Source: Nitrospinaceae bacterium (GTDB lineage: Bacteria > Nitrospinota > Nitrospinia > Nitrospinales > VA-1). Taken from it: DNA of 41,508 nucleotides. The position numbers were made by a program, and so were the translations under genes. The stretch covers positions 1,782,601-1,824,108 of the forward strand of contig CP070799.1 of assembly GCA_020343535.1 (NCBI GenBank). The letters are read 5' to 3'. The notes beneath the pieces are model-generated. The model saw nothing but the letters and a program-made list of their open reading frames with translations. It was not told where the DNA came from and searched no databases. Shown here piece after piece: positions 1-41,508 of this stretch (the stretch's first letter is position 1; each line of letters opens with the position of its first letter).

Positions 1-1488
1 GCGAGGGTCCATGCCGAGGGCGGCATGACGCAGATGTTCGGCACCATCACCGTGAGCGACGGCATTTCCATGGGCACCGAAGGAATGAAATGCTCGCTGG
101 TGAGCCGCGAGGTCATCGCCGATTCCATCGAAACCGTATGCCGCGCGGCGAGCCTCGACGCGGTGCTGTGCATCGGCGGCTGCGACAAGAACATGCCCGG
201 CGCCATGATCGCCATGGCGCGCCTCGACATCCCGGGCATCTTCGTTTACGGCGGCACCATCAAACCGGGCCACCTCGGCGACAGGGACCTCACGGTGGTC
301 AGCGCCTTCGAGGCGGTGGGCCAGTTCTGCGCAGGCACCATCGACAAGAACGAACTCGTCGCCATCGAAAAAAACGCCTGCCCCGGCATGGGATCCTGCG
401 GCGGCATGTTCACCGCCAACACCATGTCGTCGGCGTTCGAAGCCATGGGCATGAGCCTGCCCTACAGTTCCACCATGGCCAACGAGGACAAGGAGAAGGA
501 GGAGAGCGCCGCGCAGAGCGCGGCGGCGCTCATCGGCCTCATCGAAAAAAATATCCTGCCGCGCGATATCATCACGAAAAAATCGCTGGAAAACGCCATC
601 GCCGTTGTCATGGCCGTGGGTGGCTCCACCAACGCCGTGCTGCACCTGCTCGCCATCGCCCACTCGATGGGCGTTGCGCTCTCCATCGATGAATTCGAGA
701 CGATCCGCAAAAAAGTGCCGCATTTCTGCGACCTCAAGCCGTCGGGGAAATACGTCACTGTCGATCTGCACCATGCCGGCGGCATCCCGCAGGTCATGAA
801 AATGCTGCTGAACGCGGGCCTGATCCATGGCGACTGCATGACCGCAACCGGTAAGACCGTCGCCGAAAATCTCGCCGGCATACCCGACCAGCCCGACCCA
901 AGGCAGGATGTGATCCTACCCCTCGACCGGCCGAAATCTTCCGAGGGGCACCTCGTCATCCTGAAAGGCAACCTGAGCCCGGAGGGATCGGTGGCGAAAA
1001 TTTCCGGCGTGAAGACCCGGCGCATCGAGGGCCCGGCACGGGTGTTCGATTCCGAGGAAGCCTGCCTGGATGCGATTCTCGACAAGAAGATCAACGCCGG
1101 CGACGTGGTCGTCATCCGCTACGAGGGCCCCAAAGGCGGCCCCGGCATGCGCGAGATGCTCGCGCCCACCTCGGCCCTTGTGGGCGAAGGCCTGGGCGAC
1201 CAGGTGGCGCTCATCACCGACGGCCGGTTCTCCGGCGGCACCTACGGCATCGTCGTCGGCCACATCGCTCCGGAAGCGCAGGTGGGCGGCCTCATCGGTC
1301 TCATCGAGGAGGGCGACACCGTGCTCGTGGACATCGACCACCGGCTGCTGGAAGCAAAAATTTCCGACGAGGAAATCGCCAAGCGGCGAAATAAATGGAC
1401 GCCGAAATCGATCCAATACACGTCCGGCGTACTGGCGAAATACGCCAAGCTGGTGTCCACCGCCTCGAAGGGCGCGGTGACCGATTGA
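1..1488 (+). CDS. ilvD: Dihydroxy-acid dehydratase, 5' end cut off by the window
   Basis: Dehydrates 2,3-dihydroxy-3-methylbutanoate and its methylpentanoate homologue to the 2-keto acids in valine, leucine and isoleucine synthesis; an iron-sulfur cytoplasmic enzyme. The reading frame is open from base 1, and the residues before the first internal Met (ARVHAEGG) already belong to the enzyme, so the true start lies outside the window. Visible family signatures are [11 protein letters not shown], the cluster-cysteine segments GGCDKNMPG and [10 protein letters not shown], and the C-terminal GRFSGGTYG loop that carries the conserved serine. About 495 residues remain of a usual 550-570, so only the N-terminal part is missing. 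It ends 216 bp before the next gene; that spacer holds an AT-rich tract (TTGCGG-N17-TAAATT, 1559-1587) which could be a weak promoter for the next gene. Family assignment is secure. Confidence 0.96.
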
Positions 1489-1704
1489 TTCGCGCCGCGG
1501 GAGGGTGGCGCCACGTTTGCCGGGCGGTCTAGAGAGCACCTGGTTTACGGAAGTGGCCTTGCGGCCACCAGAAATTTTTTTTAAATTTACAACCGGATAG
1601 AAGCCGATCTTGCATTTGAGCCGCACCACCGGCACCGCGTGATCGCCGCGTGATGACCGAAAGGATTGCGTGGTTCATAGAAGATCCCTCGAACCACTGC
1701 CATC

Positions 1705-2649
1705 ATGAACCCACCGATCATCCTGCCCCCACGCCTTTTCGATGAAGACCGGCGCATCAACCTGTGCCATTTGCACGACACGTTTCAGGGGCTTGCCGGG
1801 CTCGCATCCAAGCGCCTTAAGGAATCCTGCGGCATCGACATCCCCATCACCGCGGGCATGTGGGGCGGGTCCTACCTCATCGCCGGGAGCGATGGCCGCG
1901 CCCGCACCAACGTCGTGCGCCTATACTCCATCGTCAACCTGCCTCAGAACACCGCCCTCGACGAGAAGGAATTGTTCGAGCAGCTGATGGAAATCTACCA
2001 CCAGAACTTCCGCACCGCCTTCGGAAAGTTCGGCCTCGACCTGGTGGACCCGCGTTGGGGCGAGCCCGTCCCCTACTCCAACCGGCTGCGCCCCACCACC
2101 ACCCTGCAAATGTGGGACGCGAGCAGGCGGGTGAAGTTCGTGCGCGCGTTTTTCGTCTGGAACACCGCGACGTGGGAAGAATCCATCATCTACGATGCGA
2201 TCCGCAACGTGCGGCAGCTCAAGGAAAATCTCGACATCAACCACCGGCCCGCCAAGAAAGCCAGCGACGAACTCAAATTTCTTTTGCAGGACGTTCTTAT
2301 CATCTATTTCACCCTTCGCCCCGCGCTCACGCCGGATTTCGCCGAGCACGCCGAGCCCATCGTTCAGGATCTTCTTGCCCGCTTTCTCCGCGGCCTGCAC
2401 GACCCGGAGGAAATCGAGGAGCAGTATCACAGGGTGTTCGCTAATGCACTGGTGTATGGCTACGAGGAGGCCCTGGAGGGTCCATACCGAAGGGACGGTC
2501 TGAACATCTTCAAGGTCGAAGACTGGCCCGTGGAGAAAATCAACTGGGTGCCCGGCGAGTTGAAGAAAACGCTGGCCCCCTATCTGCGGGAAACCTTCAG
2601 CCGCTTCCGGCTCAATCTGGAAAAAGAGAAGAAACCGCCTCCGGCCTGA
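1705..2649 (+). CDS. Conserved-looking protein of unknown function, 314 residues
   Basis: I do not recognise this family. The product is soluble, with no signal peptide or long hydrophobic run. The N-terminal third holds a glycine-rich stretch (ITAGMWGGSYLIAGSDG) followed by a beta-rich segment; the middle and C-terminal parts look mainly helical and are rich in charged residues and tryptophan (WDASRR, WNTATWEE, EDWPVEKINW). Codon use matches the neighbours, with strong G/C third positions, which supports a real gene. The start at 1705 is the first ATG of the frame; the preceding sequence has no clear Shine-Dalgarno site. It ends 7 bp before the convergent haem-lipoprotein gene and is not obviously in an operon with ilvD, which ends 216 bp upstream. 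Confidence 0.8.
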   Translation: MNPPIILPPRLFDEDRRINLCHLHDTFQGLAGLASKRLKESCGIDIPITAGMWGGSYLIAGSDGRARTNVVRLYSIVNLPQNTALDEKELFEQLMEIYHQNFRTAFGKFGLDLVDPRWGEPVPYSNRLRPTTTLQMWDASRRVKFVRAFFVWNTATWEESIIYDAIRNVRQLKENLDINHRPAKKASDELKFLLQDVLIIYFTLRPALTPDFAEHAEPIVQDLLARFLRGLHDPEEIEEQYHRVFANALVYGYEEALEGPYRRDGLNIFKVEDWPVEKINWVPGELKKTLAPYLRETFSRFRLNLEKEKKPPPA

Positions 2650-2656
2650 GCCGGAT

Positions 2657-3505
2657 TCAGGGCATGCTGAGGAGAAGCCAGCCCGCGAGCCCCTTCTGGC
2701 CGTTGCGTTCGCGGTTGCCACCGTTCCACACCGCCACCGCCATCGGCGATGCGCCCTTCAACTGGACGTCGGCGTTGTCCGGGGTTTTGAGATCCCGCCT
2801 GAACACCACCCGCCAGCGATTGTCCTTCCAGACCCCGCGCCCCATGACGTTCTGCTCCTCTTGCGTCGTCAGGGTGCTGAAGCCTTCGGCGTTCAGGTCT
2901 TCCACCGGCGAGCCGCGCTTCGAGGGCTGCACCGTCGGCAGGCCGGAAACCGAACCGGAGCGCACGTGCTTCCCCGGCTCATCTCCTGCCAGGTCTGTCT
3001 GCCACATAGCGCGCCACTGCCAGACATTGACCGGGTCCTCCGCCCCGCCCATGGTAATGGGCGGCAATCCGCGTCCCGGGTGCAGGGGAAACATCAGCGC
3101 CGCCTGGTCGGTGTAATTGGCCGACGGACCGTACTGGAAATCGAGGCTGTCGTCCTCCCATTCCAGGCGCAGGGCCAGAGTGGAGGCGTTCCGCACCGCG
3201 CGGATCTCCACCTCCTTGATCGAAGGGTCCGGCCATTTCGGATTGGTGATCATCTGCGGACCCAGCTCGACGCGGACGGCGGCCGGCCCGCCGGCGGCGG
3301 TCCACTGCGGCGCGTCGGGATCGAGGGGCACCTCGCCCTCGACCCTCTGGACCAGCACTCGCGGCCCGCAACTTTCATCCTCCAAGCAGCTCTCGACGCC
3401 GGGACCGCAGGCGGCGATGGTCAGCAGCGACGCAAGGGCCGCGAGGCCGCCCACTGGACACACTCTCAAGATAGCTAGCATATCTATAGGAAACATGGAT
3501 CGCAT
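2657..3505 (-). CDS. Haem-binding lipoprotein, ethylbenzene dehydrogenase/DMSO-reductase-family gamma-subunit type
   Basis: The fold is that of the b-haem gamma subunits of type II DMSO reductases (ethylbenzene dehydrogenase, perchlorate reductase, nitrite oxidoreductase NxrC). Matching blocks are IKEVEIRAV, LRLEWEDDS, DPVNVWQW, RGSPVEDLNAEGF, GRGVWKDNRWRVVFRR and AVWNGGNRERNGQK. The family binds haem b through a Met and a Lys; M152 (TMGG) and K196 (SKRGSP) are in plausible places, which is my inference. Residues 20-33 form a lipoprotein signal with lipobox IAA-C33, so the protein should be membrane-anchored in the periplasm. The ATG overlaps the stop of the M16 peptidase by one base (TGATG), implying translational coupling. 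No molybdopterin or iron-sulfur partner lies nearby, so its redox partner is unknown. Confidence 0.85.
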   Translation of the reverse strand: MRSMFPIDMLAILRVCPVGGLAALASLLTIAACGPGVESCLEDESCGPRVLVQRVEGEVPLDPDAPQWTAAGGPAAVRVELGPQMITNPKWPDPSIKEVEIRAVRNASTLALRLEWEDDSLDFQYGPSANYTDQAALMFPLHPGRGLPPITMGGAEDPVNVWQWRAMWQTDLAGDEPGKHVRSGSVSGLPTVQPSKRGSPVEDLNAEGFSTLTTQEEQNVMGRGVWKDNRWRVVFRRDLKTPDNADVQLKGASPMAVAVWNGGNRERNGQKGLAGWLLLSMP

Positions 3506-4833
3506 CAGTAAGCCTCGACCGCCTCCTTAAGGCGGCGGCGATGGTCGGCGGTGACGGGACCGACGACGATGAGGTTGAGTTTCTCGCGCACCAGAAGACG
3601 CCTTGCAAGCGCGTGCAGATCGTCTCTTGTGATCTTTTCGATGCGCCGCCATTCATCCTCCGGCGACAGCGGTGAGGAATACAGCAACGGAAGCCCGAAG
3701 CGGATCAGCTGTTCGTAAGGGCCATCGCGGTCGACGTCGAGGTCGAACAGCGTGCGCTGCTTGACGTGCGCCAGTTCGTCGTCCGTAGGCCCGCCGGCGG
3801 CGAAGCCCTTGATCTCGGCGAGCAGGATACCCGCGACCTCAAGCAACTTCTCCGGACGAACCGAGACATCGAAATCCAGCGTGCCGATATCCGCCAGGCT
3901 CGTCGCCCGGCACTCCACCGAATACACCAGCCCGCGGTCCTCCCTGAGCGCGCGCTGCAGCCGCGACGAAAATCCATCGTCGAAGATGCGGTTGATGAGG
4001 CAGAGGGCATGGTAGTCGGGATGGTTGTAGGAAACCCCGCGGAAGCACACCTGCAACTGCACCTGACTGTCGGAATCCTGCTGAAAACGGCAGCGGGGCC
4101 CGTCTTGCATTTCATCCACGCTGCCTTGAAAGTAATCCGGCGGGAACACCCGGCCCCCGGCGGGAAAACGTGAAAAATAGCGGCAGGCCATCGCGATGAA
4201 CTCTTCGTGGCGAATGGGGCCTGCGGCGGCGAGCACCATGTTGCCGGGAACGTAATGCGTCTCGAACGCCTGCCGGAGCATCTCCTCATCCATGGCGGCG
4301 ATGGTTTCCTCGCTGCCGATGGTCTGCCAGGACAGAGGGTTCCCCTCGTACAGGAGCCGGCAGGCCTGGTCATCGATGTCGATGTTTTCCCCCTTTTCGT
4401 TCAACTCCTCCTGGCATTCCTCGAGGATGATCTGCCGCTCAAGCTCGATACCGGAGAACGTCGGCCGGGTGAAGAAGTCGGCGAACAGCTCCACCGCGCG
4501 GGGAAACCTGGAAATATGAGGGCTGAATCCGTAATACGTGTATTCGCTCAGCGTCGAGGCGCGCAACTCCCGCCCGAGCGACTCGAATTCGCGGTTGAGT
4601 CGGACCGAATCCGGAAATTTTTCGTTGCCGCGAAACAACATGTGCTCCAGAAAGTGGAAGACACCGTTGTTTTTTTCGTTTTCAAAGCGCAGCCCAGCAC
4701 GCACGAACACGGCAAGCTCCACCGAATGGATGTGCGGCATCTCCACGGTGACGACGGTGAGCCCGTTGTCGAGAAGATCCATGTGGTGTTTCAGACCGCT
4801 TTCGGTTAAATTCTTGAACGTTCTTGTTTTCAA
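3505..4833 (-). CDS. M16 family zinc metallopeptidase (insulinase/processing peptidase type)
   Basis: An inverted zinc-binding motif HFLEH (residues 60-64) with downstream glutamates in ILEECQEE (138-139 region) identifies an M16B peptidase, and 442 residues is the usual length. The family cleaves peptides inside a clam-shell of two half domains; the second half carries the usual SSRLQRALREDRGLVYSV signature near residue 290. No signal peptide is visible, so the product is predicted cytoplasmic, although some relatives are exported. The start used is a TTG at 4833; an ATG at 4782 (MDLLDNGL) would fit the common family N-terminus and remains possible. It is the first gene of a two-gene unit with the haem lipoprotein. 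Upstream, 122 bp separate it from the divergent membrane-protein gene. Confidence 0.93.
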   Translation of the reverse strand: MKTRTFKNLTESGLKHHMDLLDNGLTVVTVEMPHIHSVELAVFVRAGLRFENEKNNGVFHFLEHMLFRGNEKFPDSVRLNREFESLGRELRASTLSEYTYYGFSPHISRFPRAVELFADFFTRPTFSGIELERQIILEECQEELNEKGENIDIDDQACRLLYEGNPLSWQTIGSEETIAAMDEEMLRQAFETHYVPGNMVLAAAGPIRHEEFIAMACRYFSRFPAGGRVFPPDYFQGSVDEMQDGPRCRFQQDSDSQVQLQVCFRGVSYNHPDYHALCLINRIFDDGFSSRLQRALREDRGLVYSVECRATSLADIGTLDFDVSVRPEKLLEVAGILLAEIKGFAAGGPTDDELAHVKQRTLFDLDVDRDGPYEQLIRFGLPLLYSSPLSPEDEWRRIEKITRDDLHALARRLLVREKLNLIVVGPVTADHRRRLKEAVEAY

Positions 4834-4955
4834 TATCGCCTCGGGGCAAGGCCCGGCAGGGGTCGGGGAGCGAGGGTGCTCATGAACTTTTTCTTCCGCA
4901 TTATCTCACAACACGGCGCGCCGCTGGCAAAAAGATACCGGACGCAACCGGCTCG

Positions 4956-5594
4956 ATGCCGATGAAACCCACGGACTGGCTGACGCAGGACTACAACGCC
5001 GCCTTCGATTTTCTTCTCGACCACGAGGAAGCCGCCCGCGCCTGCCCCATTGTCGATACCGGCCAGGGCGTGGTGGCTGTGCTTCCCACCGCCCTGCCTG
5101 GCCTCGGCGTCCGCTTCATCGGCCTGTTCATGCTCGCGCCCATCGCCGTCTTCCTCGTGACCGTGGCCGCGTTTCCCTTCCTCGTCCTTGGCCCGCCCTG
5201 GGAATGGACGGCAAATGGTCTGTTCGTAGCAGGCCTCTCTGTGGCGCTTTTTCTCGGCCTGCTGTTCGCCCTGAAACTGATGCTTGGAAACCGCGACCTG
5301 TTTCCGCGGATCTTTTTCGTCACTCTCGGCGCAACGGGCATCGGCATGCATTTCTCGCGCTGGCACCGGCTGTTCAAAAATCCGGTTGTCGGCATTCCCT
5401 GGAACCGGGTGGGCGCGGTGAGCACGCGCGAGACATTGTATGCCCCGGCACTGGTTTTGGGGATCGTCCGCACCACCCTCCTCGAAGTGACCAGCCCGGA
5501 TGGCGCGTCCATCGTCATCCCGCTCGCGCCCGGCGCCCAGCCGGACCTAGCCGAAGATCTTCGGCGGCGCATCGGCGAACGTGCCCGGCGCTGA
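4956..5594 (+). CDS. Small membrane protein of unknown function
   Basis: About 212 residues. Two adjacent hydrophobic helices (FIGLFMLAPIAVFLVTVAAF and a second around GLSVALFLGLLFALKLML) form a hairpin, flanked by a short N-terminal soluble part and a C-terminal domain of about 95 residues with predicted beta strands (WNRVGAVSTRETLY, LLEVTSPDGASIVIPL), reminiscent of PH-like membrane-associated domains. The frame is open back to 4824, but that would overlap the divergent peptidase gene; ATG codons at 4956 and 4962 are the sensible starts. The gene converges on dnaE with only seven bases between stop codons, so no room remains for a conventional terminator. No specific function can be given. 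Confidence 0.72.
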   Translation: MPMKPTDWLTQDYNAAFDFLLDHEEAARACPIVDTGQGVVAVLPTALPGLGVRFIGLFMLAPIAVFLVTVAAFPFLVLGPPWEWTANGLFVAGLSVALFLGLLFALKLMLGNRDLFPRIFFVTLGATGIGMHFSRWHRLFKNPVVGIPWNRVGAVSTRETLYAPALVLGIVRTTLLEVTSPDGASIVIPLAPGAQPDLAEDLRRRIGERARR

Positions 5595-5601
5595 TCATCC
5601 G

Positions 5602-8600
5602 CTACTCGAAATGGACCGAATCCTCTCCGAGGAGCATCTCGATCTCTCGAATCACCTCGTCGCTGGGCTGAATCCGCAGATCGTGGTCCACGCTCATCGT
5701 GCGAATGTGACTGTCGGGAAACAAAAAATGCAGGAAGGTCTCGTTGCCGCCCTTGTGCGAGGCGAGGACGTCGCGCACCGCCACCAGGGTCTCTTTTTCC
5801 AGGCCGGGGGTGCGGATATGAATATGCACCTTGCCCTTCCAGTGCCTCTTCGCCTCGGCAAGGGGAACGACGGACTGCGCGATCACTTTCGGCAGGTTGC
5901 CTTCAGCGTCGACCTCGCCGCGAATCAGCACCGCCACCTCGTCCTCCAGCAATTGCGCCACCTGGGCGTAAAGTTCAGGCCAAAAGATCACCTCCAGTGA
6001 ACCCTGCAGGTCCTCCAGCGTGACGATGGCCATTTTATCGCCCTTGCGCGTCGTTTTCGGCAGCACCTTGATGGGAATCCCGGCGAGGTTGACCGATTTG
6101 GGGCTGCTGCCCTCGGCGATGGTCGCCGAGTTGGCGTCGGTGAACCAGGCTAGGTCGCGGGCGTAGCTGTCCAAGGGGTGGCCGGTGATGTAGAAGCCGA
6201 TGGCTTCCTTCTCGAATTTCAGGCGCTCGTGATCGCTCCATTCGGGGATGTTGCCGTTGCCCGCCTCGGCGGCGTGGGCCGGTTCGTCGTCGAACAGGTC
6301 GAGCAGGCTCGACTGGCCGAGCTCGAAGTCCTTCTGCTTGGCCTGCCCGATGTCCATCGTGGCCGGCAGCCCGTGCAGCAGCGCCGCGCGAGCGACGCCC
6401 AGCGAATCGCAGGCGCCGCTCTTGATGAGGCTTTCCATCACGCGCTTGTTGACGGTGCGCATATCCACGGATTCGCAAAAGTGCTGCAGGGAGCTGAAGC
6501 GGCCGAGCCGGTCGCGGGTTTCGAGGATCGAGTCGATGGCCGCCGACCCCACGTTCTTGATGGCCCCCAGGCCAAACAGCAACTGGTCCTCCACGATGGA
6601 GAAGTCCTTGCAGCTGGCGTTGATGTCCGGCGGGCGCACGCGAATGCCCGCCTCGCGGCAATCGTGAATGTAGCGCAGCACCTTGTCGGTATTGTCCATG
6701 TCGCTTGTGATAAGCGCGCCGAAAAACTGCAGCGGGTAATGCGCCTTCAAATAGGCCGTCTGATAGGAAATCTGGGCGTAGGCGGCACTGTGCGACTTAT
6801 TGAAACCATAGCCGGAAAACTTCTCCATGAGGTTGAATATTTTTTCTGCCTTCGGCCCCGGGTGGCGGTTGGCCTCGCACCCCTTTAAGAATTTTTCCCG
6901 CTGCGCGGCCATTTCCTCAGGCTTCTTCTTGCCCATTGCGCGGCGCAGGAGATCCGCATCGCCCAGGCTGAAGCCGGAAAGGACGCTGGCAATATTCATC
7001 ACCTGTTCCTGATATAGGATGACGCCGTGGGTTTCCTTGAGGATATCCCGGAGCTCGGGGAGATCGTATTTTTCCTCCATGTGGCCATGCTTGCGCTTGA
7101 TGAAATCGTCGACCATACCACTCTCAAGTGGCCCTGGCCGGTATAAGGCGAGCAGCGCGATGATGTCCTCGAAGCAATCCGGCTTCATTTTCTTGAGCAG
7201 GTCGCGCATGCCGGAGCTTTCTAGCTGGAACACGCCCAAGGTGCGCGCTTCCCCGAGAAGCTGGTAGGTATCCGGATCGTCCTTGGGAAGGGTGAAGATA
7301 TCCAGCTCGTGCCCACGCGACTGCTTGATGAGCCTGAGCGCGTTGTCGATCACCGTCAGGGTCTTGAGGCCGAGAAAATCCATTTTGAGAAGGCCGAGCT
7401 TCTCCACACTGTTCATCGAGAACTGCGTCACCACCTCGTCGTTGCCGCCTTTGTAGAGGGGCAGGAACTTGGTCAGCGGCTGGGACGAGATCACCACCCC
7501 GGCGGCGTGGGTGGAGCAGTGGCGCGGCAACCCCTCAAGGCTCTCGGCGATGGCAAGCAGCTCTTCCACCTGCTTGTTCTCCTTGCGCAGCTGGCCGAAG
7601 CGGGGCTCGTCCTTAAAGGCTTCCTTTAAGGTGATGTTCAGCCTGTTGGGCACCAGCTTGGCGATCTTGTCCACCTCGCCGTAGGTCATGTCCAGCACCC
7701 GGCCGACGTCGCGGATCACCCCCTTGGCATTCATGCTGCCGAAAGTGATGATCTGCGATACGTTCTGGTTGCCGCCGTATTTCTCGGTCACATACTGGAT
7801 CACCCGGTCGCGCCCTTCGATGCAGAAGTCGATATCGATATCCGGCATACTCACGCGCTCGGGGTTGAGGAAACGTTCGAACAGCAGGCCGTAGGGGATC
7901 GGATCGATGTCGGTGATCTTGAGGGCGAAGGCCACCAGGCTGCCCGCCGCCGATCCGCGGCCGGGGCCGACGGGAATGTCCTGCTCGCGGGCGTAGCGGA
8001 TGAAATCCCAGACAATGAGAAAATAGCCCGGATAGCCCATATTGCGGATGATGCCCAGCTCTTCGTCCAGGCGCTTCTCGTAGACGACGGGGTCGAACGA
8101 TGCGCCGCCGGATTTGGACAGAATCTCCAGGCGCTCGGCGAGCCCTGCGCGGGCCGTCTTTTCCAAATAGGTTTCCAGCGTCTCGCCCTCCGGCACCGGG
8201 TAGTCGGGAAAATTGAGCTTGCCGAAATCGAAATCCAGCTCGCAACGCTCGGCGATCCTCAGGGTATTCTCGATGGCCTCGGGGGTTTCCTCGAACAGGG
8301 CGATCATTTCCTCGGCGGATTTAAAATAATATTCATTGCCCGGATATTTCATCCGCCGTTCGTCGCTCAGGGTCTTGCCGGTCTGCAGGCAGAGCAGGAT
8401 CTCGTGGGCGTGGGCGTCGTCCGGATTCAGGTAATGGCAGTTGTTGGTGGCAACGATGGGGATCGAGAGCTTATTCCCGAGAGCGGCGAGCTCGCGGTTG
8501 ACTTTTTCCTGGTGCTCAAGCTTGTGGTTCTGCAGCTCCAGGTAAAAATTCCCATCGCCCATGATCTCCACGTACTGCTGTGCTATTTTCGTGGCGCGCG

Positions 8601-9069
8601 GGATGTTCTCGCGATTCAGGTTCCACGCCACCTCGCCGCGCCCGCAGGAACTGAGCGCGATGAGGCCCTCCGCATGCTCGGCCAGCAACTCCTTGTCGAT
8701 GCGCGGCTTGTAGTAAAACCCTTCTAGGTAACCCGCAGTCACCAGCTTCAGCAAGTTGCGGTAGCCGCGCTCGTTTTCGGCCAGGAGGATCAGGTGATGA
8801 GAGGCATCGCGCAGGTTGTGATTGGTGGTCTTTTCCAGGCGGCTCTCCGGCGCGACGTACACTTCGCAGCCGATGATGGCCTTAAGCCCGTGCTTTTTCG
8901 CGCCGTTATAGAAATCCACAGCGCCGAACAGGTTGCCATGGTCGGTCATGGCGACGGCGGGCATGTTGAATTCCACCGCGCGCTGGAACAGCGCCTCGGG
9001 CCGAATCGACGAATCGAGCAGGCTGAAATACGTATGCAGGTGAAGGTGGACAAAGCCGGTCGCAACCAT
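5602..9069 (-). CDS. dnaE: DNA polymerase III alpha subunit
   Basis: Replicative polymerase catalytic subunit, 1155 residues as is normal for DnaE. In order: an N-terminal PHP domain with the motif HLHLHTYFSLLDS (residues 8-20) retaining metal-ligand histidines; the C-family polymerase core with GPGRGSAAGSLV and the catalytic aspartates in MPDIDIDF; the third catalytic aspartate region KMDFLGLKTL; a helix-hairpin-helix region; a beta-clamp-binding motif QSSLLDLF at about 919-926; and a C-terminal OB fold (VNLAGIPIKVL to VIFWPELY). Its ATG at 9069 lies 23 bp after the ald stop on the same strand, so ald and dnaE are probably co-transcribed. It lacks an exonuclease domain, so proofreading must come from elsewhere. 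Confidence 0.98.
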   Translation of the reverse strand: MVATGFVHLHLHTYFSLLDSSIRPEALFQRAVEFNMPAVAMTDHGNLFGAVDFYNGAKKHGLKAIIGCEVYVAPESRLEKTTNHNLRDASHHLILLAENERGYRNLLKLVTAGYLEGFYYKPRIDKELLAEHAEGLIALSSCGRGEVAWNLNRENIPRATKIAQQYVEIMGDGNFYLELQNHKLEHQEKVNRELAALGNKLSIPIVATNNCHYLNPDDAHAHEILLCLQTGKTLSDERRMKYPGNEYYFKSAEEMIALFEETPEAIENTLRIAERCELDFDFGKLNFPDYPVPEGETLETYLEKTARAGLAERLEILSKSGGASFDPVVYEKRLDEELGIIRNMGYPGYFLIVWDFIRYAREQDIPVGPGRGSAAGSLVAFALKITDIDPIPYGLLFERFLNPERVSMPDIDIDFCIEGRDRVIQYVTEKYGGNQNVSQIITFGSMNAKGVIRDVGRVLDMTYGEVDKIAKLVPNRLNITLKEAFKDEPRFGQLRKENKQVEELLAIAESLEGLPRHCSTHAAGVVISSQPLTKFLPLYKGGNDEVVTQFSMNSVEKLGLLKMDFLGLKTLTVIDNALRLIKQSRGHELDIFTLPKDDPDTYQLLGEARTLGVFQLESSGMRDLLKKMKPDCFEDIIALLALYRPGPLESGMVDDFIKRKHGHMEEKYDLPELRDILKETHGVILYQEQVMNIASVLSGFSLGDADLLRRAMGKKKPEEMAAQREKFLKGCEANRHPGPKAEKIFNLMEKFSGYGFNKSHSAAYAQISYQTAYLKAHYPLQFFGALITSDMDNTDKVLRYIHDCREAGIRVRPPDINASCKDFSIVEDQLLFGLGAIKNVGSAAIDSILETRDRLGRFSSLQHFCESVDMRTVNKRVMESLIKSGACDSLGVARAALLHGLPATMDIGQAKQKDFELGQSSLLDLFDDEPAHAAEAGNGNIPEWSDHERLKFEKEAIGFYITGHPLDSYARDLAWFTDANSATIAEGSSPKSVNLAGIPIKVLPKTTRKGDKMAIVTLEDLQGSLEVIFWPELYAQVAQLLEDEVAVLIRGEVDAEGNLPKVIAQSVVPLAEAKRHWKGKVHIHIRTPGLEKETLVAVRDVLASHKGGNETFLHFLFPDSHIRTMSVDHDLRIQPSDEVIREIEMLLGEDSVHFE

Positions 9070-9092
9070 GGCGTCAGGGGACCCGCGTCGGG

Positions 9093-10205
9093 TCAGTGCA
9101 AAAGTGTTTCGGGATCCACATAATCCATCTTGAGGGCGTTGGCCACTGCGGGGTGGGTGACGTGGCCCTTGAAGATATTGAGCCCCAGCCGGAGTGCAGG
9201 ATTTTCCCTGAGCGCGCGCAGCACGCCCTTGTCCGCCAGTTCGCGGGCGTAGGGAAAGGTGGCGTTGGTGAGGGCGAACGTCGACGTCCTCGATACCGCT
9301 CCCGGCATGTTGGCGACGCAGTAATGCACCACCCCGTCCACGACGAACGTGGGGTCGCTGTGAGTGGTGGGCCGCGAGGTCTCGGCAATGCCGCCCTGGT
9401 CGATACCCACGTCGACGATCACCGAACCGGTCTTCATGAAGCCGATCATATCGTGGGTGATGAGCCTAGGCGCCCGCGCGCCCGGGATCAGCACCGCGCC
9501 GATGACCAGATCGGCACTCTTCAGAGCGTCCTGCATGTTGATACGGTTGGACATCAGCGTCCGCAACCGCGCTCCGTGGATGTCATCCAGATAGCGCAGG
9601 CGTTGCAGGTTGACATCGAGCAACGTCACCGTGGCGCCGTTGCCGATGGCCATCTTGGCGGCGTTGGCGCCCACCACTCCGCCGCCGATGATGACGACGT
9701 GGCCCGGGTCGACGCCCGGCACTCCGCCGAGCAAAATGCCTCGGCCGCCATTCTCGCGCTCCAAGCACTTGGCTCCCTCGTGGATCGACATGCGCCCCGC
9801 CACCTCGCTCATGGGAATGAGCAGCGGCAGCGACCCATTGCCGTTCTGCACCGTCTCGTAGGCGATGGCGATGATCTTGCGCCGCAACAGCGCTTCGGTG
9901 AGCTCGCGCGCCGGCGCGAGGTGCAGGTAGGTGTACAGGATCTGCCCTTCGCGCAGCAGTTCGTATTCCTCCGGCAGCGGTTCCTTGACCTTGACGACCA
10001 GCTCGGCGCCGGCAAATACCTCATCGCGCGAGACGATGCGCGCGCCCTGCTCCTCGTACACATGGTTTTCCAGACCGCTGGCGAGGCCCGCGTCCGCCTC
10101 AATTAAAACCGTGTGGCCACCCTCGACCATATGGTGCACGCCTGCCGGCGTGAGGGACACCCTCCCCTCATCCTTCTTGATTTCCTTGGGAACGCCGATG
10201 ATCAT
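9093..10205 (-). CDS. ald: Alanine dehydrogenase
   Basis: NAD-dependent reversible deamination of L-alanine to pyruvate and ammonium; cytoplasmic, usually hexameric. The 370-residue length is typical. Recognisable are the N-terminal [10 protein letters not shown]...R15 signature, K74 in VKVKEP, H95 in YTYLHLAP, the Rossmann motif [13 protein letters not shown] and the block DVGIDQGG with the conserved active-site aspartate. The C-terminal [16 protein letters not shown] block is also diagnostic. A purine-rich AGGAGCAGGA precedes the ATG. A plausible sigma-70 promoter sits about 60 bp upstream. It heads a two-gene unit with dnaE, 23 bp downstream. Confidence 0.97.
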
Positions 10206-10267
10206 AGAATCCTGCTCCTGGGCATATTTTGCCGTTTCAGCGTGGGCGGCCAGGCCGCCGGTCTCCT

Positions 10268-10296
10268 GTTATACCGAATTCGGCCCCGCATTTCAT
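10268..10296 (-). promoter_or_regulatory. Putative sigma-70 promoter for ald-dnaE
   Basis: Read on the minus strand: ATGAAA (10296-10291), 17-bp spacer, TATAAC (10273-10268). The -10 matches five of six consensus bases and the -35 four of six. Transcription would begin near 10261, giving a leader of about 55 bases before the ald ATG at 10205. This is a pattern match only. Confidence 0.45.
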
Positions 10297-10330
10297 CCTC
10301 AATAATTTTCGCCGATTTCGCCCTGTGCGT

Positions 10331-10359
10331 TTGATCTTTTACTGAAAATCCATTAAATT
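10331..10359 (+). promoter_or_regulatory. Putative sigma-70 promoter for the leucine-rich-repeat gene
   Basis: TTGATC (10331-10336), 17-bp spacer, TAAATT (10354-10359), in an AT-rich pocket of an otherwise GC-rich sequence, about 58 bp before the TTG start at 10417. It points away from the ald promoter, so the 211-bp spacer 10206-10416 would carry a divergent promoter pair. Confidence 0.4.
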
Positions 10360-10416
10360 AAAGCATCGAACAAGTTCCAATGATTTGATTTTTTTGCCTC
10401 CCGGGAGGGTGTTGCC

Positions 10417-11235
10417 TTGGTAGAACTCGCCAAATCCAAATTTGAAGACCTGGTCCTCTCGCGCCTGAGCGCCGACGGAAAATGCCTGGACCTCGACGAA
10501 AAGCAGATCGGCGCCGAGGAACTGAAATTCCTTGCCGAATCGGAAGACGAGGCAATGGCTGGCGTGGAACAGCTCTACCTGAGCCACAACCATCTCGCCG
10601 ACGGCGACCTCGCCGTTCTCGCCCACCTGCGCGGGTTTCCCCGGCTCACCTCGCTGTACCTGAACCACAACGCCATCGGCGACGAAGGGGTGCGGTCGCT
10701 GGCGACGTCCAAGCTTGCCGGCAACCTGAAACGCCTCATGCTGGAGGCCAACAACGTCGGCCCGGAGGGCGCCCGGCTCATCGCCGAATCGGAAAACCTG
10801 AACCGCCTGGAAATCCTGTATCTCGACAGCAACCCCCTCGGGGCCGAAGGCGCCCGCGCCCTTGCCGAGTCCCCCGGCCTGGGGGCGCTCAGCGACCTGC
10901 ACCTAGACAGCACCGGCATGGGAGACGCGGGCACACGCGCCCTTGCCGAGTCGCCATTGCTCGCGCGGGTCCGGCGGCTCTACCTGTGCTCGAACGAAAT
11001 CGGCGACGAAGGGGCCATCGCGCTGGCGAAATCTCCGCACCTCGGAGGGTTGATCGTGCTCAGCCTGTGGCGCAACGAGATCCGCGACGCGGGCGGACGC
11101 GCCTTGGCCGAATCCACAACGCTCGGGAAGCTCGAACGGCTTTACATGAGCCTGAACCTGATCGACCGGCCGGTGCGAAAAATCATTCGCGGTTCGGAAC
11201 TGGCGAAACGGCTGAAGACCCTGGTGATGGATTAA
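10417..11235 (+). CDS. Leucine-rich repeat protein, ribonuclease-inhibitor type
   Basis: 272 residues, mostly built from about eight repeats of roughly 26-29 residues with the pattern LxxLYLxxNxIGDEGxxALAxSxxL, which is the RI-like (LRR_RI) class forming an alpha/beta horseshoe. Examples are LTSLYLNHNAIGDEG, LEILYLDSNPLGAEG and VRRLYLCSNEIGDEG. There is no signal peptide, membrane segment or enzymatic domain, so the likely role is protein binding in the cytoplasm; the partner is unknown. The start is TTG at 10417, chosen because GGGAGGG at 10403-10409 lies seven bases upstream. The repeats differ from one another at the DNA level, so this is an old repeat protein and not a recent tandem expansion. 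Confidence 0.88.
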   Translation: MVELAKSKFEDLVLSRLSADGKCLDLDEKQIGAEELKFLAESEDEAMAGVEQLYLSHNHLADGDLAVLAHLRGFPRLTSLYLNHNAIGDEGVRSLATSKLAGNLKRLMLEANNVGPEGARLIAESENLNRLEILYLDSNPLGAEGARALAESPGLGALSDLHLDSTGMGDAGTRALAESPLLARVRRLYLCSNEIGDEGAIALAKSPHLGGLIVLSLWRNEIRDAGGRALAESTTLGKLERLYMSLNLIDRPVRKIIRGSELAKRLKTLVMD

Positions 11236-11244
11236 AAAAAACCG

Positions 11245-11282
11245 GCGGCGGGCAACGCCATGAGCGGCGGGCAACGCCATGA
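11245..11282 (+). repeat. Perfect 19-bp tandem direct repeat, two copies
   Basis: The unit GCGGCGGGCAACGCCATGA occurs at 11245-11263 and again, identically and without a gap, at 11264-11282. It fills the gap between the LRR gene stop (11233-11235) and the small ORF at 11295, and the second copy runs into the purine-rich ribosome site of that ORF. Each copy contains an ATG and a TGA. Confidence 0.9.
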
Positions 11283-11294
11283 AAGGATGGACGC

Positions 11295-11408
11295 GTGGAC
11301 TACAAATTCACCTACGATAAACTATTCAACATTCTGTTTCACGTCGGGGTGGTCATCAACGTCGTGCTGGTGACGTGGATGATCCTGGTGTTCACCGGCG
11401 TGCTCTGA
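11295..11408 (+). CDS. 37-residue single-pass membrane peptide
   Basis: A GTG-started ORF encoding a short polar N-terminus (MDYKFTYDKLFNILF) and one hydrophobic helix (HVGVVINVVLVTWMILVFTG), ending at a TGA. AAAGGA at 11282-11287 sits seven bases before the GTG, a good ribosome-binding site. It lies 59 bp after the LRR gene on the same strand and its stop is nine bases from the convergent bpt stop. The compact fit between neighbours, the Shine-Dalgarno site and a clean transmembrane pattern favour a real small protein, but no family is recognised. Confidence 0.6.
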   Translation: MDYKFTYDKLFNILFHVGVVINVVLVTWMILVFTGVL

Positions 11409-11417
11409 CGCCGGGGC

Positions 11418-12200
11418 TCAGGCGGTCAGGTTGGAATTGGCGGCCTTGACCAGCGATTCCGCGTTCCGCCACTCCAGCTTATCGCGCGGAATGAGAAAAT
11501 CCCCATCGACATTGCGAAAGGGCCGCCATTGCCCGTCGATGTAGACCTCGCTCGGGCGGAAGTTGGACTTGTAGTTGAGAGACGCGTTGTCCGCGATGTA
11601 GTAGCCGAGGTAGAAGTAGCGAATCCCCTTCAGGCGGGAAAACTCCAACTGCTTGAGAACGCTGAAGGTGCCGAGGCTCATCCCGGCGGCGTCTTGCGAG
11701 TAGAACGTATAGATCGCCGAGAAGGTTTTCCCCGTATAATCGCCGAGCGCCACCCCCAGCAAACGCCCGTCCCGGTAGTATTCGAACTCAATCCCGTACT
11801 GCGTGTTCACGTAGAACGACAGACGGAAGTTCTGCTCGTCCTCCACGTCATCCTGCAAGGTGTGGAAACGGTTCTTGTGATCCAGATACAGGCGGAATTT
11901 TTCGCGGCTGAAATGCGGCGTGCCGATGCGCGTTTCAACGGACCGGCAACTCGCCATCGCCCGCCGCTGACTGCGGTTCATCCTGAACTCCTCGGTGCGG
12001 ACGCGGATGGGAATGCAGCGGTAACAGTCTTGACAGCGGGGGCGGAAGAAATAATCGCCGAAATGGCGCATGCCGTGGGCCAGCAGGTACTCGAACTCGA
12101 TTTCCGAGATATCCTCCAGGAGGTATTCCTCGAACAACGAGCGGCGGTCCTTGAAATAACCGCACTGGAAAGGTTTGGAGTCGATGAAATGCGCCAGCAT
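11418..12200 (-). CDS. bpt: Aspartate/glutamate leucyltransferase (leucyl-tRNA--protein transferase, Bpt/Ate1 family)
   Basis: Adds leucine from leucyl-tRNA to proteins with N-terminal Asp or Glu, marking them for ClpS/ClpAP degradation (bacterial N-degron pathway). The 260-residue protein has the family cysteine signatures: PFQCGYFKDRRS at the N-terminus and FFRPRCQDCYRCIPIRV near residues 51-67. The C-terminal GNAT-like half includes GIEFEYYRDGRLLGVALGDY and KGIRYFYLGYYI. A promoter with an extended -10 is present about 75 bp upstream. Family is clear; the leucyl rather than arginyl specificity is the usual one for bacterial members and is inferred. Confidence 0.93.
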   Translation of the reverse strand: MLAHFIDSKPFQCGYFKDRRSLFEEYLLEDISEIEFEYLLAHGMRHFGDYFFRPRCQDCYRCIPIRVRTEEFRMNRSQRRAMASCRSVETRIGTPHFSREKFRLYLDHKNRFHTLQDDVEDEQNFRLSFYVNTQYGIEFEYYRDGRLLGVALGDYTGKTFSAIYTFYSQDAAGMSLGTFSVLKQLEFSRLKGIRYFYLGYYIADNASLNYKSNFRPSEVYIDGQWRPFRNVDGDFLIPRDKLEWRNAESLVKAANSNLTA

Positions 12201-12274
12201 GGCTTTTTACGAAAGGGGTTTTCCGGGCCGCGCCCGCCACCCCGGCGAATATCGATAATAAATGCTAAAGGGGC

Positions 12275-12302
12275 ATTATAACACAACCCCTACTTAAGCA
12301 AA
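12275..12302 (-). promoter_or_regulatory. Putative extended -10 promoter for bpt
   Basis: On the minus strand the sequence reads TGT-TATAAT (-10 at 12280-12275), a perfect -10 hexamer with an extended TGn element. The -35 region is poor (TTGCTT only 15 bases upstream), which an extended -10 can tolerate. Transcription would start near 12268, about 68 bases before the bpt ATG at 12200. Confidence 0.5.
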
Positions 12303-12464
12303 CCATCACCAAGTTCAGCACGTTAGGCCCCCTCTTCGGCAAGGCGGCTAGCGCCCCTCCCGGCCATGGAGACTTTCTCGGCCCGTTCCCCCCGCGGAAA
12401 TTATTTTCGATGATCATAATGCCTGCGCCGTAAATGCATATTTTCCGCAAATTATAACGCGTGA

Positions 12465-12697
12465 CAACTCCCAGCCCGTACCATGCGCGGGTGGCCTTTG
12501 ATCCAATACCACTTGCGATCCTGTAGACGGATGCGGTGGTTCCATCCGAGGGGAGACGGGGGTCCCTTGCGTTGCCGGGTCCATTTGTGACCCGCAGGAT
12601 GGGTTTTGCGACGAAACGCCTGCGCCCCGGGATGCGGGTGAAGTGTGCGCGCCTGGGGCAGGTTGCCCGAAGGGCCCAATGCAGTATGCCCCCTTTT
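12465..12697 (+). ncRNA. Candidate structured RNA in a gene-free spacer
   Basis: The spacer 12201-12904 has no convincing protein gene. Within it several perfect hairpins lie close together: CGGGTC/GACCCG around 12580, GCCC-GAA-GGGC at 12665-12675 nested inside GGGGCA (12655-12660) / TGCCCC (12687-12692), and GGGAAC-GCG-GTTCCC at 12716-12730. The nested stem is followed by CTTTT, resembling a terminator, and a TATAAC hexamer lies at 12453-12458. I compared it mentally with RNase P RNA, tmRNA, SRP RNA and 6S RNA and found no conserved core. The boundaries given are guesses from the -10-like site and the T run. Confidence 0.3.
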
Positions 12698-12904
12698 CAG
12701 GATCCAGCCGGGGGAGGGAACGCGGTTCCCTTGTGAGCACCCCATCGGGAGCAAAATTGCAATGCCAGGGAAATTATGGTTAACTAACGGCGCCCGGGGC
12801 CGCCCGCCCCGCCCTGATCCACAAAAAGCATTGTCAGAGATCGTGGCCAGGCCCGACCCATAGACATGCCGCTCCTTAGGCGGCGGGCTAAAAAGGACGC
12901 CCCG

Positions 12905-13582
12905 TTGAAAATATCCGTCGTCATTCCTACACTAAATGAGGCCAAGGCGTTGCCCGAAAGCCTGAAAGCGGTGCATTGCCACCGGCCGCACGAGGTGATC
13001 GTCGCCGATGGCGGCAGCGATGACGGAACTCAGGACATCGCCCGCCGGGCGGGCTGCCGCGTGGTTTGTTCGCCCCCCGGACGCGCGGCGCAAATGAACG
13101 CCGGCGCGCTCGCGGCCAGCGGCGAGGTGGTGCTGTTCCTGCATGCCGACAGCCGAGTGAGCGAAAAATGTTTCACCAAGATGGCCCAGGCCATGAACCG
13201 TGACGACCGGGTGGGCGGTGCGTTTTCCCTCTCCATCGAATCGGACCTTTGGTCGTTGCGGCTAATCTCCACCCTCGCCACGCTCCGGTCGCGTTACCTG
13301 CACCTGGTGTACGGCGATCAGGCCATTTTCGTGCGGGCGCGCGCCTTTCACGAACTGGGCGGCTTTTCCCCGCTTCCCATCTGCGAGGATCTGGACTTTT
13401 TCCGCCGCCTGAAAAATCATGGCCCCGTCGTCCTGCTGCGCGAAAAAACCGTCACCTCCGCGCGGCGCTGGCGGGCCGAGGGCGTCTTCTTCACCACGGC
13501 CCGGAACATCGCCATTGCGTCATTGTTTCTCCTCGGATGTTCGCCAAAAATACTCAGCCGCTGGTACCTCGTCATCCGCTAG
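12905..13582 (+). CDS. Family 2 glycosyltransferase, TIGR04283-like
   Basis: GT-A fold transferase. The N-terminus KISVVIPTLNEAKALPESL, the donor-site VADGGSDDGT and the metal-site-like FLHADSR are family signatures, and the layout matches the TIGR04283 group, whose acceptor is not established. The chosen start is TTG at 12905 because AAGGA at 12893-12897 lies seven bases upstream and family members start with MKISVVIPTLNE; an ATG at 12866 would add 13 residues and has no ribosome site. A hydrophobic stretch near the C-terminus (NIAIASLFLLG) may touch the membrane. TIGR04283 proteins are often next to a TIGR04282 partner, which is not present here. Confidence 0.88.
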   Translation: MKISVVIPTLNEAKALPESLKAVHCHRPHEVIVADGGSDDGTQDIARRAGCRVVCSPPGRAAQMNAGALAASGEVVLFLHADSRVSEKCFTKMAQAMNRDDRVGGAFSLSIESDLWSLRLISTLATLRSRYLHLVYGDQAIFVRARAFHELGGFSPLPICEDLDFFRRLKNHGPVVLLREKTVTSARRWRAEGVFFTTARNIAIASLFLLGCSPKILSRWYLVIR

Positions 13583-13654
13583 GTTTTCCAAAAACCCCCA
13601 CGAACAATGGCCCGGCGGCCAGCATTGCCATCGTTGCGTTAACCGTTAAAACCC

Positions 13655-13683
13655 TTGAAACATTATGGTCCAGTCCCTATAAT
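13655..13683 (+). promoter_or_regulatory. Strong sigma-70-type promoter for the redox operon
   Basis: TTGAAA (13655-13660), a 17-bp spacer, and TATAAT (13678-13683): eleven of twelve consensus bases with ideal spacing. Transcription would begin near 13690. It lies in the 135-bp gap after the glycosyltransferase and before the CYCXC-protein gene, and the five following genes are spaced by 1-21 bp, so it probably drives them all. Confidence 0.75.
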
Positions 13684-13717
13684 CGATAGGAAAAGAACCC
13701 CTGTTCACCTCAAAAAC

Positions 13718-14197
13718 ATGCGGACATTACCGCCCATGGGCAAGAAAAAAACCGGCAACAACAAATCGAGAAAAAGCTCCCGGCGGATGTTGGCAGGTTT
13801 CGTCGCCGGCATCGTCGTGGTGCTTTCCGGGGTATACGTCGCCACCAAACCCCCGGTGGTGCCGGTGGCCCCGGCCACGGGCGACCTCATCGAAATACGG
13901 CCCGTCCTTTCTCCGGCGCTGTTCACCGGCAAGGTAGCGCAGGCCTACAAGGTTGCCGCGGAAATCCCCAAAGTCCTCGACGCGCAATTCTGTTATTGCT
14001 ACTGCAAGAAAGAGAAGGGGCACAAGAACCTGCTGACCTGCTTCACCAGCCGCCACGGCTCCAAGTGCGAAACCTGCATCAACGAGGCCCTATATGCGCA
14101 CGAGCTGTACAAGCAGGGCAAGACCATCGACGAGATCGTGGTGGCGGTGGACCGCAAGTTCTACCGCCCTTACCGGAAATCCACTTCCTCCCTATAA
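13718..14197 (+). CDS. CYCXC/PCYCGC-motif membrane-anchored cysteine protein
   Basis: About 159 residues from ATG 13718 (ATG 13736 is a possible alternative; the frame is open further upstream, but that would include the promoter). A basic N-terminus and one transmembrane anchor (about 24-43) place the rest in the periplasm. The C-terminal domain has C92-Y-C94-Y-C96, C108, C117 and C120 (CETC) within the pattern CYCYC...LLTCF...HGxxCxxC..EA, typical of the CYCXC family, some members of which are annotated as selenoproteins. The biochemical role is not established; clustered Cys suggests metal binding or thiol redox. It is followed 15 bp later by a TlpA-type thioredoxin, a likely partner. Confidence 0.83.
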   Translation: MRTLPPMGKKKTGNNKSRKSSRRMLAGFVAGIVVVLSGVYVATKPPVVPVAPATGDLIEIRPVLSPALFTGKVAQAYKVAAEIPKVLDAQFCYCYCKKEKGHKNLLTCFTSRHGSKCETCINEALYAHELYKQGKTIDEIVVAVDRKFYRPYRKSTSSL

Positions 14198-14212
14198 GAT
14201 AACAACGGACCC

Positions 14213-14791
14213 ATGACCACCCAGACGGCGGAAAGCACCCTCGAGAGCAAACCGGTCAGCATCTTCATTCCCTACGCGTTGCTGGTGACCGCCCTGCTGT
14301 CGATTTTCATTATTTCCATCAACAAGGTCGAGCTCGAACCATTCAAGGTCGAGTACCCGGCCGAGGCCTTTCTTGCCCCCGGTTTCGAACTGCCCTCGTT
14401 GAACGGCGGCAAGGTGAACCTCCTGGACTACCGGGGCAAGGTGGTGTTCATCAACTTCTGGGCAACTTGGTGCGGCACCTGCGAAGTGGAAATGCCCTCG
14501 ATGGAAAAACTGTACCAGCGCTTCAAGGACGACGGTTTCGAGATGCTCACCATCAGCATCGACAAGGATCAAAGCCTCATCGAGCCGTTCATGAATAAAT
14601 ACGGGCTGACCTTCCCGGTCCTCCTCGACCCGGAGAGCACAGTGGCCAAGAAGGATTATAAAACCACCGGCGTGCCGGAGACCTTCATCGTCAACCGCGA
14701 GGGGATCATCGTCCACAAGGCCATCGGCCCGCGGCAGTGGGACAGCGATGAAAACATGGCGGCGTTCGCGCAGCTGGTCCTGGGGTCCTGA
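14213..14791 (+). CDS. TlpA/ResA-like membrane-anchored thioredoxin
   Basis: 192 residues: an N-terminal membrane anchor (about 17-36), then a periplasmic thioredoxin fold. The redox site is FWATWCGTCEVEMP with C87 and C90; the cis-proline is in TTGVPETFIV. The sequence between Cys site and cis-Pro has the insert typical of TlpA/ResA/CcmG proteins. Such proteins reduce cysteines in exported apocytochromes or copper-site proteins. Its place immediately after the CYCXC gene and before a cytochrome b suggests a role in keeping the CYCXC cysteines reduced; this is inference. The stop is one base before the next ATG. Confidence 0.92.
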   Translation: MTTQTAESTLESKPVSIFIPYALLVTALLSIFIISINKVELEPFKVEYPAEAFLAPGFELPSLNGGKVNLLDYRGKVVFINFWATWCGTCEVEMPSMEKLYQRFKDDGFEMLTISIDKDQSLIEPFMNKYGLTFPVLLDPESTVAKKDYKTTGVPETFIVNREGIIVHKAIGPRQWDSDENMAAFAQLVLGS

Positions 14792-14792
14792 A

Positions 14793-15194
14793 ATGATTCC
14801 GACCAAGCTGCTTCCCGCGTTCGCCTTATCGATCCTCGCCTCGCTCGCCCTGGCTTCGCTGGCGGCAGCCCACGGCGGTGCGCATAAAAAGCCGGAAGAG
14901 GCGCAAACCGCGCCCGCCCCGGCGGCGGACGCCCCCTCCCCCTACGCCCTTGAACCCACCCCCGAAGAAACGCCGCTGGACGACGACCTGCTTTCGCCCT
15001 TCGCGCGCGGCGTCATGGAAGACCACGAGATGGAAGAAGGCATGGGCAACGCCATGGACGGCCACGCCATGCCCGAGGTGGAACTTTCCCATCATACGCT
15101 CGTCTCACCATCGAAACCCGGTTACCCCTGGGCGGTGGCGGTGACGGCGCTTTCGGGCTTGTTGTTCGGGGTCCTGGCCATAAGGCGCAGGTGA
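14793..15194 (+). CDS. Exported His/Met-rich protein with C-terminal membrane anchor
   Basis: 133 residues. A signal peptide (cut near AAA-HGG, residue 26) is followed by a Pro/Ala-rich acidic linker, a stretch rich in Met and His (M75, H78, M80, M84, M88, H91, M93, H100, H101), and a final hydrophobic helix (112-130) ending in RRR. The layout (signal, low-complexity region, terminal helix plus arginines) resembles C-terminal sorting tags such as GlyGly-CTERM/PEP-CTERM, although no such motif is perfect. The His/Met run could bind copper or another soft metal, an inference. It lies between the TlpA gene (one base) and cytochrome b (21 bp). The start at 14793 is chosen because the extension to 14748 would overlap TlpA. 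Confidence 0.75.
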   Translation: MIPTKLLPAFALSILASLALASLAAAHGGAHKKPEEAQTAPAPAADAPSPYALEPTPEETPLDDDLLSPFARGVMEDHEMEEGMGNAMDGHAMPEVELSHHTLVSPSKPGYPWAVAVTALSGLLFGVLAIRRR

Positions 15195-15215
15195 CTCTCC
15201 GGAAAGGGAGATCCC

Positions 15216-16229
15216 ATGGCAAATAAATTTTCAGAGATCCTCAAGGAACGGCTGGGCGCGGGCGAACTCGATTACGAGATCGGCGAACACGCCAACACCA
15301 TTCCCTATTCGCTGGGCGGCATGACACTCGCCTCCCTGGGCCTCTTGATCCTCACCGGGATGCTGCTCGCCCAGTTCTACATTCCGGGGCCAGAGAGCGC
15401 CAACCAGAGCCTGCATTACCTGAGCGACCAGGTGTTTCTCGGCTGGTACCTGCGCGGCGTCCATTTCTGGGCCGCCGAAGTGCTGACGGTGACCCTGATC
15501 CTGCACATGATGCGGGTCTTCTGGACCGCGTCCTACAAGAAGCCGCGCGAAGTCAACTGGCTGGTGGGCGTCGTTCTGCTGCTCCTGATGGTCGGCCTGC
15601 TGTTCACCGGCACCGTGATCAAATGGGATCAGGAGGCCTACGAGGCGCTCGCGCATTTCACCTGGGTGGGCGAAAAACTCGGCATCCTGGGTCTACCGCT
15701 CACCGAACGATTCGCCGAGGGAGTGCCGATGGTGAGCCGAGTGTACATGTGGCACATCTCCCTGCTTCCCATCGTGACCCTGCCCGTGCTCGGGCTGCAC
15801 CTTTTCTACATCCGCCACCACAAGCTCTCCCCGCTGCCGGAATCCCCCGCGGGAGGCAGGACGATCCGCTTCACCGATCACCTGCTGTATCTTCAGAAAG
15901 CCGGCGCCGGCGTCGTCACCCTGATCTGCCTTCTCGCCCTAGTGATCGCCCCGCCGCTCGGCCAAGCGCCCGTGCATGGGCTGGAAGTCACCAAGCCGCC
16001 GTGGCAATTCGTCTGGATCTACGCCCTGGAAAACCTGTGGGTGCCCTCGCTGATCGTGGCGCCATTGCTCATCGTTTTGGCTCTCGTTCTGGTTCCGTTC
16101 GTGGACCGCAGCGAAAAGCGGCACTGGCGCGACCGCCCGGTGGCGGTGGCGGTCCTGGCGCTGACGCTTCTCCTGATGGGCGGCCTCATCATCTGGGGCA
16201 AAGTGACCACCATGACGCACTCCATGTGA
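15216..16229 (+). CDS. Cytochrome b, b6-type, full-length with fused C-terminal part
   Basis: Quinol-oxidising cytochrome bc/b6f-type haem subunit, 337 residues, about eight membrane helices. Bis-haem ligands are H83/H97 (13 residues between) and H180/H195 (14 between); the longer second interval is the b6 rather than the mitochondrial pattern. The GTVIKWDQEAY loop matches the b6 WDQ region. The place of the quinol-site PEWY motif holds PPWQ (261-264), so the catalytic glutamate is missing. No Rieske protein or cytochrome c gene is next to it. AAAGGGAG precedes the ATG. It is the fourth gene of the redox operon, seven bases before the glutaredoxin-like gene. Confidence 0.9.
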   Translation: MANKFSEILKERLGAGELDYEIGEHANTIPYSLGGMTLASLGLLILTGMLLAQFYIPGPESANQSLHYLSDQVFLGWYLRGVHFWAAEVLTVTLILHMMRVFWTASYKKPREVNWLVGVVLLLLMVGLLFTGTVIKWDQEAYEALAHFTWVGEKLGILGLPLTERFAEGVPMVSRVYMWHISLLPIVTLPVLGLHLFYIRHHKLSPLPESPAGGRTIRFTDHLLYLQKAGAGVVTLICLLALVIAPPLGQAPVHGLEVTKPPWQFVWIYALENLWVPSLIVAPLLIVLALVLVPFVDRSEKRHWRDRPVAVAVLALTLLLMGGLIIWGKVTTMTHSM

Positions 16230-16236
16230 CCCCCGA

Positions 16237-16500
16237 ATGCTCCCGGCACTCACTCTCGAAATGCTCAGCAAGGCCGACTGTTCGCTGTGCGACACCGCTA
16301 AAGCCACTCTGGAGAAAGTGCTGAGGGATTACCCCGGCGTCTCACTGACCATGACCGACATCGAAACCGACGCCGGCCTGTTCGAGCAATATAAAGAAAA
16401 AATTCCGGTGCTGAGAATCAACGGGGAGGACCGGTTTGTCTACAAAGTGCATGAAACCACGCTACGCAAAAACCTCGACCAGCTGATGAAAGACGCCTAG
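16237..16500 (+). CDS. Glutaredoxin-like protein (DUF836 type)
   Basis: 87 residues with a thioredoxin-like fold: an N-terminal strand leading to C15-S-L-C18 (ADCSLCDTA), then the conserved IPVLRING strand containing the cis-proline. Length and motif fit the DUF836 glutaredoxin-like family; no signal peptide, so cytoplasmic. It is the last gene of the redox operon, seven bases after cytochrome b. The substrate is unknown. Confidence 0.87.
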   Translation: MLPALTLEMLSKADCSLCDTAKATLEKVLRDYPGVSLTMTDIETDAGLFEQYKEKIPVLRINGEDRFVYKVHETTLRKNLDQLMKDA

Positions 16501-16515
16501 GCGGGTATTTTCGGG

Positions 16516-16521
16516 TATAAT
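16516..16521 (+). promoter_or_regulatory. Isolated consensus -10 box before the pterin dehydratase gene
   Basis: TATAAT lies 48 bp before the ATG at 16569, in a 68-bp gap, with AGGAAGGA just before that ATG serving as ribosome site. No good -35 is found at 17 bp, so the promoter is weakly supported, but it may separate the gene from the redox operon. Confidence 0.35.
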
Positions 16522-16568
16522 ACCTGGCCGGGGGTTCCCGAAATGACCCAACAGGAAGGAATCGACCG

Positions 16569-16874
16569 ATGGTGGAGAAAAAATCGTTGAACGCAGAGGA
16601 ACTGGCGGAACAACTCGCGGCCCAGGCCCCGGAATGGAAGACGGGGAAAAACGAAAAGGGCGTTCCCTACATCGAACGGGTGAAACACGCGGCCAAATAT
16701 ATGGAGGGCATCGAATTCGTCCGCCGGGTTGCCGAACTGGCCGAGGAAAACAACCACCACCCCGACATTTTCATCCACTACAAGCGCATCACCGTGCGCT
16801 ACTGGACCCACAGCGCAAGCGGCGTTACCCTGGCGGACGTGCAAATGGCAAACAAGGTCGACACCCTTTTCTAA
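16569..16874 (+). CDS. Pterin-4a-carbinolamine dehydratase (4a-hydroxytetrahydrobiopterin dehydratase)
   Basis: 101 residues, the normal length. Converts 4a-hydroxytetrahydropterin to the quinonoid dihydropterin, recycling pterin cofactors. Family signature residues are EENNHHPDIF (H63, H64, P65), Y71 and the later THSASGVTLADV block with H81. No phenylalanine hydroxylase gene is in the window, and in many bacteria the physiological pterin partner of this protein is unclear. It is transcribed with, or just before, the RND exporter gene that starts 64 bp downstream. Confidence 0.92.
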   Translation: MVEKKSLNAEELAEQLAAQAPEWKTGKNEKGVPYIERVKHAAKYMEGIEFVRRVAELAEENNHHPDIFIHYKRITVRYWTHSASGVTLADVQMANKVDTLF

Positions 16875-16938
16875 GCGGCGGGACAAAGGCTTCCCGCTCG
16901 CGGTCAATCCCGAAAACCCTAACTCCCTTCCACCTGCC

Positions 16939-19446
16939 ATGGCGCTGGGTTCCCGATTATTCAGGATTTACGACCGGCTGATCTTCCGTTATTCGAAAGC
17001 CTGGATCGCCGCCATCGTACTCATCGCCGCGGGCCTGGCTTTCAAAGTGCCTGAGTTCAAGCTCGACGCCTCGGCCGATTCGCTGGTGCTGGAAAACGAC
17101 GAAGCCCTCGCCTACAACCGCAAGATCAACAAACAGTACGGCACCGAAGATTTTCTCATCGTTACCTACAAACCGTTCGACGGCCTGCTTTCCCCACGCT
17201 CGATCGAGGGCCTGAAGGGCCTGAAGGAAGAGCTGTCCCGGCTGGAACGCATCAAGTCGGTGGTCAGCATCCTCGACGTCCCGCTGTTCAACAGCCCGCG
17301 TGTCAAGCTCTCGGAGCTTAGCGAAAACAACCGCACCCTGGAAACTCCCGGGGTGGACCTGGATCTCGCCCTCCGGGAATTCACCGAAAGCCCGATCTAC
17401 CGCAAGCTGCTCGCCAGCCCCGACGGCAAGACCACCGCCCTGCTCGCTCTGTACAAGCGCAACGAAAAATATTACTCCCTGCTCGAGCGGCGCAACGACC
17501 TGCGGGAAAAACGGCGCCACCAGGACCTTTCCCCCCAGGAGGAGAAAGAGCTTGCGGAGGTTTCACACGAGTTCAAGCAGTACCTCGCCGAAGTCCTCGC
17601 GACACAAAAGCGGGAGGTGGACACGGTGCGCGCCATCCTCGACAAATACCGCGACCGGGCCGATATCTTCCTCGGCGGCATCCCCATGATCGCCACCGAC
17701 ATGATCGACTTCATCCGCAGCGACCTGTCGACCTTCGGCATCGCCGTGTTCGCCCTCATGGTGCTGGTCATGTGGCTGTTCTTCCACGGAGTGCGCTGGG
17801 TGGCGCTGCCGATCGTCACCACCGGCGTGTCGGTATGGGTGGTCATCGGCTGTCTGGGTTGGCTGGACTGGCGGGCGACGGTCATCTCCTCCAATTTCGT
17901 CTCGATGCTCATCATCATCACCATCTCGCTGACGGTTCACCTCATCGTCCGCTACGGCGAGTTGTACGCCGATGGTCCCGAGCGCGAAGCGCCCGCCCTA
18001 GTGGAAGACACCGTACGGCACATGTTCCAGCCTTGCTTTTACACCGCCATCACCACCATCGTCGCCTTCACCTCGCTGATGGTCAGCGGCATTCGCCCGG
18101 TCATCGATTTCGGCTGGATCATGACGCTCGGTATCGCCATCGCCTTCACCCTGTCCTTCATCCTCTTCCCGGCCCTGCTCCGGCCGATGCGGCCTCGCGC
18201 CTCGGTCACTGCCCACGATTTCACGCGCCGCATCACCCGGGCCATCGCCGCCTTCGCCCTGCGGCACCGGGGCGGCCTCATCACCGGCTTCACCCTATTC
18301 TCCGCGCTGGCCGTGTTCGGCATCTTCCAACTGCGGGTGGATAACCGCTTTATCGATTATTTCAAGGAAAGCACCGAGATCTACCAGGGCATGAGCGTCA
18401 TCGATAAATCGCTCGGCGGAACCACGCCCCTCGACCTGGTGTTGGAGGCCGATCCGGCGTTTTTCGAATACCTTGAGGAAATCGAAAAGGAAAAAGCCCT
18501 GGAGGACCCGTTCGACGACCCCTTCGCGTCGAAAGAGCCGGTGGAGGAAAATTACTGGTTTCATCCGGACAAGCTACTGTGGGTGGAAAAGATCCACGAT
18601 CACCTGGAAGCCATGCCACAGATCGGCAAAGTGCTCTCCATCGCCACCACCCTCAAGGTGGTGCGCCTGATCAACGGGGGCCGCGTGCCCGACGATTACG
18701 ACCTCGCCATCTACCGCAAGTTGCTGCCCGAAGAGGCGCGCAAGAACTTTCTCGATCCGTATCTATCGAAAGACGCGAACCAGATCCGCCTCACCCTGCG
18801 CATCGAGGAAACCGAGCCCACGCTGAACCGCGGCGAGCTGATCGAGAAAATCAACCGCTACCTCATCGACGAAATGAACGTCGCCCCGGAGCGCATCCAC
18901 TTCACCGGCATGGCGGTGCTCTACAACAACATGTTGCACAGCCTGTACCGCTCGCAGATCCTCACTCTCGGGATGGTGCTGGCGGCGATCTGCGTCATGT
19001 TCGTGATCCTGTTCCGAAACATCTCCATCGCATTGCTGGCCACATTGCCCAACGTGTTTTCCGCTGTGAGCGTGCTCGGGATCATGGGCTGGCTCGACAT
19101 CCCGCTCGACATGATGACCATCACCATCGCCGCCATCACCATCGGCATCGCGGTGGACGACACCATCCACTACGTGCACCGTTTTCAGGAAGAGTTTCCC
19201 AGGTTCTCGAACTACCAGGAAACGGTCCTGCACTGCCACGGAACCATCGGCCGGGCGATGTATTACACCTCCATCACCATCACCGTCGGATTTTCCATCC
19301 TGGTGCTGTCGAACTTTATCCCCACCATCTACTTCGGCCTGCTGACGGGCACGGCCATGATTTTAGCTATTTTAGGCGATCTTATTCTATTGCCCCTCCT
19401 GATCGTTTTGTTCAAGCCTCTGGGGCCGGAAACGGCGCGGGCCTAG
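16939..19446 (+). CDS. RND-superfamily (MMPL/HAE3-like) transporter
   Basis: About 835 residues in two homologous halves: each has one membrane helix, a large periplasmic loop, then five or so clustered helices with a sterol-sensing-domain-like pattern. The first loop starts FKLDASADSLVLENDEALAY, a pattern common to HAE3/MMPL proteins. The second half holds GIAVDDTIHYVHRF at about residue 735, with an aspartate pair expected in proton relay. A hydrophilic insertion rich in Asp and Glu (EDPFDDPFASKEP) lies in the second loop. Substrates in this class are typically lipids or hydrophobic compounds; none can be named here. Start ATG 16939 is used since the open frame to 16729 overlaps the pterin dehydratase gene. 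Its TAG stop overlaps the lysA stop. Confidence 0.9.
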   Translation: MALGSRLFRIYDRLIFRYSKAWIAAIVLIAAGLAFKVPEFKLDASADSLVLENDEALAYNRKINKQYGTEDFLIVTYKPFDGLLSPRSIEGLKGLKEELSRLERIKSVVSILDVPLFNSPRVKLSELSENNRTLETPGVDLDLALREFTESPIYRKLLASPDGKTTALLALYKRNEKYYSLLERRNDLREKRRHQDLSPQEEKELAEVSHEFKQYLAEVLATQKREVDTVRAILDKYRDRADIFLGGIPMIATDMIDFIRSDLSTFGIAVFALMVLVMWLFFHGVRWVALPIVTTGVSVWVVIGCLGWLDWRATVISSNFVSMLIIITISLTVHLIVRYGELYADGPEREAPALVEDTVRHMFQPCFYTAITTIVAFTSLMVSGIRPVIDFGWIMTLGIAIAFTLSFILFPALLRPMRPRASVTAHDFTRRITRAIAAFALRHRGGLITGFTLFSALAVFGIFQLRVDNRFIDYFKESTEIYQGMSVIDKSLGGTTPLDLVLEADPAFFEYLEEIEKEKALEDPFDDPFASKEPVEENYWFHPDKLLWVEKIHDHLEAMPQIGKVLSIATTLKVVRLINGGRVPDDYDLAIYRKLLPEEARKNFLDPYLSKDANQIRLTLRIEETEPTLNRGELIEKINRYLIDEMNVAPERIHFTGMAVLYNNMLHSLYRSQILTLGMVLAAICVMFVILFRNISIALLATLPNVFSAVSVLGIMGWLDIPLDMMTITIAAITIGIAVDDTIHYVHRFQEEFPRFSNYQETVLHCHGTIGRAMYYTSITITVGFSILVLSNFIPTIYFGLLTGTAMILAILGDLILLPLLIVLFKPLGPETARA

Positions 19447-20684
19447 GATTCGGTCTCCTCGCGGAGGATGTCGTCCAGGGTTTGCCGGCGGCGGGTCTGC
19501 ACGAGGGTATCGCCATCGACCACCACTTCGGGAATCAACGGCTGGCTGTTATAGTTAGAGGACATGGCGAAGCCATAAGCGCCCGCCCCGCCTACCACGA
19601 TGAGATCACCCGGTTTCGGCTTGGGCAGCCGCCTGGCCACCGGTTCCTCGTCCTTCTGCGTGAGCACGTCGCCGGATTCGCACACGGGACCTGCGACGAT
19701 GATGTCCTGCTCGGGGCCGAGGTCGTCGCCGACGAACCAGATGGGGTGGAATGACCCATAGGCCATCGGGCGCAGCAGATGGCAGAAACCGATATTGCCG
19801 AGCACGTAGTCGAGGCGGCGGCCGGCCTCGTCGAACGTGTGATTGAGCGATCGCACCTCGCCGATGAGGTATCCCGCACCGGCGACAAAACGCCGCCCGG
19901 GTTCGATTTCGCAGACGATCCGGCGGTTGAAATGCGCTTCCAGGCGCTTCGTCCGCTCCTCAAGGATCGACCGGTAGCCGGAGATGTCCTCCTCGGCTTT
20001 CGCCGGGTCATACTGGTAGGGCAGCCCGCCGCCGAAATTGATGGTCTTGAGGTCGTCGAATTGCATGGCGAAATCGACCAGCTTGCCGGTGATGCGCTTC
20101 AGGTGCTCCATGTCCCCGCCGGAACCGATGTGCATGTGCACGCCGGAGATGGTGAGCCCGTATTTCCGGGCCAAGGCCTTGACCTCATCGAGGTTCTGGT
20201 ACCAGATGCCATGTTTGCTGTAGGGGCCGCCGGTGTTGGTTTTCTTGGAATGGCCGTGGCCTTCCCCGGGATTGATGCGAATGGAAATGGCGGGGGATCC
20301 GCCAGGGGCGCGCTCCAGAGCACGGCCGTATTCCTCGACCATGCCAAGGGTGCCAAGGTTGCAGAAGATGCCGCGCTCCAGGCAGAAGGCCACGTCGTCG
20401 GCATTGAAAAAAACGTCGCTGGTGAAACAGATGGCGTCCGGGTGAAAACCCGCGCGCAGCGCGCGTTCGACCTCGAACACGCTGACCGCGTCGATCAACA
20501 CTCCCTGGGCCAGCATTTCCTTGAGAACGCGAATATTGGAGCAGGCCTTCATGGCGTAACGGACCACCGGCGCCAGCGGCTTGATCTCGTCGATGGAGCG
20601 GCGCAGCGCCGCCAGGCTGTAGGCGTAAACCGGAGTCCCGAATCGGCGGGCGATCTCCCTCACGTCGACTTGTTCGATGTTCAT
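19443..20684 (-). CDS. lysA: Diaminopimelate decarboxylase
   Basis: PLP enzyme making L-lysine from meso-diaminopimelate. The 413-residue protein has the PLP lysine in YAMKA (K46), the HIGSG loop, the GGGLP strand, the EPGR phosphate-binding motif, and the C-terminal active-site blocks CESGD and GAYGFAMSSNYNS. This combination marks the diaminopimelate-specific class rather than ornithine/arginine decarboxylases. It converges on the RND gene and shares the bases CTAG with it. A candidate extended -10 (minus strand TGC-TATAAA, 20761-20753) lies about 70 bp upstream. It is divergent from speA. Confidence 0.95.
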   Translation of the reverse strand: MNIEQVDVREIARRFGTPVYAYSLAALRRSIDEIKPLAPVVRYAMKACSNIRVLKEMLAQGVLIDAVSVFEVERALRAGFHPDAICFTSDVFFNADDVAFCLERGIFCNLGTLGMVEEYGRALERAPGGSPAISIRINPGEGHGHSKKTNTGGPYSKHGIWYQNLDEVKALARKYGLTISGVHMHIGSGGDMEHLKRITGKLVDFAMQFDDLKTINFGGGLPYQYDPAKAEEDISGYRSILEERTKRLEAHFNRRIVCEIEPGRRFVAGAGYLIGEVRSLNHTFDEAGRRLDYVLGNIGFCHLLRPMAYGSFHPIWFVGDDLGPEQDIIVAGPVCESGDVLTQKDEEPVARRLPKPKPGDLIVVGGAGAYGFAMSSNYNSQPLIPEVVVDGDTLVQTRRRQTLDDILREETES

Positions 20685-20752
20685 TCTCTCTCCTGATGGT
20701 CAAGTCCGATTCCCGCTGGCCGGCCGACACCGGAGCGCATCGGAATCTGGGT

Positions 20753-20761
20753 TTTATAGCA
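20753..20761 (-). promoter_or_regulatory. Putative extended -10 element for lysA
   Basis: On the minus strand TGC-TATAAA (extended -10 with five of six consensus bases) lies about 70 bp before the lysA ATG at 20684. No convincing -35 is seen 17 bp further up. Pattern match only. Confidence 0.35.
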
Positions 20762-20803
20762 CAAATCTCCACGGCCTAGAATTTCTTTTCGAGCCCCAAG
20801 TTT

Positions 20804-20833
20804 TTGGTTGAAATCCGCCGCGAATGTTATAAC
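20804..20833 (+). promoter_or_regulatory. Putative promoter for speA
   Basis: TTGGTT (20804-20809), 18-bp spacer, then TGT-TATAAC (-10 at 20828-20833) with an extended -10 TGn element, in an AT-rich pocket of the 258-bp lysA-speA spacer. Transcription would start near 20840, about 100 bases before the speA ATG. Confidence 0.5.
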
Positions 20834-20942
20834 TTAAATTGCTAGACCACCGGCCATCCTCGGCCCCGGCCTGGCCAATGAACGGCCCCGCCGGGAGGGG
20901 TTCTGGCCCCGCCTTCCCTGAACCCGTGGAGACATCCTGCAC

Positions 20943-22871
20943 ATGAAAAAGTGGACCATCGAAGAATCCCGCGACTTGTACAATATCGAGGGTTGGGGCG
21001 CCGGCTACTTCGACATCAACCGGGACGGGCACATCGTCGTCAAACCCCGGCATAACGGCAAGCAGGAAATCGACCTCAAGCACCTGGTCAACGACATCCA
21101 GGACCGGGGTTATTCGCTGCCCGCGCTCATCCGCTTTTCCGACGTCCTGAAATCGAGCATCGACAACCTTGCCGGCGGGTTTCATAAAGCCATCCAGGAA
21201 TATGGCTACACCGGCCGTTACCACGGCGTCTACCCCATCAAGGTCAACCAGCAGCGCCAGGTGGTCGACGAGATCGTCAAGTTCGGCCGCCCTTACAACA
21301 TCGGCCTCGAAGCGGGTTCGAAGCCCGAGCTCCACGCCATTCTGGCGATCATGGACAACCCCAACGCGGTCATCATCTGCAACGGCTACAAAGACGATCC
21401 ATTCATCCGTCTCGCCCTACTCGGGCAAAAGCTCGGCCGGCAGGTGTTCATCGTCGTGGAAAAACTCGACGAGCTGGACCTCATCAACCACGTCGCCAAC
21501 GAGCTCGGCGTCGAGCCGAACATCGGCCTGCGCATCAAGCTGGTGAGCGCCGGGTCGGGCCGCTGGGCGTCCTCCAGCGGCGAGTACTCCAAGTTCGGCC
21601 TGAACGCCATGGAACTGGTGGAGGCCCTGAGAACCGCCGAGAGAAAAAATATACTGCACAACATCAAGCTGATTCACTTCCACCTGGGAAGCCAGATCAC
21701 CAACATCCGCCGCATCAAGAACAGCCTCAAGGAGGTCGGCCGCTTCTACGCCGAGCTCATGGGGGCGGGCTGCAATATCCAGTACATCGACGTGGGCGGC
21801 GGCCTCGGCGTCGACTACGACGGCACCCGCTCCACCTACCATTCCAGCACCAACTACACCGTGCAGGAATACGCCAACGACGTAGTCTATCACCTGCTTG
21901 AGGTCTGCGAGGCGGAAAACCTGCCGCACCCGCATATCATTTCCGAATCCGGCCGCGCGATGACGGCTTACCACTCGATCCTCGTGGTCAACGTAGTCGA
22001 CGTCACCTCGTTTCCCGAGTGGAACGAGCAGATCACTTTGGATGACAACGCGCCCGAAGTAGTGCGGGAAATCTACGATGTTCTCGAAACCACCTCCAAC
22101 AAGAACCTGACCGAATCGTGGCACGACGCGGTGCACTTGAAGGAAGAATCGCAGAACCAGTTTCTCATGGGCCTGATCTCGCTTTCCGACCGGGCGCTCG
22201 CCGAGCGAATCTTCTGGGGCATTTGCCGGAAAATTGAAAAACTCGCTTCGCGCCTGAAGTTCCTGCCCGATGAAATTAAATCGCTGAGAAAAACCCTGGC
22301 GGACAAGTATTTCTGCAACTTTTCGGTGTTCCAGTCGGTGCCCGACTCGTGGGCCATCGACCATGTCTTTCCCATCGTGCCCATTCAGCGCCTGCAGGAA
22401 GAACCAACGCGGGAAGCCACGCTGGAAGACCTCACCTGCGATTCCGATGGCCGCATCGACACCTTCATCGGTAGCCACCGCGGAACCGAAAAAACCCTGC
22501 GTGTCCATGCCCTGGAGCCGGGGGAGGTGTACCAGCTCGGCTTTTTTCTCGTCGGCGCGTATCAGGAAATCCTGGGAGACCTGCACAACCTGTTCGGCGA
22601 CACCAACGCCTTCCACGTCTCCCTCAATGACGACGGGACGCTGCACTACGAACAGATCATCGAAGGGGAAGATGTGACCGATGTGCTGGATTACGTCCAG
22701 TTCCGGGCCGATGAGCTGGCGGGCCGGGTGGCCGGGTTCCTGATCAGCGCGGTTGAAAAGGAAAAACTCACCCAGCAGGAAGCCGACGATTTTCTCGCCT
22801 TTTACAAGGAAGGCCTGAATGGCTACACCTACCTGCTCAAACCCCACCACACCCTGAGACCGCAGGAATAA
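20943..22871 (+). CDS. speA: Biosynthetic arginine decarboxylase
   Basis: PLP enzyme (fold III) converting arginine to agmatine, first step of the agmatine route to putrescine; 642 residues, typical for SpeA. Visible are the N-terminal WTIEESRDLYNIEGWG, the PLP lysine in HGVYPIKVNQ (K100), GLEAGSKPEL, the FHLGSQ loop, YIDVGGGLGVDYDG, and the ESGRAMTAYHS block. GGAG about 12 bases before the ATG is a modest ribosome site. It stands alone, with its own promoter and a downstream hairpin terminator. Agmatine ureohydrolase or deiminase is not in the window. Confidence 0.97.
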   Translation: MKKWTIEESRDLYNIEGWGAGYFDINRDGHIVVKPRHNGKQEIDLKHLVNDIQDRGYSLPALIRFSDVLKSSIDNLAGGFHKAIQEYGYTGRYHGVYPIKVNQQRQVVDEIVKFGRPYNIGLEAGSKPELHAILAIMDNPNAVIICNGYKDDPFIRLALLGQKLGRQVFIVVEKLDELDLINHVANELGVEPNIGLRIKLVSAGSGRWASSSGEYSKFGLNAMELVEALRTAERKNILHNIKLIHFHLGSQITNIRRIKNSLKEVGRFYAELMGAGCNIQYIDVGGGLGVDYDGTRSTYHSSTNYTVQEYANDVVYHLLEVCEAENLPHPHIISESGRAMTAYHSILVVNVVDVTSFPEWNEQITLDDNAPEVVREIYDVLETTSNKNLTESWHDAVHLKEESQNQFLMGLISLSDRALAERIFWGICRKIEKLASRLKFLPDEIKSLRKTLADKYFCNFSVFQSVPDSWAIDHVFPIVPIQRLQEEPTREATLEDLTCDSDGRIDTFIGSHRGTEKTLRVHALEPGEVYQLGFFLVGAYQEILGDLHNLFGDTNAFHVSLNDDGTLHYEQIIEGEDVTDVLDYVQFRADELAGRVAGFLISAVEKEKLTQQEADDFLAFYKEGLNGYTYLLKPHHTLRPQE

Positions 22872-22875
22872 AACA

Positions 22876-22910
22876 AGCCCGGCCGGGAAGATTCCTCCCA
22901 ACCGGGCTTT
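22876..22910 (+). terminator. Hairpin terminator after speA
   Basis: AGCCCGG (22876-22882) pairs with CCGGGCT (22902-22908) around a loop that can form an additional inner CGGGA/TCCCG-like stem, followed only by TTTG on the plus strand. On the minus strand the stem follows the pnp stop (22941) at a distance of about 30 bp, so it may serve both convergent genes, although the U tract is short in either direction. Confidence 0.65.
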
Positions 22911-22940
22911 GCATACTCTAAGGGCGGTGAATGCCGCCGT

Positions 22941-25037
22941 TTATTGCGAGACCGTCGCCTCGTCGCGCAGGGCTTCTTTGCGGCTCAACTTCACCTTGCC
23001 CTGGGAATCGACATCGATCACCTTGACCTTGATCTCGTCTCCCTCCTGGATTTCATCGCTGACGCTCTTGATGCGCCGCTCGCAAATCTGCGAGATATGA
23101 ACCAGGCCATCGGTACCGGGGAGGATCTCGACGAAGGCGCCGAAATCGACGATCTTCTTCACCTTGCCCAGGTAAACGCGGCCGACCTCGACCTCCTGCA
23201 CCAGGCTCTCGACATAATTGATCGCGGCCTGCGAAGCGGCCTCGTCGGTGGAGGCGATGGACACCACGCCATCGTCGTTGATATCGATGGTGACGCCGGT
23301 CTTCTCGATGATTTCGCGGATGACCTTGCCGCCCGGTCCGATGACGTCGCGGATCTTGTCCTTGGGAATGCGGATGGTGACGATACGCGGTGCGTATTTG
23401 GACATCACCTCGCGCGGCCGTTCCAGCACTTTGGCCATCTCGCCCAGGATGTGCATCCGGCCCTCGCGGGCCTGGCCTAGAGCGGTCTCCATGAGCGACT
23501 TGTCCAGCCCGCCGATCTTGATATCCATCTGCAACGCGGTGATGCCGTTTTTGGTGCCGGCCACCTTGAAATCCATATCGCCCAGATGATCCTCGCTGCC
23601 GAGAATGTCCGACAGGATGGCGATCTGATCGCCTTCCTTGATGAGCCCCATGGCGATGCCCGCCACCGGCTCCTTGATTGGAACGCCCGCGTCCATCAGC
23701 GACAGGGAACCGCCGCACACCGACGCCATGGAGGACGACCCGTTGGATTCCAGGATCTCGGAAACCAGGCGGATGGTGTAGGGGAATTTTTCCTTGTCGG
23801 GCAGGATGGGGATGAGGGACCGCTCGGCGAGCATGCCGTGACCGATTTCCCGCCGCCCGGGCCCGGCCAGGAACTTGACCTCCCCGGTGCAGAAAGCCGG
23901 AAAGTTGTAGTGCAGCATGAACGACTTCATGCCCTTGAACTCCAGGCTGTCCATGCGCTGCTCGTCCATGCCGGTGCCCAGCGTGGTGGCCACCAGCGCC
24001 TGTGTCTCGCCGCGGGTGAAGACGGCGGAACCGTGCGTCCGCGCCAGGTAGCCGACCTGAATGCTGATGGGGCGGATGTCGGACAACCCGCGTCCGTCAA
24101 TACGGGTCTTCTGCTCCAGGATCAGCCGGCGGACGACATCTTTCTCGATGCCGTGCAGGATTTCTCCCAGCTGCTTTTTGACCGTTTCGTCGCCCTCGGG
24201 GTTGAGCACCTGGGCGACGGTTTCCTTGACCTCCGTCATTGCGTCGGAGCGTTCCTGCTTGCCGGCAATCTGCATGGCGGCTTCGATTTTGGCGCGCACC
24301 AGGTCACTCACGCGCGTGGTCAGGGCCTCGTCGACCTCGGCCGCCTCCACGGCGGCCTTTTCCTTGCCGAGCCGCTTTCTGAGTTCCTCCTGAATACCGA
24401 TCAGCTTCCTGATCCGCTCGTGCCCGAAGGCCAGCGCGTCCATCATCACATCCTCGCCGACCTCCATCGCCCCCGCTTCGACCATGACGATGCCGTCCAT
24501 GGTGCCGGCCATCACGAGGTTCAGGTCGCTCTCCTTGGTCTCATCGTAGGTGGGGTTGAAGACGAACTCGCCATTGACCCGGCCGATGCGTGCGCCGGCG
24601 ATCGGGTTGTGAAACGGAATGTCGGAAACAAGGAGCGCCGCCGACGCACCGGTGATGGCAACGACATCGGCGGGGTTTACCTGATCGTGCGACACCACGA
24701 GGCAGATAACCTGCGTCTCGTTTCGAAACCCGTCCGGAAACAGCGGCCGGATGGGCCTGTCGATCAGGCGGCAGACCAGCGTCTCGAGTTCTCCCGGACG
24801 GGCCTCGCGCCGGAAAAAACTGCCGGGAATCTTCCCAGCGGCGTAGGTTTTTTCTCTGTAATCGACTGTCAGCGGGAAAAAGTCCACTTCTTCCCTGGGT
24901 TTCTTGGCCATGGTCGCCGCCACGAGGACCATCGTGTCCCCCTGCCGCACCACCACCGAACCCCCGGCTTGCTTAGCCAGGGTGCCTGATTCTATGGATA
25001 TTGTTTTCCCGTCAATTTCTATCTCAACTTTTTCCAT
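22941..25037 (-). CDS. pnp: Polyribonucleotide nucleotidyltransferase (PNPase)
   Basis: Phosphorolytic 3'-5' exoribonuclease, trimeric, part of the RNA degradosome. 698 residues in the usual order: two RNase PH domains separated by a helical linker, then a KH domain with the GxxG-type loop in [15 protein letters not shown] and a C-terminal S1 domain ([21 protein letters not shown]). Catalytic-domain signatures include [10 protein letters not shown] and [10 protein letters not shown], with DFKVAGT in the second PH domain. It is 19 bp behind rpsO, the arrangement common to most bacteria, where pnp is often controlled by RNase III cleavage of its leader. Confidence 0.98.
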
Positions 25038-25056
25038 TCAACGTCTCCAGTTTCTT

Positions 25057-25326
25057 TTATCGCCTTATGCCCAGTTGCGCGATGATGTTTTGGTACCGGC
25101 CGGCATCTTCGTCCTTGAGATGGTCGAGCAGCTTACGCCGCTGGCTGACCAGCTTGAGCAGGCCCCGCCGCGAATGATGATCCTTGGCGTGGGTTTTGAA
25201 ATGCTCGGTCAGATCATTGATCCTCTTTGTCAGCAGTGCAATTTGCACCTCGGAGGAACCGGTATCTTTTTCGTGCAGTTTATGTACCGAAATAATTGAA
25301 CCTTTTTCTTCCTTCTTAAGTGCCAT
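25057..25326 (-). CDS. rpsO: 30S ribosomal protein S15
   Basis: 89 residues, exactly the usual length. The conserved blocks [32 protein letters not shown] and QRRKLLDHL are the 16S rRNA contacts of S15. GGGGAG lies eight bases before the ATG on the minus strand. The leader shows a small stem overlapping the ribosome site and a large 23-bp stem further upstream, both listed separately. S15 is known to repress its own translation through leader structure in several bacteria. Confidence 0.98.
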
Positions 25327-25338
25327 GATGAAATCTCC

Positions 25339-25365
25339 CCTCGGTTAAATAAAAACCGCCCGAGG
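25339..25365 (-). promoter_or_regulatory. Stem-loop overlapping the rpsO ribosome site
   Basis: On the transcript CCTCGG (25365-25360) can pair with CCGAGG (25344-25339), and the last two bases of this arm are the first two of the GGGGAG ribosome site (25340-25335). Formation would partly hide the site. This is where an S15 autoregulatory element would be expected, but S15 binding is inferred. Confidence 0.45.
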
Positions 25366-25375
25366 CAGACTGGCA

Positions 25376-25456
25376 AATGTTTTCGCAGAGGAATTCCGTG
25401 CCCCCGGTTGCTGCCACGTGTATCGGGCTCCGGCGGAACTCCTCTGCGAAAACATT
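25376..25456 (-). repeat. Large near-perfect inverted repeat in the truB-rpsO gap
   Basis: Two 23-base arms, 25376-25398 and 25434-25456, are complementary at 22 positions, with a 35-base loop that has a further CCCG/CGGG stem. Neither side has a U tract, so it is not a simple terminator. Because truB, rpsO and pnp lie on the minus strand, the hairpin would be in the transcript upstream of rpsO, about 50 bases before its start. A duplex of this length is a plausible RNase III substrate; a small mobile inverted-repeat element is the alternative. Confidence 0.85.
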
Positions 25457-25505
25457 CCAATCTTAATTCGGTCGGTGTTGATCATCGTTTAATTTGTACT
25501 CACGG

Positions 25506-26447
25506 TTAAACCAAAACGCGTTTCAGCTTGAACGCGATGTCTTCCGGCTCAAGCCGCTTGAGGCCCGCTTCGTCGACCACCGGCTCCACCACCGCCAGCA
25601 AATGGTCGCCGCCATTCATCACCCGAAGGTCCATGCCCGGCCTGAACGTCGGCGGAAAGGTTTCCAGGGAAGACTTTGAAAGCGCCAGCCCGTTGGCCAG
25701 GGAACTGACAAAGTCCTTCTTGACCCGGATTTCTGGAAGAAAATCGAGGGCGCGTTCCTGGGGAAACAACTTCTGGGGCAGGCTTCCATCGCCCGCAGCG
25801 GCATCGAACGCCTCAAGAGTCAGCGCATTCTCCAAATCGAACATGCCGACCCGCGTTCTCACCAGCCGGGTCATATGAGCGCCACAACCCAACCGGCGGC
25901 CCATGTCGTGGCACAGGGTCCTGACATAGGTGCCCGCGGAGCACTCCACCTCAAATTCCACCCGGTCCCCGGTTTTTTGTAGAAAATCAATGCGATGAAC
26001 GCAAATGGAGACGGGTTTCCTGTCGATAGTAATACCATTTCTGGCCAATTTGTAAAGAGGAATTCCTTTGTTCTTCTTTGCCGAAAACATGGGCGGGACC
26101 TGAAGCTGCTCCCCCAGGAAGCCCTCCACCACCCTTCGGGCCATCTCCGCGGTCACGGGCCCGGGGTCGCCCTGTTCGAGCACCTTGCCGGTGGCGTCCT
26201 GAGTGTCGGTGATGGCGCCGAGCACCAGTTCGGCCCGGTAAACTTTCTTCAGGGGCGACAGGAACTGGATGATCCGGGTCGCCCGGTTTAGGCAGATGGG
26301 CAGCACCCCCTCCGCCATCGGGTCCAGGGTGCCGATGTGGCCGGCCTTCCTGGCCTGCAGGCGCCTTTTCACCCGGTTCACCGCCTGGAACGAGGTGAGG
26401 CCCTTGGGCTTGAAGAGATTGAGGATGCTATCTTGGGTGTAACTCAT
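25506..26447 (-). CDS. truB: tRNA pseudouridine-55 synthase
   Basis: Makes pseudouridine 55 in the T loop of tRNAs. 313 residues. KPKGLTSFQAV and HIGTLDPMAEGVLP with the catalytic Asp (D42) mark the TruB family. Further blocks are QVPPMFSAKKNKG with its typical Ser-Ala-Lys, and CSAGTYVRTLCHDMG. A C-terminal PUA-like domain follows (PEIRVKKDFVSSLANG to the end). Its start lies 20 bp inside the 3' end of rbfA, so translation is probably coupled. Confidence 0.97.
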   Translation of the reverse strand: MSYTQDSILNLFKPKGLTSFQAVNRVKRRLQARKAGHIGTLDPMAEGVLPICLNRATRIIQFLSPLKKVYRAELVLGAITDTQDATGKVLEQGDPGPVTAEMARRVVEGFLGEQLQVPPMFSAKKNKGIPLYKLARNGITIDRKPVSICVHRIDFLQKTGDRVEFEVECSAGTYVRTLCHDMGRRLGCGAHMTRLVRTRVGMFDLENALTLEAFDAAAGDGSLPQKLFPQERALDFLPEIRVKKDFVSSLANGLALSKSSLETFPPTFRPGMDLRVMNGGDHLLAVVEPVVDEAGLKRLEPEDIAFKLKRVLV

Positions 26448-26775
26448 TGAGAATCTTGGTTATTTTTTCAACATGCTCGGCGTTGTCATCGCGCCTGAAA
26501 TCCAGCTCGGGGATGTATTTCAGGTACAGCTTCTTGCCCAGGGCGCCCCGGATAAAGCCGCGCGCGCTCCTCAGGCCTTCGAGGGTCTGCTTTTTTTCTT
26601 CCTCGCTTCCCAGGATGCTGACAAACACCTTGGCATGCTTGAGGTTATCGGTGACTTCCACCTTGGTCAGAGTGGCGAAGCCGATTCTCGGGTCCTTGAG
26701 CCCCTTCTGAATGAGATTGGATATCTCTTCATGCAAGAGTTCCTGAATTCTCTGGGATCGCTTGAATCGCATCAT
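26428..26775 (-). CDS. rbfA: Ribosome-binding factor A
   Basis: 30S maturation factor, a single KH-like domain, 115 residues. MMRFKRSQRIQELLHEEIS is the family N-terminus, followed by DPRIGFATLTKVEVTDNLKHA and the FVSILGSEEEKKQTLEGL segment, then the C-terminal IPELDFRRDDNAEH. The frame is open to 26946, but the extra 57 residues are low-complexity arginine-rich sequence read out of frame through the upstream ylxP gene, so the ATG at 26775 is chosen. That ATG overlaps the ylxP stop in an ATGA arrangement, and the rbfA stop lies 20 bp inside truB. Confidence 0.95.
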   Translation of the reverse strand: MMRFKRSQRIQELLHEEISNLIQKGLKDPRIGFATLTKVEVTDNLKHAKVFVSILGSEEEKKQTLEGLRSARGFIRGALGKKLYLKYIPELDFRRDDNAEHVEKITKILNELHPR

Positions 26776-27089
26776 AATAAGCCTGCCTCCCTGTCGCTGT
26801 CGGTGAGGTGAACGAGGCGAACCTCGTGACCGGTGACCTCCGCCAGATTCATGACCTCGACCGCGTGGAGCAGTTTTTCCATCAGGCCCTCGAGGTACTT
26901 CGCGTCGCTTCCCACCGCGGCGAACCCCAACCGAAGGCTCTGCCACCGGTCCTGATCGTCCACTTCGGCGATGGAAACATTGAATTTATTTTTCAACCGG
27001 TCGCGCACCGCGTTGGCCACCCGGCGCTTTTCCTTGAGCGACCGGTTGCCGTGCAAATGAAACCGGATGGTGCAGCAGGCCACGATCAT
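26772..27089 (-). CDS. YlxP/DUF503 family protein
   Basis: 105 residues. The start MIVACCTIRFHLHGNRSLKEKRRV and the NVSIAEVDDQDRWQSLRLGFAAVGSD block are diagnostic of DUF503 proteins, found between infB and rbfA in many bacteria; the family has an alpha/beta fold and a suspected ribosome-maturation role that is not defined. The gene follows infB by 24 bp and its stop overlaps the rbfA start by four bases. Confidence 0.92.
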   Translation of the reverse strand: MIVACCTIRFHLHGNRSLKEKRRVANAVRDRLKNKFNVSIAEVDDQDRWQSLRLGFAAVGSDAKYLEGLMEKLLHAVEVMNLAEVTGHEVRLVHLTDSDREAGLL

Positions 27090-27113
27090 GTCGACGGTAA
27101 GGGGGGTTCACTC

Positions 27114-29543
<2,430 letters not shown>

Positions 29544-29666
29544 ACAAATCCTCCTTACCACGGTTTTATCGCCAGCTACCTCGCCGGGGGCCTCCCAACC
29601 GTATTTATTCTATGAGTCCCGCTCACGGAGGCCGGTCCATCAGGAAATCCGGCCGGCCCCGGGCGG

Positions 29667-31289
29667 TCAGCCGATGTTCTCCATCTCCTCCATCCTCTGC
29701 CGCGCCTGCTCGATGACGAGGCGGGCCACTTCCTCGGTAATGCCTTCGATGGCGGTGAGCTCCTCGACGGGAGTGATGGAGAGTTCCGCCATCGTCTGGA
29801 ATTCGTTCTCAAGCAGCAGGTCGATGACGGCGGGCTCCACGCCGCCGAGCTCCCGCACGCTAATATCCTCCTCTTCTTCCTCTTCCAGCGTGGCGGTTTC
29901 CACTTCCTCCTCCAGCGGAGCGGCTTCCTCGCCCGCTTCCGGAACCGCAGCGGCTTCCCCGGTGGTTTCCTCCACCCCGGGGGCAACCTCTTTCACTGCG
30001 GCAGCCGCCTCTTCGGCCCTCTGGATCATCTCCTGGCAAAGCTCGATCAGGGCTTCGGCCTTTTTCGGCCCGATTCCAGGGAGCTCGATGAGGCCGTCGA
30101 CGCCGCGCTTCATCACCGCGTCCACCGTCACGAGGTTGTTGGTGAAGAGGATGGTCATCACCTTTTCACCGAGGCCCTTGGCGGATTTCACGGTTTCCAG
30201 GAAATCCTCGGCCGGCTCGGCTTTCTTGCTGAGAAACGCCGAAGCGGCCCCCAGGCCGACACCCTCGGATTCGCCCTTGATATCGATTTTCCACTTGACC
30301 AGCTTGGCGGCGAGGCGCACGTTCTGCCCCTTTTTGCCGATGGCGAGGGACATCTGGTCGTCGGCCACGATGACCGTCATGTGGTTCTCTTCCGGGTCCA
30401 TGATGATGCGCGAAATCTTCGCCGGGCTGAGCGCGTTGCGGATGTAGGTCTGCGGGTCCTCTGAATATTCGACGATGTCGATCTTCTCGCCGCGCAGTTC
30501 CTGAACGATGGACTGCACCCGCATGCCTCGCATGCCCACACAGGCACCGACGGCGTCGATATCCCGGTCGTTGGACCTCACCGCGATCTTGGTGCGGCCG
30601 TTGGGCTCGCGCACGATGCCCATGATCTCCACCATGCCCTCGCTGATTTCGGGAACCTCCAGCTCGAACAGCCGCTGAATCAGCCCCACATGCGTCCGCG
30701 ACAGGATCACGCTGGCGTTCTTCGCCGTTTTTCTGACATCCAGAACGTACGCGCGAATCCTCTCGCCGCGATTGAATGTCTCGCGGAACACCTGCTCGCG
30801 CCGGGGCAAGACCCCCTCGGCCTTGCCGAGTTCGACGATGAGGTCGCCGTGCTCGTAGCGCTGAACGATGCCATTGACAAGCTCGCCCTTCTTGTCGATA
30901 TAGTCGTGATAGGTGATGTCGATTTCCGCCTCGCGCACTTTCTGTAATATCACCTGCTTGGCGAGCTGGGCGGCAATGCGGCCGTAATTCTCGAGAAACT
31001 GGCGCACCGCGAGGTGGTCCCCCACTTCGGCGTCGGACAGCATCTCCCGCGCCTCGGCGAGGCTGATCTCCTCGTGCGGGTTCTGGACGGTTTCGACCAC
31101 CGTTTTTTCCGAATAGATCTCGATTTCCCCGGTCTCTTCGTTCAGCTCACTGGTCAGGTTCCGGGCGTCCGGCAGCCGCTTGCTGGCCGCAGCCACCATG
31201 GCGCTGGTCAGCGCTTCGATGAGGATCTCTTTATCTATCCCCTTTTCGCGGCTGAGTTGTTCGATGATGTTGACGACTTCGCTGTTCAT
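29667..31289 (-). CDS. nusA: Transcription termination/antitermination factor NusA
   Basis: RNA polymerase-binding factor modulating pausing, termination and antitermination. 540 residues: N-terminal polymerase-binding domain (to about 125), S1 domain (GELVNGIVQRYEHGDLIVELG), KH1 (ACVGMRGMRVQSIVQEL) and KH2 (AIGKKGQNVRLAAKL), then helix-hairpin-helix repeats in an acidic C-terminal tail (IELPGIGPKKAEALIEL and a second copy, GIT EEVARL). The tail is longer than in Bacillus and resembles the AR repeats of proteobacteria. It starts 13 bp after rimP. The start is ATG 31289. Confidence 0.97.
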   Translation of the reverse strand: MNSEVVNIIEQLSREKGIDKEILIEALTSAMVAAASKRLPDARNLTSELNEETGEIEIYSEKTVVETVQNPHEEISLAEAREMLSDAEVGDHLAVRQFLENYGRIAAQLAKQVILQKVREAEIDITYHDYIDKKGELVNGIVQRYEHGDLIVELGKAEGVLPRREQVFRETFNRGERIRAYVLDVRKTAKNASVILSRTHVGLIQRLFELEVPEISEGMVEIMGIVREPNGRTKIAVRSNDRDIDAVGACVGMRGMRVQSIVQELRGEKIDIVEYSEDPQTYIRNALSPAKISRIIMDPEENHMTVIVADDQMSLAIGKKGQNVRLAAKLVKWKIDIKGESEGVGLGAASAFLSKKAEPAEDFLETVKSAKGLGEKVMTILFTNNLVTVDAVMKRGVDGLIELPGIGPKKAEALIELCQEMIQRAEEAAAAVKEVAPGVEETTGEAAAVPEAGEEAAPLEEEVETATLEEEEEEDISVRELGGVEPAVIDLLLENEFQTMAELSITPVEELTAIEGITEEVARLVIEQARQRMEEMENIG

Positions 31290-31302
31290 GATGGTCTTGA
31301 TT

Positions 31303-31764
31303 CTAAAACTCGATGATCAATCGGGCCTGGGCAATGCCCTTCAAGGGAATTTCCCTCACGACCCCTTCGTCATCCAGATAAAGGGTTTGATTCTCGCAAC
31401 CGGCGATCCGGCCTTCAAAACTCTTCCGGTTCTCGATGGCCGAAAAGGTTTTGACGGTGATCCGCTTGTTCACGAATCTTAAAAAATCCCGCTCGTTTTT
31501 CAAGGGGCGGTCGAGGCCCGGAGAGGACACCTCGAGGACATACCGGGTAGGCACCAGGTTTTCAACGTCGATCAGATCCTCGACTTTACGGCTGATTTTC
31601 TGGCAATCGTCGAGGGTAACGCCCGACGCCTTGTCGATCAGAATCCGCAGCGTCCACTCCCGCCCGGTTTTCTTGTATTCAACATCGACGAGTTCGAGGC
31701 CCTCCTCCTCCACCAGCGGCGTCACCAGTTCCAAAACTGTTTGAGATATTGAAGCTTTGGTCAT
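31303..31764 (-). CDS. rimP: Ribosome maturation factor RimP
   Basis: Needed for 30S assembly. 153 residues. LELVDVEYKKTGREWTLRI, the DCQKISRKVEDLIDVE helix, and the diagnostic block YVLEVSSPGLDRPL identify the family, and a C-terminal SH3-like domain follows. First gene of the nusA operon: a strong terminator behind proS lies 67 bp upstream, so a promoter should lie at about 31765-31830, but I cannot point to a convincing hexamer pair. Confidence 0.97.
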   Translation of the reverse strand: MTKASISQTVLELVTPLVEEEGLELVDVEYKKTGREWTLRILIDKASGVTLDDCQKISRKVEDLIDVENLVPTRYVLEVSSPGLDRPLKNERDFLRFVNKRITVKTFSAIENRKSFEGRIAGCENQTLYLDDEGVVREIPLKGIAQARLIIEF

Positions 31765-31828
31765 ATCCCCCGAGGGGTCAGGCGATCTCGCACGGCCGCA
31801 TTTGGCCTTCTGAACCCGGAGCGAATAC

Positions 31829-31860
31829 TAAAAAAAAATGCGGGGTAGAAACCCGCATTT
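31829..31860 (-). terminator. Strong rho-independent terminator between proS and rimP
   Basis: On the minus strand AAATGCGGG (31860-31852) and CCCGCATTT (31844-31836) form a nine-base-pair stem with a seven-base loop, followed by a run of T (plus strand A at 31830-31838). It ends the proS transcript 90 bp after its stop and isolates the rimP-nusA operon. Confidence 0.9.
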
Positions 31861-31949
31861 CATTAACGAGCCAGAGGTTGTCGCCTAATACTACTAAATC
31901 GGCACTATCGTTGCAAGAAAATTCTGGGTGGCGGGAGCCCCCGCGGGGA

Positions 31950-33653
31950 TCAGAGCGCCCGCAAAAGAGACACCACTTCGGAGACTGCGCCGGACAGGGG
32001 CTTGAGCTCGGAAACATTTGTTTTTCTTACCTTGATTTCAACCTGGCCGTTTTCGAGATTTTTCGGGCCGAGGATGATTTGCAAGGGCGCCCCGAGCAGG
32101 TCGGCATCGTTGAGCTTGACGCCGAGGCGGTCGGACCGGTCGTCGAGCAGGGCCTCCACCCCGGCATCCCACAGCGCCCGGTAGAGGGTGTCGCTCGCCT
32201 CGCGTACGCTCTCGTTGGAGTAATTGACTGGAATCACCATCACTTGAAAGGGAGCGATTGGCGCCGGCCACACGATGCCCCGCTCGTCGTGGTTCTGTTC
32301 GATGGCGGCGGCGGCGGTGCGCCCCACGCCAATGCCGTAGCATCCCATTTCCATGGGGGTTTCCTTCCCCTGGGGATCGAGGAAATTGGCCTTCATGACG
32401 CGGCTGTACTTGTTTCCCAGAATGAAGATGTGCCCGACCTCGATGCCCCGCCGGACCTGGTAGAGACCCGGACAGTGCGGGCAAGAGTCCCCCGCGCGCA
32501 CCTCGCGCAGGTCGCCCGCTTTCTCCACCTCGAAATCCCGCCCGGCGGACACGCCGGTGAAATGGGCATCCTGCTTGTTGGCGCCGGTGATGAAACTCCC
32601 CAGAGCGGTCACTTCCCGATCCGCATAAATCTTTAGGCCGAGTCCCACCGGCCCCACATAACCCACAGGGGGGCCGTCGATGCTTGCGATGTCCACCTCG
32701 CTTGCGGGATGCGCCCATTCGCAGCCGATCAGGTTCTTGAGCTTGATGGGGTTGAGTTCGCGGTCACCGCGCACCAGCCCCGCCACCATGCCGCGATCGG
32801 TTTCAAAGAGGAGCGTCTTGACGATGCGCTCGGCGGGCTGCGACAGAAACCAGGCCACCTCCTCCACCGATTTTTTGCCCGGCGTCGCCACCTCCCGAAG
32901 CTCTTCCCCGGGCTGGCCGTTTTCTCCCTCGGGCGGCCTGGCCGCGGCCATTTCAAGGTTTGAGGCGTAGCCGCACTGGTTGCAGAACCCGATCCGGTCC
33001 TCGCCGGAATCGGCGAGAACAGCGAACTCGTGTGAAAAACTGCCACCGATGGTGCCCGAGTCTGCCTGCACCTTGACGAAGGTGAGACCGCAGCGCTCGA
33101 AAATGTTGGCGTAGGCCTGAGCCATCTGGCCGTAGGTTTCGCGCGCGCTGTCCACATCGACATGAAAGCTGTAGGCATCCTTCATCATGAATTCGCGGCC
33201 ACGCATAAGGCCGAAGCGCGGACGCACCTCGTCGCGGAATTTGGTCTGGATCTGGTACAGGGTGAGCGGAAGGTTCCGGTACGACTTGACCTCGCGGCGC
33301 ACGATATCGGTGATGACCTCCTCGTGCGTCGGCCCGTAGCAGAATTCGCGGTCGTGCCGGTCCTTGATGCGCAACAGTTCCTTGCCGTAAAAACTCCAGC
33401 GGCCGCTCTCCACCCAAAGCTCCGAGGGCTGGATGCTCGGCAGGAACACCTCCTGCCCGCCAATGGCGTCCAACTCTTCGCGGATGATGCGCTCGATTTT
33501 CCTCAGCACGCGCAGCCCGAGCGGCAGGATCGAATAGATCCCCGAAGCGAGTTGCCGGATCATCCCCGCCCGAACCATGAGCTTGTGGCTCACCACTTCG
33601 GCGTCGGCGGGGGATTCCTTGAGAGTGGGAATGAGCATCTGGGAATAACGCAT
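31950..33653 (-). CDS. proS: Prolyl-tRNA synthetase, bacterial type
   Basis: Class II aminoacyl-tRNA synthetase of 567 residues. Motif 1 lies in LASGIYSILPLGLRVLRKIE, motif 2 is in TKFRDEVRPRFGLMRGREFMMKDAYSF, and motif 3 in GCYGIGVGRTAAAAIEQ. An editing domain of the bacterial INS type lies between motifs 2 and 3 (residues about 225-400, with VKTLLFETDRGMVAGLVRGDRELN). C-terminal anticodon-binding domain ends the protein. Lies 33 bp after aepX and before a strong terminator. Confidence 0.97.
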   Translation of the reverse strand: MRYSQMLIPTLKESPADAEVVSHKLMVRAGMIRQLASGIYSILPLGLRVLRKIERIIREELDAIGGQEVFLPSIQPSELWVESGRWSFYGKELLRIKDRHDREFCYGPTHEEVITDIVRREVKSYRNLPLTLYQIQTKFRDEVRPRFGLMRGREFMMKDAYSFHVDVDSARETYGQMAQAYANIFERCGLTFVKVQADSGTIGGSFSHEFAVLADSGEDRIGFCNQCGYASNLEMAAARPPEGENGQPGEELREVATPGKKSVEEVAWFLSQPAERIVKTLLFETDRGMVAGLVRGDRELNPIKLKNLIGCEWAHPASEVDIASIDGPPVGYVGPVGLGLKIYADREVTALGSFITGANKQDAHFTGVSAGRDFEVEKAGDLREVRAGDSCPHCPGLYQVRRGIEVGHIFILGNKYSRVMKANFLDPQGKETPMEMGCYGIGVGRTAAAAIEQNHDERGIVWPAPIAPFQVMVIPVNYSNESVREASDTLYRALWDAGVEALLDDRSDRLGVKLNDADLLGAPLQIILGPKNLENGQVEIKVRKTNVSELKPLSGAVSEVVSLLRAL

Positions 33654-33686
33654 CGGGGAGCCTGCCTCTTTTCTTAAGAATTTACT

Positions 33687-35423
33687 TTAGCTAAGTTGGA
33701 GGAACTCGTTGACTAGCTTTAGATCTTCGCCTCGGTGAATTTCCAGCCATCCTTGATGGATCTCCATGAAATGGACGCGAAAACCGCGGTCGATCATCTC
33801 CTGGATGATGTCCGTGAAGTTCAGGCGCGACACATCGTCGGCCTCGTGGAACCGTCCCTGGAAGTTCTCGGTGCAGTCCTGATAGGTCGCCATCAGCTGT
33901 TCGGCGCCAGTGCGCGAGAACCGGGCGAGCCCGATGAATTCGTGCGTGGCCGTCTCCGGCGGCAAATTGGCGCCAATTCGCTCGACGAGGTGCTCTCCGG
34001 CGAAGCTGATCCTGCGGCGGCTCGGCCGGTGCTTGCGCTTGCTGACGATGAAATCCAGCGCCTTTCCGCCTTCATACTTGTGATACTGGGTGGTGTTGTC
34101 GGCCACCAGCACGATGTCCTCGCGGCAGTCGAGGAGCTTGCCGATGATGTGATCCTCAAGAAGGATATCGGCGTAAAGCATCAGAAAACCGTTGTGCATT
34201 TTATCGCGCGCCACCATCAGGCTGTGCATCATCGAGCCGTTCTCATAATCCTTGTTCTCCAGGATGGCCACCCCCTCGGCGCGCATTTGATCGCTGGCAT
34301 AGCCCGCCACCACGGTGATGTCGTTCAGGTGGTTGGTCGCGAGAGAGGCGACCTGCCGGTCGAGCAGCGTGCGCCCGGCGATATCCAGCATCGCCTTGGG
34401 CCGGCCGTTCAGCAGGGGTTTCAGCACTTCGTCCTCGCCGGCGGCGGGGATGATGACCGCAATGTTGCCCGCCTGGCCTTCGCGCTGGTCCTTTTCCTTG
34501 ACGTCGAGAAAACCCACCGCGCGGAAGATATCCCGCACCGGGGCGCACAGAGGATCGGCCTCCAGCGACCGCTGGTTGAGCAGAATGGCCCGGCTGACCT
34601 CGACCATCGACTGGTACGCCGCGCGCAGAAGATGGTTGGCGTAGATCAGCACGCGGAACCCCTTTTGGGCCAGCTCGTCCTCGGTGAGGTGGTTGTAGGT
34701 GGTGGGCACGCAAACGAGCGGCTTGTCTAGACCGAGCTCCGTGAGAAGATCGCCGTAAGCCTCGGCAAAGCGGAAAAGCTCGTCCGGATTCTTGGATTTC
34801 GAGTGAATCATGATGCCGTCGACACCGGCCTGCAGGTAGGTGCGCGCCCGGGAAAGCGCATCTTCCAGGGGAAATCCAGCAATGAAACTCTCGATTCTCG
34901 CGATTATGAGAAAATCGCCCGTCAACTGGACCGCCTTGCCGCGGCGGATTTTTTGCGCGAACACCTCCGGGTCCTGCAGGGTCTGCGAAACGCCGGCTTC
35001 CAGGCTGTTCCGCTTCGGGAACACCTTGTCCTCAATGATCACCGCCGAAACGCCGGCGCGCTCCAGCTTCGACACCATGTATTCGAAGTTGTTCGCGTCG
35101 CCGCCGGTGTCGCCGTCGACAATCATCGGCTTTTCGGTGACCGCCAGAATTTCCTGGATCGTCGTCAGGCGCGAGTCGAACCCCACAACTTCGATATCGG
35201 GATGGCCCTTCGACGCCGAGTCCGTCAGGCTGCTTTCCCAGAGGGCGTCGAACTCGCGGATCACCGGCTGGCCCTTATCCTCGCCCTCGATGCGGGCGCT
35301 GCCGCCAACGATGCCGCTCAAGCCGTTGTGCGCCTCGATGACGCGGATCAGCCGGTTTTCTCGGAGCAAGGCTTTGAGCTTGCCGCGTCTTGCTTCGGGC
35401 AGAATGTTGTTTAGAAGGGTCAT
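33687..35423 (-). CDS. aepX: Phosphoenolpyruvate mutase fused to a nucleotidyltransferase-like domain
   Basis: Phosphoenolpyruvate mutase makes the C-P bond of phosphonates. The N-terminal domain (to about 310) has the metal-site DGDTGG (103-108) and the diagnostic E131-D-K ... N139-S140 motif (EDKVFPKRNS), which separates mutases from methylisocitrate and other lyases. From about 320 a nucleotidyltransferase-like domain follows (IPAAGEDEVLKPLLNGRPKAMLDIAG), where the expected glycine/arginine nucleotide loop is altered. Such fusions are known in phosphonate cytidylyltransferases (PntC type). The start ATG 35423 overlaps the stop of the upstream 87-residue gene (ATGA); the open frame to 35573 is dismissed. 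No phosphonopyruvate decarboxylase or transaminase is in the window, so the product is unknown. Confidence 0.9.
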   Translation of the reverse strand: MTLLNNILPEARRGKLKALLRENRLIRVIEAHNGLSGIVGGSARIEGEDKGQPVIREFDALWESSLTDSASKGHPDIEVVGFDSRLTTIQEILAVTEKPMIVDGDTGGDANNFEYMVSKLERAGVSAVIIEDKVFPKRNSLEAGVSQTLQDPEVFAQKIRRGKAVQLTGDFLIIARIESFIAGFPLEDALSRARTYLQAGVDGIMIHSKSKNPDELFRFAEAYGDLLTELGLDKPLVCVPTTYNHLTEDELAQKGFRVLIYANHLLRAAYQSMVEVSRAILLNQRSLEADPLCAPVRDIFRAVGFLDVKEKDQREGQAGNIAVIIPAAGEDEVLKPLLNGRPKAMLDIAGRTLLDRQVASLATNHLNDITVVAGYASDQMRAEGVAILENKDYENGSMMHSLMVARDKMHNGFLMLYADILLEDHIIGKLLDCREDIVLVADNTTQYHKYEGGKALDFIVSKRKHRPSRRRISFAGEHLVERIGANLPPETATHEFIGLARFSRTGAEQLMATYQDCTENFQGRFHEADDVSRLNFTDIIQEMIDRGFRVHFMEIHQGWLEIHRGEDLKLVNEFLQLS

Positions 35424-35683
35424 GTTTTGACGCTCAATCGCTCTCGCACCCAGGAAGGGAGATAAACCGCCTCCAGATCGAACCGGGAAAGCGCTTCCAG
35501 GATGATATTGACTTGCTCGGCGGGGTGCAACCGCCGGTCGAGAAGGATAAGGTCCTGCCCTCTCAACCGGCAATAACCGCCGCGCGTGGGAAACTCATCG
35601 TCGCCCAGGTTGCCCGCCTCAATGGCGATGGACAACCGGGCGGCGGTGTTTTTCAGATCCTCCAACTGGTGTTCTGGGTCCAT
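35420..35683 (-). CDS. Small conserved-looking protein of unknown function, 87 residues
   Basis: Soluble, with a core LGDDEFPTRGGYCRLRGQDLILLDRRLHPAEQVNIILEALSRFDLEAVYLP. This pattern (GGxCRLRG, then LLDRRLxPxEQ, then FDLExVYLP) resembles a short family of unknown function I recall from other bacteria, but I cannot name it. The stop overlaps the aepX start as ATGA, which supports translation and coupling. There is no good Shine-Dalgarno site before ATG 35683; an upstream reading frame with a good one is noted among the findings. It lies 89 bp after rseP. Confidence 0.75.
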   Translation of the reverse strand: MDPEHQLEDLKNTAARLSIAIEAGNLGDDEFPTRGGYCRLRGQDLILLDRRLHPAEQVNIILEALSRFDLEAVYLPSWVRERLSVKT

Positions 35684-35772
35684 CGGGCAGGTGACGGGTG
35701 GGTTGGGATTTCTCGCGTCCGCCTAGCGGCAGACATGAAAAAATCCTTTATATTTTGAATGTTTAAAAATTA

Positions 35773-37146
35773 TCAGTTAATAATCCGCATGATATCGTTA
35801 TAGAAAGCGAAGATCATAAGGCTGATGAGCATGAACAAGCCCACCTGCTGGGCGCGCTCGCGGCTTTGTTCGCTGAGCGGCCGGCCCTTGGCCATTTCGA
35901 TCAGGAAGAACAGGATGTGGCCGCCATCGAGCACCGGGATAGGCAGCAGGTTGAGCAGCCCGAGGTTGATGCTGAGCAGCGCTGTCAGTCGAATGAGTTC
36001 GCTCAGGCCCTGCTCGGCGTATTCCCCGTAAACCTGGAAAATGAGAATAGGGCCGCCGATGGTGTCGGCGGAAATGGACCCCACGATCAGGCTCTTCAGG
36101 CTGACGCCGATCATGTAGGTGAGACGTCCGGTTTCCACCAGGCCGCGCCAGAGAGCTCCGAGCACTCCGTATTGTTCGAGAACCATCTCGCCGCTCATGC
36201 CGATGCCGATCAGGCCGATCTCGACCTTGTTGCCCTTCTCGTCTTCCACCACTTTGGATTCCGGAGTAACGGGAATCAGAAGCTCTTCACCGTTCCTGCG
36301 AACGCGGAAAGTCACCTCCTGCCCCGGCTTGTCCACCGCGGCGGTTTTGAGCTCGGCCCATCCCAGGATGGGCTGGTCGTCCACCGCAAGCAAGTGGTCG
36401 CCTTCCAGGAGACCGGCGCGGTCGGCGGCGGAGCCCTTCTTGACGAAGGTGACGTGGGTCACCAGCGGGCTGATGCCAATGAGACCGACGTTTTTCTTGT
36501 CACCGAACAGGGTGGTGACCTCTTCCGAAACCGGAGTGATAGTGAAATTGAGCGGCCCGGGAGCCCCCTCGCGCTCAACCTTGAAATTGAGTGCCTGGCC
36601 CGGCGCATTATGGACGATTTTCTGCAGGTCATCCCAGAAACGGACCTCCTGCCCGCCGATCTCGACGATGCGATCTCCCGCCTGGAGCCCCACCAGCTGA
36701 GCGGGGGATTTGTCCTTGATGGCGCCCGTCACCAAGCCGAGGGTCTCCACCCCCACCATGTACACCACGCAGTATATAGCCACGGCGAAGAGAATGTTGA
36801 AGAGAGGACCGGCGAAGGCGATGGCCAGGCGCGACAGCACCGGAGCGCCGGCGAACGAGCCTGGCTCCTTGAGCGAAGCATCGTCGTAGTCCTCGCCCTT
36901 CATCTTGACGTAACCGCCGAGGGGAATCGCCGAAATCAGGTATTCGGTGCCACCGGACTTGAAGCCCAAAAGTTTCGGCCCGAAACCGAGGCTGAATTTT
37001 TCCACCACCACGCCCACCTTGCGGGCCACCAGAAAATGCCCCAATTCATGCACGAAGATCAGGGCCGCGAGGCCAGCGAGAAAAACCAGCATCTTCAGTC
37101 CAAATCCGGCAAGGGCATCGAGGGTAAAAAGGGACGTTTCAAGCAT
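35773..37146 (-). CDS. rseP: Site-2 zinc metalloprotease, RseP family
   Basis: Intramembrane protease that cuts anti-sigma factors and remnant signal peptides. 457 residues. The zinc site HELGH (33-37) is in the first helix, and the third ligand is in the C-terminal NLLPIPVLDGGHI block. Between lie two PDZ domains (AQLVGLQAGDRIVEIGG and ADRAGLLEGDHLLAVDD), as in E. coli RseP. SLGFGPKLLGF is also conserved. It follows lolA by 20 bp. The usual neighbours dxr, cdsA and bamA are absent; purN and lolA lie upstream instead. Confidence 0.96.
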   Translation of the reverse strand: MLETSLFTLDALAGFGLKMLVFLAGLAALIFVHELGHFLVARKVGVVVEKFSLGFGPKLLGFKSGGTEYLISAIPLGGYVKMKGEDYDDASLKEPGSFAGAPVLSRLAIAFAGPLFNILFAVAIYCVVYMVGVETLGLVTGAIKDKSPAQLVGLQAGDRIVEIGGQEVRFWDDLQKIVHNAPGQALNFKVEREGAPGPLNFTITPVSEEVTTLFGDKKNVGLIGISPLVTHVTFVKKGSAADRAGLLEGDHLLAVDDQPILGWAELKTAAVDKPGQEVTFRVRRNGEELLIPVTPESKVVEDEKGNKVEIGLIGIGMSGEMVLEQYGVLGALWRGLVETGRLTYMIGVSLKSLIVGSISADTIGGPILIFQVYGEYAEQGLSELIRLTALLSINLGLLNLLPIPVLDGGHILFFLIEMAKGRPLSEQSRERAQQVGLFMLISLMIFAFYNDIMRIIN

Positions 37147-37166
37147 GAGTCGTTTCGCTAAAGTGA

Positions 37167-37844
37167 TTAAGGGTTGCCTGTGTAATCCAGGAGTTCTGCG
37201 TCCGCAGGAATTTGAAACTGGAAGGTCGAGTCAGGAATATCGATATTGATCTGTATATTCTGGAACCGCATCTCCGTCCGATTGCCTAATTTATCATACA
37301 CGGTCGATCCCACGATTTGAAAGTTTTTATTCTCGGTGTGCAGGAGGAGCTTTTCCAGGGTCTGGTCCGCCTGTTTCGGCGACAGCACCAGCGTGATTTC
37401 GGTGGCTTCGCGGACCACCCGCAATACATCGAACGCGTCGGTCAGCTTGCCCTGCCCGGCCAGAAACAGGGCCGGCGTGTTGGAGGAATAGATGCTTTCA
37501 AGCGCCATCTTGGTAACTTGGTTGTCGTCCGGCAGGTACAACCAGAGCGTTTTCTGGTCGCTCACCAGGACCTGCGGGTCCGGCGCGTTATACACCCACT
37601 TCATGCGTCCGGGTTTCTTGATCTCCACGTCGCCACGGGCCTCCAACGTCTGGCTCATCATCTTGACGTAGGATTTCTGCACGAAGGTGGCGCGGAAGGT
37701 GACGGTCTCCTCGTATTTTTTCTGAATGGCAAGAATGGCCTTCTGCTCCTCGCTCGCGGCCTGCGCCAAGGATGCCACGGCCCCGTCGTGAAACAGGCCG
37801 AAGAGCGCGGCAAGACACATAATGATGCGGGCGGGAAACAGCAA
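37167..37844 (-). CDS. lolA: Outer-membrane lipoprotein carrier protein LolA
   Basis: Periplasmic chaperone that moves lipoproteins from LolCDE to LolB or the outer membrane. 225 residues with an N-terminal signal peptide (about 1-28, ending in AQA-A). The fold signatures are FRATFVQKSY, PGRMKWVYNAPDPQVLVSDQKTLWLYLPDDNQ and the later NQIQINIDIPDSTFQFQIP-like strand. The start used is TTG at 37844, directly after the purN stop (TGATTG); ATG at 37820 is an alternative that would shorten the signal peptide. Its presence is good evidence for an outer membrane. Confidence 0.9.
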   Translation of the reverse strand: MLFPARIIMCLAALFGLFHDGAVASLAQAASEEQKAILAIQKKYEETVTFRATFVQKSYVKMMSQTLEARGDVEIKKPGRMKWVYNAPDPQVLVSDQKTLWLYLPDDNQVTKMALESIYSSNTPALFLAGQGKLTDAFDVLRVVREATEITLVLSPKQADQTLEKLLLHTENKNFQIVGSTVYDKLGNRTEMRFQNIQINIDIPDSTFQFQIPADAELLDYTGNP

Positions 37845-38468
37845 TCAGTTTTCCTTTATCAGCGCCTTGCGGCCCGTGAGGGTGAGGCGCCCCTCCATGA
37901 ACAGCCTGATGGCTCGCGGGTAGAGCAGATGCTCCTGTTCGAGAATACGCGCCGCCAACCGGCCGGCATCGTCTTCCTCCAGCACCGGGACGGCGCTTTG
38001 CAGAATGACGGCGCCGCCATCCACCGTCTCGTCCACGAAATGAACGGTGCAGCCGGAAATTTTCACGCCGTAGTCGAGCGCCTGCTGCTGCGGGTGCAGG
38101 CCGGGAAACGCGGGCAGAAGGGAAGGATGGATGTTCACGATCCGCCCCCGAAAGGCCTCGATGAATCCCTTACCGAGAATACGCATGAACCCGGCAAGGC
38201 AGACAAGATCCGCCCCGCGCGCCTGAATCGCCTCCACCATCGCTTGGTTGAACTCGATTTTCCCCGCGAAGGCCTTGGGATCGACGACCCTCGTTTCGAT
38301 GCCGTGCCGGCTCGCCCGCTTAAGGGCGGGCGCCTCGGCCACATCCGAGAGCACGAGGGCGACCCGGGCGCCGGGCAATTCCCCACGTTCGATACTGTCG
38401 ATGATCGCCTGCAGATTGGAGCCGCGCCCGGATACCAGGACGGCCAACTTGAAATCCTTCGGTTCCAT
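37845..38468 (-). CDS. purN: Phosphoribosylglycinamide formyltransferase
   Basis: Transfers the formyl group from 10-formyltetrahydrofolate to GAR in purine synthesis. 207 residues. GRGSNLQAII is the phosphate loop; active-site residues are N112 and H114 in NIHPSLLPAFPG and D150 in HFVDETVDGG. It is the first gene of the purN-lolA-rseP run; 417 bp separate it from surE upstream. Confidence 0.96.
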   Translation of the reverse strand: MEPKDFKLAVLVSGRGSNLQAIIDSIERGELPGARVALVLSDVAEAPALKRASRHGIETRVVDPKAFAGKIEFNQAMVEAIQARGADLVCLAGFMRILGKGFIEAFRGRIVNIHPSLLPAFPGLHPQQQALDYGVKISGCTVHFVDETVDGGAVILQSAVPVLEEDDAGRLAARILEQEHLLYPRAIRLFMEGRLTLTGRKALIKEN

Positions 38469-38885
38469 TCGTTATCTAATGTAAGAAACCCTTCCCGGAA
38501 CGAGAAAGAACGGGGAGCCGCTACGACCTGCTCAGGTTAACATTAATCGCCAGCATAAATCAACGCGCCCTCTTCCGCCCGGCAGCCGCTTCACCCAGGG
38601 GCGTCCCCCATAAACTCGAAAGCCCTGAAAAACCTGCTATAGCAAGATCCTGAGGCTGGAAACAGACGATGAGGCGGGCATTGTTCATCCCCTCGTCCGG
38701 TTCGCGGACGACCTTAAGGCGCTGGCTGCCGCGCAGGCGGTCAAGCCGATCCTTAAACCACCGCGTTCCGGTGGGGCACCCGGGCCTCCTTGAACGGACG
38801 GCGCTCGGGCGCCGCCTTCGCTCCATGGATAGCTTAAATGGCCGCCTGCGTCCAGCCGCGAAATCCGAACTCCTGGAATACTCCC
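38469..38885. other. 417-bp spacer between surE and purN
   Basis: No gene can be confirmed here. On the minus strand it has several GC-rich hairpins (CCACCG-GAACG-CGGTGG, GGCGC-CCGA-GCGCC) and an 88-residue ORF from 38826 to 38560. That ORF lacks a ribosome site and begins with an arginine-rich run; its middle part (KDRLDRLRGSQRLKVVREPDEG) looks more protein-like and uses typical codons. It could be a small gene, a decayed gene or structured RNA. Confidence 0.5.
38560..38826 (-). CDS. Doubtful ORF, 88 residues, or remnant of a gene
   Basis: No family recognised. The segment RWFKDRLDRLRGSQRLKVVREPDEGMNNARLIVCFQP has a plausible amino acid mix, while both ends are arginine- and glycine-rich and look like translated GC-rich hairpins. 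The stop is TGA at 38562-38560. No Shine-Dalgarno site precedes the ATG. Its location is 59 bp behind surE on the same strand. Confidence 0.22.
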   Translation of the reverse strand: MERRRRPSAVRSRRPGCPTGTRWFKDRLDRLRGSQRLKVVREPDEGMNNARLIVCFQPQDLAIAGFSGLSSLWGTPLGEAAAGRKRAR

Positions 38886-39641
38886 TCAGAACTTGATGTT
38901 CCAGTCCTTGAGCATGGGAATGGCTTCATGGCGGGTGAGATCGTAATGAATGGGAGTGATGGAAATATGACGGCTGCCGACCATCTCGCAATCGGTCCCG
39001 GGGTCCACCTCGTCGAAGCGCATCTCCCCCGCCATCCAGTAGTAGGTGTTGTTGCGCGGGTCCACCCGCTTGTCGAAAGTCTCAAGCACGCGCGATTTCC
39101 CCTGCCGGGTGATGGCAACGCCCTGGATGGCCTCGCGCGGCACCGGCGGAATGTTGACGTTAAGCGAAACGCCCTCGGGAAGCCCCCTTTCGCAGACCAG
39201 CGGCACCAGCGTGCGGGCGAACTCGGCGGCGGGGCCGAAATCCGGATTTTCAAAGGTATCGAGCGACAGGGCCACCGAGGGGATGCCCATGATGGCACCT
39301 TCGGTCGCCGCGGACACGGTGCCCGAATAAATCGCACAGGTGCCCAGGTTGCCGCCGAGGTTGATACCGGAGACCACCATCTCCGGCGCCTCGTCGAGCA
39401 GCACCGAAACCGCGATCTTGACGCAGTCCGCCGGGGTGCCGTTGACGGCGTAGCCGATGAACTCCCCGTTCTCCACCACCTCCTGCACCTTGAGCGGCAC
39501 AGAAAGGGTGATGGCATGACCGACGGCGCTCTGCTCGCTGTCCGGCGCCACCACCACCACGGGGGCGATGCGCTTAAGCTCCTCGCGCAGGGCGCGCAGC
39601 CCGGGGGCATGGAAACCGTCGTCGTTGGAAAGTAGAATCAT
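38886..39641 (-). CDS. surE: 5'/3'-nucleotidase SurE
   Basis: Metal-dependent nucleoside monophosphate phosphatase, stress-associated. 251 residues. LLSNDDG at the N-terminus carries the metal ligands D7 and D8; S38 (DSEQSAVGH) and the GINLGGNLG loop with its asparagine complete the site, and NGTPADCV is conserved. Starts with ATG 39641. It lies after the peroxiredoxin terminator, so it needs its own promoter in the short gap 39642-39717 or read-through. Often paired with pcm and rpoS in proteobacteria, but not here. Confidence 0.97.
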   Translation of the reverse strand: MILLSNDDGFHAPGLRALREELKRIAPVVVVAPDSEQSAVGHAITLSVPLKVQEVVENGEFIGYAVNGTPADCVKIAVSVLLDEAPEMVVSGINLGGNLGTCAIYSGTVSAATEGAIMGIPSVALSLDTFENPDFGPAAEFARTLVPLVCERGLPEGVSLNVNIPPVPREAIQGVAITRQGKSRVLETFDKRVDPRNNTYYWMAGEMRFDEVDPGTDCEMVGSRHISITPIHYDLTRHEAIPMLKDWNIKF

Positions 39642-39644
39642 GGT

Positions 39645-39683
39645 AAAAAAAGAGGCGATGGGCCCGAAGCGCCACCGCCTCTT
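39645..39683 (-). terminator. Rho-independent terminator behind the peroxiredoxin gene
   Basis: On the minus strand AAGAGGCG and CGCCTCTT form an eight-pair stem around an 18-base loop that can itself pair (GGC...GCC), followed by seven T. It ends close to the surE start codon at 39641. Confidence 0.85.
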
Positions 39684-39717
39684 GTCTCGGTTGTGAAAGC
39701 GCCGGTAAACGCCCGGG

Positions 39718-40305
39718 CTAGTTGTGCTTGGAGAAATAGTCGAGAGAGCCCTTGGGGTCGGCCTTCATGCCATCCTCGCCCTGGTGCCAGTTGGCCGGGC
39801 AGACCTCGCCGTTTTTCTCATGGAACTGCAACGCGTCGACCATGCGCAGCGCCTCGTCGATGTTGCGGCCGAGTGGCAGGTTGTTGATGAGCTGGTGCTG
39901 CACGACACCCTCCTTGTCGATGAGGAACAGCCCGCGGAAAGCAATGCCCATATCGGCCAGCACGCCATAGTCCCGGCTGATCTGTTTCGTCACGTCGGCC
40001 ACGAGGGGGTACTGGATTTCGCCCAGCCCGCCCTTTTTGCGGTCGGTGTTGCGCCAGGCCAGATGAGAGAATTTGCTGTCGATGGAAACACCGAGGACCT
40101 GGGTGTCGCGCTTCTCGAACTCCGCTGTCTTGTCGCTGAAGGCGACGATCTCGGTGGGGCAGACGAAGGTGAAGTCCAATGGGTAAAAGAACAGAACCAC
40201 ATATTTGCCCTTATAATCGGAAAGCTTGATTTGCTTGAAGTTTCCATCGGGCATGACGGCATCGGCCGTGAAATCCGGGGCGGGCTTGGCCACTAAGGTC
40301 GACAT
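39718..40305 (-). CDS. 2-Cys peroxiredoxin (AhpC/Prx1 type)
   Basis: Thiol peroxidase reducing hydrogen and organic peroxides. 195 residues. Peroxidatic C49 lies in FVCPTE and resolving C169 in GEVCPANW. Unusually for many bacterial members it has the GGLG (92-95) and C-terminal YF (190-191) motifs that in eukaryotic Prx1-type proteins go with easy over-oxidation. CAGGAG lies eight bases before the ATG. Single-gene unit with its own terminator; no ahpF or rubrerythrin in the neighbourhood. The electron donor is unknown. Confidence 0.96.
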
Positions 40306-40416
40306 ATTTTACACTCCTGAAAGTAAGGGTTTTAATTTGAGGAATGCTAATTTAACACAAAGGCCCGGCCACGTTCAATCGGGAACTAGCCTCTCAAGCG
40401 GCGCCGCCGCGCATTC

Positions 40417-40445
40417 TTGACAGCGCCCAGGGCGGCTTCTACAAT
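40417..40445 (+). promoter_or_regulatory. Near-consensus sigma-70 promoter for the CDF exporter
   Basis: TTGACA (40417-40422), a 17-bp spacer and TACAAT (40440-40445): eleven of twelve consensus bases. Transcription would start near 40452, about 80 bases before the ATG at 40533. The spacer between the -35 and -10 holds a CGCCCAGGGCG palindrome (40424-40434), which could be an operator for a metal-sensing repressor. Confidence 0.75.
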
Positions 40446-40532
40446 GAAATCGACCCCCCGCGGGCTATTTAATGAACGGCTCCAAACTGGAAACGGCCCG
40501 CGGCATCACCCGCACCGGAACGAAAACGCCCT

Positions 40533-41426
40533 ATGAACTCCCCGGCCGTTCGTAAACGGCTGACACTCTCTATCGTTCTCACCTTTTTCGTGCTCCTCCT
40601 GGAAGCTGCCGGAGGCGTGATCTCGGGCAGCCTGGCGCTACTCTCCGACGCGGGGCACATGTTCGGCGATGTGTTTTCGCTGACACTCAGCTGGTTCGCC
40701 CTCCGCATCGCCAGCCAGCCCGTCACCTCGACGCGAACGTACGGCTACCACCGCATGGAGATTTTCGCGGCGTTCCTCAACGGCGTCCTGCTCATTCTCA
40801 TGGCGGGGGTGATTTTTTACGAGGCCGTCCTGCGCTTTCAGGCCCCTTCCGAGGTGGACAGCGCGACACTCGTCATCGTGGCCGCCATTGGCCTTGCAAC
40901 CAACCTCGGCGTTATCTTTTTCCTCAAGGACGCAGCCGGCCACAGTCACGACCTGAACGTCAAAAGCGCCTTTCTGCACGTCATCGGCGACACCCTCGCC
41001 TCGGTGGGCGTGATCGTGGGCGGCGTCATCATGTGGAACACCGGCTGGTACCTGATCGACCCGCTCATCGCGGCGGCCATCGCCCTCCTGCTCCTGTGGG
41101 GCGGCTGGCGGGTGCTGGCCGATTCGGTGCACATCCTGCTCGAAGGCGTGCCCAAGGGCATCTCGCTGGGCGAGGTGGAAAGGGAACTCACCGCGATCCC
41201 GGCGATTCAGAACGTGCACGAACTGCACATCTGGTCCATCTGCTCAAACATCTATGCCCTAAGCACCCACGCGCTGGTCAATGACCAGAAGGTCAACCAG
41301 GTCGAGTCGATCCTGAATGAAGCGCGGGACCTTTTGAAAAATAAATTCAACATCACCCATTCAACCATCCAGTTCGAATCCCGCCCCTGCCAGGACAGCG
41401 AGGCACAATGCAATATGGAGCATTGA
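40533..41426 (+). CDS. Cation diffusion facilitator, ZitB/CzcD-like divalent metal exporter
   Basis: Exports Zn(II) or similar divalent ions in exchange for protons. 297 residues, six membrane helices and a C-terminal cytosolic domain. The transport site residues are D39/H42/D46 region of SDAGHMFGD and H149/D153 of HVIGDTLASVGV, the usual H-x3-D arrangement. The C-terminal domain has VHELHIWSI and ends in a Cys-rich segment (CQDSEAQCNMEH) that could bind metal. The His-rich loop of many relatives is short here (AAGHSHD). Start ATG 40533; a strong promoter is present upstream. Confidence 0.94.
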   Translation: MNSPAVRKRLTLSIVLTFFVLLLEAAGGVISGSLALLSDAGHMFGDVFSLTLSWFALRIASQPVTSTRTYGYHRMEIFAAFLNGVLLILMAGVIFYEAVLRFQAPSEVDSATLVIVAAIGLATNLGVIFFLKDAAGHSHDLNVKSAFLHVIGDTLASVGVIVGGVIMWNTGWYLIDPLIAAAIALLLLWGGWRVLADSVHILLEGVPKGISLGEVERELTAIPAIQNVHELHIWSICSNIYALSTHALVNDQKVNQVESILNEARDLLKNKFNITHSTIQFESRPCQDSEAQCNMEH

Positions 41427-41482
41427 TCCGGCGGGACGCCGCGCAGCCGTCGATACGGCAACGGGATAATGAGGCAAAAAAA

Positions 41483-41508
41483 ATGAAACTTGTTTTTCTC
41501 GGCACAGG
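41483..41508 (+). CDS. Start of a probable metallo-beta-lactamase-fold hydrolase, cut by the window end
   Basis: Only MKLVFLGT and the first two bases of a glycine codon are present. MKLxFLGTG is the usual first strand of RNase Z and related metallo-beta-lactamase-fold hydrolases. GAGG is eight bases before the ATG. The alternative, methionyl-tRNA formyltransferase, normally has GTP at this place, and the next codon here starts GG, so it is less likely. The rest lies outside the window. Confidence 0.4.

Follow-up and report, generated by a model that had tools for sequence, protein, structure and literature searches.

The operon and its products

Five plus-strand genes encode a CYCXC/PCYCGC-family protein (CYC), a TlpA-like thioredoxin, a His/Met-rich protein (HM), a cytochrome b and a DUF836 glutaredoxin-like protein, with intergenic gaps of 15, 1, 21 and 7 bp in gene order. 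They are preceded by a sigma-70-type promoter, TTGAAA-N17-TATAAT (13655..13683, plus strand; 11 of 12 consensus bases). The preliminary description had reported five plus-strand genes spaced 1-21 bp apart behind this promoter, and all of these ORFs as well as the promoter were confirmed; position 13655, at which its range begins, is part of the -35 box and not a start codon, and the conserved coding sequence starts with the ATG at 13736. Both promoter boxes are kept in the congener locus L022, L032 and L035, further loci of the family, have the version TTGAAT-N17-TATAAT, and the promoter of the operon is common to other genera. The operon contains neither a Rieske nor a cytochrome c gene, and no protein in it matches PF02683 (DsbD/CcdA). 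No copper gene was seen adjoining it in the window (the whole stretch of 41,508 nucleotides that was analysed), and PADLOC gave no result. A gene for pterin-4a-carbinolamine dehydratase (PF01329; 16569..16874, plus strand) lies 68 bp past the glutaredoxin gene and is its usual follower in relatives too; that it is a functional member of the operon is doubtful.

CYC (13736..14197, plus strand) consists of an N-terminal membrane helix and an outer domain. It belongs to PF13798 (42.6 bits, cut-off 25) and to NF041379, "CYCXC family (seleno)protein" (124 bits, cut-off 90), and thus passes both curated cut-offs of the PCYCGC/CYCXC (OS_HP4) family; it differs in being a Cys form with an N-terminal membrane helix rather than a lipobox, and in its constant association with TlpA and cytochrome b. 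The outer domain possesses six cysteines, including those of the CYCXC and CxxC motifs, and two histidines, and these residues (Cys86, 88, 90, 102, 111 and 114, His96 and His107) are conserved in nearly all members across phyla. The AF2 model of CYC (pLDDT 83) had no PDB fold match at E<=0.001, and a comparison of its sequence with the PDB gave no match either. Some known members of the family have selenocysteine where CYC has Cys (PMC13188914), and this makes thiol redox chemistry more likely than metal storage.

The second gene (14213..14791, plus strand) encodes an anchored TlpA/ResA-like thioredoxin with a WCGTC active site. Its superfamily membership is clear (PF00578, AhpC-TSA/Redoxin, 103 bits) and its nearest solved structures are ResA-like thioredoxins, while the scores stay below the NCBIfam equivalog cut-offs for ResA (124 of 170 bits) and TlpA (80.5 of 230 bits). 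HM (14793..15194, plus strand) has a signal peptide, an acidic His/Met-rich segment and a C-terminal membrane helix, its predicted mature N-terminus lying at A|HGGAH. It is of low complexity and matched no Pfam or NCBIfam family; judged from its composition and mature N-terminal His only, it is a putative metal-binding protein. The DUF836 protein (16237..16500, plus strand; PF05768, 56.5 bits) carries a CSLC motif and no export signal that we could see, and may act separately from the rest of the module.

The five-gene order is core to Nitrospinales, marine nitrite-oxidising bacteria of which nearly all carry it. The genes for CYC and cytochrome b share one contig in 46/55 Nitrospinales genomes, the remaining cases being mostly contig breaks, and cytochrome b identity across the loci is 62-90%. 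An ORF of the HM design is located between the TlpA and cytochrome b genes in all 49 Nitrospinales loci tested (with A|H in 41), and the glutaredoxin gene comes next after cytochrome b at most loci. Two checks had been set beforehand, conservation of the gene order in relatives and the lack of a Rieske or cytochrome c gene close by. The order proved to be kept at ~50 Nitrospinales loci, far beyond chance, and no such gene intervenes in it; Rieske genes sit elsewhere in these genomes, away from the operon.

A cytochrome b with no adjacent Rieske gene

The cytochrome b (15216..16229, plus strand) resembles cytochrome b6/bc1 in its family match (PF00033, 105 bits), four axial histidines and seven hydrophobic helices, and b6 chains are its best PDB matches. 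Nevertheless, it scores below the cut-offs of the NCBIfam b6, ExtP and bc1 models (for ExtP, the cytochrome b of selenite/tellurite operons, NF040969, 160.5 bits versus a cut-off of 290). The axial residues His83, 97, 180 and 195, which would hold two haems, are found in all aligned rows. Where PEWY would stand in the quinol site, the protein has PPWQ (15996..16007, plus strand). P261 is present in 75/75 rows of the clade, and PPWQ in 46/46 Nitrospinales, other clade members having PPW or variants; the canonical paralogues beside Rieske genes in Nitrospinales retain PEWY. Furthermore, an extra histidine, His147, is invariant in the clade and replaced by Val, Ile or Met in 14/16 other cytochromes b; by analogy with the b6f topology, it would be placed in the periplasmic cd loop. 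In the tree, the operon proteins form a clade of their own, apart from the Rieske-paired PEWY cytochromes b of the same or related genomes. With no Rieske gene, PPWQ for PEWY and a separate clade, an ordinary bc complex was rejected as the genomic reading; a dedicated exported partner is a further difference from b6/bc1 complexes. A Rieske or cytochrome c subunit encoded at an unlinked site may nevertheless join the protein. The idea that cytochrome b replaces CcdA/DsbD is weakened, as DsbD is encoded elsewhere than the operon, once per genome, in 9/9 genomes tested.

A second, unsplit b/b6-type cytochrome b, encoded elsewhere in the genome, was noted in Nitrospina gracilis without its operon and without explanation (PMC3578206). 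The only unsplit cytochrome b found in a one-contig relative (G002) is of the operon type, and the N. gracilis protein is probably the same; operon, clade and relatives are not described in that work. The preliminary description did not recognise this gene set and order as described, and indeed the open-access literature searched yielded no paper that describes the operon.

Relatives in other phyla

Homologues of the cytochrome b (39-46%) are sparse in Actinomycetota, Chloroflexota and Bipolaricaulota. Next to the cytochrome b, 24/29 loci outside Nitrospinota encode a small exported protein with a C-terminal anchor, and in 19 of these partners the predicted cleavage, A|H (or G|H, S|H), leaves His at the mature N-terminus; by inspection, such a partner occurs at 0/14 other cytochrome b loci. 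Neighbourhoods were counted in 18 outgroup genomes, chosen irrespective of context. P-type ATPases, often of the Cu(I) type and several with CPCALGLA and MxxSS, are found within 20 kb of the cytochrome b in 13/18 genomes (1.6 expected), and cupredoxins within 8 kb in 10/18 (0.9 expected), the expectation presuming random placement, whereas metal genes cluster. Rieske genes are not enriched (1/18 within 8 kb, 0.5 expected). As the ORF finder yields some spurious ORFs in the high-GC outgroups, neighbours were called from Pfam matches and inspection. In one Chloroflexota locus, cytochrome b, an AHG protein, a PCYCGC protein and a COX2/cupredoxin protein are encoded together, and Actinomycetota hosts include plasmids bearing metal-resistance genes. 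Two outgroup loci, which represent one deep subclade only, lie near other genes instead of copper genes: CcdA (L139) and, by inspection, apparent CcmE/CcmF genes of cytochrome c maturation (L140).

CYC relatives are located in copper-resistance clusters independently of cytochrome b, i.e., in Cus/DsbD/multicopper-oxidase/TlpA/CopD clusters in Burkholderiaceae, in CopC/CopD/P-ATPase clusters in Exiguobacterium and in a CusABC-type operon in a relative of the same class. The relatives of cytochrome b (39-46%) and CYC (22-43% identity) are distant, and their genomic surroundings suggest a copper link for the operon.

Possible functions of the module

What was observed is the gene set in its conserved order, a cytochrome b that forms its own clade and has an adjoining partner, and the copper neighbourhoods of the relatives. 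This is best read, tentatively and with somewhat less than even confidence, as a copper/thiol redox module that is linked to quinol and sits at the periplasmic side of the inner membrane. Without any Rieske partner, the two-haem cytochrome b would draw its electrons from quinol and pass them at its periplasmic face to Cu(II) held by HM, its dedicated partner. The resulting Cu(I) would be captured by the six-cysteine CYC, whose thiols TlpA would hold reduced, and then supply copper enzymes, NirK and cupredoxins among them, or enter detoxification. We infer here the direction of electron flow, copper as substrate, the formation of a complex and CYC as copper acceptor; judged from its genomic context, the module is perhaps a cupric reductase. 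The membrane module of the preliminary description, moving electrons from quinol to cysteine or copper centres, is retained in this reading and has gained a conserved order, the absence of a Rieske neighbour and a copper/thiol setting through relatives of two of its parts in other phyla.

Precedents are quinol-dependent Cu(II) reduction, CcoG and the reduction of copper-site thiols by TlpA (PMC7558416). CcoG and the PepSY_TM protein CrpH share the proposed outcome, membrane-bound copper reduction supplying cuproenzymes (PMC7558416, PMC13038864), but are unrelated to the operon proteins, CcoG using iron-sulfur clusters and CrpH being a haem protein of the PepSY_TM type. The assembly of copper sites by TlpA, ScoI and PCuAC likewise places a TlpA-like thioredoxin in a copper setting (PMC7558416); the operon, however, has no Sco or PCuAC member and has cytochrome b and CYC instead.

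The cupredoxins near the outgroup cytochromes b would also fit a quinone:cupredoxin (or cytochrome c) oxidoreductase with its carrier encoded elsewhere, serving e.g. reverse electron transport, with CYC and TlpA for its assembly. Nitrite oxidisers must drive electrons backwards from cytochrome c to quinone, for which cupredoxins have been proposed as carriers, but a canonical split b6/subunit IV complex is already there for this role (PMC3578206). The Nitrospinales operon itself encodes no carrier protein, and the plasmid-borne actinobacterial relatives lie with metal-resistance genes; we regard this alternative as distinctly unlikely. Three thiol proteins in one operon, the selenocysteine forms of CYC and the actinobacterial locus L135, where a DUF836 glutaredoxin and a TlpA-like protein accompany cytochrome b, would instead fit a disulfide module without a copper role, in which cytochrome b carries thiol electrons of CYC and TlpA to quinone in a DsbB-like manner, or feeds them. 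By the usual potentials, quinol lacks the reducing power needed for TlpA. Such a module is improbable as well, with DsbD provided elsewhere in the nine genomes tested and the copper neighbourhoods of the CYC and cytochrome b relatives left unexplained.

A helper in cytochrome c maturation or oxidase assembly, in which a ResA/CcmG-like TlpA and CYC reduce cysteines of haem or CuA sites with cytochrome b as the electron source, would agree with the closeness of the operon TlpA to ResA and with the neighbours at L139 and L140. We consider it quite improbable: these two loci are confined to their single subclade, the TlpA misses both equivalog cut-offs, and cbb3-type haem-copper oxidases occur in only few Nitrospinia genomes (PMC10839748). 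Finally, no periplasmic role is evident for glutaredoxin and pterin dehydratase, as would be expected of a regulon of separate redox genes joined by expression only, with no common pathway. The order fixed throughout Nitrospinales, the small exported partner that stays by cytochrome b across phyla and the renewed association of CYC with cytochrome b in Chloroflexota make this very unlikely.

Returning to the copper/thiol module, a bolder claim, which we hold to be possible though rather unlikely, is that of a new family of haem-b quinol:copper oxidoreductases in at least four phyla. It would combine a Rieske-less b6-type cytochrome b with an anchored partner presenting a periplasmic N-terminal His, fixed in Nitrospinales together with CYC as thiol copper acceptor and TlpA as its reductant.

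The evidence suggests an undescribed membrane machine that would deliver respiratory-chain electrons beyond the cell membrane, to copper or thiols. This would provide both the PCYCGC family of unknown function and the unsplit second cytochrome b that was noted in Nitrospina in 2013 with a context and a role open to testing. Should copper be reduced with quinol electrons, haem b would connect the respiratory chain with periplasmic copper, both in the principal marine nitrite oxidisers and on actinobacterial metal-resistance plasmids, and the b6-type core would be able to function apart from Rieske complexes, joined to another partner protein.

The five-gene operon of Nitrospinales and its surroundings

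The genome carrying the window is a single record of 2.53 Mb. It is most closely related to Nitrospinota of the order Nitrospinales, and among public contigs bearing the operon the closest is that of MAG SZUA-350. Runs of 100 N in its single contig (C1 of G000; L099, L164, L165) point to a stitched MAG assembly; among them are runs close to a Rieske gene and within the region of the canonical cytochrome b. The operon sequence is free of N, and the same operon recurs across independent assemblies.

The row of five plus-strand genes claimed in the preliminary description was borne out, with intergenic gaps of 15, 1, 21 and 7 bp. It comprises CYC (13736-14197; Pfam PCYCGC; NCBIfam "CYCXC family (seleno)protein", 124 bits, cut-off 90), TlpA (14213-14791; Pfam AhpC-TSA/Redoxin), HM, a small exported, membrane-anchored His/Met protein for which no Pfam family matched (14793-15194), cytochrome b (15216-16229; Pfam Cytochrome_B) and a glutaredoxin-like protein (16237-16500; Pfam Glrx-like). 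The proposed promoter TTGAAA-N17-TATAAT (13655-13683) is the top-scoring match within the region, and it is kept in a congener and, with one base altered, at two further loci of the family. The TTG at 13655, start of a long ORF, falls within this promoter; the conserved CYC start is the ATG at 13736. No copper gene was seen beside the operon in the window.

Upstream of the promoter (12866-13582) lies a gene for a TIGR04283 arsenosugar-biosynthesis glycosyltransferase (244 bits, cut-off 182), which remains near the operon in many relatives, at times on the opposite strand. Elsewhere in the window, an exported protein (2657-3505) matches TIGR03477, the haem b subunit of type II DMSO-reductase enzymes, below cut-off and is possibly an NxrC-like subunit; a phosphoenolpyruvate mutase fused to a nucleotidyltransferase-like domain (33687-35573) suggests phosphonate-type chemistry.

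A close cytochrome b (62-90% identity) was found in nearly all genomes of the same order (60 relatives searched). PF13798, the family of CYC, shares one contig with it in 46 of the 55 Nitrospinales genomes, that of the window among them; this tally was made by hand, and contig breaks or incomplete MAGs account for most of the remainder. The gene order described for the window is retained across the fetched Nitrospinales loci, mostly with pterin dehydratase next after glutaredoxin. An ORF of HM design lies between TlpA and cytochrome b in all 49 loci having both genes: a signal peptide, A|H at the predicted mature N-terminus (41/49), an acidic segment with ~6 His and ~5 Met, and a C-terminal helix in which the motif KG...A...T is conserved. 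The close cytochrome b is absent from all five more distant class relatives searched; three possess CYC, in one case immediately behind a CusA-CusC-CusB-type efflux operon. No description of the operon was found in the open-access literature searched.

A separate cytochrome b clade with a small partner protein

The operon cytochrome b forms a separate clade. Our residue counts come from 92 aligned sequences, all of which have the four axial His. His147 is invariant among the 75 other clade members; of 16 cytochromes b outside the clade, 14 have Val, Ile or Met at this position. The quinol-site motif PEWY is replaced by PPWQ in all Nitrospinales and mostly by PPW or PLW elsewhere in the clade; unsplit Rieske-adjacent paralogues of some Nitrospinota have PEWY. 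In the maximum-likelihood tree, Nitrospinales are one fully supported group, which clusters with the outgroup clade (support 87/88) and away from the remaining cytochromes b; long-branch rows leave the clade's exact root uncertain. The protein scores below every cut-off of the NCBIfam b6, ExtP, SoxC and actinobacterial QcrB models, and canonical split b6/subunit IV and Rieske genes are located elsewhere in these genomes. A second, unsplit b/b6-type cytochrome b noted elsewhere in the N. gracilis genome (PMC3578206) very probably corresponds to the operon gene. At loci L070 and L076 the first cytochrome b is followed downstream by another, which has PPWPYYF and a very long branch.

Outside the phylum, homologues are rare (10/397 Actinomycetota, 12/400 Chloroflexota); others occur in Bipolaricaulota and on plasmids of Streptomyces and Pseudarthrobacter. 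A scan for small exported proteins that bear a membrane helix at the C-terminus gave flags at 25 of 29 loci, 24 of which remain after removal of a polytopic protein (L073); 19 of these 24 have His at the predicted mature N-terminus. Such a partner was found at none of 14 other cytochrome b loci, the flags there being subunit IV-like proteins. The partner gene precedes cytochrome b in most Actinomycetota, matching Nitrospinota, and one actinobacterial locus has in a row the genes for a DUF836 glutaredoxin and a polytopic membrane protein, then those for TlpA-like and HM-like proteins, and last that for cytochrome b. In Chloroflexota the partner is encoded downstream and has an Ig-like middle, and we therefore do not claim homology of the two types. 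Partners at two loci outside Nitrospinota (L139, L140) closely resemble HM; L140 (544-5258) also contains a divergent FtrD-like protein (PF10080) and, by inspection only, apparent CcmE/CcmF genes.

Copper genes near cytochrome b and PCYCGC proteins

Among 18 genomes from phylum draws (distances transcribed by hand from tables), 13 have a P-type ATPase no more than 20 kb from cytochrome b (1.6 expected) and 10 have a cupredoxin at 8 kb or less (0.9 expected). The corresponding P values, 7e-11 and 9e-10, were calculated for random placement; as metal genes cluster, they exaggerate the significance. Rieske genes were not enriched in these genomes (1 against 0.5 expected). Several neighbouring ATPases have CPCALGLA and MxxSS, like Cu(I) ATPases, and plasmid copies of cytochrome b accompany "metal-sensitive" regulators, YHS and DUF2933 genes. 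Close to cytochrome b at several loci (L070 4471-5786, L073, L076, L144-L147, L150), an NPCA-motif polytopic protein (Pfam: weak SfLAP or nothing) forms a pair with a cupredoxin, which at some of these loci has a C..CC motif.

Plasmid PCYCGC genes occur in CusA-copper-binding-DsbD-PCYCGC clusters with multicopper oxidase, TlpA and CopD, in CopC/CopD/P-ATPase clusters, or next to a heavy-metal ATPase; two of six PCYCGC loci inspected had no copper or metal neighbours. The cytochrome b and PCYCGC neighbourhoods are two independent lines to a copper setting, and they meet in a Chloroflexota locus encoding within 4 kb cytochrome b, an AHG protein (A|H start), a PCYCGC protein and a COX2/cupredoxin-domain protein. 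The copper link suggested for the operon is drawn from relatives sharing 39-46% identity in the case of cytochrome b and 22-43% in that of CYC. An in-frame TGA, a candidate for selenocysteine or a broken gene, is present in the PCYCGC genes of Thermomicrobium roseum (L101 6908-7354, where it occupies the position of the leading Cys in the second CxxC) and of a Chloroflexi MAG (L081, G061).

Possible function

Pairs of b-type haems carry electrons across the membrane. TlpA reduces cysteines of copper sites, and bacterial reduction of Cu(II) that depends on quinol is known (PMC7558416). Copper reduction by the module has rivals: the products could constitute a quinone:cupredoxin oxidoreductase, help in the assembly of cytochromes, or belong to a loose regulon. 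A disulfide module stays alive as well, because CYC has selenocysteine forms, which favour redox chemistry at its cysteines (PMC13188914).

The module, its conservation and its neighbourhoods are direct observations. In the mechanism inferred for it, electrons from quinol would enter cytochrome b, and HM would hold out Cu(II) on the periplasmic side, where b6f topology places His147. The Cu(I) so formed would pass to CYC, which TlpA would maintain in the reduced state.
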